Origin: Lachnospiraceae bacterium
Lineage (GTDB): Bacteria > Bacillota > Clostridia > Lachnospirales > Lachnospiraceae
Length of the DNA: 64,000 bases
NCBI GenBank assembly: GCA_022796795.1
Contig: JAAWJI010000010.1
Location: 28,956-92,955 of the forward strand
Direction of reading: 5' to 3'
Shown: positions 1 through 64,000 of the stretch, piece by piece
Numbering within the stretch: the first letter of the stretch is position 1
How the letters are laid out: each line of letters begins with the position of its first letter
Position numbers and translations under genes: made by a program
The notes under the pieces: generated by a model
The model's database searches: none
Told to the model about the DNA's origin: nothing
The model's input: the letters and a program-made list of their open reading frames with translations, nothing else

Positions 1-551
1 AATATATGGAGTTCTTTACAAACCGCCAGATTCAGTATTTTGAGGCGAGAGAAAAATATTTGGGCATAAAGCAGGGCAGAATCAACTTGTATAATGACGA
101 GGTAAATACGCCTACAGTTTCTCCGGGCCTGTATGAAGAATTTATTCTGCCCTGTGAAATCCGGCTGTCAAAGCGGTTTGGGGGACTGAATTACTGGCAC
201 AGCTGCGGCAAACTGGATCAGATTTATCCAAGCATTGCCAAGGTACCAGGGATTGAAATGATTCACAAGGGACCCTGGACTTCCGCCCGGGCAGCAGGAG
301 AAAACTTCGGCAAAATCTGTGCCATCGAAGTATGCTTAAATCCCCAGACAGACATTATCCGAGCGGATGAAACGGGTATGTACCATGTGGTTTATAATAT
401 CTGCAGGGAGTTAAATGAAACGGGTTCCATGGGCTACACCATCCGGGCTAACAACATTGGCCTTCTGGATACAGCAGAGAAATCCATAGAGAAGGGCAGA
501 AACTTTATCGCCTGCGCCAGAAGAGCCATTGCCGATGCAGCGGAGAGGTAG
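1..551 (+). CDS. Uroporphyrinogen decarboxylase / corrinoid methyltransferase family protein (5' truncated)
   Basis: This is the C-terminal part of a URO-D superfamily protein; the frame is open to the left edge, so the Met codon at 6 is probably internal. The conserved stretch with YWHSCG (about 193-210) matches the His-x-Cys zinc site seen in MtaA/MtbA-type methylcobamide methyltransferases rather than classical HemE. A second cysteine pair follows in CAIEVC. Likely role (inference): methyl transfer between a corrinoid and a carrier, or a related demethylase step. It sits 63 bp upstream of a TRAP transporter and may act on the imported substrate. Family placement is fairly sure; the substrate is unknown. 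Confidence 0.75.
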   Translation, partial: YMEFFTNRQIQYFEAREKYLGIKQGRINLYNDEVNTPTVSPGLYEEFILPCEIRLSKRFGGLNYWHSCGKLDQIYPSIAKVPGIEMIHKGPWTSARAAGENFGKICAIEVCLNPQTDIIRADETGMYHVVYNICRELNETGSMGYTIRANNIGLLDTAEKSIEKGRNFIACARRAIADAAER

Positions 552-614
552 ACACCCAATATTTATAGGAACAAAAAATAAAAAGCAAAAAACCAGTAGA
601 AAAGGAGAAGGAAC

Positions 615-1679
615 ATGAAAAAAAGGATTTTAAGTATTTTATTGGCAGCGGCGATGATGGCGGCAGTGACTGGATGCGACGGCAAGGAAACATCCGAAAG
701 TACGCCGGATTTGGAGGAGGAAAGCGATCGTGCAGAGGAAAGCTCTGACAATACCTACGACGGGGAAGAGATCACCCTGGTAATGGCTCACCATTTAAAT
801 GACGGACATGTGGCTGTGCAGATGACAAAAGAATTTGCAGAACTGGTTTCTGAGAAGAGCGGAGGCAAAATTACCATCGAGGTTCATGGAAATTCAGAAA
901 TCGGAAATCAAATGGAGACAGCGGAAGCAGTCCGTATGGGAACTATCGATCTGTGCATCAATGACTTTCCAACCATGGCAACCGTATATCCGAAAGCAGA
1001 TATCGTAGCGCTCCCCTATATGTTTAATGACTGGGATCATGTGGCAGCTTTCTATGACAGTGAAGGCTGTGTGGAGATGATCGACGATATGGCCAATACC
1101 GTTGGTGTACGCGTCATTGGACCCGCCTATGACGCATTCCGGGCTATCTATTCCCAGAAGAAGATTGAAACTTTGGAGGATGTAAAAGGCCTGAAGATCC
1201 GCGTTCCGGATATTCCCCTGTATGTATCCACCTTTGAGGCTATGGGGTGTCAGACTACCATCGTGGCATACAGTGAAATTTATACGGCCCTGCAGACGGG
1301 TGTTGTAAATGCTCTGGAAAACTCCCATAATACAGTTTACACATCTGCTCTTTATGAGCAGACCAAATATATTGCCCAGACCAACCACATTTTCTGCGAC
1401 TGCTCTATTATGGCTAACGAAGCTAAGCTGAACAGTATTGATCCAGAGGCAAAAGCCATTGTATTGGAAGCGGCGAAAGAAGCAGCCTATCGTCACAGAC
1501 AGCGCGTCATCGATTCCACAGAGGAATACAAGCAGCTTCTGCTGGGTGAAGGCATGGAATACACGGAAGTGGAAGTAGAGCCATTCCGGGAAGCCTGCGT
1601 GGGTGTTTGGGAAGAATATGAAAACAGCATAGAAGGCGGAGCTGAACTGATTGATTATGTGCAGAGTTTGGCTAAATAG
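615..1679 (+). CDS. dctP: TRAP transporter substrate-binding lipoprotein DctP
   Basis: Extracytoplasmic solute receptor of a tripartite ATP-independent periplasmic (TRAP) transporter, 354 residues. The N-terminus is a lipoprotein signal: MKK, a hydrophobic core, then VTGC with Cys21 as the lipidated residue. An acidic Ser/Glu linker of about 35 residues follows, then the DctP fold. A conserved DctP-type region including GLKIRVPDIP lies near residue 195; family knowledge places the carboxylate-binding arginine in this area. The start has a good AAGGAGAAGG site upstream. It is first in a dctP-dctQ-dctM set. TRAP systems usually import organic acids or sugar acids driven by sodium; the ligand cannot be told from sequence alone. 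Confidence 0.93.
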   Translation: MKKRILSILLAAAMMAAVTGCDGKETSESTPDLEEESDRAEESSDNTYDGEEITLVMAHHLNDGHVAVQMTKEFAELVSEKSGGKITIEVHGNSEIGNQMETAEAVRMGTIDLCINDFPTMATVYPKADIVALPYMFNDWDHVAAFYDSEGCVEMIDDMANTVGVRVIGPAYDAFRAIYSQKKIETLEDVKGLKIRVPDIPLYVSTFEAMGCQTTIVAYSEIYTALQTGVVNALENSHNTVYTSALYEQTKYIAQTNHIFCDCSIMANEAKLNSIDPEAKAIVLEAAKEAAYRHRQRVIDSTEEYKQLLLGEGMEYTEVEVEPFREACVGVWEEYENSIEGGAELIDYVQSLAK

Positions 1680-1695
1680 CGAGGAGGAAATGCAC

Positions 1696-2202
1696 ATGAA
1701 AATATACCAAAAGATCGACCAGGCATTGGATATCTTTTTCCAGGGGTGCTATTATCTGGCAGGCTTTCTTCTGTTTGTGCTCCTGTTCCTTTGTTTTGCC
1801 ACGGTACTTTCCAGAATGCTTGGAACTCCCCTGACATGGACGGATGAAGCTCAGCGGTTTATTATGATTTGGATGACCTTTATTGCCTGCCCAGTCCTGA
1901 TCGTGAGAAAGGAACATCTGGTGGTGGACCTGATTCAGAGCTTCGTAAAAAAGGATAAGGTAAAGCGCGTTTTTTATCTGAGCGGAGATATATTCGTTCT
2001 GCTCTTTTTGCTCTACTTCCTGGGTCCCTGTCTGAAGATGGTAAGCATGAATATGATCGCGAAATCCTCCGCTATGAGGATCAGCATGGGATTGGTATAT
2101 GTCTGTATGCCTTTAGGAGTCGGTCTTAGCATCATTGCCCAGGCTAAGATCACGGTGGAAAACGCGGTTCGATTTATACAGGAAAGAAAGGAGGGAAAGT
2201 AA
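1696..2202 (+). CDS. dctQ: TRAP transporter small permease subunit DctQ
   Basis: Small membrane subunit of the TRAP transporter, 168 residues with four hydrophobic segments. It contains the family pattern around LTWTDEAQRFIMIWMTFI, which couples the receptor to the large subunit. I chose ATG 1696 because GAGGAGG at 1681-1687 is 8 nt upstream; ATG 1690 is too close, and the open frame further upstream overlaps the dctP end. It starts 16 bp after dctP and ends 3 bp before dctM, so the three genes are one operon. Confidence 0.9.
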   Translation: MKIYQKIDQALDIFFQGCYYLAGFLLFVLLFLCFATVLSRMLGTPLTWTDEAQRFIMIWMTFIACPVLIVRKEHLVVDLIQSFVKKDKVKRVFYLSGDIFVLLFLLYFLGPCLKMVSMNMIAKSSAMRISMGLVYVCMPLGVGLSIIAQAKITVENAVRFIQERKEGK

Positions 2203-2205
2203 AAT

Positions 2206-3486
2206 ATGTGGGCTGCGATTTTATTTCTTCTGTTCATTGCGCTGCTTATGTTTGCCATGCCTCTGGCCTTTGCGATGGGAGCAGCCGGAACCGTAACCGT
2301 GCTGCTTCAGGGGAACGTGGATATTATGGGTGTGGTGCCCAGGGTGTTTGCAGGCATGAATTCCGTGTCTATGATGGCCATTCCCTTTTTTATTCTGTCC
2401 GGTTCCATTATGGAGGCGGGAAATATTTCTAAAGAATTAGTAAATTTTTCCAAGGCAATCGTGGGACACTTAACCGGTGGATTGGCCCATGTGTGTGTGG
2501 TCTCCTGTATGTTGTTTGCGGCTGTGTCCGGATCTTCCGTGGCTACGGCTCTAGCCTTCGGGTCACTCTTAGTTCCTGCCATGAATAAGGATGGCTATGA
2601 CAAGGCGTTTACAGCTACTCTGCAGGCCTGCGGCGGTACGATCGGGCCAATCATTCCGCCCAGCATTTTGATGGTTATGTACTGTTCCATTGCAGGTATT
2701 TCCGTAGGCTCCATGTTTATGGCAGGCGTGGTTCCCGGAATCCTTATGGGTATAGCTCTGATGGTGGTATCGTATTTTTATGCCAAAAAGAATAACATTC
2801 CCAAAAGTTCCAGGATGCCTGCAAAGGATAAGCTTAGGATCATCGGAAAGGCCATCTGGGCTCTCATCATGCCGGTCATTATCATCGGAGGCACTATGGC
2901 AGGTTTTTGCAGCCCTACAGAGGCTGGTATGCTGGCCTGTGTATACGGGCTGATAGTAGGAAAATTTGTGTATAAAGGGTATCAGTTAAAGGATCTGCCT
3001 CAAATTTTCGCCAAAGGGGCCATGAGCGGAGCCACCATTTTGATGCTGAACGGCATGGCTAACATCATGGGGTATCAGCTGGCCCGGGTGAATTTTCCCA
3101 AGACAGTGAGTTCAGTTTTGAGCAGTATTACGGATCATTCCTTGGCGGTAATCTTCATCGTAATTATTTTCCTGCTGATTCTTGGCATGTTCATGGAAAC
3201 CTGTGCAGCCACGGTGATTTTTGCGCCAGTCCTCTATCCCATGGCAATGCAGTTTGGAATCGATCCGGTCCATTTTGGACTTATCATTGTAATGACACTG
3301 GTATTGGGACAGGTAACGCCTCCGGTGGGTGTGCTGTTATCAACTACCACATCGCTGATCGGAGTACCTATGAATACGACTTATAAATATCTGAAACCCT
3401 GCTTTTTGGCTCTGCTTACAGTGCTGATCCTGACAGCAGTATTTCCAGCGCTTTCAATGACCTTGCCAAATCTGCTTTTTGGGTAA
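2206..3486 (+). CDS. dctM: TRAP transporter large permease subunit DctM
   Basis: Twelve-helix translocation subunit of the TRAP transporter, 426 residues, the normal size for the family. Typical DctM stretches are visible: SGSSVATALAFG, GGTIGPIIPPSILMV and the C-terminal TPPVGVLLSTTTSL. It moves the ligand across the membrane with sodium. The start is 3 bp after the dctQ stop and its ribosome site (AGGAGGG) lies inside dctQ, so translation is probably coupled. The operon seems to end here; the next gene has its own promoter. Confidence 0.94.
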   Translation: MWAAILFLLFIALLMFAMPLAFAMGAAGTVTVLLQGNVDIMGVVPRVFAGMNSVSMMAIPFFILSGSIMEAGNISKELVNFSKAIVGHLTGGLAHVCVVSCMLFAAVSGSSVATALAFGSLLVPAMNKDGYDKAFTATLQACGGTIGPIIPPSILMVMYCSIAGISVGSMFMAGVVPGILMGIALMVVSYFYAKKNNIPKSSRMPAKDKLRIIGKAIWALIMPVIIIGGTMAGFCSPTEAGMLACVYGLIVGKFVYKGYQLKDLPQIFAKGAMSGATILMLNGMANIMGYQLARVNFPKTVSSVLSSITDHSLAVIFIVIIFLLILGMFMETCAATVIFAPVLYPMAMQFGIDPVHFGLIIVMTLVLGQVTPPVGVLLSTTTSLIGVPMNTTYKYLKPCFLALLTVLILTAVFPALSMTLPNLLFG

Positions 3487-3543
3487 AGGAATATGAAAGG
3501 CATCTATTTGAAACCCAGAAAGCGAACCTAAAGAAAAAAGAAT

Positions 3544-3572
3544 TTGTATTCCCTGTCAGCTTGTGTTACAAT
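3544..3572 (+). promoter_or_regulatory. Promoter of the FadR-type regulator gene, with overlapping operator
   Basis: TTGTAT at 3544-3549, a 17-bp spacer, and TACAAT at 3567-3572 form a good sigma-A promoter. The dyad TTGTGTTACAA (3561-3571) overlaps the -10 box and fits the FadR-subfamily operator shape TNGT-N3-ACNA. This suggests that the downstream GntR protein represses itself. Promoter call is from sequence; operator assignment is inference. Confidence 0.6.
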
Positions 3573-3606
3573 ATACCCAATGATAACATGGGGAGACAAA
3601 GTGTGT

Positions 3607-4329
3607 ATGGAAATTAAGCCAATTAATAGAGTGAGCATCAGCGATCAGGTTTGCGATCAGATAAAGCAGTTGATTTTAAGTGGAACATGGAAGTTAGGAC
3701 AAAAGATTCCTTCGGAAACAGACCTGGCCGAATCCTTTGGAGTCAGCCGGGTCTCTATTCGTGAGGCCATTTTGAAATTGACGGCCATCGGTCTTTTGGA
3801 GTCTCGATTTTCTGGGGGGACTTATGTGAGGGAAGTAGGTGCGGACATTTATCTGAACATGATTGTGCCCGTGGCCTATTTGGGCACCAATTCCATTATG
3901 GAAGTGCTGGAGTTTCGTCAAGTGGTGGAGGCCAAGCAGGCTGGTCTGGCAGCCAAAAAGGCCACATTGGAGGATGTGAAGCGGTTGGAAGAGATGGTGG
4001 AGGAGATGGAAAGGCAGGTAGGAAATGTGGAAGCTTTTTCTAAAGCGGATTTGCGATTTCACATGGAGCTTTCCCAAATTACCCAGAACTCTCTTCTGGT
4101 TGCGTGTATGAAGCTGATTTCCGATGTGCTGGGAGAAAATATGCTCAAACTGGTGGAACGTCGAGGATTTGAAAGCGGTATTCGATGCCACAGAGAGATC
4201 ATAGAGGCTGTTAAGGAAAATGATGAGCGAAGGGCTACGCTTTTGATGGACGAGCATATTGAGGATGTTTGCCAGACATTTGTCAGACTGTTTACCAGTG
4301 TGGGAGAAAAGGATAAAGGGATGGAATAA
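3607..4329 (+). CDS. GntR family transcriptional regulator, FadR subfamily
   Basis: DNA-binding regulator of about 240 residues. The N-terminal winged helix (roughly residues 10-75) includes IPSETDLAESFGVSRVSIREA, the GntR signature, and is followed by a helical FCD ligand domain (about 95-230) with the HMELSQ and H-R-E-I metal/ligand positions usual in FadR types. ATG 3607 or the in-frame GTG 3601 is the start; the frame further upstream runs through the promoter and cannot be coding. It lies 120 bp downstream of the TRAP genes and probably controls them in response to their organic-acid substrate (inference). Confidence 0.88.
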   Translation: MEIKPINRVSISDQVCDQIKQLILSGTWKLGQKIPSETDLAESFGVSRVSIREAILKLTAIGLLESRFSGGTYVREVGADIYLNMIVPVAYLGTNSIMEVLEFRQVVEAKQAGLAAKKATLEDVKRLEEMVEEMERQVGNVEAFSKADLRFHMELSQITQNSLLVACMKLISDVLGENMLKLVERRGFESGIRCHREIIEAVKENDERRATLLMDEHIEDVCQTFVRLFTSVGEKDKGME

Positions 4330-4818
4330 AAGCTCTGGGGCGGGGGGAATGAAAATGGCATGGTTGACCGGCAACAACGCGGCAGATGGAAATTCATTCT
4401 GCATCATTTAGCTGGAAATAAACGAGAAAAAAATAAAAGAGAATAATTAAAAGGACAGGGCTTCTCATAAGTTTGAGTTGTTCTGTCTTTTTATGGATAA
4501 TATAAAGAAACGAAGTGGGCGGAGCTTTTGGGGACAGGGACTATCATTGACGAAAATGCTGCGGTTGCCAATGCATAGGGGGCCATTGCCAGCCAGATTG
4601 TGACCTGGGTACAGGTACGTGTCAAGGTGCCAGGGAGCCTCCGAGAATCCTCATGTGGAGATCTCCATTAAAAAATAGCCAGCGGGGAAGGCAAAAAAGG
4701 AGTTTTCTTTGAGAGTATTGTGGAGGGAACCGCAGTGGGTAGATTTCAGATAAGCCCCCGGAATGACAGACATGAAAGCCGGGATGACAGCCGCCGCCGG
4801 ACTCCCGGAATTTAGTAG
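4330..4818. other. Intergenic region, possibly with decayed coding remnants
   Basis: About 490 bp without a credible gene. Several short open stretches are broken by stops in all frames. One (about 4697-4740) reads ...FFESIVEGTAVGRF, which weakly recalls the ESIxGxxFxGR motif near the C-terminus of proline racemases, so a decayed gene is possible. GC content resembles neighbouring coding DNA rather than the AT-rich intergenic spacers, which fits a pseudogene relic. No strong terminator was seen after the regulator gene. Low confidence. Confidence 0.25.
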
Positions 4819-4847
4819 TTGAAAAAAATGGCGAATTACGCTATATT
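4819..4847 (+). promoter_or_regulatory. Promoter of the leuB-ilvD-ilvB group
   Basis: TTGAAA at 4819-4824, a 17-bp spacer, and TATATT at 4842-4847. Transcription would start near 4854. A short hairpin (CCTGT 4860-4864 / ACAGG 4871-4875) followed by five T lies in the leader and could be a weak attenuator, but the stem has only 5 bp. Confidence 0.65.
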
Positions 4848-4904
4848 AAATACAATAGGCCTGTGGGAAGACAGGTTTTTCTATAAAAACGAGGAGAGAT
4901 GAAA

Positions 4905-5993
4905 ATGAGATTGAAACTTGCAGTGATTCCGGGAGATGGGATTGGACCGGAAATTGTCAGGGAAGCCAGGAAGGTGTTGGATCGGGTGACAGAGATCTAT
5001 GGACATGAGATTCAGGCGGCAGAGGTACTGATGGGAGGAGCGTCCATTGACGCCTTTGGGGAGCCTCTGACACGGGAAGCTCTGTCAGTAATCCGGAAGC
5101 AGGATGCCATCCTCATGGGATCTGTAGGGGGCAATGCGGCCACCTCGCCCTGGTATCAGCTGCCGCCCCAGAAACGGCCGGAGGCGGCTCTTTTGCGTCT
5201 GCGCAAGGAGATGAATCTGTTTGCCAATCTCCGCCCGGCGTATCTGTATAAGGAGCTGCGGGGAGCCTGCCCTTTGCGGGACGAGATTATTGGAGACGGC
5301 TTTGACATGATGATTATGCGGGAGCTGACAGGCGGCCTGTACTTTGGGGAGAGAAAGACAGAGGAGAGGGACGGTGTTGTGACGGCCGTGGATACTCTGG
5401 TTTATAATGAGAATGAGATCCGTCGCATCGCAAAGCGGGCTTTTGACATTGCGGGAAAGCGCCGGAAGAAAGTGTGCAGCGTGGATAAGGCCAATGTGCT
5501 GGACTCCTCCCGTCTTTGGAGAAGGGTGGTGGAAGAGGTGGCGAAGGATTACCCGCAGATCTCTCTGGAGCATATGCTGGTGGACAACTGTGCCATGCAG
5601 CTGGTGAAGGATCCCCGGCAGTTTGACGTGATCCTGACGGAGAATATGTTCGGTGATATTCTCTCTGATGAGGCCAGCATGGTGACGGGCTCTATTGGGA
5701 TGCTGTCCAGCGCCAGCCTCAACGACACCAAGTTTGGCCTTTATGAACCCAGCGGCGGTTCTGCCCCGGATATTGCCGGGAAGGATGTAGCCAATCCCAT
5801 TGCCACCATTCTTTCCGCAGCCATGATGCTGCGCTACAGCTTTGACCTGGACAGGGAGGCAGCGGACGTGGAGAGAGCTGTGGAGCAGGTGCTGGAGGAG
5901 GGCTACCGGACCAGTGATATCATGGCGGAGGGATGTACCCTGGTGGGGACAGCGGCCATGGGGGATCTGATCGCGGAGCGGATTCAAGGATAA
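4905..5993 (+). CDS. leuB: 3-Isopropylmalate dehydrogenase
   Basis: Catalyses the NAD-dependent oxidative decarboxylation of 3-isopropylmalate in leucine synthesis, in the cytoplasm. The protein has 362 residues, a full-length family member. Seen: the N-terminal LAVIPGDGIGPEI, the substrate loop with arginines in LRKEMNLFANLRPA, the DGFDMMIMRELTGGLYFG motif, and the metal aspartates in ENMFGDILSDEASM and the NAD-binding GGSAPDIAGK. ATG 4905 is preferred because GAGGAG at 4891-4896 is 8 nt upstream (ATG 4899 would be only 2 nt away). leuA, leuC and leuD are not in this window. Confidence 0.95.
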   Translation: MRLKLAVIPGDGIGPEIVREARKVLDRVTEIYGHEIQAAEVLMGGASIDAFGEPLTREALSVIRKQDAILMGSVGGNAATSPWYQLPPQKRPEAALLRLRKEMNLFANLRPAYLYKELRGACPLRDEIIGDGFDMMIMRELTGGLYFGERKTEERDGVVTAVDTLVYNENEIRRIAKRAFDIAGKRRKKVCSVDKANVLDSSRLWRRVVEEVAKDYPQISLEHMLVDNCAMQLVKDPRQFDVILTENMFGDILSDEASMVTGSIGMLSSASLNDTKFGLYEPSGGSAPDIAGKDVANPIATILSAAMMLRYSFDLDREAADVERAVEQVLEEGYRTSDIMAEGCTLVGTAAMGDLIAERIQG

Positions 5994-6173
5994 GGGCCGC
6001 CGGGAGCATATAAGCTTAAATGATTCAGGGGAGCCCTTCTGGAGATTCTGTGAAGGAGCTATTATTATAGAAGAAACAGGACCGGGAAGGGCTGTGCCGT
6101 CACCGATAACAAAGGGGCAAAGTCAGACAGGCCAAGCCCACAGAAGAGATTTCAGGACAGGAGATAGAGAAAT

Positions 6174-7835
6174 ATGAGAAGTGATGCGGTAACAAAGGGC
6201 GTACAGCAGGCGCCTCACAGGAGCCTGTTTAATGCACTGGGATATACAAAGGAAGAGCAGGAGCGTCCCCTGGTGGGAATTGTCAGCTCCTACAACGAGA
6301 TTGTGCCAGGACACATGAACCTGGATAAGATCGTGGAGGCTGTGAAGATGGGAGTGGCTATGGCAGGCGGAACCCCCATTGTATTTCCGGCCATTGCGGT
6401 CTGCGACGGCATAGCCATGGGTCATGTGGGAATGAAATATTCCCTGGTGACCCGGGATCTGATCGCAGATTCCACGGAGTGTATGGCCATGGCCCATCAG
6501 TTTGATGCCCTGGTTATGGTGCCCAACTGCGACAAAAATGTGCCGGGACTTTTGATGGCGGCGGCCCGCATCAATATCCCCACCATCTTCGTTAGCGGCG
6601 GTCCTATGCTGGCTGGTCATGTGCACGGACAGAAGCGCAGCCTCTCCAGCATGTTTGAGGCGGTAGGCGCTCACGCGGCAGGCACCATGTCCGAGGAAGA
6701 GGTGGCGGAGTTTGAGAAGAATGTCTGCCCTACCTGCGGTTCCTGCTCCGGCATGTATACGGCCAACAGCATGAACTGTCTGACTGAGGCTTTGGGTATG
6801 GGGCTGGGCGGAAACGGCACCATTCCCGCCGTGTATTCCCAGCGCCTGCAGCTGGCCAAGCATGCGGGCATGCAGGTCATGGAGCTGTGGAGAAAAAATA
6901 TCCGTCCCCGGGATATCATGACAAAGAAGGCGTTTCTCAATGCCCTAACCGTGGATATGGCCCTGGGATGTTCCACCAACAGTATGCTTCATCTGCCTGC
7001 CATTGCTCATGAGGCGGATGTGGAGCTGAACGTGGATATTGCCAACGAGATCAGCGCACGCACCCCCAATCTCTGTCATCTGGCGCCTGCAGGCCCTACC
7101 TACATGGAGGATCTCAACGAGGCAGGCGGCGTCTATGCGGTAATGCAGGAATTGACCAAGAAAAATCTCTTACATACAGAGCTTATGACCGTGACCGGGA
7201 AGACTGTAGGCGAGAACATTGCCGGCTGCGTAAACCGGAATCCGCAGGTGATCCGTCCGGTGGAAAATCCCTACAGCGAGACCGGCGGCATTGCAGTGCT
7301 GAAGGGAAATCTGGCCCCGGATTCCGGCGTGGTGAAGCGCTCGGCTGTGGTGCCGGAGATGATGGTTCATGAGGGACCGGCCCGGGTATTTGATTGCGAG
7401 GAGGACGCCATCCAGGCTATTAAGGGCGGAAAAATTGTGGCCGGCGATGTGGTGGTGATTCGTTATGAGGGACCTAAAGGAGGGCCGGGCATGCGGGAGA
7501 TGCTGAATCCTACCTCTGCCATTGCAGGAATGGGACTTGGCTCCAGCGTGGCTCTGATTACAGACGGCCGGTTCAGCGGAGCTTCCCGGGGAGCTTCTAT
7601 TGGTCATGTGTCTCCGGAAGCGGCAGTGGGCGGACCCATTGCCCTGGTGGAAGAGGGGGATCTGATCCGCATCAATATTCCGGAAAATAAGCTGGAGCTG
7701 GCGGTATCAGAGGAAGAGCTGGCTGCGCGCAAGGCCAAATGGCAGCCCAGGGAGCCCAGGGTAACCACCGGCTATCTGAGCCGCTATGCCAAGATGGTAA
7801 CCTCCGGAAACCGGGGAGCGATCCTGGAGAAATAG
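6174..7835 (+). CDS. ilvD: Dihydroxy-acid dehydratase
   Basis: Dehydrates 2,3-dihydroxy-isovalerate and -methylvalerate to the keto acids of valine and isoleucine synthesis. The 553-residue protein is full length for the IlvD/Edd family. Cluster-ligand cysteines are in [11 protein letters not shown] and [19 protein letters not shown], so it is an Fe-S enzyme. The C-terminal half has the conserved [12 protein letters not shown] and GRFSGASRG. The start has an AGGAGATAG ribosome site. It lies 180 bp after leuB with no strong terminator between them, so cotranscription is likely. Confidence 0.97.
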
Positions 7836-7925
7836 CCGAAGATTTTGGAAGGCGGCTTTCCAAAACAAAGAGCTGAAAGACAGCGCTTTGGATCGCAGGA
7901 AAAATGTAAGGGAGAGAAAGAATAT

Positions 7926-9605
7926 ATGCAGCTGACAGGCGCGGAAATTGTAATTGAATGTATGAAAGAGCAGGGCGTGGATACTGTGTTTGGGTATCCG
8001 GGCGGCTCCATTTTAAATATCTATGACGCATTGTATAAGCACCCGGAGATTCGTCATGTGCTCACGTCCCATGAGCAGGGAGCCTCCCATGCGGCGGATG
8101 GCTATGCCCGCTCCACGGGAAAGGTGGGAGTGTGCTTTGCTACCTCAGGACCGGGAGCTACCAACCTGGTGACAGGTATTGCCACGGCTTACATGGACTC
8201 CATTCCCTTGGTGGCCATTACCTGCAATGTGGGAAATTCTCTTTTAGGCAGAGATTCTTTTCAGGAAATTGACATTACCGGGGTCACAATGCCCATTACA
8301 AAGCATAATTATATAGTGAAGGATGTGACGAAGCTTGCGGATACTATCCGCAGGTCCTTTGTCATTGCCAAATCCGGCAGGCCTGGTCCTGTGCTGGTGG
8401 ATATCACCAAGGATGTGACGGCGAATGAGGCGGAGTATGAGTACCGAAAGCCAGAGCCTGTGGAACGGGTGAAGGATACCATTTTGGAGGAGGATGTGGA
8501 GAAGGCCCTGCAGATGATCGCACGGGCAAAGCGTCCCTTCCTCTTTGTAGGCGGCGGTGCCGTGCTCTCGGACGCGGCGGAGGAAGTGACGGAGCTGGCG
8601 GAGAAGATTCAGGCTCCTGTCTGCGACAGTCTTATGGGAAAGGGAGCCTTTTCCGGGGAGAATCCCCTGTATACGGGCATGCTGGGCATGCACGGGACAA
8701 AGGCCTCCAACTTTGGAGTCGCCCACTGTGATCTTCTGATCACCATCGGAGCCCGCTTCAGCGACCGGGTTACCGGGAACGCAGAGCGGTTTGCCAAAAA
8801 GGCCAGGATTTTGCAGATTGATATTGATCCTGCGGAGATCAATAAAAATGTGGCTGTGGATGCCAGCATTATCGGAGATATCAAGGAAGTGCTGCAGATT
8901 TTGAATCCCCGGTTGGAGGCTTATGAGCATCCGGAGTGGCTGGGAGAAATAGAGGCTCTGCGCAACAAATATCCCCTGCGGTATGAGACGGATAAGCTGA
9001 CCGGCCCCTTTATAATCCAGGAGCTGTACCGGATCACCAAGGGGCAGGCCATTGTGACAACAGATGTGGGACAGCATCAGATGTGGGCGGCCCAGTATTA
9101 CAAATATTCCAGACCACGTACCTTCCTTACCTCCGGTGGATTGGGAACCATGGGCTACGGCCTGGGAGCCTGTATCGGAGCTAAAGTGGGCAATCCGGAC
9201 AAGATCGTGGTGAATATCGGAGGCGACGGATGCTTCCGCATGAATTTAAACGAGCTTGCCACAGCGGCCCGCCACAAGATCCCCATTATCCAGATCGTAG
9301 TGAACAACCATGTGCTGGGTATGGTGCGCCAGTGGCAGTCCTTGTTTTACGGAAAGAGGTATTCTTCCACGGTTCTGGATGACCAGGTGGATTTTGTGAA
9401 GGTGGCGGAGGGCCTGGGAGCCGCAGGGATCCGGGTAACCACAAGAGAAGAATTTGCTCCGGCGCTGGAGCAGGCTATAGCCATGGGGCGGCCCGTGGTG
9501 CTGGATTGCCAGATTGAAGCAGATGACAAGGTATTCCCCATGGTTTCTCCGGGAGCGTCCATTGAGGAGGCCTTTGACGCAGAGGATTTAAAGAACAGGG
9601 AATAA
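7926..9605 (+). CDS. ilvB: Acetolactate synthase, large (catalytic) subunit, biosynthetic type
   Basis: Thiamine-diphosphate enzyme that condenses pyruvate with pyruvate or 2-ketobutyrate, first common step of valine/isoleucine synthesis. 559 residues. The catalytic glutamate is in TSHEQGASHAADGYAR; the ThDP/Mg motif is GGDGCFRMN with a downstream asparagine; an FAD-binding middle domain is present. ATG 7926 follows GGGAGAGAAAG; the open frame upstream to 7845 is leader. No regulatory subunit gene (ilvN) is next to it, so either it lies elsewhere or the enzyme works alone. Confidence 0.95.
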   Translation: MQLTGAEIVIECMKEQGVDTVFGYPGGSILNIYDALYKHPEIRHVLTSHEQGASHAADGYARSTGKVGVCFATSGPGATNLVTGIATAYMDSIPLVAITCNVGNSLLGRDSFQEIDITGVTMPITKHNYIVKDVTKLADTIRRSFVIAKSGRPGPVLVDITKDVTANEAEYEYRKPEPVERVKDTILEEDVEKALQMIARAKRPFLFVGGGAVLSDAAEEVTELAEKIQAPVCDSLMGKGAFSGENPLYTGMLGMHGTKASNFGVAHCDLLITIGARFSDRVTGNAERFAKKARILQIDIDPAEINKNVAVDASIIGDIKEVLQILNPRLEAYEHPEWLGEIEALRNKYPLRYETDKLTGPFIIQELYRITKGQAIVTTDVGQHQMWAAQYYKYSRPRTFLTSGGLGTMGYGLGACIGAKVGNPDKIVVNIGGDGCFRMNLNELATAARHKIPIIQIVVNNHVLGMVRQWQSLFYGKRYSSTVLDDQVDFVKVAEGLGAAGIRVTTREEFAPALEQAIAMGRPVVLDCQIEADDKVFPMVSPGASIEEAFDAEDLKNRE

Positions 9606-9751
9606 GATGTAAGGAAAAGGTGGGACACTTCACGATTTCTGGTTTCCGGCATAAGATCAGTTCGCAAGAGATATGAGGCATTACCGTCATAAGATAAGAG
9701 CATGTGAAGGCTTGTCAGATGACAGACTATTTTAGCAGGGATGTTTGTGAT

Positions 9752-11119
9752 ATGAATATGCAGAGAATAAGAAAAAATCGATGGGTGTTTGGCATTATCA
9801 TGGCTGCAGCTGCGGTGTACCTGGGGCTTTCCGTATTTTTTATGGATCGCTTTTTCCCGGGAACCCGGGTAAATGGAGAGGATTGCAGCTTTCAGGAGGT
9901 TTCAAAGGTGGAGGAATGGCTTCTCTCCCTGGCGGGAACAGCACCTCTGACTCTGGTGGAGCGGGATGGGACAGAGGAAGAGCTGACGCTGGAGGAACTG
10001 GGAGGCCATTATGAGGCCCGGCATGAGGTGCTGCGGGTGAAGCGCAGCCAGAATGGATTTTTGTGGCCGCGGATGCTGTGGAGGCAGGATCAGTATGAGC
10101 TTTATCCGGAGCCTGTTTTTGACGAGGAGCTGTTTCAGCAGGGTTTAAATAACCTGGAATGTACCCAAAAGAACATGAGCCCCAGAGATGCCCGAGTGAT
10201 CTTTACGGACAGCGGATACCGGGTGGAAGAGGAGCAGGAAGGGGCAAAGCTTAACCGGGAACGGTTTGAGAACGCCATTCGCCAGGCCTTTGCCCAGTTG
10301 GACACAGAGGTGAATCTGGAGGAGAGCGGGTGCTATGAGGAGCCTTCGGTGCGAAGCAGCGACCAGGATTTTCAGGCCATGACCGCTCAGCTGGACTGCT
10401 GGTTTTCCGCCAGGGTTACTTATGAGATTGGGGAAGAGCCTGTGGAGCTGACTGCCAGGCAGCTGCAGAAATGGATTCGCTATTCAGATGGGAAGGCGGA
10501 GCTTCAGACGGAAAAGATCGGGGAATTTATTGATGAGCTGGCGGATACATACGATGGAGAGAGCGCCAAGCGGGTATTCTACAGCACCCGCCGGGGAAGG
10601 ATTGTCCTGACAGACCGGAGGCATAAGTGGATCATTGACCGGGAGGCGGAGACTAAAGCGCTGACGGCCTGCGTCCAGGAGGGAGGCGTCATTAAACGGG
10701 AGCCCTACTACCAGGTGCCGGAGGGCCCCAGCATGGGCTCTGAGATTGGAGACACCTATGTGGAGGTGGACATGGGAGCGCAGCATCTGTGGGTGTACCG
10801 GGAGGGCAAGCTGGTGCTGGAGACGGATGTGGTCACCGGGAATACAGGACTTAGCAGGGGGACTCCGGGAATCCTGGCCTACGTATACAGCAAGGAGCGG
10901 AACCGGGTCCTGCGGGGGCCGGATTATGAAAGCTTCGTAAAATACTGGGTGCCCTTTTACAGGGGCTATGGGATCCATGACGCCTCCTGGAGGGGATCCT
11001 TTGGGGGGAGTATCTATAAGACCAACGGTTCCCATGGGTGCGTGAATATTCCGCCCTCCGTCATGCCGCTTATTTTTGAAAATGTGGAGCTGGGCATGCC
11101 TGTGATTACGTACTATTAG
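9752..11119 (+). CDS. L,D-transpeptidase (YkuD domain) with peptidoglycan-binding domain
   Basis: Makes 3-3 peptidoglycan cross-links or tethers proteins to the wall, outside the membrane. About 455 residues: a short basic cytoplasmic start, one membrane anchor (about residues 11-33), a VanW/PG-binding_4-like middle, and a C-terminal YkuD domain with the catalytic SHGCVN motif near residue 433. An upstream histidine in YGIHDASW is the usual partner. Start is uncertain (9704, 9752 or 9758); ATG 9752 puts the anchor close to the N-terminus. It stands alone between the ilv genes and serC. Confidence 0.88.
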   Translation: MNMQRIRKNRWVFGIIMAAAAVYLGLSVFFMDRFFPGTRVNGEDCSFQEVSKVEEWLLSLAGTAPLTLVERDGTEEELTLEELGGHYEARHEVLRVKRSQNGFLWPRMLWRQDQYELYPEPVFDEELFQQGLNNLECTQKNMSPRDARVIFTDSGYRVEEEQEGAKLNRERFENAIRQAFAQLDTEVNLEESGCYEEPSVRSSDQDFQAMTAQLDCWFSARVTYEIGEEPVELTARQLQKWIRYSDGKAELQTEKIGEFIDELADTYDGESAKRVFYSTRRGRIVLTDRRHKWIIDREAETKALTACVQEGGVIKREPYYQVPEGPSMGSEIGDTYVEVDMGAQHLWVYREGKLVLETDVVTGNTGLSRGTPGILAYVYSKERNRVLRGPDYESFVKYWVPFYRGYGIHDASWRGSFGGSIYKTNGSHGCVNIPPSVMPLIFENVELGMPVITYY

Positions 11120-11180
11120 TCTCTTTGGATAAAGAGATGTCCCAATGTTTCGTCTATTGACAAGAGGAGGAAATGAAAAA

Positions 11181-12263
11181 ATGAGTCGAGTATACAACTT
11201 TTCGGCCGGGCCTGCAGTACTGCCGGAGGAAGTGCTGCGGGAAGCGGCGGCAGAAATGCTGGATTACAAGGGAACCGGCATGTCCGTTATGGAGATGTCC
11301 CACCGTTCTGGGGCATTTGAGGACATATTAAATACAGCAGAGCAGGACCTGCGGGATCTTATGGAGATTCCGGAAAACTATAAGGTGTTGTTTCTCCAGG
11401 GAGGAGCGCATCTGCAGTTTTCCATGATCCCCATGAACTTGATGAAAAACCGGGTGGCAGACTATATTGTGACAGGCCAGTGGGCAAAGCGGGCCTATGA
11501 GGAGGCTGCCATCTTTGGAAAGGCCAATAAAATCGCAGATTCCAGCGACAAAACCTTTTCCTATATTCCGGACTGTTCGGACTTGACTATAAGCCCGGAG
11601 GCGGATTACGTCTATATCTGTGAGAACAATACTATTTACGGAACAAAATTTCATACCCTTCCCAATACCAAGGGAAAGCTTCTGGTGTCCGACGTGTCCT
11701 CCTGTTTTTTGTCAGAGCCTGTGGATGTAAGAAAATACGGCCTGATTTACGGCGGCGTGCAGAAAAATATTGGACCGGCCGGCATGGTGATTGTGATTAT
11801 CCGGGAGGATCTGATTACAAAGGACACGCTTCCGGGAACTCCTACCTATATGAAATATAAGATCCACGCGGATCATGGATCTCTCTATAATACTCCCAAT
11901 TCCTACTGTATTTATATGTGCGGAAAGGTATTCCAATGGCTGAAGGCCATGGGCGGCCTGTCTGTGATGAAGCAGCGCAATGAGGAAAAGGCGGCTATCC
12001 TTTATGATTATCTGGATCAGAGCCGTCTCTTCAGGGGCACGGTGCGAAAAGAGGACCGGTCTCTCATGAATGTGCCCTTTGTTACCGGGGACAAAGAGAA
12101 GGATGAGAAATTTGTGCAGGCCGCAAAGGCTGCAGGTCTGGTGAACCTGAAGGGACACCGGAGCGTGGGCGGCATGCGGGCCAGCATTTACAATGCCATG
12201 CCAAAAGCCGGCGTGGAGGCTCTGGTGGAGTTTATGAGGAAATATGAGGAGGAGAACCGGTAA
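11181..12263 (+). CDS. serC: Phosphoserine aminotransferase
   Basis: PLP enzyme converting 3-phosphohydroxypyruvate plus glutamate to phosphoserine in serine synthesis. 360 residues. Typical sequence: N-terminal YNFSAGPAVLPEEVL, MEMSHRS, LFLQGGA, and the PLP-lysine segment YGGVQKNIGPAG. ATG 11181 is preceded by AGGAGG; an earlier ATG at 11173 is followed at once by a stop. Its TAA overlaps the serA ATG by one base, so the two are translationally coupled. Confidence 0.96.
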   Translation: MSRVYNFSAGPAVLPEEVLREAAAEMLDYKGTGMSVMEMSHRSGAFEDILNTAEQDLRDLMEIPENYKVLFLQGGAHLQFSMIPMNLMKNRVADYIVTGQWAKRAYEEAAIFGKANKIADSSDKTFSYIPDCSDLTISPEADYVYICENNTIYGTKFHTLPNTKGKLLVSDVSSCFLSEPVDVRKYGLIYGGVQKNIGPAGMVIVIIREDLITKDTLPGTPTYMKYKIHADHGSLYNTPNSYCIYMCGKVFQWLKAMGGLSVMKQRNEEKAAILYDYLDQSRLFRGTVRKEDRSLMNVPFVTGDKEKDEKFVQAAKAAGLVNLKGHRSVGGMRASIYNAMPKAGVEALVEFMRKYEEENR

Positions 12264-13426
12264 TGTTTCATTATTATTGTCTGAATCCCATTGCGGCTTT
12301 TGGGCTGGATTATTTTACAAAAGATTATGACGCGGCGGAGAAAATCGAGGAGGCGGATGCGGTTCTGGTGCGAAGCGCGGCCATGCACGACATGGAACTG
12401 CCCCAGAGGCTCTGCGCTGTGGCACGGGCGGGAGCCGGTGTGAATAACATTCCCCTGGAGAAATGCTCCGAGCAGGGAATTGTGGTGTTTAATACGCCGG
12501 GAGCCAATGCAAACGGCGTGAAGGAGCTGGTTATTGCCGGTCTTTTGCTGGCTTCCCGGGATATTATTGGAGGCGTAAACTGGGTGCAGTCCGAGCGTAT
12601 GAATGAGGAGATTGCCAAGGAGTCGGAAAAGCAGAAAAAGCAGTTTGCCGGGCAGGAGATTCTGGGAAAGAAGCTTGGAATCATCGGCCTGGGAGCCATC
12701 GGGGTGCAGGTAGCCAACGCAGCCACCCATCTGGGGATGGAGGTGCTGGGGTATGATCCCTATATTTCCGTGGAGGCGGCCTGGAATCTGTCCCGGAGTA
12801 TCCGCCATATTACCAATGTGGACGACATTTATCGGGAGTGCGACTATATTACCATCCATGTGCCCCTTTTGGACAGTACCAGACAGATGATCAATGCAGC
12901 GGCCATCTCCCGCATGAAGGACGGGGTGGTGGTATTAAACTTTGCCCGGGATCTCCTGGTGGAGGAAAAAGACATGGTGGCGGCGCTTCGAAGCGGTAAG
13001 GTGAAGCGCTATGTGACGGATTTCCCCAATCCTACCACGGCAGGAGCCAGAGGCACCATTGTGATTCCTCATCTGGGAGCATCCACCACAGAGGCGGAGG
13101 AAAATTGCGCCCGGGCGGCGGTGAAGGAGATCCGCTGCTTTCTGGAGCATGGAAATATTAAGAATTCCGTGAATTATCCGGACTGTGATATGGGAATCCC
13201 GGCGTATCCCAGCCGGATCGCCATTGCGCACCGGAATATCCGGAATATGCTGGGGCAGTTTACCACGGTCATCAGCAGTGAGGACCACAATATCGGGAAT
13301 ATGACAAACAAGAGCCGGGGAGACTATGCCTATTCCATGTTTGATCTGGAATCCAAGGCAAGTCCGGAGCTGATTGGGAAGCTTGAGGCGATTCAGGGCG
13401 TGCTGAAGGTGAGGGTGATCCAGTAA
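12263..13426 (+). CDS. serA: D-3-phosphoglycerate dehydrogenase
   Basis: NAD-dependent oxidation of 3-phosphoglycerate, the first step of serine synthesis. 387 residues: N-terminal substrate domain, Rossmann domain with GIIGLGAIGVQVA, the D-2-hydroxyacid dehydrogenase pattern NFARDLLVEE, catalytic HLGASTTEAE, and a short C-terminal ACT domain (about 318-387). The compact form without the extra ASB domain is the shorter SerA type. It overlaps serC by 1 nt and the DUF1015 gene by 1 nt. Confidence 0.95.
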   Translation: MFHYYCLNPIAAFGLDYFTKDYDAAEKIEEADAVLVRSAAMHDMELPQRLCAVARAGAGVNNIPLEKCSEQGIVVFNTPGANANGVKELVIAGLLLASRDIIGGVNWVQSERMNEEIAKESEKQKKQFAGQEILGKKLGIIGLGAIGVQVANAATHLGMEVLGYDPYISVEAAWNLSRSIRHITNVDDIYRECDYITIHVPLLDSTRQMINAAAISRMKDGVVVLNFARDLLVEEKDMVAALRSGKVKRYVTDFPNPTTAGARGTIVIPHLGASTTEAEENCARAAVKEIRCFLEHGNIKNSVNYPDCDMGIPAYPSRIAIAHRNIRNMLGQFTTVISSEDHNIGNMTNKSRGDYAYSMFDLESKASPELIGKLEAIQGVLKVRVIQ

Positions 13427-14667
13427 TGGCAGTATTTCAGGCATTTCGCTGCATTCATCCTGCTCCCGGTCTGGAGCAGGAGATTGCGGCTCTGCCCTAT
13501 GACGTATACAGCAGAGAGGAGGCGCTGGCAGCGGTGAAGAACTGTCCGCGCTCCTTTCTGCGCATTGACCGGGCGGAGACCCAGTTTCCATCCCAGGTAG
13601 ACGCCTATGATGAACGGGTGTATGAGAAGGCCCGGGATCTTTTGTGGTCCATGGTAGAGCAGGGGGAATTTGTGGAGGAGGCCAAACCTGCCTACTATCT
13701 TTATGAGCTGACCATGAACGGGCGAAGTCAGACGGGAATTGTGGGCTGCGCATCCATAGACGACTATCTGTCTGGGGTGATCAAAAAACATGAGAATACC
13801 CGGGCGGAAAAGGAGCGGGATCGAATCCGCCATGTGGATGTGTGCGGAGCCCAGACAGGCCCCATTTTTCTGGCCTACCGGCAGGAGGAGCGGATTTCTC
13901 AAATCGTGGATACCGCAAAAGAGCAGGAGCCTATGTTTTCCTTTGTATCTGAGGACGGAGTGGGCCACCGGGGCTGGAGGATTGAGGGACCCCAGCAGAT
14001 CTGGGCGCTGTCCGAGGCCTTTTGGAGCATTCCCCATCTGTATATTGCAGACGGACATCACCGGGCGGCCTCGGCCGTGCAGGTAGGACAGCTTCGCCGC
14101 CAGAGCTGCCCGGCTGTTACCGGGGAGGAACCCTTTCACTATTTTCTGGCTGTGGCGTTTCCGGATACCCAGCTTCAGATCCTGGACTACAACCGGGTGG
14201 TAAGGGATTTGAACGGGCTGAGCAGGGCGGAATTTCTGGAGCGGGCGGGAGAGAGCTTTCAGATCCAGCTTCTGAGTGAGCGCAGGAAGCCTGATGAGAA
14301 AGGCACTGTGACCATGTTTCTGGAGGAACAGTGGTATCTCCTGCGGGCAAAGCCGGAGATTCGAACCAGCGATCCTGTGGACGGGCTGGACGTATCCCTT
14401 TTGCAGAACTATCTGATGGGACCGGTACTTGGGATCGGCGATCCCCGGACCGACCGGCGCATAGATTTTGTGGGCGGGATCCGGGGGCTGGAAGAGCTGG
14501 AACGCCGGGTTCATACGGATATGAAGGCGGCCTTCGCCATGTATCCTACCTCCATGGAGGAGCTGTTTGCAGTGGCGGACGCAGGGCTTTTGATGCCGCC
14601 GAAATCCACTTGGTTTGAGCCTAAGCTTCGCAGCGGATTGTTTATCCATGGTATTGGACGGAAATAA
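13426..14667 (+). CDS. DUF1015 family protein, serine-operon partner
   Basis: Member of the DUF1015 family (413 residues), whose biochemical role I do not know. Visible hallmarks are the N-terminal ALPYDVYSREEA and the central YIADGHHRAASA motif, which looks like a metal or phosphate site. It starts on the last base of serA (TAATG overlap), so it is made in step with SerA and SerC. This coupling suggests a job in serine metabolism or its control (inference). No signal peptide or membrane segment. Confidence 0.85.
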   Translation: MAVFQAFRCIHPAPGLEQEIAALPYDVYSREEALAAVKNCPRSFLRIDRAETQFPSQVDAYDERVYEKARDLLWSMVEQGEFVEEAKPAYYLYELTMNGRSQTGIVGCASIDDYLSGVIKKHENTRAEKERDRIRHVDVCGAQTGPIFLAYRQEERISQIVDTAKEQEPMFSFVSEDGVGHRGWRIEGPQQIWALSEAFWSIPHLYIADGHHRAASAVQVGQLRRQSCPAVTGEEPFHYFLAVAFPDTQLQILDYNRVVRDLNGLSRAEFLERAGESFQIQLLSERRKPDEKGTVTMFLEEQWYLLRAKPEIRTSDPVDGLDVSLLQNYLMGPVLGIGDPRTDRRIDFVGGIRGLEELERRVHTDMKAAFAMYPTSMEELFAVADAGLLMPPKSTWFEPKLRSGLFIHGIGRK

Positions 14668-14680
14668 TATTCTGAATTGA

Positions 14681-14708
14681 TTGAAATTTTCTGAGATTAT
14701 GGTATACT
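14681..14708 (+). promoter_or_regulatory. Promoter of pyrH and downstream genes
   Basis: TTGAAA 14681-14686, 16-bp spacer, TATACT 14703-14708, 75 bp upstream of the pyrH start. It follows the DUF1015 stop by 14 bp. Confidence 0.6.
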
Positions 14709-14782
14709 GTACGCAGAAGCTCTATAGGGTAGAAATGGAAAGCTATATTGCGTATGTCTATATACGAAGTCAGGAGAATACT

Positions 14783-15481
14783 ATGAAACGAGTTTTACTG
14801 AAACTGAGCGGAGAGGCCCTTGCCGGGGAAAAGCACACCGGGTTTGACGAGGCTACGGTGCTGGGGGTGGCCGGGCAGGTGAAAGCGCTGGTGGATGATG
14901 GAATCCAGGTGGGGATCGTCATCGGCGGCGGAAACTTCTGGAGAGGCCGGACCAGCGAGCATATGGACCGCACCAAGGCGGATCAGATCGGCATGCTGGC
15001 AACGGTGATGAATTGTATTTACGTGTCGGAGATTTTCCGGTATGCAGGTATGGGGACTGAGGTTTTGACACCTTTTGAATGTGGGGGCTTTGCCAAGCTG
15101 TTTACCAAGGACCGGGCTGTGAAATATCTGAAGCAGGGAAAGGTGGTATTTTTTGCAGGAGGCACGGGACATCCCTATTTTTCCACGGATACTACTACCA
15201 CGCTGCGCGCCATTGAGATTGAGGCGGATGTGATTTTGCTGGCCAAGGCTGTGGACGGCGTGTATGACAGCGATCCTAAGGTGAATCCATCGGCCAGAAA
15301 GTTTGACGAGATTTCCATTGCCCAGGTGGTAGATCAGCGCCTAGCGGTTATGGATTTGACGGCTTCCATTATGTGCATGGAAAATCATATGCCTATGCTG
15401 GTGTTTGGGCTGGGTCAGCCAAACAGCATTGTAAATACAGTAAAGGGTAAGTTTACGGGGACAAAAATTACAGTAGGGTAA
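14783..15481 (+). CDS. pyrH: UMP kinase (uridylate kinase)
   Basis: Phosphorylates UMP to UDP with ATP; a hexameric cytoplasmic enzyme of pyrimidine metabolism. 232 residues from ATG 14783, which has AGGAG 6 nt upstream; the frame further left contains the promoter. Motifs: KLSGEALAG (phosphate loop), GGGNFWRG, DTTTTLRAIEIEADVILLAK and the nucleotide loop VDGVYDSDPK. It is followed 15 bp later by frr, the usual pyrH-frr pairing, although rpsB and tsf are not next to it here. Confidence 0.96.
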   Translation: MKRVLLKLSGEALAGEKHTGFDEATVLGVAGQVKALVDDGIQVGIVIGGGNFWRGRTSEHMDRTKADQIGMLATVMNCIYVSEIFRYAGMGTEVLTPFECGGFAKLFTKDRAVKYLKQGKVVFFAGGTGHPYFSTDTTTTLRAIEIEADVILLAKAVDGVYDSDPKVNPSARKFDEISIAQVVDQRLAVMDLTASIMCMENHMPMLVFGLGQPNSIVNTVKGKFTGTKITVG

Positions 15482-15496
15482 CGGAGGTTTTAAGGT

Positions 15497-16051
15497 ATGG
15501 ATGAGAGATTGAAAATTTATGAGGAAAAGATGACCAAGTCCTTTGATTCCATGATGCGGGAATTTGCTTCTATCCGGGCAGGACGGGCCAATCCCCATGT
15601 GCTGGATAAGATTCGGGTGGATTATTATGGAACGCCTACTCCCATTCAGCAGGTGGGAAACGTATCGGTGCCGGAGCCGCGGATGCTGCAGATTCAACCT
15701 TGGGATAAGAGCCTTCTGAAAGCCGTGGAGAAAGCGATTTTGACATCGGATCTGGGAATTAATCCCAGCAGCGACGGCTCTGTGATCCGTCTTATATTTC
15801 CGGAACTCACGGAGGAGCGCAGAAAAGAACTGGTGAAGGATATTAAGAAAAAGGGCGAGGCAGCCAAGGTTGCCATGCGCAATATCCGCCGGGATGCCAA
15901 TGAAAGCTTCAAGAAGATGAACAAGGCCAGCGAGATTTCTGAGGATGATCAGAAGGAGCTGGAGACCAAGGTGCAGAAGATGACGGACAAGTATGTGGCG
16001 GATGTGGACAAGGCCGTGGAGGAGAAGTCTAGGGAGATTCTGACCGTATAG
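15497..16051 (+). CDS. frr: Ribosome recycling factor
   Basis: Splits the post-termination ribosome together with EF-G. 184 residues, the normal length. Characteristic sequence: FASIRAGRANPHVLDKIRVDYYG and the helical C-terminus VADVDKAVEEKSREIL. ACGGAGG is the ribosome site. A terminator follows about 90 bp downstream. Confidence 0.97.
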   Translation: MDERLKIYEEKMTKSFDSMMREFASIRAGRANPHVLDKIRVDYYGTPTPIQQVGNVSVPEPRMLQIQPWDKSLLKAVEKAILTSDLGINPSSDGSVIRLIFPELTEERRKELVKDIKKKGEAAKVAMRNIRRDANESFKKMNKASEISEDDQKELETKVQKMTDKYVADVDKAVEEKSREILTV

Positions 16052-16138
16052 GGATGATTCTGTGGCCAAAAAAGCAGAATGATGTATTATATTTGAATTG
16101 TAGGCAGAGAGATAGACAGTGTGAGGATGCAAAAGGGG

Positions 16139-16172
16139 CGGGGTTTCTTTGTAAACCCCGTTTCTGTTGTTG
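16139..16172 (+). terminator. Terminator after frr
   Basis: CGGGGTTT (16139-16146) pairs with AAACCCCG (16153-16160), loop CTTTGT, followed by a T-rich stretch. It separates pyrH-frr from uppS, though some read-through is likely. Confidence 0.65.
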
Positions 16173-16238
16173 AATCCTCTGATTTTCGCTGGCAACGAGT
16201 GACAGGGAACATCTGTTTACGGATATAGGGAGGTTGGG

Positions 16239-16949
16239 ATGAAGATTCCACAGCATGTGGCAATTATTTTGGATGGAAACGGGCGCTGGGCCAAAAAGAA
16301 AGGCATGCCCAGAAATTACGGTCATGTCCAGGGAAGTAAGACTGTGGAGAGGATCTGCGAGGACGCCTACCGCATGGGAATTCAATACCTGACTGTGTAC
16401 GCTTTTTCCACAGAGAACTGGAAGCGGCCCCAGGATGAGGTAGACGCCCTTATGGGACTCTTGCGCAATTATATGAAAACCTGTCTGAAGACAGCGGAGA
16501 AGAACCGGATGCGGGTGCGGGTCATCGGAGATGTGTCCGGACTGGATCCGGATATTCGGCAGCGGATTCTGGAATTGGAGGAGGCCTCCAAAGACAACGA
16601 CGGACTGCATTTTCAGATTGCCATTAACTATGGCGGACGGGATGAGATGGTGCGGGCCATGAGGCGCATGGCAGCGGATCAGGCGGCAGGTCTTTGGAAC
16701 CCGGAGGATATTACAGAGGAGCGCTTTGCCTCCTACCTGGATACGGCGGGGATTCCGGATCCGGATCTTCTGATCCGGACCAGCGGAGAGCTGCGGTTGT
16801 CCAATTTCCTTCTGTGGCAGCTGGCCTATACGGAATTCTATATTACGGATGTTTTGTGGCCGGATTTCACAAAAGCGGAATTGGAAAGGGCTATTGTGCA
16901 GTATAATAATAGAGACAGAAGATATGGCGGGGTAAAGGAGGAGGCGTAA
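16239..16949 (+). CDS. uppS: Isoprenyl transferase (undecaprenyl diphosphate synthase)
   Basis: Builds the C55 lipid carrier for peptidoglycan by adding isopentenyl units in cis. 236 residues. Motifs of cis-prenyltransferases: VAIILDGNGRWAKKKG with the catalytic Asp, FSTENWKRP, YGGRDEMV and LIRTSGELRLSNFLLWQ. GGGAGG lies 5 to 8 nt upstream of ATG. It abuts cdsA with no gap. Confidence 0.97.
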   Translation: MKIPQHVAIILDGNGRWAKKKGMPRNYGHVQGSKTVERICEDAYRMGIQYLTVYAFSTENWKRPQDEVDALMGLLRNYMKTCLKTAEKNRMRVRVIGDVSGLDPDIRQRILELEEASKDNDGLHFQIAINYGGRDEMVRAMRRMAADQAAGLWNPEDITEERFASYLDTAGIPDPDLLIRTSGELRLSNFLLWQLAYTEFYITDVLWPDFTKAELERAIVQYNNRDRRYGGVKEEA

Positions 16950-17756
16950 ATGAAGGCGTTTATGACAAGACTGACCAGCGGAATTGTGCTGCTTGCCATG
17001 ATTATTTCTGTGGGGCTCCTGGGAGGCTGGGTGCTCTTCGCCTTCACGCTTACAATTTCCCTGATTGGGCTCTGGGAGTTCTGCCGGGTGTTTCATTTGG
17101 AGAAAAAAAGTCTGGGGCTTCTGGGCCTGCTTTTTACTGTCATATACTATCTGTGCGTGCGCAACCGGCATGTATCCATGGAGACGGGCATGGTAGTTCT
17201 TTTGTCCTATCTGATCTGCGCTATGGCGGTGTACGTGTTCACCTTTCCCAAGTATAAGACGGAGGAGATTATGGCAGCCGTATTCGGTATGTTTTATGTG
17301 ACTGTCATGCTTTCCTTTATCTATCTGACCCGGGAGATACCCCTGGAAGGGGTGGAAGGAAAATTTTTATTCTTTCTTATTTTTATCTGCTCCTGGGGGT
17401 GCGATACCTGCGCCTACGCAGTGGGAATGCTGCTGGGACGCCATAAGCTGGCCCCGGTGTTAAGCCCAAAGAAATCCGTGGAGGGCGGCATTGGCGGCGT
17501 GGTTGGAGCGGCTCTTCTGGGATTTCTATATGGAAAATTTTTCATGAGCCATGGGGGAGTCTGCGCCCTGATCTGCGCGGTGGGCGCCGTGGTGTCCCAG
17601 GTGGGAGATCTGGCGGCCTCGGCCATTAAGCGGAATCATGAGATCAAGGATTATGGAACCCTGATTCCGGGACACGGAGGAATTTTAGACCGCTTTGACA
17701 GCGTGATTTTTACGGCGCCTATTATCTATGTAATGGCTGTGCTTATGATGCGGTAG
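16950..17756 (+). CDS. cdsA: Phosphatidate cytidylyltransferase
   Basis: Makes CDP-diacylglycerol, the precursor of bacterial phospholipids, in the membrane. 268 residues with about seven hydrophobic segments. The CdsA signature is complete near the C-terminus (SPKKSVEGGIGG, then GDLAASAIKRNHEIKDYG, then PGHGGILDRFDS). Its ribosome site AGGAGGAGG lies inside the end of uppS. A 180-bp spacer without a gene separates it from rseP, where many Firmicutes carry dxr. Confidence 0.95.
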   Translation: MKAFMTRLTSGIVLLAMIISVGLLGGWVLFAFTLTISLIGLWEFCRVFHLEKKSLGLLGLLFTVIYYLCVRNRHVSMETGMVVLLSYLICAMAVYVFTFPKYKTEEIMAAVFGMFYVTVMLSFIYLTREIPLEGVEGKFLFFLIFICSWGCDTCAYAVGMLLGRHKLAPVLSPKKSVEGGIGGVVGAALLGFLYGKFFMSHGGVCALICAVGAVVSQVGDLAASAIKRNHEIKDYGTLIPGHGGILDRFDSVIFTAPIIYVMAVLMMR

Positions 17757-17936
17757 GCAATGCTGTGGAGAAATAAACAGATGATGCGGCAGGCAGTATT
17801 GTGGCGGAAAGGCTCAGCGGTTATGCGGCCCAAGAGATAGAAACGGGTGATGGGGCAGGATGAAAGCTGCGGGCAGAACACAAAAGGTTGAACAAAAAGC
17901 GGCAAATCTATGAAATGATTGAGAGCAGGTGGTAAA

Positions 17937-19034
17937 TTGCGTATTATAATAGCGCTGTTAATTTTCAGTTTGTTAATCATCGTACATGAGTTGGGACATT
18001 TTCTGCTGGCCAAGCGGGGCGGTATTCGGGTCAATGAGTTTTCCCTGGGCATGGGACCTCGTCTTTTAAGCAAGCAGCTGGGAGAAACCCGATACTCCCT
18101 GAAGCTTTTTCCCTTCGGGGGATCCTGTATGATGGAGGGAGAGGACGGACTTTACGAGGAGGAGACTTTGGAGGAGACAGGAGATTCCCGCGAAGACAGG
18201 AGAGAAGAGTCCCAGAGGAAGCTGCCCTCCTATTCCTTTGGAGCAAAATCAGTTTGGGTGCGGATTTCTGTGGTGGCGGCCGGCCCTGTTTTCAATTTTA
18301 TTCTGGCTTTTTTGCTGGCCCTGTTTATTATTGGGAGTATCGGCTATGACGAGCCTCGGGTTCAGGGTGTGGCGGAAGGATTTCCAGCCCAGGAGGCAGG
18401 AATTCAGCCGGGAGATAAGATTATCAAGATGAATCATACCAGGATTCATGTCTACCGGGAAGTCAGCATGTATGTGCAAACGCACCAGCAGGAGACCGTG
18501 AACGTGGTTTATGAGCGGGATGGAGAGCGCTACAGCGTGACTCTGGAGCCTAAGCAGGCGGAGGACGGTCAGTATTATCTGGGCTTCAAGGGAGGCGGCG
18601 TCCAGGTCAGGGGCGGTATCCTGAAAACGCTGGAATACAGCCTCTATGAGGTAAAATATTGGATTTCCCTTACCATTCAAAGTTTAGGGATGCTGATCCA
18701 GGGCCAGGTGGGAGCGGATGAGGTGTCGGGACCAGTGGGGATTGTCAATGCTATTGGGGAGTCCTACGAGACCAGCAGGCAGGACGGTTTCTTTTATGTT
18801 TTGCTGAGTATGGCCTATATGTCCCTGTTGCTGACCGCCAATCTGGGCGTGATGAATTTGCTGCCTATTCCGGCTCTGGACGGAGGTCGGCTGGTGTTCC
18901 TTTTTCTGGAGGCTATTCGCGGCAAGGCTGTGGATCCGGAGAAAGAGGGCATGGTTCATTTTGCAGGCCTTATGGTGCTTATGGCCGTAATGGTGCTTGT
19001 GTTATTTAATGATGTGAGACAGATTTTCTTTTAG
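17937..19034 (+). CDS. rseP: RIP metalloprotease RseP (site-2 protease)
   Basis: Membrane zinc protease that cuts within transmembrane segments of anti-sigma factors and signal-peptide remnants. 365 residues from TTG 17937, which follows AGGTGG. The first helix carries the zinc motif HELGH (about residues 16-20); a PDZ domain lies in the middle (about 125-200); the C-terminal NLLPIPALDGGRL gives the third zinc ligand. An acidic insert (EDGLYEEETLEETGDSRED) sits between the first helix and the PDZ domain. The TTG start suggests modest expression. Confidence 0.93.
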   Translation: MRIIIALLIFSLLIIVHELGHFLLAKRGGIRVNEFSLGMGPRLLSKQLGETRYSLKLFPFGGSCMMEGEDGLYEEETLEETGDSREDRREESQRKLPSYSFGAKSVWVRISVVAAGPVFNFILAFLLALFIIGSIGYDEPRVQGVAEGFPAQEAGIQPGDKIIKMNHTRIHVYREVSMYVQTHQQETVNVVYERDGERYSVTLEPKQAEDGQYYLGFKGGGVQVRGGILKTLEYSLYEVKYWISLTIQSLGMLIQGQVGADEVSGPVGIVNAIGESYETSRQDGFFYVLLSMAYMSLLLTANLGVMNLLPIPALDGGRLVFLFLEAIRGKAVDPEKEGMVHFAGLMVLMAVMVLVLFNDVRQIFF

Positions 19035-19055
19035 ACAAAGGAGAAGTGAGAGGCT

Positions 19056-20153
19056 ATGAAATTAGGAATCGTGGGTCTTCCCAATGTGGGAAAGAGCACC
19101 CTGTTTAATTCGCTGACAAAGGCAGGCGCAGAGTCTGCCAATTATCCATTCTGCACCATTGATCCCAATGTGGGCGTGGTGGCCGTGCCAGACGAGCGGC
19201 TGGGGCTTTTGGCAGACCTGTATCACTCGGCCAAGGTGACGCCGGCCGTCATTGAGTTTGTGGATATTGCAGGGCTGGTAAAGGGCGCCTCTAAGGGCGA
19301 GGGTCTGGGTAATCAGTTCCTGGCAAATATCCGGGAGGTGGATGCCATTATCCACGTGGTACGCTGCTTTGAGGATGCTAATATTATCCATGTGGACGGC
19401 AGCATTGATCCGGTGCGGGATATTGAGACTATTAATCTGGAGCTGATTTTTTCCGATCTGGAGATTCTGGAGCGCCGGATTGCCAAGACGGCAAGAGGGG
19501 CCCGGAACGACAAGACGCTGGCTAAGGAGCTGGAGCTGTTAAACCGTTTGAAGACCTTTCTGGAGGATGGAAACCTGGCGGCTAACTATGTGACCGAGGA
19601 CGAGGATGAACTGGGCTGGCTTGGAGAATATAACCTTTTGACGGCAAAGCCTGTGATTTTTGCGGCCAACGTGACTGAGGACGATCTGCCGGACGACGGG
19701 GCTTCGAATACCTGCGTACAGGCGGTGCGCAAGCTGGCGGGAGACAGCGGCAGCGAGGTGTTTGTGATCTGTGCCCAGATCGAGCAGGAGATCGCAGAGC
19801 TGGACGAGGAGGAAAAGGCCATGTTCCTGGAGGATCTGGGCTTAAAGGAATCTGGGCTTGAGAAACTTATTAAGGCCAGCTATAGTCTTTTGGGGCTCAT
19901 CAGCTACCTGACCGCCGGGGAGACAGAGACCCGGGCCTGGACCATCCGCAAGGGCACCAAGGCCCCCCAGGCAGCGGGCAAGATTCACTCGGATTTTGAG
20001 CGGGGCTTTATCCGGGCCGAGGTGGTGAATTATCAGGATCTTCTGGACTGCGGCGCCTACGCGGCTGCCAAGGAAAAGGGGCTGGTAGGCCTGGAAGGCA
20101 AGGAATACGTGGTAAAGGACGGCGATGTGATCCTGTTCCGATTTAACGTATAG
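19056..20153 (+). CDS. ychF: Redox-regulated ATPase YchF (Obg family)
   Basis: Ribosome-associated P-loop ATPase of the Obg group. 365 residues. The P-loop is GLPNVGKST, the switch region DIAGLVKGASKGEGLGN, and the C-terminal TGS-like domain carries RAEVVNYQDLLDCG. Family members prefer ATP to GTP because the NKxD motif is altered. Good AAGGAGAAGTG ribosome site. Housekeeping gene. Confidence 0.96.
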   Translation: MKLGIVGLPNVGKSTLFNSLTKAGAESANYPFCTIDPNVGVVAVPDERLGLLADLYHSAKVTPAVIEFVDIAGLVKGASKGEGLGNQFLANIREVDAIIHVVRCFEDANIIHVDGSIDPVRDIETINLELIFSDLEILERRIAKTARGARNDKTLAKELELLNRLKTFLEDGNLAANYVTEDEDELGWLGEYNLLTAKPVIFAANVTEDDLPDDGASNTCVQAVRKLAGDSGSEVFVICAQIEQEIAELDEEEKAMFLEDLGLKESGLEKLIKASYSLLGLISYLTAGETETRAWTIRKGTKAPQAAGKIHSDFERGFIRAEVVNYQDLLDCGAYAAAKEKGLVGLEGKEYVVKDGDVILFRFNV

Positions 20154-20169
20154 GAGGCACGAGGGTGAA

Positions 20170-20217
20170 AAGATTTGTCAAAACTTTCAAAGCTTGTTTG
20201 CGCCTTGGAAAGGAATG
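20170..20217 (+). repeat. Leader element shared with murD, copy 1
   Basis: A stretch upstream of lgt that closely matches one upstream of murD (36110-36154). The shared parts are CAAAACTTTCA, then four differing bases, then TTGTTTGCGCCT, then GGAAAGGA with the ribosome site at its end. See the finding on this pair. Confidence 0.6.
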
Positions 20218-20226
20218 TTAAAAATT

Positions 20227-21144
20227 ATGGAAGATCAAATTATCTTTCCCCATCTGGGAATTACTCTGGAGCATGTGGGAAAGTCTATCTCTGTTTTCGG
20301 CATTGAGATTGCCTATTACGGAATCATCATTGCCCTGGGGATTCTCACAGGCTTTCTGCTGGCCCAGTGGATTGCCAGGCGGACCGGACAGGATCCGGAG
20401 GTGTATCTGGATCTGATTCTTTACGCCGTATTTTTCGCCATTGTGGGGGCCCGGCTTTACTATGTGATTTTTTCCTGGGACATGTTCCGGGATGACCTGT
20501 TATCCATCTTTAACCTGCGAAATGGGGGACTGGCCATCTACGGCGGAGTCATAGGGGCGGTGCTGACTGTGTACGTGTTCAGCAAAAAGAGAAAACTGTC
20601 CTTTCCTCTCATGCTGGATACGGGCGGGCCGGGGCTTATTGCCGGGCAAATCATTGGCCGTTGGGGAAACTTTTTCAATCGGGAGGCTTTTGGTGATTAC
20701 ACAGACGGCCTGTTTGCCATGCAGCTGCCGGTGTCTCAGGTCCGATCCTGGGATATTACGGAGAATCTGCGGCAGCATATTCAGGTGATCGGGGGCACGG
20801 AATTTATTCAGGTTCACCCTACTTTCCTCTACGAGGGCATGTGGAACCTGTGTATTCTGATTTTTATGCTCTGGTACTGGAAGCGGAAAAAATTTAACGG
20901 AGAGATTTTCTGCATTTATCTGGCAGGCTATGGACTGGGACGGTTCTGGATTGAGGGCCTGCGGACAGACCCGCTTTTGCTGCCGGGGATCGGGATTCCT
21001 GTATCCCAGGTGCTGGCATTGGCGCTGTTTTTAATTATGGGCGGATATATTTTGTACCGGCATATGAAGCTTAGAAGAGGCGGAAATAGGGAAGTAGTCA
21101 TGACGGAGGAGAAGCAGGAGGCTTCCGGGAAAAGCCAGGAATGA
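20227..21144 (+). CDS. lgt: Prolipoprotein diacylglyceryl transferase
   Basis: Transfers diacylglycerol to the lipobox cysteine of prelipoproteins; needed for the DctP- and NikA-type lipoproteins in this window. About 305 residues with seven membrane helices. Family motifs: NGGLAIYGGVIGA and GRWGNFFNREAFG, with the essential Arg and His positions. Start may be 20215 or 20227; neither spacing to GGAAAGGA is ideal. A charged C-terminal tail (MTEEKQEASGKSQE) extends past the last helix. Confidence 0.93.
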   Translation: MEDQIIFPHLGITLEHVGKSISVFGIEIAYYGIIIALGILTGFLLAQWIARRTGQDPEVYLDLILYAVFFAIVGARLYYVIFSWDMFRDDLLSIFNLRNGGLAIYGGVIGAVLTVYVFSKKRKLSFPLMLDTGGPGLIAGQIIGRWGNFFNREAFGDYTDGLFAMQLPVSQVRSWDITENLRQHIQVIGGTEFIQVHPTFLYEGMWNLCILIFMLWYWKRKKFNGEIFCIYLAGYGLGRFWIEGLRTDPLLLPGIGIPVSQVLALALFLIMGGYILYRHMKLRRGGNREVVMTEEKQEASGKSQE

Positions 21145-21186
21145 CAGAAAAGAGGGGCGGCAAAAGATAAGAGAAAGGATGAGAGA

Positions 21187-22638
21187 ATGAAAAAGGGATT
21201 GCGCCGGGCGGCATTTGCATTATTGCTGGCAGTGCTTTACCTGATCTTGGGGGCGATCGCCCCCTTTTGTGTATATGCAAAGGTGAGTGAGGAAACCCAG
21301 CGGCAGGTGAAGGACAAGCTTGACCAGGAGGAGGAGCGGCTGGCGACTGGGGGAAGCTCTCCGGACCGGGTTATGCTGCTGGAGACAAATATGAGCGCCT
21401 GGGAGGAGCGGATTCGTCTGCTGAACCAGGCCCAGGAGCGGATTATTCTCTCTACCTTTGACATGCGAGACGGAGAGAGCACCCGGGATATCTTGTCTCT
21501 TCTGCTCCACAAGGCAGAGGAAGGAGTGCAGGTGCAGATCCTGGTGGACGGTATCAGCGGCGCTGTTCGCATGGAGGGGGAGCCCCTGTTTTACGCCCTT
21601 TCCAGCCATCCCCAGGTGGAAATCCGGCTCTACAATAAACTGAATCTTTTGACACCCTGGAAAACCCAGGGACGGATGCACGACAAATATGTGATTGTGG
21701 ATGACCTGGCCTATATCCTGGGCGGGCGCAATACCTTTGACTATTTCATCGGCATGTATCCCACCAACAGCAGAAGCTTGGACCGGGAAGTATTGGTCTA
21801 TCGTGGGCCCCAGGAGGATGGGGAGGAGCAGGAGAGCTCCCTTTTTGCCCTGGAGGCATATTTTACTGGGGTGTGGAACCAGAAGGACTGCAGGGTTTTT
21901 CACGGGGAGGAGTCCCTGGCAGAAAAGAAAAGGGTAGCCCAGGAGATTGAGAATTTAAAGGAACGCTACGAGATGCTTAAGGCGGAAAACCCCGAGCTTT
22001 TTGAGAAGCCGGACTATGAGAGCCGAACCTATGAGACCCGGGGGATTTCCCTGATTTCCAATCCCACCGGGATTTACGGGAAGGAGCCGGTGGTATTCTA
22101 CGAGCTCACAGAGCGCATGAAGCGGGCAAAGGAGCAGGTGATCCTGCACACCCCTTACGCGGTCTGCAACGCTTACATGAGGGAGGCCCTGGCACAGGCA
22201 AATACCCAAGGTCCCGGCATTACCATGATGCTCAATTCCGTGGAGAATGGCGACAACTTCATGGCTTCCAGCGACTATGTATATCACAAAAAGGAGATTT
22301 TGAAAACAGGAATCCGCCTGCTGGAGTATGACGGGGGAACCTCCTATCACGGAAAATCCATGGTGTTGGATAGCAAAACTGTGTTTGTAGGCTCCTACAA
22401 CCTGGATCTGCGCAGCAGCTATGTGGATACGGAGCTCATGCTGGCTATTGAAAGCGAGGAATTGGCGGAAGAATTGCTGGGCTATATGGAGACGTATCAT
22501 CAGGACTGCCGCCAGATCACCTCCGACGGGGAGGCAATTCTGCCAGAGGGAAGAAAAGCCCAGACCGCCCCTTTGTGGAAGCGGGCTGCCTGGCGTGTAG
22601 TGGGACTGATCATGCAGCCGTTTCGGTATCTGGTGTAG
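21187..22638 (+). CDS. Phospholipase D-like / cardiolipin synthase-like protein
   Basis: Two-HKD-domain protein of 483 residues, probably membrane anchored through an N-terminal hydrophobic segment (about residues 8-28) and acting outside. The first HKD motif is in GRMHDKYVIVDD followed by GGRN; the second is YHGKSMVLDS followed by GSYNLDLRS. These are the catalytic His-Lys-Asp sets of the PLD superfamily. Cardiolipin synthesis is possible, but the N-terminal region differs from classical Cls, so the substrate is uncertain. It lies 42 bp after lgt and is probably cotranscribed with it. Confidence 0.85.
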   Translation: MKKGLRRAAFALLLAVLYLILGAIAPFCVYAKVSEETQRQVKDKLDQEEERLATGGSSPDRVMLLETNMSAWEERIRLLNQAQERIILSTFDMRDGESTRDILSLLLHKAEEGVQVQILVDGISGAVRMEGEPLFYALSSHPQVEIRLYNKLNLLTPWKTQGRMHDKYVIVDDLAYILGGRNTFDYFIGMYPTNSRSLDREVLVYRGPQEDGEEQESSLFALEAYFTGVWNQKDCRVFHGEESLAEKKRVAQEIENLKERYEMLKAENPELFEKPDYESRTYETRGISLISNPTGIYGKEPVVFYELTERMKRAKEQVILHTPYAVCNAYMREALAQANTQGPGITMMLNSVENGDNFMASSDYVYHKKEILKTGIRLLEYDGGTSYHGKSMVLDSKTVFVGSYNLDLRSSYVDTELMLAIESEELAEELLGYMETYHQDCRQITSDGEAILPEGRKAQTAPLWKRAAWRVVGLIMQPFRYLV

Positions 22639-22682
22639 CCCAATGACAAACCTGCTGCGTTGTGTTCTTTTTCACAGAGAAA

Positions 22683-22731
22683 CCCCTCCATGTACAAGGG
22701 ATTCTTCTGTGTACTAGGGGACACGGAGGGG
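22683..22731 (+). other. Stem-loop in the leader of the LysR gene
   Basis: CCCCTCC(a)TGT at 22683-22693 pairs with ACA(c)GGAGGGG at 22721-22731, with a 27-nt apical part. No T run follows, so it is not a simple terminator. It lies just before the LysR ribosome site and could shield or stabilise the leader. Confidence 0.4.
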
Positions 22732-22753
22732 ATAGAAAGAGGAGAACAGGACC

Positions 22754-23644
22754 ATGACACTTGCTCAGATATCGTATTTTGTGAAGGTGGCGGAGCTGGG
22801 GCATCTCACCCAGGCTGCCGGGGAGTTTATGATCGCTCAGCCCAGCCTGACACAGGCTATCCGCAAGCTGGAGGAGGAGATGGGATTTCCGCTGTTTGAG
22901 AAGGCTGGAAGACGTCTCATTCTCAGCAGGGAGGGGAGCGAATTTTTTCCCTATGCAAAAAGGATTGTGGAGTCCCACGAGATGGCCTCCCGGGCTGCGC
23001 ACCACATTTATGAGGAAAACAGGGGGGTGATCCGGTTTGCCCACACCGAGCCCATGCCCAAAGCATATATTCCCAATCTGATCTTTCACTTTTTGGAGAG
23101 AGAGGAGAACAGAGGGGTACGGATCGAGTCTGATGTGGTGGGCACAGCGAAGGTTTTTCGGGAGCTCCGCAGCGACGAGATCGACTTTGGCTTCTGTTCA
23201 AAGGGGGCCGGGGAGACCGACGATCTGATCCTGTATCCGCTCTTTCGACAGCCCATGGTGCTGATTGTGGCACGGAACGATCCCCTGTGCAGTCTGAAAT
23301 ATGTGGAGCCCGAGGATCTGGTCAAAAGACCCTGCGTGTCCTACGGCGTCAATTCCGTCATGTATCATCAGATTCAGGAATTCTGGAAGGAACAGGGGCT
23401 GGAGCCGGATGTACGCTATCGCTCGTCTGCAGTGGGCATCGGGGGAATGGTTGCCAGGGGCCTGGGGTGGGCCTTTGTGGCTCTGACGGATGAGATACAG
23501 AACGAGGATGTTGCAGTGATTCCCATGCCGAAATTAAAGATGGAGCGCACCATGTTTCTGGCCATGCGCGCGGACCGCAGGCATGGTCCTACGGCGGAAC
23601 GGTTTCTGAAATTTGTGCTGTCCTACAGCAAACAGTTCCAATGA
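22754..23644 (+). CDS. LysR family transcriptional regulator
   Basis: 296 residues. The N-terminal winged helix-turn-helix (about 1-60) reads FVKVAELGHLTQAAGEFMIAQP.., the LysR pattern, with QAIRKLEEEMGFPLFEK. The C-terminal periplasmic-binding-protein-like effector domain follows (about 90-290). It is followed by a strong terminator, then a dyad upstream of the TRAP binding-protein gene, so that gene is the likely target. The effector is unknown, probably the imported acid or a product. Confidence 0.92.
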   Translation: MTLAQISYFVKVAELGHLTQAAGEFMIAQPSLTQAIRKLEEEMGFPLFEKAGRRLILSREGSEFFPYAKRIVESHEMASRAAHHIYEENRGVIRFAHTEPMPKAYIPNLIFHFLEREENRGVRIESDVVGTAKVFRELRSDEIDFGFCSKGAGETDDLILYPLFRQPMVLIVARNDPLCSLKYVEPEDLVKRPCVSYGVNSVMYHQIQEFWKEQGLEPDVRYRSSAVGIGGMVARGLGWAFVALTDEIQNEDVAVIPMPKLKMERTMFLAMRADRRHGPTAERFLKFVLSYSKQFQ

Positions 23645-23673
23645 CAATTAGGAATCCGTTGTATTATGAATAT

Positions 23674-23720
23674 GCTCATCAGATGGTTTGAAAAGACTGT
23701 CTGATGAGCTGTTTTTTATT
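23674..23720 (+). terminator. Terminator after the LysR gene
   Basis: Perfect 10-bp stem GCTCATCAGA (23674-23683) / TCTGATGAGC (23700-23709), then TGTTTTTTATT. Strong intrinsic terminator isolating the regulator from the next operon. Confidence 0.88.
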
Positions 23721-23734
23721 GATCTATTGCATAA

Positions 23735-23803
23735 TTCATAGGTAAAATCTATGAAAAATTCAATTAATTAGTATTAGACGCTATATATTTATGATTATAT
23801 AAT
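23735..23803 (+). promoter_or_regulatory. LysR-type operator and promoter of the dctP-aldolase operon
   Basis: TTCATAG (23735-23741), 7 bp, CTATGAA (23749-23755) is a perfect dyad of the LysR type. Downstream, TAGACG (23775-23780), 17 bp, TATAAT (23798-23803) can serve as a promoter with a poor -35. An activator dyad upstream of a weak -35 is the usual LysR arrangement. Binding by the upstream LysR protein is inference. Confidence 0.55.
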
Positions 23804-23856
23804 ATTGTCATACACAAACATACTATAAATAGGCAAATTTAGAAAGGAGCCGAAAT

Positions 23857-24933
23857 ATGAAAAAGATACTTACGATCCTATTGACCATGGGACTGTTTTT
23901 AGTCCTGGGAGTCTGCGGCGGCTGCGGCGCTTCCACGAAAGAACCTCCTGCTGAAGAAGCCCCTAATGAGGAACCCCCTGCTGCGGAAGCCCCTGGGGAA
24001 GAAACACCTGGGGAAGAAATTGTTCTGAGATTTTCTACCGCTGCCACTCCTGGTTCTACCACTGTGGATGCCATGGAGGTTTTTAAGAAAGCCATTGAGG
24101 AAAGCACCAACGGGCAGATCCAGATTGAAATCTATCATTCCTCCTCTTTGTTTGCGCAGGATGCCGAAATGGAAGCGGTTATCAATGGCAATCTGGATAT
24201 GGCAACAGGAGGCGACAGCTGGCTGTCACCTTATTACCCTAGCCTGTCCATGTTCTCTGCCGCTTATTTCATTGAAAGTGTGGAACATATGAATGCCGTT
24301 CTGAATGGTGAAATTGGAGACAACCTGTTTGCTGATGTTGGGGAACAAATAGGAGCGCTGCCTCTGGGAGCCTGGTATGACGGAGCAAGAACGGTAAGCC
24401 TGCGTTTTGCAGAGCCCCAGATTAAGACTCCCAATGATCTAAAAGGCGTAATTCTGCGTATGCCGAATTCTGACTCCTGGCTGTTTATGGGGGAAGCTTT
24501 AGGTGCAAATCCCACTCCTCTGGCGTTTGCGGAACTGTACACCTCTCTCAATACCGGTGCGATTGATGCCCAGGACAATCCGCTTCCAAACCTGGAATCC
24601 AGCAAATGTTACGAGGTTACCAAGCAGATTAGTCTGACCAATCATCTGATTGGCAGCGTTTGGCCTGTGATTAATAAAGCGAAGTGGGATTCTTTGGGCG
24701 CTGACCTGCAGGACAAGATGATCGAAGCCCTTGATGAGGCCGGCGATTATATGGAGACCACCAATCTGGAAAAAGAAGCAAGACTCCTTGAATTTTTTGA
24801 AAGCGAGGGCATTGTCATTGTGGAACCTGATAAGCAGACTTTCATCGACTATGTGGAAGAAAAATATTTGAACAGTGAGCTTGTCAAAACCTGGGACATG
24901 GATCTGTATGAGAAAGTGAAAAATATGGCCTGA
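23857..24933 (+). CDS. TRAP transporter substrate-binding lipoprotein, without adjacent membrane subunits
   Basis: DctP-family solute receptor, 358 residues. A lipoprotein signal ends at GVCGGC, followed by a Pro/Glu-rich linker with repeated EE-PP-A and APGEE units (about residues 28-50). The receptor core follows, with typical IKTPNDLKGVILRMPNSD. No dctQ or dctM lies next to it, unlike the set at 615-3486; it might use that permease or one elsewhere. Followed by a hairpin and then an aldolase gene, suggesting import of a compound that the aldolase pathway uses. Confidence 0.9.
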   Translation: MKKILTILLTMGLFLVLGVCGGCGASTKEPPAEEAPNEEPPAAEAPGEETPGEEIVLRFSTAATPGSTTVDAMEVFKKAIEESTNGQIQIEIYHSSSLFAQDAEMEAVINGNLDMATGGDSWLSPYYPSLSMFSAAYFIESVEHMNAVLNGEIGDNLFADVGEQIGALPLGAWYDGARTVSLRFAEPQIKTPNDLKGVILRMPNSDSWLFMGEALGANPTPLAFAELYTSLNTGAIDAQDNPLPNLESSKCYEVTKQISLTNHLIGSVWPVINKAKWDSLGADLQDKMIEALDEAGDYMETTNLEKEARLLEFFESEGIVIVEPDKQTFIDYVEEKYLNSELVKTWDMDLYEKVKNMA

Positions 24934-24948
24934 TGAAAAATGATATGG

Positions 24949-24975
24949 AGGCTGTATGCGTTTCGCGTACAGCCT
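24949..24975 (+). terminator. Hairpin between the TRAP receptor and aldolase genes
   Basis: 12-bp stem AGGCTGTATGCG / CGCGTACAGCCT with loop TTT and one G-T pair. The T run after it is weak (TTCGCTT), so it may be an mRNA stabiliser or partial terminator that lets the receptor be made in excess over the enzymes. Confidence 0.5.
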
Positions 24976-25020
24976 TTCGCTTAAAAAGAGAGGATATTGT
25001 CACAGATGGAGGATGGGAAA

Positions 25021-25836
25021 ATGGGAATTGACGAATTAAAAGCAAAATTGGAAAAAAGGGAAAAGATATATTCCACGGTTCTGGGAGAAGTAAAGTCCAC
25101 GGTTCTGCCTGAAATATACAAGTCCACAGGAATTGATTTTTTTGTCCTAGACATGGAACACGGCCCTTTTTCTCCGGAAAACAGTAGTGACCTGATTCAA
25201 AAGTGTAATTCTGTTGAACTGCCCGTGATAGTCAGAGTGCAGGATTGCGAATATTATTGCATTTCCAAGCCTCTGGACAGGGGCGCAGACGGGATTATGA
25301 TCCCCAATGTAAAGAGCATGGAGCAGGTAGAAAAAGCCATCCAATGTATGCGCCTAGCTCCTGTCGGCGGTAAGGGGTATGGGGGCCGCGCACAGCTGCG
25401 CAAGGGGGAAATTCTGGAAGACTTTAACAAAAACCGTTTGCTGTTCCTGCAGATCGAATCCAGAATTGGAACTGATAATCTGGATGAAATGCTGACCAGA
25501 TATGGGGATGAGATCGCCGGCGTGATCATTGGCCCCTATGATATGGCGGTATCTCTCGGCTGCGGACTTGATATTCATGCCGAAGCCATGACGGAGAATA
25601 TTGGTAGAACGATTACCATCTGTAAGAAACATTCCAAATCCATTGGAATGTGGATGGAAAATGATGCGATTGCTGAGAAGTGGTTCCGGGCGGGGATGAA
25701 TACTTTCTGGTATGGTACGGATATTACCATGTTGACTACCGAATTAACCCGTGCGAAGGCATTTATTGGTCTTGGATGTGACGGATGGAAAGCTGGGGGC
25801 CGGCGCCACAGGGTATGTGTATTTTGTGGATTTTGA
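25021..25836 (+). CDS. HpcH/HpaI family class II aldolase
   Basis: Metal-dependent aldolase family that splits 2-keto-3-deoxy or 4-hydroxy-2-keto acids into pyruvate plus an aldehyde. About 271 residues from ATG 25021 (GGAGG 8 nt upstream). Motifs: FFVLDMEHGPF, GIMIPNV, metal ligands in LQIESRIG and IGPYDMAVSLG. The last 20 residues after KAFIG (Gly/Arg/Cys-rich) are longer than I expect for the family. It lies between a TRAP receptor and a TIM-like gene; exact substrate unknown. Confidence 0.88.
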   Translation: MGIDELKAKLEKREKIYSTVLGEVKSTVLPEIYKSTGIDFFVLDMEHGPFSPENSSDLIQKCNSVELPVIVRVQDCEYYCISKPLDRGADGIMIPNVKSMEQVEKAIQCMRLAPVGGKGYGGRAQLRKGEILEDFNKNRLLFLQIESRIGTDNLDEMLTRYGDEIAGVIIGPYDMAVSLGCGLDIHAEAMTENIGRTITICKKHSKSIGMWMENDAIAEKWFRAGMNTFWYGTDITMLTTELTRAKAFIGLGCDGWKAGGRRHRVCVFCGF

Positions 25837-25899
25837 CCGCACCAGGCCCCGGGGACGCCGCTGCAAAATTGTGATTATGGGAGAGTGAGGAGAGAAGCT

Positions 25900-26595
25900 A
25901 TGAAAAAAGAAATTCGCGTTCCTTTTTTGATTGTGAATCCTAAAGCATATATTTACGGGGAGGAAGCCCTGGAGCTGGCCCGAATCTGCGAGGAATTGAC
26001 GGTAAAGTATGACCTGGATATCATTTATACGGCCCAGCATGTGGATCTGCGCATGATCTGGGAGGCGGCTCCCCATGTGATTTTGACGGCTCAGCATATG
26101 GATGGGCTTGTTCCGGGCCGGGGCATGGGTCATATCCTGCCGGAGGGAATCCGGGAGGCGGGAGCACAGGCCGTGGTGCTGAATCACGCGGAGCATCCGC
26201 TGACGGTGGGCCAGCTGGCAAAGGCGCTGATCCGGGCAGAAGAGCTGGAGCTGATGACCATTGTCTGTGCGAATACGCCTGAGGAGGCCGCCTCCGTGGC
26301 AAAGCTGGGGCCGGATATTATGATCTGTGAGCCCACAAGCCTGATCGGGACAGGAAAGACCAGCGGGGATGAATATATTCTTGCCACCAATCGGGCGGTA
26401 AAGGCCGTGAACCCAGATATCAAAGTGATTCAGGCAGCGGGAGTCAGCACAGGGGAGGATGTGTATCGGGTCGTGATGGAGGGCGCTGACGGAAGCGGCG
26501 GAACCAGTGGAATCCTCAACGCGCCCAGCCGGAGAGAGAAGATTGTGGATATGCTGGAGGCGCTGAAGCGCGCCCAGAGAGACAGGACGAAATAG
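25900..26595 (+). CDS. Triose-phosphate isomerase-like protein (archaeal-type)
   Basis: 231-residue TIM-barrel protein resembling the short archaeal triose-phosphate isomerases more than bacterial TpiA. The expected catalytic positions are present: Lys in VNPKAYIYG, His in VLNHAEHPL, Glu in CEPTSLIGTGK. The phosphate loop near GADGSGGTSGIL is plausible. It probably isomerises a triose or tetrose phosphate made in this local pathway rather than serving glycolysis (inference from context). ATG 25900 follows GAGGAGA. Confidence 0.8.
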   Translation: MKKEIRVPFLIVNPKAYIYGEEALELARICEELTVKYDLDIIYTAQHVDLRMIWEAAPHVILTAQHMDGLVPGRGMGHILPEGIREAGAQAVVLNHAEHPLTVGQLAKALIRAEELELMTIVCANTPEEAASVAKLGPDIMICEPTSLIGTGKTSGDEYILATNRAVKAVNPDIKVIQAAGVSTGEDVYRVVMEGADGSGGTSGILNAPSRREKIVDMLEALKRAQRDRTK

Positions 26596-26611
26596 AAAGG
26601 ATGGGGGAAGT

Positions 26612-27271
26612 ATGGCCCAGGTATCAGTTTCCGTATTGGCTTGTGATACAATGCGGATGGGAGAGCAGATTCTTAAGGCGGAGAAGGCCGGAGCAGATTT
26701 CATTCATGTGGATGTGATGGACGGCAATTATGTGGAAAATCTTTCCTTTGGAGCCCAGCATGTGCGGGATCTGAAGAAGATCACCAGCCTGCCCGTAGCG
26801 GTTCACCTGGAGTTGTTTCATCCGGAGCGGTTTTTGGATATGTTTGCTGGGGCTGGAGCGGATATTCTCACCTTTCAGCTGGATGCCTGTCATAATCCCC
26901 TCCATTTTCTCAGGGAAATCAGAAGGAGAGGCATGGAGGCGGGGGTGGGCATCGGGCCGGCTTACAGCATAGAGAACCTGAAATACCTGCTGCATCTGGC
27001 AGACCGGCTCACCCTTATGAGTGTGGAGCCTGGCTATGGCGGGCAGGTCTTTGAGGAGAGTGTGTATGAAAAGCTGCGGCGCATGCAGGAGCTGACAAAG
27101 GCGGCGGGGCTTGAAATTCCCATAGGAGTGGACGGAGGCGTGAACCTGGAAATCGGCAGCAGGCTTTTGAATAGCGGGGCGGATGTTCTGATTGCGGGAA
27201 GCTATATTTTTCGGCAGGGTGAGATCGGAAAGCAGGTGAAAGCACTGAAGGGACTGCAAATACAAAAGTAA
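26612..27271 (+). CDS. Ribulose-phosphate 3-epimerase family protein
   Basis: 219-residue TIM-barrel epimerase. Family motifs: FIHVDVMDGNYVENLSFG, MSVEPGYGGQVFEE and PIGVDGGVN, carrying the metal and acid-base residues. The usual HLMV motif is HLEL here and the N-terminus reads SVSVLACD in place of SPSILSAD, so it may act on a sugar phosphate other than ribulose-5-phosphate. It starts 17 bp after the TIM-like gene, so the two are cotranscribed. Confidence 0.85.
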   Translation: MAQVSVSVLACDTMRMGEQILKAEKAGADFIHVDVMDGNYVENLSFGAQHVRDLKKITSLPVAVHLELFHPERFLDMFAGAGADILTFQLDACHNPLHFLREIRRRGMEAGVGIGPAYSIENLKYLLHLADRLTLMSVEPGYGGQVFEESVYEKLRRMQELTKAAGLEIPIGVDGGVNLEIGSRLLNSGADVLIAGSYIFRQGEIGKQVKALKGLQIQK

Positions 27272-27315
27272 AACAGAGACTACTGTGAACATCGAAAACA
27301 GTAGCATACAGGAAG

Positions 27316-27349
27316 TAGGTCATCCCAGAAAGATGGCCTATTTTCTTGT
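27316..27349 (+). terminator. Terminator after the epimerase gene
   Basis: TAGGTCATC (27316-27324) / GATGGCCTA (27332-27340), one G-T pair, 7-nt loop, then TTTTCTTGT. Closes the accessory island before dxr. Confidence 0.75.
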
Positions 27350-27446
27350 ATTTAAAAACCATTTATGATATGATGGAGTCCGGATTCAATTTTTATAAGA
27401 ATTTGCATTACAATATGCCCCAGGGCATGAAAGAGGATAAGGATTT

Positions 27447-28607
27447 ATGAAGAGGATTGTGATTTTAGGGTCTACGGGTTCTATCGGTACGCAGACGCTG
27501 GATGTGGTCAGAAGCTACAAAGATATTGAGGTGGTGGGCTTAAGCGCCCATGAAAATATTACACTGCTGGAAAAGCAGATTCGGGAGTTTCGTCCCCGGA
27601 TTGTCTCTGTGGGAACCGAAAGCCTGGCCCGGGAGCTGAAGGTGCGGACCGCTGACCTGAATTTGCGGATCGGCTGGGGTATGGACGGGCTTTTGGAGCT
27701 GGCCCAGATGGAGGAGTCGGAAGTTTTGGTGACGGCTGTGGTGGGCATGATCGGGATTCGTCCAACCATTGATGCGATTCGGGCGGGGAAAAATATTGCC
27801 CTGGCGAATAAGGAAACTCTGGTGACGGCCGGGCATCTGATTATGCCTTTGGCACAAGGATGCGGGGTGAAGATTCTTCCTGTGGACAGCGAACACAGCG
27901 CCATTTATCAGGCTCTTCACGGGGAAAATCAAAGAGAGATCAGCAGGCTGCTCATCACCGCCTCCGGGGGGCCCTTCCGGGGAAAGGACCGGGCCTTTTT
28001 GGAGCATGTGACGGTGCAGGATGCCCTAAAGCATCCCAACTGGGCTATGGGCAGAAAGATTACCATAGATTCGGCTACGCTGGTGAATAAAGGGCTGGAG
28101 ATCTTGGAGGCCAGATGGCTCTTTGGGGTAGACATGGACCAGATTGAGGTGGTGGTTCAGCCCAAAAGCATTATTCACTCTATGGTGGAATTCTTGGACG
28201 GTGCGGTGATTGCCCAGATGGGACCGCCGGATATGCGGCTTCCTATTCAGTATGCGCTATTCTTTCCGGAGCGGCGTTATCTGGCAGGAGAACGTCTGGA
28301 TTTCCAAAAGCTTACGGAGCTTACCTTTGAAGTCCCGGATACGGAAACATTTCAGGGGATTCCTCTGGCCATGAAGGCAGCGCGTATTGGCGGTTCGATG
28401 CTGACTGTATTTAACGCGGCCAATGAGCGGGCTGTAGATGCGTTTTTACATGAGAAGATTCGGTTTTTGGACATTTATGCGCTTATTGAAGAGATGATGG
28501 CGATGCATAAAACCATAGAGGCACCTAAGCTTGAGGAAATTTTAGAGGTAGAGCAGGAGACCTATGAGGCGGCGGACAGATGGGTCGCCCACGCAAAAGG
28601 ATGTTAG
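27447..28607 (+). CDS. dxr: 1-Deoxy-D-xylulose 5-phosphate reductoisomerase
   Basis: NADPH enzyme of the MEP isoprenoid pathway, making 2-C-methylerythritol 4-phosphate. 386 residues. Motifs: NADPH site ILGSTGSIGTQTLDV, ALANKETLVTAG, the metal/substrate region PVDSEHSAIYQ and SATLVNKGLE. It feeds the isoprenoid pool used by UppS. Its position, alone after the accessory island and before mraZ, differs from the common cdsA-dxr-rseP order. Confidence 0.97.
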   Translation: MKRIVILGSTGSIGTQTLDVVRSYKDIEVVGLSAHENITLLEKQIREFRPRIVSVGTESLARELKVRTADLNLRIGWGMDGLLELAQMEESEVLVTAVVGMIGIRPTIDAIRAGKNIALANKETLVTAGHLIMPLAQGCGVKILPVDSEHSAIYQALHGENQREISRLLITASGGPFRGKDRAFLEHVTVQDALKHPNWAMGRKITIDSATLVNKGLEILEARWLFGVDMDQIEVVVQPKSIIHSMVEFLDGAVIAQMGPPDMRLPIQYALFFPERRYLAGERLDFQKLTELTFEVPDTETFQGIPLAMKAARIGGSMLTVFNAANERAVDAFLHEKIRFLDIYALIEEMMAMHKTIEAPKLEEILEVEQETYEAADRWVAHAKGC

Positions 28608-28634
28608 CTGCAGTGAGATAAAAGGGATCATACG

Positions 28635-28673
28635 GCGCCCTGTGCTTTGGTAGAAAAGCACAGGACGCTTTTT
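28635..28673 (+). terminator. Terminator after dxr
   Basis: GCG(C)CCTGTGCTT at 28635-28647 pairs with AAGCACAGG(A)CGC at 28656-28668, then TTTTT. Strong. Confidence 0.88.
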
Positions 28674-28713
28674 ACTTTACAGGAAATTGGTGGGATTCTT
28701 TTTGAAAAAGTTC

Positions 28714-28742
28714 TTGATTTTCCCATCAGATTAAGCTATCAT
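28714..28742 (+). promoter_or_regulatory. Promoter of mraZ and the dcw cluster
   Basis: TTGATT 28714-28719, 17-bp spacer, TATCAT 28737-28742. Predicted start of transcription near 28750, immediately before the MraZ boxes. Confidence 0.65.
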
Positions 28743-28751
28743 ATAACCTAT

Positions 28752-28801
28752 AAGTGGTGAAAAGTGGTGAATGGTGGTGCTAAAGGGATGAAAAGTGGTG
28801 G
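28752..28801 (+). promoter_or_regulatory. MraZ operator: five 10-bp direct repeats
   Basis: Five head-to-tail 10-bp units, consensus AAGTGGTGAA: 28752-28761, 28762-28771, 28772-28781 (TGGTGGTGCT), 28782-28791 (AAAGGGATGA) and 28792-28801. MraZ of other bacteria binds repeated GTG-containing boxes spaced about one helical turn, in front of its own gene. Placement just downstream of the -10 box predicts repression. Confidence 0.8.
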
Positions 28802-28832
28802 ATTCCCGGGGCACAGGCACAGGTGATAGCGT

Positions 28833-29270
28833 ATGTTCAGAGGAGAATACAGCCATAGCGTAGATCCTAAGGGCAGGCTGATCATCCCTTCAAAGTTCCG
28901 GGAGCTTCTGGGCGACGAGTTTATTGTGACGAGGGGACTGGATGGCTGTCTCTTTGTGTATCCGATGAACGAGTGGGAGGAGTTTGAGGGGAAGCTTAAG
29001 AAGCTGCCCCTGACCGACAAAAACGCCCGGGCTTTCGCACGATTCATGACTGCTGGAGCCACTTCCTGCGAGCTGGACAAGCAGGGCAGGATCCTACTGC
29101 CGGCCACCCTGCGCAGGTTTGCCGGAATCGAGAAAGACGTGATACTGGCCGGCCTTTTGAATCATATTGAAATATGGAGCCAGGAGCGGTGGAACGAGAA
29201 CAACAACTACGATGAAATTGATATGGATGATGTGGCGGCACAGCTGACCAGCCTGGGACTGGATATTTAG
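28833..29270 (+). CDS. mraZ: Division/cell wall cluster transcriptional regulator MraZ
   Basis: 145 residues with two SpoVT/AbrB-like halves, each with a D-x-K/Q-G-R motif ([20 protein letters not shown] and [19 protein letters not shown]). It binds the repeated boxes upstream and controls the dcw cluster. Full length. First gene of the cluster, as in most bacteria. Confidence 0.96.
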
Positions 29271-29350
29271 GCATTCCGTTTCAAAGGGGCAGAATGTCTG
29301 GAGAGATTCTCAAAAGGCAGAAGCAGAGTTTTGAGCAGAAAGGAAGAAGT

Positions 29351-30286
29351 ATGAGCTTTGCACATGTTTCCGTACTGCTGGAAGAGACAATCGAACAGCT
29401 GAATATCCGGCCGGACGGGATCTATGTGGACGGAACCCTGGGCGGAGGAGGACATTCTCTGGAGATTTGCAGACGTCTGTCAGAAAAAGGGCGGCTGCTG
29501 GGGTTCGATCAGGATGAGGCAGCTATCCAGGCAGCCACAAAGCGTCTGAAGCCCTTCCAGGACCAGGTAACCGTGATCCGCAGCAACTACTGTTATATGA
29601 AGGAGGAGCTGGAGAGATTGGGAATTGGGAAGGTGGATGGGATTCTGCTGGATTTGGGAGTTTCCTCCTATCAGCTGGATACGCCGGAGCGGGGGTTTAC
29701 CTATCGGGAGGACGTGCCTTTGGACATGCGCATGGACCAGCGGCAGACAAGGACAGCCCGGGATGTGGTAAACGAATGCCCGGAGATGGAGCTGTACCGA
29801 ATCATCCGGGATTACGGCGAGGATAAATTTGCAAAAAACATTGCCCGCCATATTGTAAAGGCGAGAGAAGAGAGCCCCATAGAGACTACCGGAGAGCTGG
29901 CAGAGCTGATCCGGGGCGCTATACCGGCAAAGCAGAGGATGACAGGCGGTCATCCGGCCAAGAGAACCTTTCAGGCCATTCGGATTGAATTGAACCGGGA
30001 GCTGGAGGTGCTGCGGGACTCTCTGGATACCATGATAGATTTACTGAATTCGGGGGGAAGGCTTTGTATCATAACCTTCCACTCTTTAGAGGACCGGATC
30101 GTAAAAAACAGCTTTAAGACAAATGAAAATCCCTGTACCTGCCCTTCAACTTTCCCTGTGTGTATTTGTGGCAAAAAACCGAAGGGCAGGGTAGCCACAA
30201 AAAAACCAGTGGCGCCAGGGGAGAAGGAGATGACGGAAAACCCCCGTTCCCGAAGCGCAAAGCTTCGCGTTTTTGAACGTCAATAG
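29351..30286 (+). CDS. rsmH: 16S rRNA (cytosine1402-N4)-methyltransferase
   Basis: SAM-dependent methylation of C1402 in the ribosomal P site. 311 residues. Motifs: [13 protein letters not shown] site [35 protein letters not shown] and the C-terminal [13 protein letters not shown]. Start ATG 29351 after AAAGGAAGAAGT; the open frame up to 29294 is leader. Conserved second gene of the cluster. Confidence 0.96.
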
Positions 30287-30381
30287 GGGAGAGAGAATAG
30301 GAAAATTAGTTCCAGAAGGATTGGGGACTTGTACAGAGGGCGCGAAGAACTGTTTGTGCAGGTTTATAGGTGAGTGATTAT

Positions 30382-30993
30382 ATGAGAGATAGCAGACATG
30401 TGAGGACAACAAGGAATCAGAGCCAGGGAAGAACCAGAGAAGAGAGCGTGGGCAGAGGCGCCTATGTAGATGGAAATACAGTCCGTAAATTTTCAGTGGT
30501 ACAGATGCCAAAGCAGCCACAACAGCAGCCGGCCAGAGACAGCCGTGTACAGCCAGGAAGACAAAAGCGTCCGGGGAGAGATTCACAGTCCCGAAGACAG
30601 CAGCGGACAACCGTCCGGCAGGGAGTACAGGAAAAGCCCTTTGGTTTTGGATATGTGGTGGTGCTGGCCGTGTGCGCAGCCGTGACCCTGTGGGTTTGCA
30701 CAGGATACCTGAAGATGCAGGCGGAGAATACCCGGAAGGTGAAAAATATAGCGGCCTTGGAAAAGCAGCTGACAGAGCTGAAAACAGAAAACGATGATGA
30801 ATACAATCGTCTCGTAGGCTCTGTGGATTTGAATCAGATCCGGGAAACAGCCATAGAAGAGCTGGGCATGGTATACGCCAATGCGGATCAGGTAGTGCTG
30901 TATGACGGAAAATCCAATGACTATGTGCGCCAGTATCGGGAAATTCCCCAGGAGGAAAGTTCGATCCTGGATGGATTGCTGGGTTCGAAGTAG
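30382..30993 (+). CDS. ftsL: Cell division protein FtsL
   Basis: Bitopic division protein, about 203 residues: a long basic, Gln/Arg-rich cytoplasmic region (about 1-88), one membrane helix (around FGYVVVLAVCAAVTLWVC), then a coiled coil (KNIAALEKQLTELKTENDDE). It forms a complex with FtsQ/DivIB and DivIC at the septum. Assigned mainly from position between rsmH and ftsI and from its topology; sequence of FtsL is poorly conserved. The cytoplasmic part is longer than usual. Confidence 0.8.
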   Translation: MRDSRHVRTTRNQSQGRTREESVGRGAYVDGNTVRKFSVVQMPKQPQQQPARDSRVQPGRQKRPGRDSQSRRQQRTTVRQGVQEKPFGFGYVVVLAVCAAVTLWVCTGYLKMQAENTRKVKNIAALEKQLTELKTENDDEYNRLVGSVDLNQIRETAIEELGMVYANADQVVLYDGKSNDYVRQYREIPQEESSILDGLLGSK

Positions 30994-33171
30994 GTGAGAG
31001 GTTTGGGCAGAAGAAATCGGAAAACCAGAAGAGAACAGATGACCAACAAGATGAAGCGAAAGCTGGCTTTTTTGTTTACCGCCATTGTGCTGGTGCTCAT
31101 CGGAGTCAATGTTCGTTTGGCCTACATCAATAAGACAAATGGAGAGAAGTATACAAAGAAGGTGCTGGCCCAGCAGGATACGGCCAGTACCCTTCTTCCT
31201 TATAAACGGGGAGATATTCTGGACCGGAACGGAACTGTGCTGGCCACCAGCGAGAAGGTATTCAATCTGATCCTGGATCCTAAGGTACTGCTGGAAAATA
31301 AAAGCGACGATGAGAAAAAAGACTGCGTGGAGCCTACGCTGGAGGCTCTGTACACATATTTTGAATTTGATAAGACAGACCCCAGGGAGGTGCTGGCTGA
31401 AAAGGCGTCTTCCAGCTATGTGCCCCTCATAAAGGAGCTGACCAAGGACCAGATCGCTGGATTCCGGGAGCTTATGGAGGATGAGGAGACCGGTGGGAAG
31501 ATTAAGGGTGTGTGGTTCGAGGAGACATATATTCGTAAATACCCCTACGATTCCTTGGCATGCAATGTGATCGGTTATACGGTCAGCGGCAATCAGGGGC
31601 AGACTGGCATTGAGCAGGAATACAGCTCTGTGCTCAATGGAACCAACGGCCGCAGCTACAATTATCTGAACGAGGATCTGGATCAGGCTAAAAGCGTTAA
31701 GGCGGCTACGGACGGAAATTCTGTGGTGTCCACTATTGATCTGACCCTGCAGCAGATTGTGGAAAAATATATTGACAAATTTGTGGAGGATTATACAGAT
31801 AAATATGTGGAGGGACCGGCAGCCAAGCGCATTGGGGTTCTCATGATGAATCCTCAGAATGGGGAGATTTACGCCATGGCCAGCGATGTGGATTACAATT
31901 TGAATGATCCCTACGATCTGGTTGCAAATGGCTACTGCACCCAGGAGGAAGTGGATGCCATGAAGGCCCTAGATGAGGATGATGATGGCACCAGAGAGCT
32001 GGATACCCTGAACCAGATGTGGAGAAACTTCTGTATCAGCGATGGTTTTGAACCGGGCTCCACCATGAAGCCCATGACGGTGGCAGGCGCCCTGGAATCT
32101 GGGGTGCTGGACGGCTCAGAGACCTTTCTCTGCAACGGCTATCAGAGCTTTCCCGGTGATATAGAGATTGCCTGCAATAAAAAATTGGGGCACGGCATCA
32201 TTACCCTGGAGGGATCCCTCATGTTCTCCTGCAATGACGCGCTCATGCAGATTGCGGCCATGGAGGGATATGAAACCTATTACAAGTATCAGAGTATTTT
32301 TAACTTCGGCCTGAAGACCAATATTGACTTGCCTGGAGAGACCAACAATGCGTCCACCGTATATACGGCGACCACCACAGGACCTACAGAGCTGGCAACC
32401 AATTCTTTTGGACAGGGGTTTAACACCACCATGATTCAGTTGGCCTCCGCTTTTTCCTCTGTGATAAACGGCGGATATTATTACAAGCCTCATGTGGTGA
32501 GGCAGGTGTTGGATCCCAACGGCGGAACCGTGCAGAATATTAACGGGACGTTGGTCAAGCAGACCATTTCCGCCAAAACCTCGGCAAGTATGCGCCAGTA
32601 CCTGTACAATACCATGTACGGTCCCATGGATGGAAACGGCAACAATGCCACAGGGCGCAAGGCCCGGGTGGCCGGATATGCCATGGGAGGGAAGACGGGA
32701 ACCGGAGAAAAAATTCCCCGGTCAGACCGAAAATACCTGGTATCCTTTATTGGCTTTGCCCCTGTGGACAATCCCCAGGTGGTCTGCTATGTGGTGGTGG
32801 ATGAGCCAAATGCCGGCTCCTCCAAGGAACAGGCCAATTCTTCCTATGCCCAGGAGATTTTCAAAAATATCATGAAGGAGGCTATGCCCTACCTGAATAT
32901 TTATCCCACCGAGGCCATTCCCGAGGATATGAGAGAGGAAGTAGAGGCCGAGGAGGCTGCGCAGAATCCACCGGAAGATCTGGAGGACCCAGAGGAAGAG
33001 GAGGAAGAACCGATTCCCGAGGGAAATCTGGTGGATCCCCAGACTGGGGAAACCGTGGAGATGCCAAAGGCAGACGAGGTAAGCACAGAAGAGCCGGATG
33101 TGCCAGACGGCGTGGGCGACGGCCTTTTGACGGGAGTCATTGATACATCTCTGGACGATAATGCGCCCTGA
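30994..33171 (+). CDS. ftsI: Division-specific class B penicillin-binding protein (transpeptidase)
   Basis: Septal peptidoglycan transpeptidase, 725 residues: basic N-terminus, one membrane helix (about 30-50), dimerisation domain, and a penicillin-binding domain with PGSTMK (active-site Ser), SCN and GKTGTGE. No PASTA domain; instead a strongly acidic C-terminal tail rich in Glu and Pro (about 650-725). Start could be GTG 30994, TTG 31003 or ATG 31039; GTG is adjacent to the ftsL stop. It is followed by a terminator and then a paralogue. Confidence 0.92.
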   Translation: MRGLGRRNRKTRREQMTNKMKRKLAFLFTAIVLVLIGVNVRLAYINKTNGEKYTKKVLAQQDTASTLLPYKRGDILDRNGTVLATSEKVFNLILDPKVLLENKSDDEKKDCVEPTLEALYTYFEFDKTDPREVLAEKASSSYVPLIKELTKDQIAGFRELMEDEETGGKIKGVWFEETYIRKYPYDSLACNVIGYTVSGNQGQTGIEQEYSSVLNGTNGRSYNYLNEDLDQAKSVKAATDGNSVVSTIDLTLQQIVEKYIDKFVEDYTDKYVEGPAAKRIGVLMMNPQNGEIYAMASDVDYNLNDPYDLVANGYCTQEEVDAMKALDEDDDGTRELDTLNQMWRNFCISDGFEPGSTMKPMTVAGALESGVLDGSETFLCNGYQSFPGDIEIACNKKLGHGIITLEGSLMFSCNDALMQIAAMEGYETYYKYQSIFNFGLKTNIDLPGETNNASTVYTATTTGPTELATNSFGQGFNTTMIQLASAFSSVINGGYYYKPHVVRQVLDPNGGTVQNINGTLVKQTISAKTSASMRQYLYNTMYGPMDGNGNNATGRKARVAGYAMGGKTGTGEKIPRSDRKYLVSFIGFAPVDNPQVVCYVVVDEPNAGSSKEQANSSYAQEIFKNIMKEAMPYLNIYPTEAIPEDMREEVEAEEAAQNPPEDLEDPEEEEEEPIPEGNLVDPQTGETVEMPKADEVSTEEPDVPDGVGDGLLTGVIDTSLDDNAP

Positions 33172-33193
33172 GGACGAAAGATATGAATAAAAG

Positions 33194-33241
33194 AAAACCC
33201 CTTTTAATAGGTTGTAAAAAGACCTGAAAAAGGGGTTTTTT
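33194..33241 (+). terminator. Terminator that also covers the spoVD ribosome site
   Basis: Perfect 12-bp stem AAAACCCCTTTT (33194-33205) / AAAAGGGGTTTT (33228-33239), with an inner AGGT/ACCT stem, and six T (33236-33241) ending directly at the ATG 33242. The only ribosome-site candidate, AGGGG (33231-33235), lies in the 3' arm. Confidence 0.85.
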
Positions 33242-34987
33242 ATGCGGGAAAAGTGTAAAACCTATAATCGGAAGAAGATGCTGGTGGTATTTTCTGCCTG
33301 CGTATTCATGCTCCTGGTGCTGGCCGGACGCCTGGTCTATCTTATGCTGGTGGAATCCGAGTATTACCAGGAACTGGCGGACGATCTGCATGAGCGGGAG
33401 CGCAGTATAAAGGCTGCCCGGGGCAGGATTATTGACTCCTCCGGCACTGTACTGGCAACCAACCGTACGGTTTGTACGATTTCTGTCATTCACAGTCAGA
33501 TCAAGGATCCGGAGCGGGTCATTGAGGTGCTCTGCAAAGAGCTGGAGCTTTCCGAGGAAACCGTGCGGAAACGGGTGGAGAAGCGCAGTTCCATTGAGCG
33601 GGTAAAAACCAATGTGGAAAAAGAGATTGGCGACCGGATCCGGGCCTATGAGCTGGCAGGGGTGAAGGTGGACGAGGACTTCCGCCGTTATTACCCTTAC
33701 GGGTCCCTGGCCTCCAAGGTACTGGGCTTTACGGGCAGCGACAATCAGGGAATCATTGGCCTGGAGGTAGTCTACGACGAGTATCTCCAGGGCATCAACG
33801 GAACGATTCTCACCCTGACTGACGCTCGGGGCGTGGAGATTGAGGGGGCGCCGGAGGAGCGGGTGGAGCCCGTGGCCGGAAATGATCTGTATGTGAGCCT
33901 GGATTATAATATACAGCTCTACGCCCAGCAGGCGGCCCTGAAGGCCCTGGAGGAAAAGCAGGCCACCTATGTGTCCATTCTGGTCATGAATCCTCAGAAC
34001 GGGGAGATCTACGCCAATGTAAATGTGCCGGAATTCAATCTCAACGATCCGTTTACCCTGCCCTCAGATGTGGATATCACCGGTCTTACGGACCAGCAGA
34101 TCCAGGATCTGCGCAATCAGATGTGGCGCAATCCCAGCGTCAACGACACCTATGAGCCTGGATCCACCTTTAAGGTCATAACGGCTGCCGCAGGCCTGGA
34201 GAAGGGGGTGGTGACTCCAGAGGATACCTTCAGCTGTCCGGGCTTCCGGGTGGTGGATGATCGGAGGATCCGCTGTCATAAGGTAGGAGGGCATGGGAGC
34301 GAGACCTTTGTCCAGGGGGTGATGAACTCTTGCAATCCTGTCTTCATCGATGTGGGCCAGCGCATCGGAGCCGAGGATTTCTACAGCTATTTCCAGCAGT
34401 TTGGCCTCATGTCCAAGACGGGCATTGACATTCCCGGGGAGGCCGGGACCATTATGCATAAGCTTGACAATATTGGCCCGGTGGAACTGGCCACCATGTC
34501 CTTTGGTCAGTCGTTTCAGATTACGCCAGTGCAGCTGGCAACTACCATTAGCTCAATTATAAACGGGGGGAGGCGGGTGACCCCTCATTTTGGGGTGGAG
34601 ATCCGCAGCAGCCAGGGGGAGCTTCTGAAGCGGCTGGATTATGAGGTGGAAACCGGGATTGTCTCAGAGGAGACGTCGGCTACCATGCGCTATATGCTGG
34701 AGCAGGTGGTGGCGGAGGGCGGAGGCAATAAAGCCAGCATTGAGGGCTACCGCATCGGTGGGAAGACGGCCACCTCCCAGACATTGCCCCGGGGAACCAA
34801 CAAATATATTTCTTCTTTTGTAGGGTTTGCACCGGCGGAGGATCCCCAGGTGCTGGCCATGTGCATTATCCACAATCCTCAGGGAATTTATTACGGGGGA
34901 ACCATTGCCGCGCCGGTGATCCGGGGGCTTTTTGAAAATATTCTTCCCTATCTGGGGATTGAAAAGGAAAAAAACATGGTTGATTAA
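33242..34987 (+). CDS. spoVD: Stage V sporulation protein D-like penicillin-binding protein
   Basis: Class B transpeptidase, 581 residues, paralogue of the preceding gene; SpoVD is needed for spore cortex peptidoglycan. One membrane helix (about 14-34), dimerisation domain, transpeptidase domain with PGSTFK, SCN and GGKTATSQ; the third motif is KTA rather than the usual KTG. The second-copy position after ftsI, before mraY, is the usual spoVD place. Called SpoVD by position and by the presence of sporulation genes downstream; a second division PBP cannot be excluded. Confidence 0.82.
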   Translation: MREKCKTYNRKKMLVVFSACVFMLLVLAGRLVYLMLVESEYYQELADDLHERERSIKAARGRIIDSSGTVLATNRTVCTISVIHSQIKDPERVIEVLCKELELSEETVRKRVEKRSSIERVKTNVEKEIGDRIRAYELAGVKVDEDFRRYYPYGSLASKVLGFTGSDNQGIIGLEVVYDEYLQGINGTILTLTDARGVEIEGAPEERVEPVAGNDLYVSLDYNIQLYAQQAALKALEEKQATYVSILVMNPQNGEIYANVNVPEFNLNDPFTLPSDVDITGLTDQQIQDLRNQMWRNPSVNDTYEPGSTFKVITAAAGLEKGVVTPEDTFSCPGFRVVDDRRIRCHKVGGHGSETFVQGVMNSCNPVFIDVGQRIGAEDFYSYFQQFGLMSKTGIDIPGEAGTIMHKLDNIGPVELATMSFGQSFQITPVQLATTISSIINGGRRVTPHFGVEIRSSQGELLKRLDYEVETGIVSEETSATMRYMLEQVVAEGGGNKASIEGYRIGGKTATSQTLPRGTNKYISSFVGFAPAEDPQVLAMCIIHNPQGIYYGGTIAAPVIRGLFENILPYLGIEKEKNMVD

Positions 34988-35062
34988 TGGAAGTAAACGT
35001 GTTATATATGTATGGTAGATTGTAGATGTACGGTAGAACGGTAACGATGAAAGGGAAGAGTT

Positions 35063-36019
35063 ATGAAAGAGACCATGATACTGCCTGTGATTATATCCTT
35101 TGCCATCAGCGTGTTTCTGGGGCCGGTGGTGATTCCCATTTTGCGGAAGCTGAAATTTGGACAGACGGAGCGGACCGAGGGGCCCCAGTCTCATCTGAAG
35201 AAAAACGGCACGCCTACCATGGGAGGCCTGATTATTCTGGCTGCCATAGTGCTGACTTCCCTTTTGTATGTAAAGGAGTATCCTAAGATCATTCCGATTT
35301 TGTTTGTGACCGTAGGGTTTGGTGTGATCGGATTTTTGGATGACTATATTAAAATCGTGCTGCATCGGTCGGAAGGGCTTACGCCCAAGCAGAAAATGCT
35401 GGGACAGATTCTGGTGACGGCTGTGTTTGCCTTTTACTATTACAAGAGCACCGGAGGGGAGATGGCCATGCTGATCCCCTTCTATCCGGGACATTATCTG
35501 CACTTAGGCGCTCTGGCTGTGCCGGTGCTATTTCTGGCTGTAATCGGCACAGTAAACGGTGTGAATTTCACCGACGGACTGGATGGACTGGCCTCTAGTG
35601 TGACGGTGCTGGTGGCCGTATTCTTTACGGTGGTGGCTATGGGTACGAAAAGCGGTATTGAGCCTGTGACCTGCGCGGTGGTGGGAAGCCTCATGGGCTT
35701 TCTGCTGTTTAATGTGTATCCGGCCAGCGTATTTATGGGAGATACGGGCTCCCTGGCCCTGGGCGGCTTTGTGTCTGCCACGGCGTATATGCTGGAGATG
35801 CCTATATTTATTTTGATTGTGGGTCTTATTTACTGGGTGGAGATCCTGTCTGTAATGATTCAGGTAACCTATTTCCGGAAGACAGGAGGAAAGCGGTTTT
35901 TCCGTATGGCGCCCATTCATCATCATTTTGAGCTGGGCGGCTGGTCTGAGACCCGGGTGGTGGCTGTATTTTCCATTGTGACAGCCATTCTGTGTCTGGT
36001 GGGCCTGCTGGCGCTGTAG
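35063..36019 (+). CDS. mraY: Phospho-N-acetylmuramoyl-pentapeptide-transferase
   Basis: Attaches phospho-MurNAc-pentapeptide to the C55 carrier, giving lipid I, at the inner membrane face. 318 residues, about ten helices. Motifs: GFLDDYIKI, NGVNFTDGLDGLASS, MGDTGSLALGG and PIHHHFELGGWSE. GGAAGAG ribosome site upstream. Confidence 0.97.
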   Translation: MKETMILPVIISFAISVFLGPVVIPILRKLKFGQTERTEGPQSHLKKNGTPTMGGLIILAAIVLTSLLYVKEYPKIIPILFVTVGFGVIGFLDDYIKIVLHRSEGLTPKQKMLGQILVTAVFAFYYYKSTGGEMAMLIPFYPGHYLHLGALAVPVLFLAVIGTVNGVNFTDGLDGLASSVTVLVAVFFTVVAMGTKSGIEPVTCAVVGSLMGFLLFNVYPASVFMGDTGSLALGGFVSATAYMLEMPIFILIVGLIYWVEILSVMIQVTYFRKTGGKRFFRMAPIHHHFELGGWSETRVVAVFSIVTAILCLVGLLAL

Positions 36020-36109
36020 GAGGATGGACCGGCGGATAAGGAAAGCAGGAGTTTGAGGAACCCTGTGGGAAGAAAAGCAAAAATAGATGGGAAGAGGAAG
36101 CGTGGAAGA

Positions 36110-36154
36110 ATCTGACAAAACTTTCACCGGTTGTTTGCGCCTCGGAAAGGATTG
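36110..36154 (+). repeat. Leader element shared with lgt, copy 2
   Basis: Upstream of murD, CAAAACTTTCA-CCGG-TTGTTTGCGCCT followed by GGAAAGGA. The lgt copy has AAGC at the four variable bases. The ribosome site of murD is its 3' end. Confidence 0.6.
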
Positions 36155-36159
36155 AAAAA

Positions 36160-37521
36160 ATGGATATAGCAGGAAAACATGTGCTGGTGATCGGTTCTGG
36201 TATCAGCGGAATTGGAGCCGTGGAAATGCTGGAGAAGCTGGGGGCCTGCCCCATTCTCTATGACAGCAATGAAAAGCTGGATGCAGAGGCCGTGCGGGCA
36301 AAGTTAAGACCCGGAAGCGAAACTCCGGTGATATTCGGAAAGATTCCAGAGGAGGTACAAGCATCCTTGTCTCTGGTGGTGTTAAGCCCCGGGGTTCCGG
36401 TAGATCTTCCGGTGGTGGAGGCCGTAGAGGCTGCGGGAATCCCGGTGTGGGGAGAGGTGGAGCTGGCCTACCAGTTTGGTAAGGGCCGCATTGCGGCCAT
36501 CACAGGCACCAACGGCAAGACCACGACCACTACTCTGGTGGGAGAGATTATGAAGGCCGCATTTCCGGAGGTGTATGTGGTGGGCAATATCGGGAAAGCC
36601 TACACGGCGGCAGCCCTGGAAATGAGCGAGCAGGCCGTGACTGTGGCGGAGATCAGCAGCTTTCAGCTGGAAACCGTGGAGGAATTTCATCCTCAGGTCA
36701 GCGCTATCCTGAATATTACGCCTGATCATCTCAACCGCCATCACACCATGGAAAACTATGTGGAGGCCAAAGAGCGCATTGCCCAGAACCAGCGGAAATG
36801 CGATACCTGCGTGCTGAACTATGATGATGCCCGTACCCGGGATTTTGGAACCAGGACAAGAGCCTCAGTCATATATTTCAGCCGCTGTCATATATTGGAA
36901 AAGGGTGTTTACCTGGACGGAGACGTTTTTATTTACAGCGACGGAAACAGCAGAACTGAGATCTGCCGCATCGGGGAGCTGAAGCTTCTGGGAGCCCACA
37001 ACTACGAGAATGTTATGGCAGCCATCGGAATTGCGGCGGCCATGGGAGTTTCCATGCAGGTGATCCGTGAGACGGTGATCCGGTTTACCGCAGTGGAACA
37101 CCGTATTGAATATGTGGCGGAGAAAAACGGAGTTTTGTACTATAATGATTCCAAGGGAACCAACACGGATGCGTCCATCAAGGCCGTGGAGGCCATGACA
37201 AGGCCTACGGTGGTCATCGGCGGCGGCTACGATAAGCATGTGGAGTTTGACGACTGGATTCGGGTGTTTCCGGGCCGGGTGAAATGGATGGTGCTCATAG
37301 GCGCCACAGCACAGCAGATCGCCAGGACTGCGGAGAAATACGGTTTCACCAGTTTCTCCTTTGCCGAGACCCTGGAGGAGGCTGTGGAGGAGTGCGCCAG
37401 GAGATCAAAGCCAGGGGATGCGGTGCTTCTGTCCCCTGCCTGCGCCAGCTGGGGAATGTTTGACAATTACGAGCAGCGGGGGCGCATGTTTAAGGAATAT
37501 GTAAATCAGCTGCCGGAATAA
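36160..37521 (+). CDS. murD: UDP-N-acetylmuramoylalanine--D-glutamate ligase
   Basis: ATP-dependent addition of D-glutamate to UDP-MurNAc-L-Ala. 453 residues: N-terminal UDP domain (VLVIGSGISGIGA), ATP loop TGTNGKTTTTTL, central ITPDHLNRH and VEHRIE, and C-terminal NDSKGTNTDAS. Full length. Follows mraY by 140 bp containing the shared leader element. Confidence 0.97.
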   Translation: MDIAGKHVLVIGSGISGIGAVEMLEKLGACPILYDSNEKLDAEAVRAKLRPGSETPVIFGKIPEEVQASLSLVVLSPGVPVDLPVVEAVEAAGIPVWGEVELAYQFGKGRIAAITGTNGKTTTTTLVGEIMKAAFPEVYVVGNIGKAYTAAALEMSEQAVTVAEISSFQLETVEEFHPQVSAILNITPDHLNRHHTMENYVEAKERIAQNQRKCDTCVLNYDDARTRDFGTRTRASVIYFSRCHILEKGVYLDGDVFIYSDGNSRTEICRIGELKLLGAHNYENVMAAIGIAAAMGVSMQVIRETVIRFTAVEHRIEYVAEKNGVLYYNDSKGTNTDASIKAVEAMTRPTVVIGGGYDKHVEFDDWIRVFPGRVKWMVLIGATAQQIARTAEKYGFTSFSFAETLEEAVEECARRSKPGDAVLLSPACASWGMFDNYEQRGRMFKEYVNQLPE

Positions 37522-37613
37522 GAGGCAAAAAGACCGCCTTGTGGGGAGAGCGCTGCCATGCAGACAGGGCAGCCGTCCCACAGGAAATAGAAAAGTAAAT
37601 AGGGAGTGGTGGC

Positions 37614-38729
37614 ATGACCAGTCAAAAAACCATGGAGAAACAAAAGAGACAGGGGAATTCCTTTGACTACAGTCTTTTTGTAATCGTTCTGATCCTGGTG
37701 GTCTTTGGGCTGGTCATGCTTTATAGTACCAGCTCCTACAATGGGAGAGTTAAGTTTGCGGATCCGGCTTATTATCTGAAAAAGCAGTCCTTTGCCACAG
37801 CTCTTGGGCTTATAGCCATGATCCTGGTATCCCGTATTGACTACCGCACCTGGGAGCGGTTTACTTATCTGGCCTACGGAGCATCCCTGATTCTGTCCAC
37901 GGCCGTCCTGTTTTTCGGAGATGAATATAACGGCTCCAAGCGGTGGCTGTCCCTGGGCCCCCTTTCCTTTCAGCCTGCGGAGTTCGCCAAGCTGGCCGTG
38001 ATCCTTTTGCTGGCTCATATGGTAACCCTGCGGGTGAAAAAGCTTGGGAAGCTTCGTCAGATGTTTCCCATTATCCTGTCTGTGCTGCCCATTGTAGGCC
38101 TGGTGGGGACCAATAATCTGAGCACAGCCATTATTATTCTGGGTATTGCGGTAATCCTGATTTTTGTGGCAAGTCCCAAATACCTGCAGTTTATCAGCAT
38201 GGGCGGACTAGGGGTGGGATTTATCGCCATTTTCCTCAGCGTGGAGTCCTACCGCCTGGAACGTCTGGCGATCTGGCGGCATCCGGAGGCTTATGAGAAG
38301 GGGTATCAGACTATGCAGGGACTCTATGCCATCGGTTCCGGAGGCATGTTCGGCGTGGGCCTTGGAAACAGTATGCAAAAGCTGGGGTTTGTGCCGGAGG
38401 CCCAGAACGACATGATTTTTTCCATTATCTGTGAGGAATGGGGACTTGCAGGAGCGCTGTTCCTGCTGTTTTTATTTTTGCTTCTCATCTGGAGGCTTCT
38501 TGTCATTGCTCAGAATGTGCAGGATCTCTTCGGCAGCCTGGTGGCTGTGGGAATCATGGGCCATATTTTGATTCAGGTGATTTTAAATGTGGCTGTGGTC
38601 ACCAACACGATTCCCAACACAGGCATTACCCTGCCCTTTATTAGCTATGGGGGGACCTCGGTTTTATTTTTGCTCTCCGAGATGGGGCTGGCCTTAAGCG
38701 TATCCCGGGAGATGCGGAAGGAACCATAA
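37614..38729 (+). CDS. ftsW: Lipid II polymerase FtsW (SEDS family)
   Basis: Septal glycosyltransferase partner of FtsI, 371 residues, about ten helices. SEDS hallmarks: GSKRWLSLGPLSFQPAEFAKL, the EAYEKGYQTMQGLYAIGSGGMFGVGLG region, NDMIFSIICEEWG, and GITLPFISYGGTSVL near the end. No murG follows; the next gene is murA. Confidence 0.95.
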   Translation: MTSQKTMEKQKRQGNSFDYSLFVIVLILVVFGLVMLYSTSSYNGRVKFADPAYYLKKQSFATALGLIAMILVSRIDYRTWERFTYLAYGASLILSTAVLFFGDEYNGSKRWLSLGPLSFQPAEFAKLAVILLLAHMVTLRVKKLGKLRQMFPIILSVLPIVGLVGTNNLSTAIIILGIAVILIFVASPKYLQFISMGGLGVGFIAIFLSVESYRLERLAIWRHPEAYEKGYQTMQGLYAIGSGGMFGVGLGNSMQKLGFVPEAQNDMIFSIICEEWGLAGALFLLFLFLLLIWRLLVIAQNVQDLFGSLVAVGIMGHILIQVILNVAVVTNTIPNTGITLPFISYGGTSVLFLLSEMGLALSVSREMRKEP

Positions 38730-38778
38730 TTTCTCTTGTGAATATCATAGGATATAGGATGGCACAGGAGGAATAGAA

Positions 38779-40023
38779 TTGGAATATCTGGAAATAGAGG
38801 GCGGGAAGCCCCTGTGTGGCCAGGTGCGCATCCAGGGATCAAAAAACGCGGCTCTGCCTATTCTGTCGGCGGCAATTTTAAACCGGGGCAGAACCGTTTT
38901 GCACCATTGTCCCCGGATCCAGGATGTGAAGGAGATGTGTAAAATTTTATCGGAGCTGGGGTGCCGGATCGGCTGGGAGGGAGACAGCCTGTGGATCCAG
39001 GCGGACACCCTGGATTCTTTTGTAATCTCCAAATATCATGCGGAAAAGATGCGTTCCTCCATCACTCTGCTGGGAAGTCTTCTGGGACGCCTGGGGCAGG
39101 CCTGTATTCCCTATCCCGGGGGATGCGTTATTGGAGAACGGCCCATTGACCTCCATCTGAAGGGACTGGAGAAAATGGGGGTTCAAGTGAAACGGACAGA
39201 GGAACAGGTGGAAGCCCAGAGCACTGGGATTCAGGGAGCCCGGATTTTTCTAAGCTTTCCAAGTGTGGGAGCCACGGAGAATCTGCTGCTGGCCGCAGTG
39301 CTGGCCCAGGGAACCACCTGGATTGAAGGAGCCGCCCGGGAGCCGGAGATTTTAGAGCTGTGCAGATTTTTAGAGGCCATGGGAGCCTGTATTGAAGGGG
39401 CGGGAGAGAGCTGTATCCGGGTTATGGGAGTAAAGGAGCTTCACGATGCAGAGTATACCATTGCTTCCGACCGGATCGTGGCAGGAACCTATCTCATGGC
39501 GGCCGCGGCCTGCGGAGGGGAGGCGGCTCTTCTCCAGGCGCCCCTTTCCCATATGCAGGAGATTCTTCCGGTTTTACGCGGCATGGGAGCAAGCTTTACC
39601 ATAGAGCCGGATATGCTGGTGATACGGGCCCCAGAGCGCTGCCGCAGGGTGGAAAATCTTCATACAGCCCCGTATCCGGGCTTTGCCACAGATATGCAGT
39701 CCCCGCTTTTAGCGGCTCTATGCCGGGCAGAGGGAACCAGCCGTCTCACGGAGAATGTCTTTGAGGCCCGATTTAAGATTGTGGAGGAACTGCAGGCCAT
39801 GGGAGCTCAGATTCACGTGGAGAATAACACAGCGGTGGTCCAGGGAGTTTCGCAGCTGCAAGGCTGCAATGTGGAGGCAAAGGAGCTTAGGGGGGGAGCG
39901 GCCCTCTGCATTGCAGCGGCTTCAGCCCGAGGAACCAGCCGGATTTACGGGTGCCAGTATATTTTCCGTGGATACGAAGATATTATTGGGGATTTAAAAA
40001 GTTTGGGAATTGTGATACAATAA
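38779..40023 (+). CDS. murA: UDP-N-acetylglucosamine 1-carboxyvinyltransferase
   Basis: First committed step of peptidoglycan synthesis, transfer of enolpyruvate from PEP to UDP-GlcNAc; target of fosfomycin. 414 residues. TTG 38779 is the start, with AGGAGG 7 nt upstream. Active-site Cys is in GGCVIGERPIDLHLKG; other marks are GSKNAALPIL and DMQSPLLAAL. The catalytic Cys is kept, so fosfomycin resistance through Cys-to-Asp change is not expected. Confidence 0.95.
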   Translation: MEYLEIEGGKPLCGQVRIQGSKNAALPILSAAILNRGRTVLHHCPRIQDVKEMCKILSELGCRIGWEGDSLWIQADTLDSFVISKYHAEKMRSSITLLGSLLGRLGQACIPYPGGCVIGERPIDLHLKGLEKMGVQVKRTEEQVEAQSTGIQGARIFLSFPSVGATENLLLAAVLAQGTTWIEGAAREPEILELCRFLEAMGACIEGAGESCIRVMGVKELHDAEYTIASDRIVAGTYLMAAAACGGEAALLQAPLSHMQEILPVLRGMGASFTIEPDMLVIRAPERCRRVENLHTAPYPGFATDMQSPLLAALCRAEGTSRLTENVFEARFKIVEELQAMGAQIHVENNTAVVQGVSQLQGCNVEAKELRGGAALCIAAASARGTSRIYGCQYIFRGYEDIIGDLKSLGIVIQ

Positions 40024-40037
40024 AAAAACGGAAGGTT

Positions 40038-40811
40038 ATGAATGACAGAAGGAAAGACAGGATGCGTTATAGAAGTCATAAGAGGATGCTGCGAAAAAGA
40101 GGTAAATGGATAGCAGGGGCAGCTGTGCTGCTTCTGCTTCTTTTGCTGTGTCTGGCTGTGGTGGGGATATTTCGGATCCGCACTGTGGAAGTGGCGGGGA
40201 ACAACTATTATACCGAGAAAGAAATTAAAGATATGGTAATTTCTGACAGGTATTCCGCCAATTCCCTGTATCTCTACTTGAAATATCGTTATTTTCAAAC
40301 AGAAGAAATCCCATTTGTAGATAAAATAGAGGTAAGTCTTTTATCTGCGGGAAAGGTGCGCATCCGGGTCTATGAGAAAAGTCTCATTGGCTATGCGTCT
40401 TATATGGGGACAAACCTGTATTTTGACAAAGACGGGATTGTGGTGGAGAGCTCCTCGGATATCCGGGAGGATGTGCCGGAGATCACCGGATTGCAGTTTC
40501 ATTCTCAATCCCTGTACCAGAGGCTGGGAGTGAAGGATGACTCGGTGTTCTCCAGCATTTTAAACGTTACCCAGCTTTTGCAGAAGAATGAGCTCTACCC
40601 GGATCAAATTGAGTTTAAAAAGAATCTGGATCTGTTGCTGCATTTTGAGGACGTGAAGGTGGCTCTGGGAAAGGGAGAGCAGCTGGAGGAAAAGATTGGA
40701 AGACTCCGGCAGTTTTTGCCAGAGCTGGAGGGCCAGTCAGGAACTCTGCATATGGAAAATTACTCTGAGGACTCCAGCATGGTAAGCTTTAAGCGGGACG
40801 GGGCTTCATGA
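40038..40811 (+). CDS. ftsQ: Cell division protein FtsQ/DivIB
   Basis: Bitopic division protein, about 257 residues: basic cytoplasmic start, one membrane helix (about 23-45), then a POTRA domain beginning IRTVEVAGNNYYTEKEI, and a beta domain. Recruits late division proteins with FtsL. Start 40038 or 40062; the earlier frame extends into murA and lacks a ribosome site. Starts 14 bp after murA. Confidence 0.87.
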   Translation: MNDRRKDRMRYRSHKRMLRKRGKWIAGAAVLLLLLLLCLAVVGIFRIRTVEVAGNNYYTEKEIKDMVISDRYSANSLYLYLKYRYFQTEEIPFVDKIEVSLLSAGKVRIRVYEKSLIGYASYMGTNLYFDKDGIVVESSSDIREDVPEITGLQFHSQSLYQRLGVKDDSVFSSILNVTQLLQKNELYPDQIEFKKNLDLLLHFEDVKVALGKGEQLEEKIGRLRQFLPELEGQSGTLHMENYSEDSSMVSFKRDGAS

Positions 40812-40832
40812 AGGCTGATTGTGTCTTGATTT

Positions 40833-40860
40833 GTGACAGAGATGTAACAGGCATGTGACA
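40833..40860 (+). repeat. Three direct GTGACA repeats upstream of ftsZ
   Basis: GTGACA 40833-40838, GTAACA 40844-40849, GTGACA 40855-40860, exactly 11 bp apart, ending 27 bp upstream of the ftsZ -35 box. Looks like a protein-binding array on one DNA face. Confidence 0.5.
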
Positions 40861-40887
40861 AAAAATTGAAAAAACTAAAAAAATAGG

Positions 40888-40916
40888 TTGATTAATTACC
40901 AAAAAAAAGATATGAT
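40888..40916 (+). promoter_or_regulatory. Promoter of ftsZ
   Basis: TTGATT 40888-40893, 17-bp spacer rich in A, TATGAT 40911-40916, about 85 bp upstream of the ftsZ start. Confidence 0.65.
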
Positions 40917-41001
40917 AATGAATATGAGTGTTTAGGATAAAGTAGCCGGGAATGGCGGCTGTCAATAGATTGGAGCAAAGATATAGAAGGAGGGCACTGC
41001 T

Positions 41002-42153
41002 TTGTTAGAAATTATGTCAAATGAACCGGAATCTGCGGCAAAAATCATTGTGATTGGAGTTGGCGGAGCCGGGAATAATGCAGTGAATAGAATGGTGGCT
41101 GAGCAGATCGGCGGGGTGGAATTTATCGGCATTAATACGGATAAACAGGCGCTGACTCATTGTAAAGCGCCCAGTACCATTCAGATCGGTGAGAAGTTGA
41201 CCAAGGGACTGGGAGCTGGGGCAAAGCCGGAAATCGGGGAAAAGGCGGCGGAGGAGAGCAGCGAGGAGATCGGACAGGCTATACAGGGAGCGGACATGGT
41301 GTTTGTGACCTGCGGCATGGGCGGCGGTACGGGTACGGGAGCCGCGCCTATTGTGGCTAAGCTTGCAAAGGATATGGGGATTCTTACCGTAGGCGTGGTG
41401 ACAAAACCCTTTACGTTTGAAGGAAAGGTGCGTATGAATAATGCCCTGGGCGGCATTGACAAGCTGAGAGAGTGTGTGGACACTCTGATTGTGATTCCCA
41501 ACGATAAGCTTTTGGAGATGGTGGACCGCAGGACGACCATTCCCGATTCCCTGAAGAAGGCGGATGAGGTATTGCAGCAGGCCGTACAGGGAATCACGGA
41601 TCTGATTAATCTGCCGGCCCTGATCAATCTGGACTTTGCAGATGTACAGACGGTTATGATAGACAAGGGCATCGCCCATATCGGAATCGGAAGCGGAAAG
41701 GGTGACGAGAAAGCCACGGAGGCTGTGAAACAGGCGGTGGAAAGCCCCCTTTTGGAGACCACCATTGTGGGCGCCTCCCATATTATTATCAATATTTCCG
41801 GTGATATCTCCCTCATGGATGCCAACGACGCTGTCAGCTATGTACAGGAGAAGGCCGGAGCGGAAGCCAATATTATCTTTGGTGCTATGTATGACAATAC
41901 ATACACCGATGAAGCTACAATCACAGTCATTGCCACTGGGCTCAGGGAGGGAGACGACAACAAGGTATTGCCCAAGATGCCTTACACCAAGGCGGCCAGC
42001 GGGCCGGTAAAACCCTCGGTAGATTCCATTATCGGAACGCAGGAAGTGCCTAAGGTCAGACCGCTGCCGGGGCTCAATATTCCCAAACGGCCGGAAAGCC
42101 ATGTGAAGGAGACGGAGATTAAGATTCCGGAATTTTTACAGAAGAATAAATAA
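41002..42153 (+). CDS. ftsZ: Cell division protein FtsZ
   Basis: Tubulin-like GTPase forming the division ring. 383 residues. GTP site [14 protein letters not shown]-terminal [16 protein letters not shown]7 loop [11 protein letters not shown], and the C-terminal interaction peptide ending [14 protein letters not shown] 41002 has GGAGGG 7 nt upstream; ATG 41014 is too far away. ftsA is not adjacent. Two hairpins follow. Confidence 0.98.
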
Positions 42154-42170
42154 CAGATAACAGAAAAGGG

Positions 42171-42199
42171 ACTGCACAGAAATGTGTGGTTCTTTTTTT
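42171..42199 (+). terminator. Terminator after ftsZ
   Basis: ACTGCACA (42171-42178), loop GAAA, TGTGTGGT (42183-42190) with two wobble pairs, then TCTTTTTTT. Confidence 0.8.
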
Positions 42200-42227
42200 C
42201 ATAAGAATAAAATCTTACGATTTCTTT

Positions 42228-42275
42228 GCCCCAGTTTTTGTCGAATATTGGAAACAAAAACCTGGGGCTTTCTTT
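42228..42275 (+). terminator. Second hairpin after ftsZ, overlapping a Spo0A-box-like site
   Basis: GCCCCAG (42228-42234) / CTGGGGC (42262-42268), continued by TTTTTGT / ACAAAAA with a 1-nt bulge, then TTTCTTT. The sequence TTGTCGAA (42238-42245) lies in its left arm and loop. Confidence 0.65.
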
Positions 42276-42314
42276 GGTTCTTTGACATTTTTCGTGTAAC
42301 CACTCCTCTATAAT
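42238..42314 (+). promoter_or_regulatory. Probable Spo0A-controlled promoter of spoIIGA-sigE
   Basis: TTGACA 42282-42287 and TATAAT 42309-42314 are both consensus but 21 bp apart, too far for ordinary sigma-A use. The B. subtilis spoIIG promoter has the same oddity (22 bp) and needs Spo0A~P. A 0A-box match TTGTCGAA is at 42238-42245, about 75-82 bp before the predicted start of transcription. Confidence 0.6.
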
Positions 42315-42336
42315 GAGACCAGAAAGAAGGTGGCCT

Positions 42337-43125
42337 GTGTACTATGAACTATACATAGACGTACTGTTTCTGGAAAACCTGATCCTGGATTATCTATTGC
42401 TCTGCCTGGTGCGCCGGATTCTGGGCTGTTTCACCACAAAGCGCCGGATCTGGCTGGCCGCCTTTCTGGGAAGTGCAAGCTTTTGCGTCCTGTGCTGGTT
42501 TTCTCTTTTGGGAACCGCGCCGGGGATGCTGATTTCCCATCTGGGGCTTAGTGTGCTTATGGTAAAGCTGGCATACAGGATCCGGGGATACCGGCTGCTT
42601 TTGCAGGCTGTGGCAATGTTGTATCTGTGCAGTCTGCTCCTGGGGGGAATTGTGATCTGGATGCAGGAGCAGTTGGGGGATCATTCAGCGCCTTTCTGGG
42701 TACTGGCAGCCCTGGGGCTTGTACTTTTGAATCTGGGAATGCGTATGCTATTTACATTCCGCAGAAAGCGGGCTGTTCTGTGCCAGGCGGTCCTGCTATA
42801 CAGGGGAAGCTGCCGGAAGCTTACCGGTCTTTGGGATACGGGAAACAGACTTTATGATCCGCTGCATCAAAAACCGGTCAGTGTGGTGGAAAAAAGGATG
42901 CTGGAACCAGAGATTGACCAGGAGGAGCTGCTATTTCCCATACCTTTTCACAGCGTGGGAAAGGCAGACGGCATGCTGCAGGCAGTGATGGCGGATTATC
43001 TCACCATTGAGATGGAGGGCAAGACATATCTGATTGAGCGTCCCGTCCTGGGGCTTACGGAGGAGCCCCTTTCCGGGGACGGATCCTACAACCTGATCCT
43101 GAATCCGGATTTAACAGACAGATAG
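42337..43125 (+). CDS. spoIIGA: Sigma-E processing peptidase SpoIIGA
   Basis: Membrane aspartic protease that cleaves pro-sigma-E in the mother cell after a signal from the forespore. About 262 residues: five N-terminal helices and a C-terminal protease domain with the catalytic GLWDTGN. I chose GTG 42337 ([14 protein letters not shown]), because the upstream ATG 42313 overlaps the -10 box and has no ribosome site. The sigE gene follows 13 bp later, the usual pairing. Confidence 0.92.
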
Positions 43126-43138
43126 AGGAGGAAAACAA

Positions 43139-43879
43139 ATGGTAATCAAAGTGGCTGTACCAGACCAGATCCAGTTAAAGGTGGTCTCCGGCTTTTCCAA
43201 TTTTTTGTTTGGAAGGCAGAATGATATTCATTATATAGGAGGCGCTGAGGTGCTGCCGGCTCCCCTGGAGCCTGAGGCGGAGGCCACGGCTATCCGGTGT
43301 CTGGGAACCGAGGAAAACAATTCTGCCAGAACCTTGCTGATTGAACATAATCTGCGGCTGGTGGTGTACATAGCAAAAAAATTTGACAATACAGGGGTGG
43401 GGGTGGAGGACCTGATTTCCATTGGCACCATCGGACTTATTAAGGCCATCAACACCTTCAACAGCGGCAAAAACATTAAGCTTGCCACCTATGCCTCCCG
43501 CTGTATTGAAAATGAGATTCTCATGTATTTGCGCCGGAACAACAAGACCAAGCTGGAGGTTTCCATCGACGAGCCTCTGAATGTGGACTGGGATGGAAAT
43601 GAGCTGCTGCTCTCGGACATTCTGGGCACGGATGAGGATGTAATTTACAAGGATATTGAGAATGAGATGGAGCGTAAGCTTCTGAATAAAGCCATCCTAA
43701 AGCTGTCGGAGCGGGAGCGGACCATTGTGGAGCTTCGGTTCGGACTGAAGCATCCTCTGGGCATGGAGATGACCCAGAAGGAGGTGGCGGATCTTCTGGG
43801 TATCTCCCAGTCATACATATCACGGCTGGAGAAAAAGATTATCAAGCGGTTGAAGAAAGAGATTTTGAAGTATGAGTAG
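43139..43879 (+). CDS. sigE: RNA polymerase sporulation sigma factor SigE
   Basis: Early mother-cell sigma factor, 246 residues, made as a precursor. The N-terminal pro-region (about 1-29, amphipathic) precedes [10 protein letters not shown], the area cut by SpoIIGA. Region 2 reads [30 protein letters not shown]; region 4 has the [29 protein letters not shown]. Very close to B. subtilis SigE. GAGGAGG ribosome site. Confidence 0.98.
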
Positions 43880-43889
43880 GGAATATTCT

Positions 43890-43917
43890 TTGTATTTTTC
43901 GGACACTATGTTATAAT
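43890..43917 (+). promoter_or_regulatory. Promoter of the acetyltransferase gene
   Basis: TTGTAT 43890-43895, 16-bp spacer, TATAAT 43912-43917, starting 11 bp after the sigE stop. Confidence 0.55.
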
Positions 43918-43952
43918 TTGGATAAAAACAGATAAATGGAGAGTACGTACAG

Positions 43953-44750
43953 ATGATGATTAGACGCGAGGATAAAACCCAGGTGGCAGAGCTTTTTGCG
44001 GGATGGCAGGAGACGCCCATCTGGTCCTGCCTCCAGGGGATTATGGGGGACATTTACACCAGAGACGGGGACAATCCACGGGCAGCCATGGCGGTGGTAG
44101 GAGATTTCTGTTTCCTGGCCGGGGAGCCGGACAGGGAGTTGACCTCCTTCCATCCTTCGGGCAGGAAAGGCTTTGTGATGCTGATTCCTCAGCATGAGGG
44201 ATGGGAGCCTTTGATCCGGGATATTTTCGGGGAGCGGGCAAAGCAAATTACCCGGTATGCCACCAGAAAGGAGCAGGAGTGCTTTGACCGGGAAAAGCTT
44301 AAGCGCATGGCAGAGGCTCTGCCGGCGGAATACGCCTTGGAAAGGCTGGATGCCGCTATGTATCACCAGTGCAGACAGGAGGCCTGGAGCCGGGATCTGG
44401 TGTCCCAGTTTCCCGATGCCGAAAGCTATGAAAGGCTGGGGCTTGGGGTGGTGATTCTTCATGAGGGGCAGCTTGTTTCCGGGGCTTCTTCCTACACCCG
44501 CTACAGAGAGGGAATAGAGATTGAGATTGACACGAGAACAGACTTCAGGCGTAGGGGATTGGCCCAGATTTGTGGCGCAAGGTTGATCCTGGACTGCCTG
44601 GAGAGAGGGCTCTATCCCAGCTGGGATGCCCACAATGCAGGCTCCGCGGCTTTGGCCCAGAAGCTTGGATATCACTTGTCTCATATGTATCCGGCCTATG
44701 AGCTGGAGGACTGGGCAGGGGATCAGAGCTCAAAGATAGTACGCTCGTAG
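43953..44750 (+). CDS. GNAT family N-acetyltransferase
   Basis: 265 residues. The C-terminal third carries the acetyl-CoA fold: GVVILHEGQLVSGASSYTRY, then IEIEIDTRTDFRRRGLAQICGARLILDCL, with RRRGLA as the CoA pyrophosphate loop, and WDAHNAGSAALAQKLGY. The N-terminal part matches the GNAT_acetyltran group of Firmicutes. Substrate unknown. Its 3' end overlaps the convergent metallophosphoesterase gene by 28 bp. Confidence 0.82.
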   Translation: MMIRREDKTQVAELFAGWQETPIWSCLQGIMGDIYTRDGDNPRAAMAVVGDFCFLAGEPDRELTSFHPSGRKGFVMLIPQHEGWEPLIRDIFGERAKQITRYATRKEQECFDREKLKRMAEALPAEYALERLDAAMYHQCRQEAWSRDLVSQFPDAESYERLGLGVVILHEGQLVSGASSYTRYREGIEIEIDTRTDFRRRGLAQICGARLILDCLERGLYPSWDAHNAGSAALAQKLGYHLSHMYPAYELEDWAGDQSSKIVRS

Positions 44751-45313
44751 GCGTTGATGATGGTGGTGGCCCGGTAGGATTCCCGGCGCTTGACCTGGTA
44801 GCCGTAGGTCAGGTGTACATGGCCGTGAACCATGTAGCCGGGAGAATATTGGTCCAGGAGCTTGACAAAGCCCTTGAAGCCCTGGTGAGGCAGGTCGGGC
44901 TGATCCGTGATCTGGTAGGCCGGGGCATGGGTCATGAGAATGTCAAACCCCCGGTGCCGTCGAAGCTGGGGAAGCAGCTTGAGAATCCTAAGATTCATCT
45001 CCGACTGGGAATACTGATGAGGGCCTGGCTTATAGCGCATGGAGCCGCCTAGACCCAGAATCCGAACCCCCTTATAGGTAAAGATCTTGTTTTCAATGCA
45101 GATACAGCCATCCGGCGGAGTATGGCTGTAACGGTCGTCGTGGTTGCCGTGGACGTACAGCACCGGGCCGTGAGCAAAGGTGGCAAGGAAGGACAGATAC
45201 AGGGGGTTCAGATCCCCGCAGGACAGGATCAGGTCAATGCCCTCCAGCTTATGGGGTTCAAAGTGATCCCACAGGTAGGGGGATTCCTGGTCGGCAATGG
45301 CTAATATTTTCAT
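44723..45313 (-). CDS. Metallophosphoesterase
   Basis: Calcineurin-like phosphoesterase, 196 residues. Metal-binding motifs: CGDLNP, YVHGNHDDRY, LMTHAPAY and VHGHVHLTYG; the first motif (usually DxH) is ADQES, a departure that may leave one metal ligand missing. Start at 45313 has GAGGAG 9 nt upstream. One of only two well-supported minus-strand genes here. Substrate unknown. Confidence 0.82.
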   Translation of the reverse strand: MKILAIADQESPYLWDHFEPHKLEGIDLILSCGDLNPLYLSFLATFAHGPVLYVHGNHDDRYSHTPPDGCICIENKIFTYKGVRILGLGGSMRYKPGPHQYSQSEMNLRILKLLPQLRRHRGFDILMTHAPAYQITDQPDLPHQGFKGFVKLLDQYSPGYMVHGHVHLTYGYQVKRRESYRATTIINAYERTIFEL

Positions 45314-45570
45314 AGGTAAGGTCTCCTCTGTTGCATGGAGCCGGACAAGGTACGGTTTCCATGCTATCGTTTTTATTATAAACAAAAATGAGCCGGGTTA
45401 CAAGCGGGCGGGGACATTTTTCGCAACAAATGGCAGGAGCAAAGGTTCCTTTCACAAAAAAGCCCGGTTGTCAAGGACTAAAACTTTCTAAAATTTTTGC
45501 AATCACCGCATATTCAGGAATTCTTCTGAGAATCATGGTAATGAGAAATGACATCAGGAGGATTCGGATT

Positions 45571-46356
45571 ATGGCACTGAATAAGGTGGAAATCTGCGGC
45601 GTGAACACAGCCAAACTGCCGCTTCTGAAAAACGAGGAAAAGGAGGAGCTGTTCCGGCGCATTGTCCAGGGGGATCAGGAAGCCCGTGAGCTGTATATTA
45701 AGGGGAATCTGAGACTGGTTCTCAGCGTAATTAAACGGTTCTCCAACAGCAATGAAAATGTGGATGATTTATTTCAGATCGGCTGTATCGGCCTGATGAA
45801 AGCCATCGACAATTTCAATCCCGATCTGGAGGTGAAATTTTCCACTTATGCGGTACCCATGATTATCGGAGAAATCCGGCGTTATCTTAGGGATAATAAT
45901 TCCATCCGGGTGAGTCGGTCCCTGCGGGATACAGCCTATAAGGCCATTTATGCAAAGGAAGGGCTTCTGCGGAAAAATTTAAGGGAGCCTACGCTTACGG
46001 AGATTGCGGAGGAGGTGGGAATCTCCAAGGAGGAGATCGTCTTTGCCCTGGACGCCATACAAAGTCCCGTAAGTCTTTACGAGCCGGTATACACCGAGGG
46101 CGGGGATACCCTTTACGTGATGGATCAGATCAGCGATAAAAAGAATAAAGAGGAATACTGGATTGAAGAGCTGTCTCTCAGCGAGGCCATGAAAAAACTG
46201 CCGGAGCGGGAGCGGCACATTATTGATCTTCGGTTTTTTCAGGGAAAGACCCAGATGGAGGTAGCTGAGGAGATCGGGATCTCTCAGGCTCAGGTGAGCC
46301 GGCTGGAAAAAAATGCCCTGAAGAGCATGAAGGGATATCTGAAAATCAATGGGTAG
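45571..46356 (+). CDS. sigG: RNA polymerase sporulation sigma factor SigG
   Basis: Late forespore sigma factor, 261 residues. Typical N-terminus VEICGVNTAKLPLL (SpoIIAB contact), region 2 NLRLVLSVIKRFSNSNENVDDLFQIGCIGLMKAIDNF (split by family variation), region 4 HTH VAEEIGISQAQVSRLEKNALKSMK. ATG 45571 has AGGAGG 9 nt upstream; the open frame to 45388 is noncoding leader. Upstream GCATA (about 45508) and CATGGTA resemble sigma-F/G boxes but with unusual spacing. In Bacilli and Clostridia sigG lies near sigE; here two genes intervene. Confidence 0.96.
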   Translation: MALNKVEICGVNTAKLPLLKNEEKEELFRRIVQGDQEARELYIKGNLRLVLSVIKRFSNSNENVDDLFQIGCIGLMKAIDNFNPDLEVKFSTYAVPMIIGEIRRYLRDNNSIRVSRSLRDTAYKAIYAKEGLLRKNLREPTLTEIAEEVGISKEEIVFALDAIQSPVSLYEPVYTEGGDTLYVMDQISDKKNKEEYWIEELSLSEAMKKLPERERHIIDLRFFQGKTQMEVAEEIGISQAQVSRLEKNALKSMKGYLKING

Positions 46357-46361
46357 GGAAT

Positions 46362-46394
46362 GCCCGGTGCGGCCCATGCACCGGGCTCTTTTCT
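46362..46394 (+). terminator. Terminator after sigG
   Basis: GCCCGGTGC (46362-46370) / GCACCGGGC (46378-46386), then TCTTTTCT. It lies between convergent sigG and ymxH. Confidence 0.85.
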
Positions 46395-46632
46395 ACTTTT
46401 TGTGAGGAAGCTCCACCAGAATAATGTCGGGGCCGATCTGCCGGATATCGCACCAAGGAATTATAATTTCGCAATCCTTTCCAAAGAGCCCCCAGAATTT
46501 CCCTGATTCATAGACGATCAGGGCCTGGATACATCCGGTCTTGGGGTCAAACTCCAGATCCGCCACGTTTCCCAGTCGTTTACAGTCGCAGATATTGATA
46601 ACATCCTTTTCTTTTAATTCGCAAAACCTCAC
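46393..46632 (-). CDS. ymxH: YlmC/YmxH family sporulation protein (PRC-barrel)
   Basis: 79-residue PRC-barrel protein: RFCELKEKDVINICDCKRLGNVADLEFD and IIIPWCDIRQIGPDIILVEL are the family pattern. Members are found almost only in spore formers and belong to mother-cell regulons, but the molecular role is not known to me. Convergent with sigG. Confidence 0.9.
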   Translation of the reverse strand: MRFCELKEKDVINICDCKRLGNVADLEFDPKTGCIQALIVYESGKFWGLFGKDCEIIIPWCDIRQIGPDIILVELPHKK

Positions 46633-46752
46633 GAAATCACTCCTATGCGCCGTCTTTGTTTTATATTATGTGGGAAATCCGCAAAAGAGCACCCGATCAG
46701 CCGCATTTCTCCTCTAAGGAATAATAGAAGGAGGCGAAAAGCTAAGATCTGT

Positions 46753-46781
46753 TTGACTTATTTTCCGGGATTGATTATACT
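46753..46781 (+). promoter_or_regulatory. Promoter of nrdR and downstream genes
   Basis: TTGACT 46753-46758, 17-bp spacer, TATACT 46776-46781. The rest of 46633-46856 holds nothing convincing. Confidence 0.65.
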
Positions 46782-46856
46782 GAAACCTAGAGAAACTGCG
46801 CAGATGCGCAGGCTGCCAGTCCTTTTGGGGCGGCAGGATATACAGGAGGTTCAGCC

Positions 46857-47309
46857 ATGAAATGTCCCTATTGCAGCCAGGATAACACCCGGGTAATTGA
46901 TTCCCGTCCGGCGGATGACAACTGCTCGATCCGCAGGCGCCGTCTCTGTGATCTCTGCGGAAAGCGATTTACCACCTATGAGAAGATTGAGACCATTCCC
47001 ATTATTGTGATCAAGAAGGATAATAACCGGGAATCCTATGACCGGACCAAGCTTGAGGGCGGGATTCTGCGGGCCTGCCATAAGCGTCCCATTGCCCTGA
47101 AGGAAATTAACGGGGTGATTGACTCTGTGGAAGGCGAGGTCTTCAATCGGGAGGAGCGGGAGATTGAGAGCAAGGTCATCGGTGAGATCGTCATGGAGAA
47201 GCTTAAAGATCTGGATTCCGTGGCCTATGTGCGCTTTGCCTCTGTGTACCGGGAATTTAAGGACGTGAATACCTTTATGGATGAACTGAAGAAAATGCTG
47301 GATAAATAG
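46857..47309 (+). CDS. nrdR: Transcriptional repressor NrdR
   Basis: ATP/dATP-sensing repressor of ribonucleotide reductase genes. 150 residues: N-terminal zinc ribbon MKCPYCSQDNTRVIDSR...RRRLCDLCGKRFTTYE and a C-terminal ATP-cone (IKKDNNRESYDRTKLEGGI). Full length. No reductase gene is nearby, so it acts in trans. Confidence 0.97.
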   Translation: MKCPYCSQDNTRVIDSRPADDNCSIRRRRLCDLCGKRFTTYEKIETIPIIVIKKDNNRESYDRTKLEGGILRACHKRPIALKEINGVIDSVEGEVFNREEREIESKVIGEIVMEKLKDLDSVAYVRFASVYREFKDVNTFMDELKKMLDK

Positions 47310-47320
47310 GAGCTGTCAGA

Positions 47321-47833
47321 ATGTGGAAACAGTTTTACCCTGGGGAGGAACAAGAGTCTGTCTATAAGATTCGGTTTGAAACGCTTTTTCGCCAGGGCTA
47401 CCGAGGTGTGATTTTTGATATTGATAATACCCTGGTTCCCCATAACGCTCCTGCGGACGAGAGGGCAAAGGCCTTGTTTGCCCGTCTGTCGGAACTGGGA
47501 TTTCAAAGCTGCCTGCTCTCCAACAACAAGGAGCCCCGGGTAAAGGCCTTTGCGGATGCGGTAAACACCCAATATATCTGTCAGGCGGGAAAGCCTGCAG
47601 TACGAGGCTATAGGGCGGCTATGGAGCGTATGGGCACGGACCGGGAGCACACGGTGTTTGTGGGAGACCAGTTGTTTACGGATATCTGGGGGGCAAACCG
47701 GGCAGGAATCCCAACGGTGCTGGTAAATCCTATACACCCCAAAGAGGAGATCCAGATTGTGCTGAAGCGGTATCTGGAGCGGATTGTGCTGCATTTTTAT
47801 CGAAAACAGAAAAAGAAAAGAGGACGGCCATGA
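47321..47833 (+). CDS. YqeG family HAD-superfamily phosphatase
   Basis: 170 residues, HAD subclass IIIA. Nucleophile motif FDIDNTLVPH, motif II LLSNNKE, and motif III/IV GKPA..VGDQLFTDIWGANRAG. Related proteins include mitochondrial phosphatidylglycerophosphate phosphatase, so a lipid role is possible. Its stop overlaps the next gene by 4 bp (ATGA), so the two are coupled. Confidence 0.88.
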   Translation: MWKQFYPGEEQESVYKIRFETLFRQGYRGVIFDIDNTLVPHNAPADERAKALFARLSELGFQSCLLSNNKEPRVKAFADAVNTQYICQAGKPAVRGYRAAMERMGTDREHTVFVGDQLFTDIWGANRAGIPTVLVNPIHPKEEIQIVLKRYLERIVLHFYRKQKKKRGRP

Positions 47834-48897
47834 GAGAGGGAATTACCAGACTTATGCGGGAGAAGCATCTGGACGCAGTTTTGGTGGCGGATGGGGCCAA
47901 CATGCGTTATCTGAGCGGGTTTACAGGAGAAACTGGGTATCTGTACTTGTCGGCCGGGCAGCAGACAGTGCTGACAGACAGCCGGTACACCCTGCAGGCC
48001 CAGGAGGAGGCGTCTGGCTTTGAGGTCCTGGAGGTGAGCCGGGAAAAGGGATATGGGGAGCTGCTCTTGGAGCTTTCCAAGCAAGAAGCCATTGGGCGTC
48101 TGGGCTTTGAGGATCAGGTGATGATCTACGGAACCGTGGAAAAGCTAAAGGAAAAGCTTCCCCAGGATCTGGAATGGGTGGCTCTGGGATTGGAGCTGGC
48201 CAAGCTTCGCCGGGTGAAAACCCAGGAGGAGATTAAGAGGATTGCAAGAGCGGAGGAAATTGGGGATCAGGCCTTTACCTATCTTTTGGGAGAGCTGCGT
48301 CCAGGCGTGACGGAGCGGGAGATCGCCGCAAAGCTTGAATATTATTTTAAGACCCACGGGGCGGAGGGGATAAGCTTTCCCTCCATTGTGGCATCAGGCC
48401 TTCACTCGGCCATGCCTCACGCCACGCCCTCCGGGAAGCGGCTGGAGAAGGGGGATTTTATCACCCTGGATTTTGGCTGCCGGTATGAGGGATATTGTTC
48501 GGACATGACCCGGACGGTGGTTTTGGGAAAGGCAAATGAGAGGCAGCGGGAGATTTACCGCATTGTCCGGGAGGCTCAGGAGGCAGGGCTTGGGGCCGTG
48601 AGGGCCGGGGTTTCCGGAGCCCAGATAGACCGGGCGGCCCGGGATGTGATAGAGAAGGCCGGGTACGGAGAATATTTCGGCCATGCCCTGGGACACAGTG
48701 TGGGACTGGAGATCCATGAGCGGCCGGCTCTGTCCTGGCTGGATGAGACCATTCTGGAGCCGGGGATGATTGAGACCGTGGAGCCGGGAGTTTATGTGCC
48801 GGGCTTTGGGGGCGTGCGCATTGAGGATCTGGTGGTAGTGACTGAGGAGGGCTGCCGGAATCTCACCAGGTCGCCGAAGGAGCTGGTGGAGCTGTGA
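47830..48897 (+). CDS. Xaa-Pro aminopeptidase (M24 family)
   Basis: 355 residues. N-terminal creatinase-like domain, C-terminal pita-bread domain with dinuclear metal ligands: Asp in TLDFGC and CSDMTRT, His in GHALGHSVGLEIHE, Glu in ETVEPGVY and GVRIEDLVVV. Removes N-terminal residues before proline. In many Firmicutes this gene precedes efp; here an oxidoreductase follows instead. Confidence 0.92.
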   Translation: MREGITRLMREKHLDAVLVADGANMRYLSGFTGETGYLYLSAGQQTVLTDSRYTLQAQEEASGFEVLEVSREKGYGELLLELSKQEAIGRLGFEDQVMIYGTVEKLKEKLPQDLEWVALGLELAKLRRVKTQEEIKRIARAEEIGDQAFTYLLGELRPGVTEREIAAKLEYYFKTHGAEGISFPSIVASGLHSAMPHATPSGKRLEKGDFITLDFGCRYEGYCSDMTRTVVLGKANERQREIYRIVREAQEAGLGAVRAGVSGAQIDRAARDVIEKAGYGEYFGHALGHSVGLEIHERPALSWLDETILEPGMIETVEPGVYVPGFGGVRIEDLVVVTEEGCRNLTRSPKELVEL

Positions 48898-48958
48898 GGG
48901 AGGCAGGGGAGAAGCTTCGCGCAGGAAAATTGCAGAATAGAGAGTGGAGGAAAAAGCC

Positions 48959-50359
48959 ATGAACCAAGCGGATGTATTGATAATCGGAGCAGGACCGGCT
49001 GGAATTTTTACGGCCCTGGAGATGTTGAAAAAGGGGAGTAAAAAAAGGATTGTGATTGTGGAGAAGGGAAAGCCTGTGGAGAAAAGGCGCTGTCCCAAAT
49101 CTACCACAAAGAAATGCGTGAACTGTAAACCCTACTGCCATATTACCACGGGATTTTCCGGCGCAGGAGCCTTTTCCGACGGAAAGCTGTCCCTGAGCTA
49201 CGAGGTGGGAGGGGATCTGCCCGCCCTCATCGGGGAAGATCTGGCCCAGGAGACCATTGACTATACGGATCAGATTTATCTGGAATTCGGCGCAGATAAA
49301 AAGGTGGAAGGCGTGGGAAACGAAAAGGAGGTCAAGGACATTCGCAAGCGGGCCATTCAGGCAGGACTGAAGCTGGTGGACTGCCCCATCCGTCACCTGG
49401 GCACCGAGAAGGCGCAGGAGATTTATTATAGCATTGAGAAATATCTTCTGGATCATGGGGTGGAAATCCTGTTTGAGAAGGTATGCAAGGATCTGCTGGT
49501 GGAGGGCAGCATCTGTAAAGGCGCTGTCATAGGAGCTGCCGTCCATCCAGAGCAGGAGGAGACGATTCTGGCCCGGAACGTGGTGGTGGCCACGGGCCGC
49601 AAGGGAGCGGACTGGCTGGAGCGCCTGTGCGAGCAGCACGATATTGCTCATCAGCCGGGAACCGTGGATATCGGCGTCCGGGTGGAGGTGCGCAATGAGA
49701 TCATGGAGGATGTGAATAACGTGCTCTATGAGTCCAAGCTTATCGGCTATCCCCTGCCCTTTAAAAACAAGGTGCGGACGTTCTGCCAGAATCCCGGAGG
49801 CTTTGTGAGCCAGGAAAACTATGACAACGACCTGGCGGTGGTAAACGGCCATTCCTACAAGGACCTGAAGTCCAACAACACCAATCTGGCTATATTGTGC
49901 TCCCACAATTTTACCCATCCCTTTAACCAGCCCATTGCCTATGCGCAGAAGGTGGGAGAGCTGACCAACATGCTGGGAGACGGGAAAATCCTGGTGCAGC
50001 GGTACGGGGATATTCTGGGAGGAAAGAGGACCTGGCAGAAGGAGCTGAGTCAGTCTAATGTGCGTCCCAGCCTGCCGGACGCCGTGGCGGGAGATATTAC
50101 GGCGGCCATGCCCTACCGGGCCATGACCAATATCATCAATTTCATTCAGGCAGTGGACCATGTGGTGCCTGGCTTTGCCTCCAATGAGACTTTGCTGTAT
50201 TCCCCGGAGCTGAAATTTTACAGCAACCGCATTAAAATGACCCGGGAGTTTGTCACCAACATTCAGGGGCTTCACTGTCTGGGGGATTCCAGCGGCTGGA
50301 CCCGGGGACTGATGATGGCATCCGTTATGGGCGTGCTTATGGGAAGAGAGCTTGTGTAA
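48959..50359 (+). CDS. FAD-dependent oxidoreductase
   Basis: About 466 residues. N-terminal dinucleotide fold VLIIGAGPAGIFTALEM, then a cysteine-rich stretch RRCPKSTTKKCVNCKPYC (residues about 43-60) that may be a redox or metal site, and GFSGAGAFSDGKLS. The C-terminal end GDSSGWTRGLMMASVMG is the second flavin motif. This uncharacterised group is common in anaerobes. ATG 48959 follows GGAGG. Substrate unknown. Confidence 0.85.
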   Translation: MNQADVLIIGAGPAGIFTALEMLKKGSKKRIVIVEKGKPVEKRRCPKSTTKKCVNCKPYCHITTGFSGAGAFSDGKLSLSYEVGGDLPALIGEDLAQETIDYTDQIYLEFGADKKVEGVGNEKEVKDIRKRAIQAGLKLVDCPIRHLGTEKAQEIYYSIEKYLLDHGVEILFEKVCKDLLVEGSICKGAVIGAAVHPEQEETILARNVVVATGRKGADWLERLCEQHDIAHQPGTVDIGVRVEVRNEIMEDVNNVLYESKLIGYPLPFKNKVRTFCQNPGGFVSQENYDNDLAVVNGHSYKDLKSNNTNLAILCSHNFTHPFNQPIAYAQKVGELTNMLGDGKILVQRYGDILGGKRTWQKELSQSNVRPSLPDAVAGDITAAMPYRAMTNIINFIQAVDHVVPGFASNETLLYSPELKFYSNRIKMTREFVTNIQGLHCLGDSSGWTRGLMMASVMGVLMGRELV

Positions 50360-50493
50360 CACATGGATTGCTCTTGACCACCGTTTGCCTGGCGGCGGTA
50401 GGAGGGCTTTGACACAGGCTGTATAAAAATGGAGATTGGGAAGGGGAGAGGGAACTGGAGCGAAATGTCTGGCTGAAGGTAGGAAAGATTGCG

Positions 50494-51447
50494 GTGGGAA
50501 GCTGCCTGGCCCTGGCTACTGCTGAGGCTATGGGACTTGACTATGCCGCCTCCGCTGCCGTTGTAACCCTGTTGACCATACAGAATACCAGGAGGGCCAC
50601 CCTTTCCCTGGCTCTTCGCCGGGTGTTGTCTTTCCTGGTTGTGCTGGTCCTGACCTATGTTATCTACGGGGCTTTGGGGTATCACGCGCTGGCCTTTGGG
50701 CTGGTTCTCCTTCTCCTGGTGGCAGTCAGCTATTGGTTTGGCTGGGAGGACGCCATTTCTGTCAACGCGGTAATTGCCACCCATTTTCTCACGGGAAAAA
50801 GCCACAGCCTGACATTTGTGGAAAACGAAGCTCTCTTGGTGCTGCTGGGCATGGGGATAGCCATTCTTTTAAATACCTATATGCCGGACGGGGCCGCGTC
50901 CATCCGAAGGGATATCCGTTCCATAGAGGAACAGATGCAGCGGATTCTGGAGCGGCTGGCGGAGGGCCTGCGGGATGCGGATCGAAGACAGGGCAGCGAG
51001 GAGCTGCTGGAAGAGCTGCGGAATCATCTGACCCAGGGTCTGGAGAGGGCCTTTGAGAACCGGGAGAATACCTTCAGCAATCATTCCCAGTATTACATAG
51101 AATACATGGAAATGCGCAAAAGCCAGTGCCAGGTTCTGGAGGCCTTGCTGGATTCCAGCCGGGCTCTCACAGAGCTTCCCAGGCAGGCGGAGCCCATTGC
51201 TCTTTTTTTGTATGAGATTTCAGCGTCCTTTCATGAGAGGAATAATGTGCGGGACCTGGTGCGAAAACTGGAGGAGCTTCTAAAGGGCATGCGCCTGGAG
51301 CCTCTGCCCAAGAGCCGAAGGGAATTTGAGGACCGGGCCATTCTCTTTCACATGCTGCTGGATCTGGAGGAATTTCTGCTGATTAAACGGCGTTTTGCGG
51401 ACCAGATGAAGCCAGAGCAGGTGCGAATTTACTGGGAGGAAAAGTAG
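50494..51447 (+). CDS. FUSC/aromatic-acid-exporter-like membrane protein, start uncertain
   Basis: At least 317 residues: an N-terminal half with about four to five membrane helices and a cytoplasmic helical half (about 145-317), as in the ArAE_1/FUSC group. The GTG at 50494 has AGGTAGG upstream, but the in-frame residues before it (LKVGKIA) read like the family N-terminus, so the true start may be the CTG at 50473 or further up to 50460; no ATG, GTG or TTG is in frame there. Possible exporter; substrate unknown. Confidence 0.72.
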   Translation: MGSCLALATAEAMGLDYAASAAVVTLLTIQNTRRATLSLALRRVLSFLVVLVLTYVIYGALGYHALAFGLVLLLLVAVSYWFGWEDAISVNAVIATHFLTGKSHSLTFVENEALLVLLGMGIAILLNTYMPDGAASIRRDIRSIEEQMQRILERLAEGLRDADRRQGSEELLEELRNHLTQGLERAFENRENTFSNHSQYYIEYMEMRKSQCQVLEALLDSSRALTELPRQAEPIALFLYEISASFHERNNVRDLVRKLEELLKGMRLEPLPKSRREFEDRAILFHMLLDLEEFLLIKRRFADQMKPEQVRIYWEEK

Positions 51448-51465
51448 ACCCAGGAAAGCCTTCTG

Positions 51466-51504
51466 GACTTTTCCTTCCCCAGGAGGGGAAAGGAAGTCTT
51501 TTGT
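51466..51504 (+). terminator. Terminator after the FUSC-like gene
   Basis: GACTTTTCCTTCCCC (51466-51480) pairs imperfectly with GGGGAAAGGAAGTC (51485-51498), then TTTT. Confidence 0.65.
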
Positions 51505-51675
51505 CCTCCGGCAAGGTGTACAAAAAGAAGGTTAAAAAAGGGCGGAAAAAAGTGAAAAAACGACTGGACGAATCCGGCGGAATATGAGAAAATATATCCA
51601 AATGCGAAGCCTGTACAAGTCGGGCAGAAGCATGAAAGAAATGTTAGATGATCTTAATTTGAAAGGAGTTTTAAC

Positions 51676-52368
51676 ATGATCTATTCACATGAAGTTGAAA
51701 AAATGTGTCCGGTAGCACAGGGCGTAGCTCACGGCGCAGCTCCGATTCCGGAAGAGGCAAAGTGGGTGCAGGCAAAAGAAATCAAGGATATTTCCGGTCT
51801 GACTCATGGTGTGGGCTGGTGTGCACCCCAGCAGGGCGCCTGCAAGCTTACCCTGAATGTTAAGGACGGCATTATCCAGGAGGCTCTGGTGGAGACGCTG
51901 GGATGTTCCGGTATGACCCATTCCGCTGCCATGGCTTCTGAGATTCTTCCCGGAAGAACCCTTCTGGAGGCTTTGAATACAGACCTGGTGTGCGACGCCA
52001 TCAATACAGCTATGCGCGAGCTGTTCCTGCAGATCGTCTATGGAAGAACCCAGAGTGCATTTTCCGAGGACGGACTTCCCATTGGCGCAGGCCTTGAGGA
52101 CCTGGGCAAGGGCCTGAGAAGCCAGGTAGGAACCATGTACGGAACTCTGAAGAAGGGACCCCGCTATCTGGAGATGGCAGAGGGCTATGTAACCGGAATC
52201 GCTCTGGATGAAGAGGATCAGATTATCGGCTACAAGTTTGTCAACCTGGGAAAGATGACGGATTTCATCAAGAAGGGCGACGATCCCAATACCGCTTGGG
52301 AGAAGGCACAGGGGCAGTATGGACGCGTGGATGATGCAGTAAAGATCATCGACCCGAGACAGGAATAA
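51676..52368 (+). CDS. Iron-sulfur cluster assembly scaffold-like protein (GGGtGRT partner)
   Basis: 230 residues. The N-terminal region resembles an IscU/NifU-type scaffold: Cys in GVGWCAPQQGACKL, the glycine-rich GCSGMTHSAAMASEILPGRTL with a further Cys, and a third conserved Cys in DLVCDAI. The C-terminal extension (about 150-230) is not part of standard IscU. It precedes the GGGtGRT gene by 16 bp, a conserved pair in anaerobes. Cluster assembly for an unknown target is the best guess. GAAAGGAG ribosome site. Confidence 0.8.
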   Translation: MIYSHEVEKMCPVAQGVAHGAAPIPEEAKWVQAKEIKDISGLTHGVGWCAPQQGACKLTLNVKDGIIQEALVETLGCSGMTHSAAMASEILPGRTLLEALNTDLVCDAINTAMRELFLQIVYGRTQSAFSEDGLPIGAGLEDLGKGLRSQVGTMYGTLKKGPRYLEMAEGYVTGIALDEEDQIIGYKFVNLGKMTDFIKKGDDPNTAWEKAQGQYGRVDDAVKIIDPRQE

Positions 52369-52384
52369 TCGAGGAGGGATAGAA

Positions 52385-53395
52385 ATGGCTTTATTTGAAT
52401 CATATGAGAGAAGAATTGACAAAATCAGTGAGGTTTTGAACAGCTATGGCATTGCTTCCATCGAAGAAGCAGAGAAGATCACCAAGGATGCAGGCTTAAA
52501 CGTATACGATCAGATCAAGGGAATTCAGCCCATCTGCTTTGAGAATGCATGCTGGGCATATACCGTAGGCGCTGCCATTGCCATCAAGAAGGGTTGCCGC
52601 AAGGCTGCAGACGCTGCCGCAGCCATCGGAGAGGGCCTGCAGGCATTCTGTATTCCGGGTTCTGTGGCAGACACCCGCAAGGTAGGTCTGGGACACGGAA
52701 ATCTGGGCAAGATGCTGCTGGAGGAGGAGACGGAATGCTTCGCATTTCTGGCAGGCCATGAGTCCTTTGCAGCCGCAGAGGGAGCAATCGGTATCGCAGA
52801 GAAGGCCAACAAGGTGCGCCAGAAACCCTTACGCGTAATCCTGAACGGTTTGGGCAAGGATGCGGCACAGATTATCGCCAGAATCAATGGCTTTACATAT
52901 GTGGAGACCGAGTATGATCCCTACACCAATGAGGTGAAGGAGGTATTCCGCAAGGCATACTCCCAGGGTCTGCGGGCCAAAGTAAACTGCTACGGCGCCA
53001 ACAGCGTTCCCGAGGGCGTAGCGATCATGTGGAAGGAGAACGTAGATGTTTCCATTACCGGAAACTCCACCAATCCCACCCGGTTCCAGCATCCTGTGGC
53101 AGGTACCTACAAGAAAGAGCGCCTGGAAGCGGGCAAGAAGTACTTCTCCGTGGCATCCGGCGGCGGCACCGGCCGTACCCTGCACCCGGATAACATGGCA
53201 GCAGGACCGGCTTCCTACGGAATGACCGATACTCTGGGCCGTATGCACTCTGACGCGCAGTTTGCAGGTTCCTCCTCCGTGCCGGCTCACGTAGAGATGA
53301 TGGGTCTCATCGGCGCAGGAAATAACCCCATGGTTGGCATGACTGTGGCGGTAGCAGTGGCCATTGAGGAAGCGGCCACAGCTGGGAAGTTCTAA
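52385..53395 (+). CDS. GGGtGRT family protein
   Basis: 336 residues; the family is named for the motif seen here in SVASGGGTGRTLHPDN (about 257-272). Several Gly-rich loops (GLGHGNLGKML, VILNGLGKDAA, GAGNNPMVG) suggest nucleotide or cofactor binding. Cysteines occur in QPICFENACWAY and FCIPG. Codon use suggests high expression. No function is known to me; the fixed pairing with a scaffold-like gene suggests that it receives or uses Fe-S clusters. Confidence 0.88.
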   Translation: MALFESYERRIDKISEVLNSYGIASIEEAEKITKDAGLNVYDQIKGIQPICFENACWAYTVGAAIAIKKGCRKAADAAAAIGEGLQAFCIPGSVADTRKVGLGHGNLGKMLLEEETECFAFLAGHESFAAAEGAIGIAEKANKVRQKPLRVILNGLGKDAAQIIARINGFTYVETEYDPYTNEVKEVFRKAYSQGLRAKVNCYGANSVPEGVAIMWKENVDVSITGNSTNPTRFQHPVAGTYKKERLEAGKKYFSVASGGGTGRTLHPDNMAAGPASYGMTDTLGRMHSDAQFAGSSSVPAHVEMMGLIGAGNNPMVGMTVAVAVAIEEAATAGKF

Positions 53396-53430
53396 GGATA
53401 TTTTGTGAATTGAAAATGCCGGAAGGCTGG

Positions 53431-53466
53431 AAAGTACCGCGATCTCAGGGATTGCGGTACTTTTTT
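53431..53466 (+). terminator. Terminator after the GGGtGRT gene
   Basis: AAAGTACCGC-GATC at 53431-53444 pairs with GAT-GCGGTAC at 53450-53460, then six T. Strong. Confidence 0.88.
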
Positions 53467-53470
53467 AGTG

Positions 53471-53885
53471 GTGCTCCCGGTGGCGCACGTTTCCAACGGG
53501 TGCAAGTCCCGAATCCGCCCGGTAGTCTCTGATTTGACGAACAGAAATCACATATGAGGTTATGCATGGGGGTAAGACTGCAACACAAGCCAAAGCCTGA
53601 TAACTACACGGAATCATGCATGATAAATGTGGCAGATGGATGGAGAGAAGGAAACGTGTGGTACCTGGGGAGGTCTGTGCGGCATGCTCTGAAAAGAGTA
53701 ACCATCGCAGAAAGCGGTGCTGAAACCGAATCAGTAGGAGTCTTAAGGATGACCGGGAAAGAATCCACGGGATGACTGTTGAGGAAGCGCGTCCGTACCT
53801 AAAGAAACACCAACGCTTCATGTTCCTATGCAGTTGCGGCTCCTGTTTATTTAGGTCATCGACAAGTAGAAACTTAAAGCCTAAT
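53471..53885 (+). mobile_element. Group II intron relic (5' part, no reverse transcriptase)
   Basis: Begins GTGCTCCCGG, near the GUGYG start of group II introns, and contains AACGGGTGCAAGTCCCG, GGTAGTCTCTGA, and GTAGGAGTCTTAAGGATGACCGGG, which resemble domain I elements of clostridial introns. A short frame MTVEEARPYLKKHQRFM (from 53772) may be the start of the lost intron-encoded protein. No reverse transcriptase or clear domains V/VI remain, so the element is dead. Boundaries are approximate. Confidence 0.55.
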
Positions 53886-53890
53886 TTTTG

Positions 53891-53919
53891 TTGACAGCTT
53901 CTACAGCATCAAGTATAAT
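53891..53919 (+). promoter_or_regulatory. Consensus promoter of the riboswitch and nik-type operon
   Basis: TTGACA 53891-53896, exactly 17 bp, TATAAT 53914-53919: a perfect sigma-A promoter, suitable for a gene controlled after initiation. Confidence 0.85.
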
Positions 53920-53943
53920 TAAAAAATAGAAATTGAATAGAGA

Positions 53944-54120
53944 GCTAAGTGCCGGAAAAATCCGGATAATAGGGAATGGAGTGTAAATCTCCAACGAACT
54001 GGTCACTGTGAACGGGGAGCTTTTCCGCAGAAGCCATTGTGCGAAGGCATGAGAAGGCGCGGGAAGGTCATGATCTGAAGTCAGGAAACCTGCTTGGTTC
54101 TGAATCATTGACGCTTCCAA
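53944..54120 (+). ncRNA. Cobalamin (adenosylcobalamin-type) riboswitch
   Basis: Core elements in order: GCCGGAAAAATCCGG hairpin, AATAGGGAATGGAGTGTAAA, GCCATTGTG, GGGAAGG, and the B12 box AAGTCAGGAAACCTGC (54078-54093). This order matches the cobalamin riboswitch family. The expression platform is the terminator at 54184-54211, so ligand binding should stop transcription of the transporter genes downstream. Boundaries are estimated to within about 10 nt. Confidence 0.9.
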
Positions 54121-54183
54121 GACTAAGTGTTCAAGAGAAAAGTATGCGCAGCTTTTTATAGGTATGGGCGCTTATGTGGTAAG

Positions 54184-54211
54184 GAAACGTTGATGAACGT
54201 TTCTTTTTTTT
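54184..54211 (+). terminator. Riboswitch-controlled terminator
   Basis: GAAACGTT (54184-54191), loop GATG, AACGTTTC (54196-54203), then eight T. Lies between the cobalamin aptamer and the first transporter gene. Confidence 0.9.
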
Positions 54212-54300
54212 GTCTGCAGACAGGACCGCGGCCTTTGGGGATTTTCTCCTGTCTGTGGGTAGAGCAGTAAATCTTTACGATGATAAACCAGGAGGACATT

Positions 54301-55962
54301 ATGAAGAGAAAAGTATGGAGTACAATGCTTGTTCTTGCTATGCTGTTATCCTTGACAGCATGCGGACAGAAAGAAGCGGCAGAGGCGCCGGAAACGGTTC
54401 AGGAGACCCAGGAGCAAAAGGAGGAGCAAGAACTCTCTAAGGAGGAGACAGAGGCGCCGGAGGAAAAGAGCAACACCCTGGTGGTCCGGACAGCCAAGGA
54501 TATTGGGGATATGAATCCTCATACCATGAAAAGTCAGATGTTTGCCCAGGATTGGGTTTATGAGAGCCTGGTGGCTATGAAGAATGGGGAGATCGTCCCG
54601 GAACTGGCCGAGAGCTGGGATGTTTCTGAGGATGGGAAAACCTATACCTTCCATCTGAGAAAGGGTGTGAAATTCAGCGATGGCAGCGAGTTTAATTCGG
54701 AAATTGCAAAAAGGAATATTGAGGCAGTGAAGGCTCATGCAGACGGCTATTCCTTCTTGCAGTCTCTGGCCTCTGTGACAGAGATGGAGACGCCGGACGG
54801 GGACACTCTGGTGTTGCATTTAAGCGAGCCCTGCAATTCTCTGTTGAGTGATTTTACCTTCAGCCGTCCGCTGGTGATGCTGGGGGAGGCTGGTTTTCCC
54901 ACGGAAGGAGATCCCTATGACAATGGCGTCACAGAGCCTGTGGGAACCGGTATGTGGGTGCTGAAGGAGCATGTGCCGGATCAGTATGCGGTGTTTGAGC
55001 GGAATGAAAATTATTGGGGAGAAAAGCCGGCGTTTCAGTATCTGAGGGCTGTGGTGATTCCTGATGTAAATACAGCGGCCTCCGCCCTGAAGGCGGGAGA
55101 GATTGATCTGATGATGGATTCCACCCAGATTACTGCAGAGCTTTATGAAGAGCTGGGAGCAGCAGGCTTCTATACGGCACAGGCTCCCACCACCAGTATT
55201 TCCAATCTGAATATCAATACGGCAGGAGAGATTACCGGGGATCTGAACGTGCGTCTGGCCCTGGAATATGCCACCGATAATACAGCTATTTCCCAGGGGA
55301 TTTTTAACGGACTCCAGGAGCCGGCCACGGCCTATTTCTCTCAAGCAGTTCCCTATACGGATACCGGCATAGAACCCTACCCCTATGAACCGGAAAAAGC
55401 AAAGGAAATCCTGGAGGAGAGCGGTTGGGTTTATGAGGGCAGCGATACGGTCCGCTCCAAGGATGGAAAGAAACTGGAGATTGATCTGATCTACGATTCC
55501 TCTGTGACAAAGGATAAGGATATCGGCCTGATTCTCCAGTCCCAGTATGCAGAGGTGGGGATTCAGTTGAATATTGTTCCCCAGGACAGCCAGGTTTATC
55601 GAGAGAACTGGACAAAGGGAGACTTTGGAGTCCTGATTTACAGCTCCTGGGGCGGTTCCTACGAGCCCTATGCAACCCTGGCGGCTATGGCCAAGGAGGG
55701 AGACAAGTTTCACACGGTGCAGAAGGGCATGAGCAACAAGGCGGAGCTGGATCGGATCATGATCGACTGTCTGAGCCAGACGGATTCTGCCAAGCTTGCC
55801 AAGAATTTTTCCTATATTATGCAGAGCTTCCACGACGAGGCCGTGTATGTGCCTCTGACGGTTACCAGCAAGCTGGGAATCATGCGCAGTGATTTGACAG
55901 GCATGGATCTGGCGGCAGGGCAGGACAGCATTGATGTGGGCAAAGTAACCTGGGCGGAATAG
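54301..55962 (+). CDS. NikA-type ABC transporter substrate-binding lipoprotein
   Basis: 553 residues, SBP_bac_5 family. Lipoprotein signal ends at LTAC (Cys19), then a Glu/Ala-rich linker to about residue 58. The core resembles E. coli NikA: AKDIGDMNPHTMKSQMFAQDWVYESLV and FERNENYWGEKPA. By memory alignment the NikA metal-binding His416 (in FHRTWG) is Tyr here (IYSSWG), so free nickel binding as in E. coli is doubtful. First gene under a cobalamin riboswitch; cobalt, a cobalt complex, a corrinoid precursor or a peptide are possible ligands. ATG 54301 follows CCAGGAGGAC. Confidence 0.9.
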   Translation: MKRKVWSTMLVLAMLLSLTACGQKEAAEAPETVQETQEQKEEQELSKEETEAPEEKSNTLVVRTAKDIGDMNPHTMKSQMFAQDWVYESLVAMKNGEIVPELAESWDVSEDGKTYTFHLRKGVKFSDGSEFNSEIAKRNIEAVKAHADGYSFLQSLASVTEMETPDGDTLVLHLSEPCNSLLSDFTFSRPLVMLGEAGFPTEGDPYDNGVTEPVGTGMWVLKEHVPDQYAVFERNENYWGEKPAFQYLRAVVIPDVNTAASALKAGEIDLMMDSTQITAELYEELGAAGFYTAQAPTTSISNLNINTAGEITGDLNVRLALEYATDNTAISQGIFNGLQEPATAYFSQAVPYTDTGIEPYPYEPEKAKEILEESGWVYEGSDTVRSKDGKKLEIDLIYDSSVTKDKDIGLILQSQYAEVGIQLNIVPQDSQVYRENWTKGDFGVLIYSSWGGSYEPYATLAAMAKEGDKFHTVQKGMSNKAELDRIMIDCLSQTDSAKLAKNFSYIMQSFHDEAVYVPLTVTSKLGIMRSDLTGMDLAAGQDSIDVGKVTWAE

Positions 55963-55964
55963 CT

Positions 55965-56903
55965 ATGATTCGCTATCTGTTAAAACAAATGCTGGAACTG
56001 GTTCCTCTGTTGTTTCTGGTATCAGCGGCAGCCTTTTTCCTGATCCGACTATTGCCCGGAGATCCGGCCACAGCCTATCTGAACTCAGTGAATGTGCCTG
56101 TTACGGAGGAGAGCCTGCAGCTGGTCAGGGAGGAGCTGGGCCTGGACGATTCTGTCCAGGTCCAGTATGTAAAATGGCTGGGACAGGTTCTTCAGGGAGA
56201 TTTGGGAAATTCCTACCAGACAAAGCAGCCGGTGATCCAGGAGCTTAAGACGGATTTAAAGTATACTGGGATTCTGGCCTTGGCAGCGCTTGTCTGGGTG
56301 CTTGTCCTCAGCGCCTTTTTCGGAATTCTGGCAGCGGAAAAGGCAAACAGCTTTTGGGACAGACTCATTCGGGGCTTTACCTTTCTGGGAGCTGCCATGC
56401 CAAAGTTCTGGCTGGGCTTTCTTCTGGTGCTTTTGTTTTCTCTGAAATGGAAGCTGTTTCCGGTGCAGGGGGCTACCAGTCTCAGGTGTCTGATTCTGCC
56501 ATCTTTCACCCTGGCCTGCTCCTACATAGCTACCTACACAAAGCTGCTCCGAAACAGTATTTTGGAGATTAAGAATCAACCCTATGTGGCCTATGCCAGA
56601 GTCCGGGGCTTTACCAGAAAACAGGTCATCCGGCGTCATGTGATTCCCAATGCGCTGCTTCCCGTCTGCACGGCTCTGGGGCTTCATATAGGAGGAATTT
56701 TGTCAGGAGCTGTGATTGTGGAGAATGTTTTTTCCTGGCCGGGCCTGGGAAGAATGTGTGTGAGTGCAGTGGCCTCCAGAAATTATCCTATGATTCAGGG
56801 ATATATTCTTTTGATGGCGGTAATCTTTGTTGTCACCAATCTGATTTCGGATATGGCCTGTGCGGCTTTGAATCCAAGAATCCGGTTAGGAGCAGAAAAA
56901 TGA
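55965..56903 (+). CDS. ABC transporter permease, NikB-type
   Basis: 312 residues, six helices, DppB/NikB group. N-terminal LLPGDPATAYL and the inner-membrane EAA-like loop YVAYARVRGFTRKQVIRRHVIPNALLP are typical. Starts 2 bp after the binding-protein stop and overlaps the next permease by 4 bp. Confidence 0.92.
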   Translation: MIRYLLKQMLELVPLLFLVSAAAFFLIRLLPGDPATAYLNSVNVPVTEESLQLVREELGLDDSVQVQYVKWLGQVLQGDLGNSYQTKQPVIQELKTDLKYTGILALAALVWVLVLSAFFGILAAEKANSFWDRLIRGFTFLGAAMPKFWLGFLLVLLFSLKWKLFPVQGATSLRCLILPSFTLACSYIATYTKLLRNSILEIKNQPYVAYARVRGFTRKQVIRRHVIPNALLPVCTALGLHIGGILSGAVIVENVFSWPGLGRMCVSAVASRNYPMIQGYILLMAVIFVVTNLISDMACAALNPRIRLGAEK

Positions 56904-57691
56904 AAGGGAGAATCTATTTGTTTTTGCCAGTCTTGCTTTTGCTGGCCTGTCTTTTGGCGCCTTGGCTGGCGCCCTGTGATCCCAACCAGGCGGATCCAAC
57001 CATGAAATTTGCAGAAATGTCCCCGGAACATTGGCTGGGAACCGATTATCTGGGAAGAGATATTTTCTCCCGCTTGCTGTGGGGCGGACGGAGGACCATG
57101 GGCTATGGGGCTCTGGTAACTGCAGTCTCAGCCCTTGTGGGCACTGGGCTTGGCATGCTGTCCGGACTTGCGGGAGGCTTTTTTGACGGGGCGGTTATGA
57201 AGGGAAGCGATGTTCTGCGCTCTTTTCCCGGAGTGGTTCTGGTGCTGATTGTGGTCAGTATCCAGGGCGTGGGCATTAGAAGCATCTGCCTGGCTATGTT
57301 GCTTACCAGGTGGATTTGGTATGCAAGAATGGCCAGGAATATGACCCGGGTGGAAATGGGACGGACCTCCATCCAGGCAAGCCGCCTGGCGGGGAGCAAC
57401 TGGTTCAAGATTCTGAGACGTCATATTTTTATATCCATTCTTCCGGAAATGCTGCCGGTGCTGTCACTTGACTTTGGAGGGGCGCTTCTGGCGATTTCCA
57501 GCTATTCTTTTCTGGGACTGGGAATCCTGCCGCCGGAGGCAGAGTGGGGCATGATGATCAATGACGGGCGCAATTATATGGAGCATCCAGGCATGATGCT
57601 GTGGCCCGGGCTCTGTGTGGTTTTGATTGTGATCAGTGTAAACCTTTTGGGGGACAAGCTTCGGGATAGATTGGAGGCGAGAAGATCGTGA
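56900..57691 (+). CDS. ABC transporter permease, NikC-type
   Basis: 263 residues, DppC/NikC group. HWLGTDYLGRDIFSRLLWGGR is the family N-terminal motif; the EAA loop is IQASRLAGSNWFKILRRHIF. The ATG at 56900 overlaps the previous stop (ATGA). The open frame upstream of it lies inside nikB and is not part of the gene. It overlaps the next gene by 4 bp (GTGA). Confidence 0.92.
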   Translation: MKGRIYLFLPVLLLLACLLAPWLAPCDPNQADPTMKFAEMSPEHWLGTDYLGRDIFSRLLWGGRRTMGYGALVTAVSALVGTGLGMLSGLAGGFFDGAVMKGSDVLRSFPGVVLVLIVVSIQGVGIRSICLAMLLTRWIWYARMARNMTRVEMGRTSIQASRLAGSNWFKILRRHIFISILPEMLPVLSLDFGGALLAISSYSFLGLGILPPEAEWGMMINDGRNYMEHPGMMLWPGLCVVLIVISVNLLGDKLRDRLEARRS

Positions 57692-58659
57692 AAGAAAATA
57701 CTGCAGATCTGCTCTCTACACAGGGACTTGCAGTATCCATGCGGGACGGGAAGGAGCTGATTCCTGTGGTTCATCCCTGCGATATCTCTGTAAAGCGCGG
57801 CGGGTGTACGGGAATCATAGGAGAGAGCGGCTGCGGGAAGTCCATGATCTGTAGAGCGCTTCTGGGGCTGCATGCTCCGGAGCAATGGCAGATTGGGGGA
57901 CAGGTGTATCTGGACGGAGAGCAGGTTCCCATAGAATCAGACGATGCCATGGATGGCTTTCGCGGCAGGCGCATGACCATGATCCTTCAGGAGCCCCTGT
58001 CTGCTTTTGATTCCCGTATGACCATCGGAGCTCATTTTCTGGAGGGCTGCAGGAGAAAACAAAAGGCACTTCGACGGCAGGGGGCGGAAGAATGGCTGAA
58101 GCGCATGGATCTACAGGATCCCGGGGGGCTTATGAAACGGTATCCCTTTGAGCTCAGCGGAGGAATGTTGCAGCGGGTGATGATTGCCTTAAGCCTGATG
58201 ACAGAGCCGGAGCTTCTTATCGCGGATGAGCCGACCACAGCCCTAGACAGTACGGTACAGAGGGATATTCTCCTGCTGCTTGCAGAGCTGAAAAAGGAGT
58301 GGAATTTGTCTCTCCTGCTGGTTTCCCATGACCTGCGGGTAATATCCCGGATGGCGGACCGGATTTATGTCATGTACGCAGGACAAATCGTGGAATGGGG
58401 GTCTATGGAAGAGCTTATGGAAAACCCGCTCCATCCCTATACAAAGGGGCTGATTCGATCCCGGCCTTCTTATTCCAAGGAGCGTCTCACAGCCATGACG
58501 GGGCGTCCTCCCAGGGTGGGAGAATGGATGGGAGCAGGATGTCCCTTTGCCCCTCGCTGTCCGGAGGCGGCTGGGGAGTGCTCTGGGGAACTGCCGGAGC
58601 TAAAACAGACAAAGGGGGAGCATTTTGTGAGATGTTGCAGGCAATGGGACAGGGGATGA
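57688..58659 (+). CDS. ABC transporter ATP-binding protein, NikD-type
   Basis: 323 residues. Walker A GESGCGKS, Q-loop region MILQEPLSAFD, signature FELSGGMLQRV, Walker B LLIADEPTTALD, H-loop VSHDL. Ends with the Opp/Dpp C-terminal motif CPFAPRCPEAAGEC, whose cysteines can bind a metal cluster in some members. GTG start, coupled to the permease gene. Confidence 0.92.
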   Translation: MKENTADLLSTQGLAVSMRDGKELIPVVHPCDISVKRGGCTGIIGESGCGKSMICRALLGLHAPEQWQIGGQVYLDGEQVPIESDDAMDGFRGRRMTMILQEPLSAFDSRMTIGAHFLEGCRRKQKALRRQGAEEWLKRMDLQDPGGLMKRYPFELSGGMLQRVMIALSLMTEPELLIADEPTTALDSTVQRDILLLLAELKKEWNLSLLLVSHDLRVISRMADRIYVMYAGQIVEWGSMEELMENPLHPYTKGLIRSRPSYSKERLTAMTGRPPRVGEWMGAGCPFAPRCPEAAGECSGELPELKQTKGEHFVRCCRQWDRG

Positions 58660-58722
58660 CAGACAGTAAGTATCCCATTAGGGAGCATGATAGACATGAT
58701 GTTCAGGCAGGGGGGACAGGGA

Positions 58723-59676
58723 ATGACGGAAGCAGGAGAGAAGACGCTGCTGGAGGTAAGGAATCTACATAAAACCTATGGCAGCTGGAAGAGAAAGCCA
58801 GTATATGCTCTGGACGGAGTGAGCTTTTCTTTGCAGGAGGGCTGCTGCCTGGGGGTAGTGGGGGAGAGTGGTTGCGGAAAAAGCACTCTTTGCCGTGTGA
58901 TTGCCGGTATCGAGAGGCAGGACCGGGGCGAAGTTCTCTATGAAGGAAGCTCCATGGATTATAAAAAGAGGCGAAATAGCCTGCAAATGGTATTTCAGAA
59001 CAGCATGGACGCAGTGAATATTCACTTACGGGTGGGGGACATTATCGCTGAGCCTCTGGAAAATTTTACCTCTCTGAACCGGACCCAGAGGGAGCAGGAG
59101 GTGGGAAGGCTCCTGGAGCTGGTGGGACTTTCTGTAGAGGATCGGATCAAATATCCCAGGCAGTTTAGCGGCGGACAGCTTCAGCGCATCTGCATCGCCA
59201 GAGCCTTGGCGGCGGATCCCAGGATTTTGCTTCTGGATGAGCCCTTAAGCAGTCTGGATGTATCGGTCCAGGCTCAGCTATTAAATCTTTTATGGGATTT
59301 AAAAAAGGAATTTAAGCTTACCTGCCTGCTGGTTTCCCACGATTTAGAGGCTGTGTATTATCTGGCGGATAAGCTTCTGGTGATGTATGGGGGCGCTGTA
59401 GTGGAGGAATTGGTGGATATCCGGGATTTTGCCCGCCTGAGGCATCCCTACACCCGGCGCCTCATAGAGGCCGGAGCTCTGGAGGAGGAAGGCTGGGAGG
59501 TTGTCCCAGAGAGAGCGGGGATTTTAGGGAGAAAGGAAAGCTCGGGGGGTCTCCTGGGGAAGGGCTGTGTCTACGCAAAGCATTGTCCGCGGGCAAAAGA
59601 GAGCTGCTTTGAGAGAAGACCTGTGCTTTCCCAGTGGGAGGCCGGGCATAAAATTGCCTGTCATCTAAGTACATAA
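58723..59676 (+). CDS. ABC transporter ATP-binding protein, NikE-type
   Basis: About 317 residues. Walker A GESGCGKST, signature FSGGQLQRICIARAL, Walker B ILLLDEPLSSLD, H-loop VSHDLEAVYYLAD, and a C-terminal CVYAKHCPRAKESC cysteine motif. ATG 58723 gives the usual N-terminus (LLEVRNLHKTYG soon after) with AGGGGGG upstream; ATG 58687 is an alternative. Last gene of the importer operon. Confidence 0.9.
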   Translation: MTEAGEKTLLEVRNLHKTYGSWKRKPVYALDGVSFSLQEGCCLGVVGESGCGKSTLCRVIAGIERQDRGEVLYEGSSMDYKKRRNSLQMVFQNSMDAVNIHLRVGDIIAEPLENFTSLNRTQREQEVGRLLELVGLSVEDRIKYPRQFSGGQLQRICIARALAADPRILLLDEPLSSLDVSVQAQLLNLLWDLKKEFKLTCLLVSHDLEAVYYLADKLLVMYGGAVVEELVDIRDFARLRHPYTRRLIEAGALEEEGWEVVPERAGILGRKESSGGLLGKGCVYAKHCPRAKESCFERRPVLSQWEAGHKIACHLST

Positions 59677-59680
59677 CCGG

Positions 59681-59720
59681 TTGACGAATCTGGAAAAATT
59701 GCCTATAGTATATACAGGCA
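59681..59720 (+). promoter_or_regulatory. Promoter and operator of the small HTH gene
   Basis: TTGACG 59681-59686, 17 bp, TATAGT 59704-59709. The dyad TGCCTATA-N5-TACAGGCA (59700-59707 / 59713-59720) overlaps the -10 box and suggests autorepression. Confidence 0.6.
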
Positions 59721-59757
59721 GTTTGCTGCCAATACGCAGTTACAGGAGAAAACAAAG

Positions 59758-59979
59758 ATGAGTTTACGTGAAGAGTTGATCGCGCTTCGGACAAGCACTG
59801 GCATGAATAAACGGCAGTTTGCAGAATATTTTGGAATTCCCTACAGAACCCTGCAGGACTGGGAGCTGGGAAACCGCAGTATCCATGAGTATCTGCTGCG
59901 ACTGATGGTCTATAAGGTTCAGATGGAGAAGCTGGCAAAAGAGGAGGTATGCGAGGAACAGGAGCGCTCCCAAAAGTAA
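59758..59979 (+). CDS. Small helix-turn-helix protein
   Basis: 73 residues. The HTH (about 8-45) reads LRTSTGMNKRQFAEYFGIPYRTLQDWELGNRSIHEYLL, typical of small DNA-binding proteins near phage or toxin genes. No partner gene is adjacent. ACAGGAGA ribosome site. Own promoter and terminator make it a single-gene unit. Target unknown beyond the probable operator in its own promoter. Confidence 0.78.
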   Translation: MSLREELIALRTSTGMNKRQFAEYFGIPYRTLQDWELGNRSIHEYLLRLMVYKVQMEKLAKEEVCEEQERSQK

Positions 59980-60000
59980 GGACAGATTTGAAAAACTCGG

Positions 60001-60030
60001 GAGTCCCGGCATAGGCCGGGGCTCCTTTTT
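60001..60030 (+). terminator. Terminator after the HTH gene
   Basis: GAGTCCCGGC (60001-60010), loop ATAG, GCCGGGGCTC (60015-60024), then CTTTTT. Confidence 0.85.
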
Positions 60031-60070
60031 CAACTGTTTGTCCAGAACAGGAAAATAATTTCTCCGGAAG

Positions 60071-60097
60071 TGAACCTTTGAGACCCTTTGCTTGTAT
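60071..60097 (+). promoter_or_regulatory. Possible ECF-type promoter
   Basis: TGAACC 60071-60076, 17 bp, GTAT 60094-60097 recalls the TGAAAC/CGTA pattern of ECF sigma promoters, upstream of an ECF sigma gene. Autoregulation is inference. Confidence 0.35.
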
Positions 60098-60126
60098 GTG
60101 TAAACAGAAGGGAGGCGCAGGGATTG

Positions 60127-60627
60127 ATGGATGAATATATCCGGTTATACGGAAAGCGGCTGTACGGCCTCTGCCTTACGCTCTGCGCCTCCGCTCAGGA
60201 GGCCGAGGATCTGTATCAGGAGACCTGGCTTAAGGCGTTCCGCTATCTGGACCGGTATGACAAGAACCGGGAGTTTGAGCCCTGGCTTACAAAGATATGT
60301 GTGAATACCTATCGGAATACTCTGCAAAGACTTGCAAGAAGCCCATTTTTTGACCGGTTTGCAACCAGCGAGGAAAAACAGGCGCTGCTGGAGGCTGCCC
60401 CTGTAAAGACAGAGGAGGGACAGGACTATGAGGCTTTGCATGAGGCCATAGACCGTTTGCCGGAAAAGCTTCGGGTCGCGGTAATTTTGTTTTATTTTCG
60501 GGATATGGATCTTATTTCAGCGGCCCAGGCGCTGGGAATTCCCACGGGAACCATGAAGTCAAGGCTTCACAAGGCCCGCAGATTATTGAAAGAGGTGTTG
60601 CAGGATGAGACAGATTTACAATTTTGA
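60127..60627 (+). CDS. ECF-subfamily RNA polymerase sigma factor
   Basis: 166 residues. Region 2: EDLYQETWLKAFRYLDRYDKNREFEPWLTKICVN; region 4: LPEKLRVAVILFYFRDMDLISAAQALGIPTGTMKSRLHKARRLLKE. Typical group IV sigma factor. Start ATG 60127, or TTG 60124 which is better spaced from GGGAGG. It overlaps the next gene by 23 bp. No recognised anti-sigma factor; the next membrane protein may fill that role. Confidence 0.9.
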   Translation: MDEYIRLYGKRLYGLCLTLCASAQEAEDLYQETWLKAFRYLDRYDKNREFEPWLTKICVNTYRNTLQRLARSPFFDRFATSEEKQALLEAAPVKTEEGQDYEALHEAIDRLPEKLRVAVILFYFRDMDLISAAQALGIPTGTMKSRLHKARRLLKEVLQDETDLQF

Positions 60628-60886
60628 ACAAAAAGAACCTCCCAGGCTCCGGGAGAAACAGCTGCGAAGAGAGCTGGAGAGGCGGACCCTGCAGCGGCAG
60701 ACCCTGTGTCTGGCCCTGGGAAGCCTGTTGATTCTGTGCTGTATTGTATTGTCTGCCATCTGCTTTTCCGGAATCATGCCCCTGTTTTCCTTTCTATGCG
60801 CAGGCTATCTGTGTTTGGCCGGGGCGGGAGGCGGAATCCTGGTACTGGCGTTTGTGCGAAGCAGAGAGGGGGAGATTCCATGTTAG
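60605..60886 (+). CDS. Small two-helix membrane protein
   Basis: 93 residues: a charged N-terminus (about 1-32, many Arg/Glu) followed by two membrane segments (about 33-55 and 58-83). Overlaps the sigma gene by 23 bp and the next gene by 7 bp, so production is coupled. The soluble N-terminus followed by helices would suit an anti-sigma factor, but no zinc-binding HCC motif is seen. Not a known family to me. Confidence 0.65.
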   Translation: MRQIYNFEQKEPPRLREKQLRRELERRTLQRQTLCLALGSLLILCCIVLSAICFSGIMPLFSFLCAGYLCLAGAGGGILVLAFVRSREGEIPC

Positions 60887-61773
60887 GGGCTACGTTGTCT
60901 ATTTTGCTGTTATATGTGGTGGTGATCATTTGCGTCTGGGTATTGCCGGGGATTTATGTGTATAGGGATGCCAAAAGCCGTGGCATGCAGGCAGTGCTGT
61001 GGACCTTAATTGCGGTTCTCACCCCCTCCCTCATAGGATTTATTATTTATCTTCTGGTACGGGGCAGCTATTCCAATCTCCGGTGCCCGGGCTGTGGAGA
61101 GGCGGTGAAAGAGCAGTATGTGGTCTGCCCGGGTTGCGGGAAAAAGCTTCGGGCTGTCTGCTCCTCCTGCTCGGCGCCTGTGGAAGCCGAATGGAAGGTC
61201 TGTCCCTGGTGTGCGGCGCCTCTCCCGTCGGATTTTCCAGATGTGTCGTCTCCCATTCGGAGAAAGGATAGGGGGCTTGGGAAGATCCTGGCAGCCGTGA
61301 TTCTGATCCCTCTGTTTTTATTTGTGGTTCTGCTTCTCAACATGCAAGGGGGAGGAAATTACCAAGGAGTTGCTCAAACCACGGGTATGTGTCAGGTACA
61401 GACGGGAGAATACCTGCAGGAGTGTGAGGATCCCCAGGTGGAAGCCTGGTTTCAAGACTCGGGTTTGGAATATGATGCGGCCTATGTGCTGAAATATGAG
61501 GAAGAGGTACAGGGACAGGTGAATACCCAGTATCTGATCTATCTACCTCTGCTTTCCAGGGATGCGGAAAAAGCAGTGGGCACATCCACAGGCCTTTTTG
61601 GCTGCACGGTACGGGTGGAGCTCAAGGAGGGCAGGGAAAGCGGTGGAGACAGCTTTCTCTGGGTGGAAAGCCAGGGGGATACCACGCCGAAGCTAAAGCT
61701 GTTTTATAACGGGAAGAAGGTACGTCTGATCGTTACAGAGGCAAAGGCCAGGCTGAAGTCCCCAAAGATGTGA
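60880..61773 (+). CDS. Membrane protein with double zinc ribbon
   Basis: 297 residues. Two N-terminal membrane helices (about 5-27 and 38-60), then four CxxC pairs (Cys 69/72, 83/86, 94/97, 108/111) forming two zinc ribbons, a third helix (about 137-155), and a C-terminal domain of about 140 residues without a recognised fold, probably outside. ATG 60880 follows GGGGGAG. Probably a sensor or effector of the ECF system (inference). Confidence 0.75.
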   Translation: MLGATLSILLLYVVVIICVWVLPGIYVYRDAKSRGMQAVLWTLIAVLTPSLIGFIIYLLVRGSYSNLRCPGCGEAVKEQYVVCPGCGKKLRAVCSSCSAPVEAEWKVCPWCAAPLPSDFPDVSSPIRRKDRGLGKILAAVILIPLFLFVVLLLNMQGGGNYQGVAQTTGMCQVQTGEYLQECEDPQVEAWFQDSGLEYDAAYVLKYEEEVQGQVNTQYLIYLPLLSRDAEKAVGTSTGLFGCTVRVELKEGRESGGDSFLWVESQGDTTPKLKLFYNGKKVRLIVTEAKARLKSPKM

Positions 61774-61902
61774 CGGGAAAGAAGTGTCAATGAAAAAGAA
61801 GCGTTAATGGAAAGGAAGAGTCTGTGAAAAAGGATAATCTTAAATACAGGCAATAGGTCTGGAATAGAAGTTTTGGCAGAGAGTGGGGAAAGACGAAAAG
61901 GA

Positions 61903-61934
61903 AAGCCGGTTCTGAAGAAGGAAACCGGCTTTTC
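61903..61934 (+). terminator. Terminator-like hairpin after the zinc-ribbon gene
   Basis: AAGCCGGTT (61903-61911) / AACCGGCTT (61923-61931), then TTTC. The T run is short. Confidence 0.5.
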
Positions 61935-61953
61935 GAAGGAGAAAAGTATCTAT

Positions 61954-62080
61954 GTAAAGGGAGGAAGGCTCCCGTTATTGTTAGTCGAAGCTGGTCAGCG
62001 CCATGGATCCTTGTCGCACGATATCGGTCAGCACCGGCAGCTCCTTTGTTTGATTCTATCATACTGGAATTTTGTGTCAG
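61954..62080 (-). other. Possible micro-gene on the minus strand (17 codons)
   Basis: Reading leftward: CTGACA (62080-62075), 16 bp, TAGAAT (62058-62053), ribosome site AAGGAG (62046-62041), 6 nt, GTG at 62034, 17 codons (VLTDIVRQGSMALTSFD), TAA at 61983-61981, then a hairpin GGGAG/CTCCC. All signals of a tiny transcription unit are in order. No homologue is known to me. The remaining part of 61774-62346 holds nothing else I can name except the promoter at 62271. Confidence 0.35.
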
Positions 62081-62270
62081 AAATGTGTACGATGGATTAA
62101 AAAAGAGTGAGGATATTATAAAAAAAGAATGAAGATTCAAAAGAAAAACATAAGAGTGGAGCCGTTGCAAAATGCTCATGTACGGTAAAGAAAAAACTTT
62201 TGGATTTTCCACAATGCCGACTGCTACGGAATCCCCTCTCATTCTTTATAACTTTCCTTGGAAATATATC

Positions 62271-62324
62271 TTGACTTTTAATTTTGAAAGCGGTATATTT
62301 ATAACGTGAAGAGCGAAATATACC
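62271..62324 (+). promoter_or_regulatory. Promoter and dyad operator of the first membrane/XRE cassette
   Basis: TTGACT 62271-62276, 17 bp, TATATT 62294-62299. A perfect 9-bp inverted repeat GGTATATTT (62292-62300) and AAATATACC (62316-62324), 15 bp apart, overlaps the -10 box; a third half-site AAATATATC lies at 62262-62270. Confidence 0.65.
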
Positions 62325-62346
62325 ACATAAATAAGGAGGATTTTTT

Positions 62347-62706
62347 ATGAAACGCAGGATTAACTACTTAGGATTTTTATCTCTCTTAGTATTGATCGCG
62401 ATTTTAGGGTGGCAGACAGAAAATAAAGGTCTATATGGTTTTTTTGGGTTTGCATATTATTTTCGTTATTTTTGGGTAATACCAGATGAATTTTTTCAGC
62501 TTAATGTTCAAAAAGCTGCTACATTTGCATTCATGTCGGAAATGGTTTTGCTGGTTCCTTTTATGTTTGTTTGCACCTTTATTTATGGGGTTGCTAAAGC
62601 TGTTCCTATTTCTTTTGCCCTTAGTTTCGCAGTAACTATTTTAGCATTTACTATTGCTCTTGTTTTTCATGAATGGAGAGAACGAAAGGGAGCAGAGAAT
62701 GATTAA
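62347..62706 (+). CDS. Small membrane protein, DUF3796-like
   Basis: 119 residues with about three helices (6-22, 57-80, 85-110). The start [19 protein letters not shown] followed by [13 protein letters not shown] recalls the DUF3796 group of small membrane proteins. It overlaps the downstream XRE regulator by 8 bp. AAGGAGG ribosome site. The pairing suggests a membrane input to the regulator (inference). Confidence 0.65.
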
Positions 62707-62896
62707 AAATCGGATAAAAGAATATAGAGCAAAATACGACATGAAGCAGGAAGATTTGGCTAAACTTGTAGGAGTTCGCAGAGAAACTATTGGAAATCTT
62801 GAAAAGGGTAAATATAATCCCTCATTGGTTTTGGCATGGAACATTGCAAAGGTATTTAATGTTTCAATCGAAGAAGTTTTTACTGTTGAAGAGTAG
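62699..62896 (+). CDS. XRE family transcriptional regulator
   Basis: 65 residues, almost only an [41 protein letters not shown]. YozG-like minimal regulator. Starts inside the end of the membrane-protein gene, so translation is coupled. Likely binds the dyad at 62292-62324. Confidence 0.88.
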
Positions 62897-63112
62897 AGTC
62901 AATCAGGGGGCGGGAAAACCGCCTAAAGTGTTGCCGTCCCTTTGAATTATAAATGCAACCATAAATCATGTATTACTCCATGTGGGAGAAAGGGGGAATC
63001 CAAACCTTTTGTCCGGATATATAATAAAGCAACGACAATCGGGATTTATAGGAGACAGTTATGTGATAAAATAGCTGTTATTTCTATAAATAACCAGGAG
63101 ATAAGAAATTTT

Positions 63113-63415
63113 ATGAAACTGAAAAAGGCAATGATAGTATTCGGTACTGTCTGTATATTGAATACAATGGTTACGGGATTCGGTTCCGGTTCTGAGTCTG
63201 CTGCTAAAACAGATGTATTTGACATAAAGGATTTGCCGATGATTGTTTCATTTTTTCTTGTTTGTGTTTATCTTGTTGTACTGTTTGTCATGCTTTTTAT
63301 CCATGGAGGAAAAAAGCGGATACAGGTGAAAGCAACAGATGTCACCCGTAAAATAAATCCAAAGCTGGGGTGTTTGGGAGTATTAGGATTTTTGGGATTA
63401 TGCTTGCCGCACTGA
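63113..63415 (+). CDS. Small membrane protein of the second cassette
   Basis: 100 residues: hydrophobic N-terminus (about 6-24, signal or anchor), a linker, and a second helix (about 43-66). The C-terminal end KINPKLGCLGVLGFLGL looks like the start of a DUF3796-type protein cut short by a stop at 63413. AGGAG is 12 nt upstream of ATG 63113. It overlaps the next frame by 46 bp, so the two could be one frameshifted gene. Confidence 0.5.
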   Translation: MKLKKAMIVFGTVCILNTMVTGFGSGSESAAKTDVFDIKDLPMIVSFFLVCVYLVVLFVMLFIHGGKKRIQVKATDVTRKINPKLGCLGVLGFLGLCLPH

Positions 63416-63573
63416 TCATTCTTTGTCAGGGGAAATTTTTGGGAAACCTTGAGTACACCCTGATTGCTGCGATTATTATCCTATCCCTTGCATTGGGTAT
63501 GGGGATTTTCCTCTCTGAATATTTGCTGTTCCGGTATTACCATGACGATCAGGCAGAGGAAGGCGAGGAATAG
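63370..63573 (+). CDS. Small membrane protein, possible frameshifted continuation
   Basis: 67 residues from GTG 63370 (ATG 63400 is an alternative), two helices and an acidic tail (HDDQAEEGEE). Lies in another frame than the preceding gene and directly before an XRE gene (3 bp gap). If the two frames were joined they would give a membrane protein of about 150 residues. Function unknown. Confidence 0.5.
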   Translation: MFGSIRIFGIMLAALIILCQGKFLGNLEYTLIAAIIILSLALGMGIFLSEYLLFRYYHDDQAEEGEE

Positions 63574-63576
63574 GAT

Positions 63577-63810
63577 ATGGCAGAATTTGAATGCAGATTA
63601 AAAAAGTACCGGCAAATGAAAGACTTGACACAGGAGCAGATGGCAGAAAAAGTAGGCGTTCGCCGGGAAACAATTAGGCGCCTGGAAAAAGCGCAATATA
63701 ATCCGTCATTAAATCTGGTAATTGATATTTTCAGGGCTGTAGAAGCCCCTATTGAAGAAATTTATGTTTTAAACAATAGAATTACGCTTTCCCAAATTCT
63801 ATTGTCGTGA
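63577..63810 (+). CDS. XRE family transcriptional regulator
   Basis: 77 residues; HTH region [39 protein letters not shown] is close to the regulator at 62699 (shared VGVRRETI and YNPSL). Paralogue in a second membrane-protein + XRE cassette. The last 15 residues (NNRITLSQILLS) extend beyond the domain. GAGGAATAG ribosome site. Confidence 0.86.
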   Translation: MAEFECRLKKYRQMKDLTQEQMAEKVGVRRETIRRLEKAQYNPSLNLVIDIFRAVEAPIEEIYVLNNRITLSQILLS

Positions 63811-63885
63811 ATATAATAGAATCCACGTTTTGCGAAAATTCTTTTGTAATGAATAATAGAATCTACGCTCTGCGAGGATTTTATT
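63809..63885 (+). repeat. Two imperfect tandem repeats, 40 bp apart
   Basis: TAATAGAATCCACGTTTTGCG and a variant TAATAGAATCTACGCTCTGCG start 40 bp apart. Each can form a small hairpin with changed but still pairing bases (TTTT/AAAA in one, CTC/GAG in the other) followed by T-rich DNA. They may be tandem weak terminators before the response regulator gene. Confidence 0.45.
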
Positions 63886-63967
63886 ATTATGAACAAAAAT
63901 CTGCCCGCTGTAACATTTCGCGGACATTTGCTTGTTATACTATGTAAAAAAGCAGAGGAGTGTGGAT

Positions 63968-64000
63968 ATGAAAAAGATCTTGCTGGTAGAGGATGACGAC
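63968..64000 (+). CDS. Response regulator, N-terminus only
   Basis: Eleven codons before the window ends: MKKILLVEDDD, the classic start of a receiver domain with the acidic pocket. GGAGTGTGG is upstream. Probably an OmpR-type two-component regulator; the rest is outside the window. Confidence 0.75.
   Translation, partial: MKKILLVEDDD

What the first reader, a model, noticed from the sequence alone, without database searches (positions are those of the whole stretch)
53891..59676. Cobalamin riboswitch controlling a five-gene NikABCDE-type importer
A consensus promoter, a cobalamin aptamer and a terminator stand directly before a binding protein, two permeases and two ATPases. Known B12-riboswitch targets are usually BtuFCD, cobalt transporters of other types, or synthesis genes. 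A Nik/Opp-class importer under B12 control points to uptake of cobalt, a cobalt chelate, a corrinoid fragment or another precursor. The aptamer and genes are seen; the substrate is inference.
Basis: partly seen in the sequence, partly recalled or inferred. Interest (0 to 1): 0.72.

Follow-up and report, generated by a model that had tools for sequence, protein, structure and literature searches.

The report
B12-riboswitch-controlled Nik-type cobalt importer
An RNA element matching the vitamin B12 riboswitch family sits directly in front of five genes for a pump of the nickel-importer class, which is predicted to be shut off when B12 is plentiful and likely brings in a cobalt complex for making B12; the arrangement itself is known from a few other bacteria, but this pump's binding pocket differs from that of the classic nickel importer.

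Summary
In detail: a 12-of-12 promoter, a full-length cobalamin riboswitch (RF00174, 105 bits, E 3e-25), a terminator, then binding protein, two permeases, two ATPases. [quoted passage not shown] What is added: (1) all 6 loci found at 70% identity or more (window included) carry the riboswitch. (2) The binding protein belongs to a group (19 of 69 rows aligned) that replaces NikA's metal ligand His416 with Asp and Trp100 with Phe, 17 of 19 also lacking Arg97; three riboswitch-linked NikA proteins elsewhere keep the canonical pocket. (3) Each of 8 genomes read has a Nik-class importer behind a cobalamin riboswitch, of three types; two of the eight were picked for lacking the window type. (4) All 13 genomes tested carry cbiD; of six with the window type only one has the usual cobalt transporter CbiM, but three controls lack CbiM too. 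(5) A P13 hairpin and a terminator are predicted in 5 of 5 leaders, with a competing antiterminator, arguing for an OFF switch. Best reading: a cobalt-chelate importer for B12 synthesis. Switching and substrate are inferred.

The parts
53891..53919 (+). sigma-70 type promoter TTGACA-17-TATAAT
   Evidence: 12 of 12 consensus match
53930..54111 (+). cobalamin riboswitch aptamer (RF00174)
   Evidence: 105 bits, E 3e-25, full model; found upstream in all 6 loci at 70% identity or more, window included
54108..54134 (+). predicted P13-type hairpin (54108-54116 with 54125-54134)
   Evidence: predicted in 5 of 5 leaders; the CGCTTCC core 54112-54118 is invariant in 5 of 5
54105..54117 (+). predicted antiterminator strand, pairs with the terminator 5' arm (54183-54195); overlaps the P13 5' side
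   Evidence: duplex -13.2 kcal/mol, 1 of 500 letter shuffles as low; present in the minimum-energy fold of the nascent leader
54181..54211 (+). intrinsic terminator hairpin and T tract
   Evidence: a terminator found in 5 of 5 leaders
54301..55962 (+). solute-binding lipoprotein, NikA/CntA superfamily (SBP_bac_5)
55965..56903 (+). permease, NikB/OppB class
   Evidence: Opp2B 359 bits against cut-off 350; TIGR02789 347 against 447
56900..57691 (+). permease, NikC/OppC class
   Evidence: TIGR02790 258 bits, below its cut-off of 358
57688..58659 (+). ATPase, NikD/OppD class
   Evidence: TIGR02770 244 bits, below cut-off; oligo_HPY C-terminus
58687..59676 (+). ATPase, NikE/OppF class
   Evidence: PRK11308 276 bits and TIGR02769 248 bits, both below cut-off
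53526..53650 (+). neighbouring group II intron fragment (RF02001), not part of the system
   Evidence: 90 bits

Best explanation
This is a cobalamin-riboswitch operon for a five-gene ABC importer of the Nik class that most likely takes up a cobalt chelate to feed B12 synthesis and is predicted to be switched off by cobalamin. Shown: promoter, aptamer match, terminator-like hairpin, the five genes, the riboswitch upstream of all close relatives found, the altered binding pocket, and cbiD in every carrier genome tested. Inferred: when a cobalamin is bound, the P13 hairpin forms, takes up the antiterminator strand and lets the terminator form, so the genes are off; when cobalamin is scarce, the antiterminator forms and the importer is made. 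The lipoprotein would then catch cobalt held by a small organic chelator and pass it through the permease pair, driven by the two ATPases, for insertion into the corrin ring (a CbiK-like cobaltochelatase lies behind another riboswitch of this genome).
Against: NikA's metal ligand His416 is Asp in the group, and Trp100 and mostly Arg97 are lost, so a NikA-like direct metal contact cannot be assumed. G000 itself also has riboswitch-driven CbiM and CbiN. CbiM is missing as well from G120, G121 and G282, which have no riboswitch-linked window-type importer, and the background frequency of CbiM in the family was not measured. No chelator-synthesis gene was recognised beside the operon in the window or in the four relatives' neighbourhoods read by eye. 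Six of the 8 genomes in the riboswitch count were chosen for carrying such an importer. Antiterminator pairing in L011 does not beat shuffles (147 of 500), and the minimum-energy fold of L012 does not show it. No binding or expression data.
Confidence: 0.6

Rival explanations
1. A corrinoid or corrinoid-precursor importer: the binding protein would take up cobinamide, a corrinoid fragment or a lower-ligand or side-chain precursor, repressed by the end product.
For: Riboswitch control equally fits salvage; Peripla_BP_2/FecCD-type importers also follow cobalamin riboswitches in these relatives. The pocket is not the NikA pocket.
Against: A Peripla_BP_2/FecCD/ATPase importer beside a CobU gene exists in this genome, although NCBIfam does not name it BtuFCD over cut-off and no riboswitch precedes it. 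Nearest folds are metal-chelate binders. cbiD is present in all six carriers of the window type, so the corrin ring can probably be made.
Confidence: 0.12
2. A nickel importer that happens to lie behind a cobalamin riboswitch.
For: TIGR02294 (nickel NikA) over cut-off; NikA is the best fold match.
Against: B12 feedback on nickel has no evident logic; His416, essential for nickel uptake in E. coli according to the title of PDB 3qim, is Asp; most pocket residues named in PMC11091072 (passages) are changed. Nickel enzymes and NikR were not searched in this genome.
Confidence: 0.08
3. A peptide or other organic-nutrient importer for a B12-dependent pathway.
For: The SBP_bac_5 family is broad; the other two riboswitch-linked importer types have binding proteins far below the NikA cut-off (206.5 and 128.9 against 393).
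Against: The window protein itself is over the NikA cut-off, and fold scores fall from 44-47 (NikA) to about 33-37 for dipeptide-binding proteins.
Confidence: 0.1
4. An opine-metallophore importer of the CntA kind.
Against: The score is under the CntA cut-off of 800; the tree puts the staphylococcal and Paenibacillus rows that I take for CntA-like in a different clade; no opine-synthesis gene was recognised in the neighbourhoods read by eye, and none was searched for genome-wide.
Confidence: 0.07

Closest known systems
B12-riboswitch NikABCDE of Clostridium tetani, Desulfitobacterium hafniense (PMC2667541) and Sporomusa ovata nikA (PMC9600662)
   Same: A cobalamin riboswitch before a NikABCDE-type operon; the first two are set apart from nickel-specific members; the S. 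ovata riboswitch is described as promiscuous, that is responsive to several corrinoids
   Different: Their binding proteins were not compared here by name; the riboswitch-linked NikA proteins found in three other genomes of the class (L113, L114, L116) keep the canonical NikA pocket, whereas the window group does not
E. coli NikABCDE (NikA 1zlq and others)
   Different: Cobalamin riboswitch instead of NikR control (NikR in E. coli: PMC2667541); Tyr22, Arg97, Trp100, Ser415 and His416 replaced; 30% identity
Staphylococcal CntABCDF
   Different: Other clade in the tree; no opine genes recognised nearby; CntA model far below cut-off
CbiMNQO cobalt ECF transporter
   Same: Riboswitch-controlled cobalt supply for B12; would work toward the same end
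   Different: Unrelated proteins; CbiM not found in 5 of 6 genomes carrying the window-type importer, one of them 59% complete and two of unstated completeness
Priestia megaterium metE corrinoid riboswitch (PMC10653944)
   Same: P13 hairpin, antiterminator and terminator arranged for repression
   Different: There the 3' side of P13 is shared with the antiterminator (passages); here folding predicts the 5' side

Membership tests
Cobalamin riboswitch (RF00174) | match to the covariance model over the gathering score | tested here: met
   105 bits against 31.5, model 1-189 of 189
Cobalamin riboswitch (RF00174) | binding of a cobalamin and change of expression | not testable with these tools
   only the folding prediction of competing P13, antiterminator and terminator
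Cobalamin riboswitch (RF00174) | L5-L13 kissing loop | not tested
   a P13 hairpin is predicted, but no convincing L5-L13 pairing was worked out
NikA (TIGR02294) | score over the curated cut-off | tested here: met
   456.4 against 393
NikA (nickel-type pocket) | His416 and Arg97 of the Ni-chelate site | tested here: not met
   Asp and Gly at the aligned places
NikABCDE | permeases and ATPases over the NikB/C/D/E cut-offs | tested here: not met
   TIGR02789 347 against 447; TIGR02790 258 against 358; TIGR02770 244 against 319; TIGR02769 248 against 333; Opp2B is over cut-off
CntA (NF047575) | score over the curated cut-off | tested here: not met
   369 against 800; separate clade
Cobalt importer | transport of cobalt | not testable with these tools
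   inferred from the riboswitch and genome context

The most novel reading that the evidence does not exclude
In B12-making Clostridia of the Lachnospiraceae kind that lack CbiM, Nik-class importers with at least three unlike binding proteins have each come under cobalamin riboswitches as the replacement cobalt supply, and the window group (PCNS/GDKF motif, no His416) recognises a new cobalt chelate by a pocket that does not touch the metal with histidine.
Probability: 0.35. Interest if true: 0.62.

Novelty: new variant of a known kind. Interest (0 to 1): 0.42.

Why it matters
How B12 producers without CbiM get their cobalt is unclear, and nickel-type importers cannot be told from cobalt-type ones by name. 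A riboswitch-marked group with a consistently changed pocket gives a direct handle: the binding protein can be purified and asked which cobalt complex it takes. If it holds, a set of proteins named 'nickel ABC transporter' in Clostridia (as several listed relatives are) are cobalt-chelate importers.

Tried and rejected
The riboswitch status of the deeper members of the group (proteins P0044 to P0083, among them Fusobacterium P0080) could not be read, as no DNA for them was obtained; a Fusobacterium vincentii record (L138) holds a less similar protein (36.6% identity) with no cobalamin riboswitch in the stretch fetched, only an FMN riboswitch on the other strand. An L5-L13 kissing loop was looked for by eye and not settled. 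The conserved cysteine (NikA position 126) was considered as a metal ligand and not claimed, since that position is not among the pocket residues in the passages of PMC11091072 that I saw. The group II intron fragment upstream was found only in the window's own locus among the loci scanned and is taken as incidental. Counts: 50 distinct SBP loci were scanned with Rfam (52 with two duplicates, L124 and L126; this genome's own L006 not counted), 10 positive; of the 40 negatives L098, L134 and L135 have too little upstream sequence to tell. The pocket table holds 69 rows, of which 20 are proteins that I picked from the 120 listed of 3139. Rows L030, L121 and L095 were dropped from the tree. One search treated rows of unknown status as lacking the riboswitch and gave 4 changes; with the 35 unknown rows left out it gave 3, still with L098, L134 and L135 as negatives. 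The tree is the 'quick' method and warns of long branches. Confidence in the best explanation was lowered from 0.62 to 0.60 on recheck, because the antiterminator and CbiM evidence is somewhat weaker than first written.

Full report

How the switch likely works. In the five leaders compared (window, L011, L012, L015, L035) the segment CGCTTCC is invariant. It forms part of the 5' side of a predicted P13 hairpin in 5 of 5. It can also pair with the 5' arm of the terminator: -13.2 kcal/mol in the window, 1 of 500 letter shuffles as low; 16 to 20 of 500 in L012, L015 and L035; 147 of 500 in L011, which is not convincing. In minimum-energy folds of the leader without the terminator's 3' arm this pairing appears in four of five, not in L012. 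Terminators are found in 5 of 5. P13 and the antiterminator exclude each other, as in the repressing metE riboswitch of PMC10653944 (passages), although there the shared strand is the 3' side of P13. Direction of control and ligand are thus inferred: cobalamin bound, genes off.

Conservation. Of 50 distinct loci with related binding proteins scanned with Rfam, 10 have RF00174 upstream: all 6 with 70% identity or more to the window protein (L010, which is the window, L011, L012, L095, L015, L035; L012 and L095 are from one genus and give the same match), three more distant NikA proteins of other families in the class (L113, L114, L116), and L121, a relative of this genome's second riboswitch importer. 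Three negatives (L098, L134, L135) lack enough upstream sequence. The window protein's close relatives are rare: 4 of 397 family genomes (G000, G013, G019, G343) and 2 of 4 genomes of its genus. The flanks read by eye in L139, L140, L015 and L035 look unlike each other, which suggests that the module moves as a unit.

The pocket. Using the NikA contact residues given in PMC11091072 (passages) as a ruler, 19 of 69 aligned rows have Cys at NikA position 126. All 19 have Asp for His416, Gly for Ser415 and Phe for Trp100; 17 of 19 lack Arg97 and 17 of 19 have Met for Tyr22; all keep Arg137, Trp398 and Tyr402. The riboswitch-linked L113, L114 and L116 keep His416 and Arg97. So cobalamin control was joined to two pocket types, in separate parts of the tree (quick method). 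Two further rows inside the clade (L096, P0075) have lost this motif; L096 shows no riboswitch. The exact column for His416 rests on the alignment of a short loop.

Genome context. This genome has five cobalamin riboswitches: the window operon; a second five-gene importer whose binding protein is 28% identical and below the NikA cut-off (206.5 against 393); the cbi operon; CbiM, CbiN and a CbiK-like chelatase (the CbiK score is 276 against a strict cut-off of 400); and one with no recognisable gene behind it. In seven further genomes 22 cobalamin riboswitches were found. Over all 8 genomes, 9 of 27 lead into Nik-class importers: the window type in G000, G013, G019, G1088 and G1089; the L006 type in G000 and G134; and a permease-first type in G120 and G121, whose G120 permeases exceed the Opp2B and Opp2C cut-offs and whose third gene is an SBP_bac_5 protein (L164 and L165 by Pfam). 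Of the other 18, 5 lead into cbi genes, 1 into CbiM-CbiN-CbiK, 3 into CbiK-like genes, 3 into Peripla_BP_2/FecCD-type genes (FecCD by Pfam in L154, L158 and L159; Peripla_BP_2 in L154 and L158), 4 have no recognisable gene in sense, and 2 in G1088 are unclear (one precedes a 1211-residue protein with a FecCD gene further on, L169). Where no family search is cited, these names are my reading of the translations. G120 and G121 were chosen because they lack the window type, so they are an independent look; the other six were chosen for having an importer of this kind.

Need for cobalt. cbiD is present in 13 of 13 genomes tested. CbiM is present in 4 of 13: G000 and the three genomes with canonical riboswitch-linked NikA. 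Of six genomes with the window type, five show no CbiM (G343 is 59% complete; completeness of G1088 and G1089 is not stated). But G120, G121 and G282 also lack CbiM, and the family background was not measured, so this is support and not proof. G000 has no CbiQ next to CbiM and CbiN; its three CbiQ-family proteins lie elsewhere.

Prior art. PMC2667541 (passages) states that NikABCDE members of C. tetani and D. hafniense were predicted to be preceded by a B12 riboswitch and exempts them from being nickel-specific. PMC9600662 (passages) calls the S. ovata nikA riboswitch promiscuous and uses its aptamer in a chimera. PMC4285132 (passages) reports 73-fold and 346-fold repression of two riboswitch-controlled genes in Dehalobacter on adding cobalamin, supporting repression as the usual sign. 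My full-text searches listed no paper whose title or abstract start is about this group or about Nik-type importers of Lachnospiraceae; the library holds open-licence papers only, I opened only some of those listed, and the D. hafniense riboswitch paper cited in PMC4285132 was not held.

Verdict. A real arrangement of a known kind, in a new variant. Cobalt, as a chelate, is the most likely substrate (0.60). The more interesting part is the changed pocket and the repeated recruitment of unlike Nik-class importers in B12 makers without CbiM.

Noticed in passing
L007 2126-2323 (this genome, C72); L155/L168, L151/L166, L152/L167 in three genomes of the same genus: A cobalamin riboswitch with no recognisable gene in sense direction behind it in all 4 genus genomes read (a terminator follows it in L007; short ORFs lie further on in G013 and G121, the 123-residue one in G013 matching no Pfam family). 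In G000, G013 and G121 it stands back to back with a phage-integrase-family gene (Pfam), and a Zot-family (filamentous phage type) gene lies near it in G120 (Pfam). It could be a regulated small RNA or a relic of gene loss.
   Followed up: partly
L006 1-6312 (this genome, C33) and L141 (G134): A second, unlike five-gene Nik/Opp-class importer behind a cobalamin riboswitch; in G134 this is the only RF00174 match found.
   Followed up: partly
L164 4850-10992 (G120) and L165 5688-10872 (G121): A third riboswitch-linked Nik-class importer with permeases first and the binding protein third; in G120 it is followed by an AstE/aspartoacylase-family gene, which might act on an imported ligand.
   Followed up: partly
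window 53526-53650: Group II intron fragment (RF02001, domains 1-4 model) upstream of the promoter; no long reverse transcriptase ORF lies between it and the promoter.
   Followed up: no
window 51676-53395: A NifU/IscU-like protein (weak match, below cut-off) followed by a GGGtGRT protein (PF14057, 627 bits).
   Followed up: no
L009 9770-11750: CbiM and CbiN followed by a CbiK-like chelatase behind a riboswitch without CbiQ or CbiO beside them.
   Followed up: partly
L143 387-1465 (G013): A CbiK-like cobaltochelatase (237 bits, below the strict cut-off of 400) with what looks like a lipoprotein N-terminus, behind a cobalamin riboswitch.
   Followed up: no
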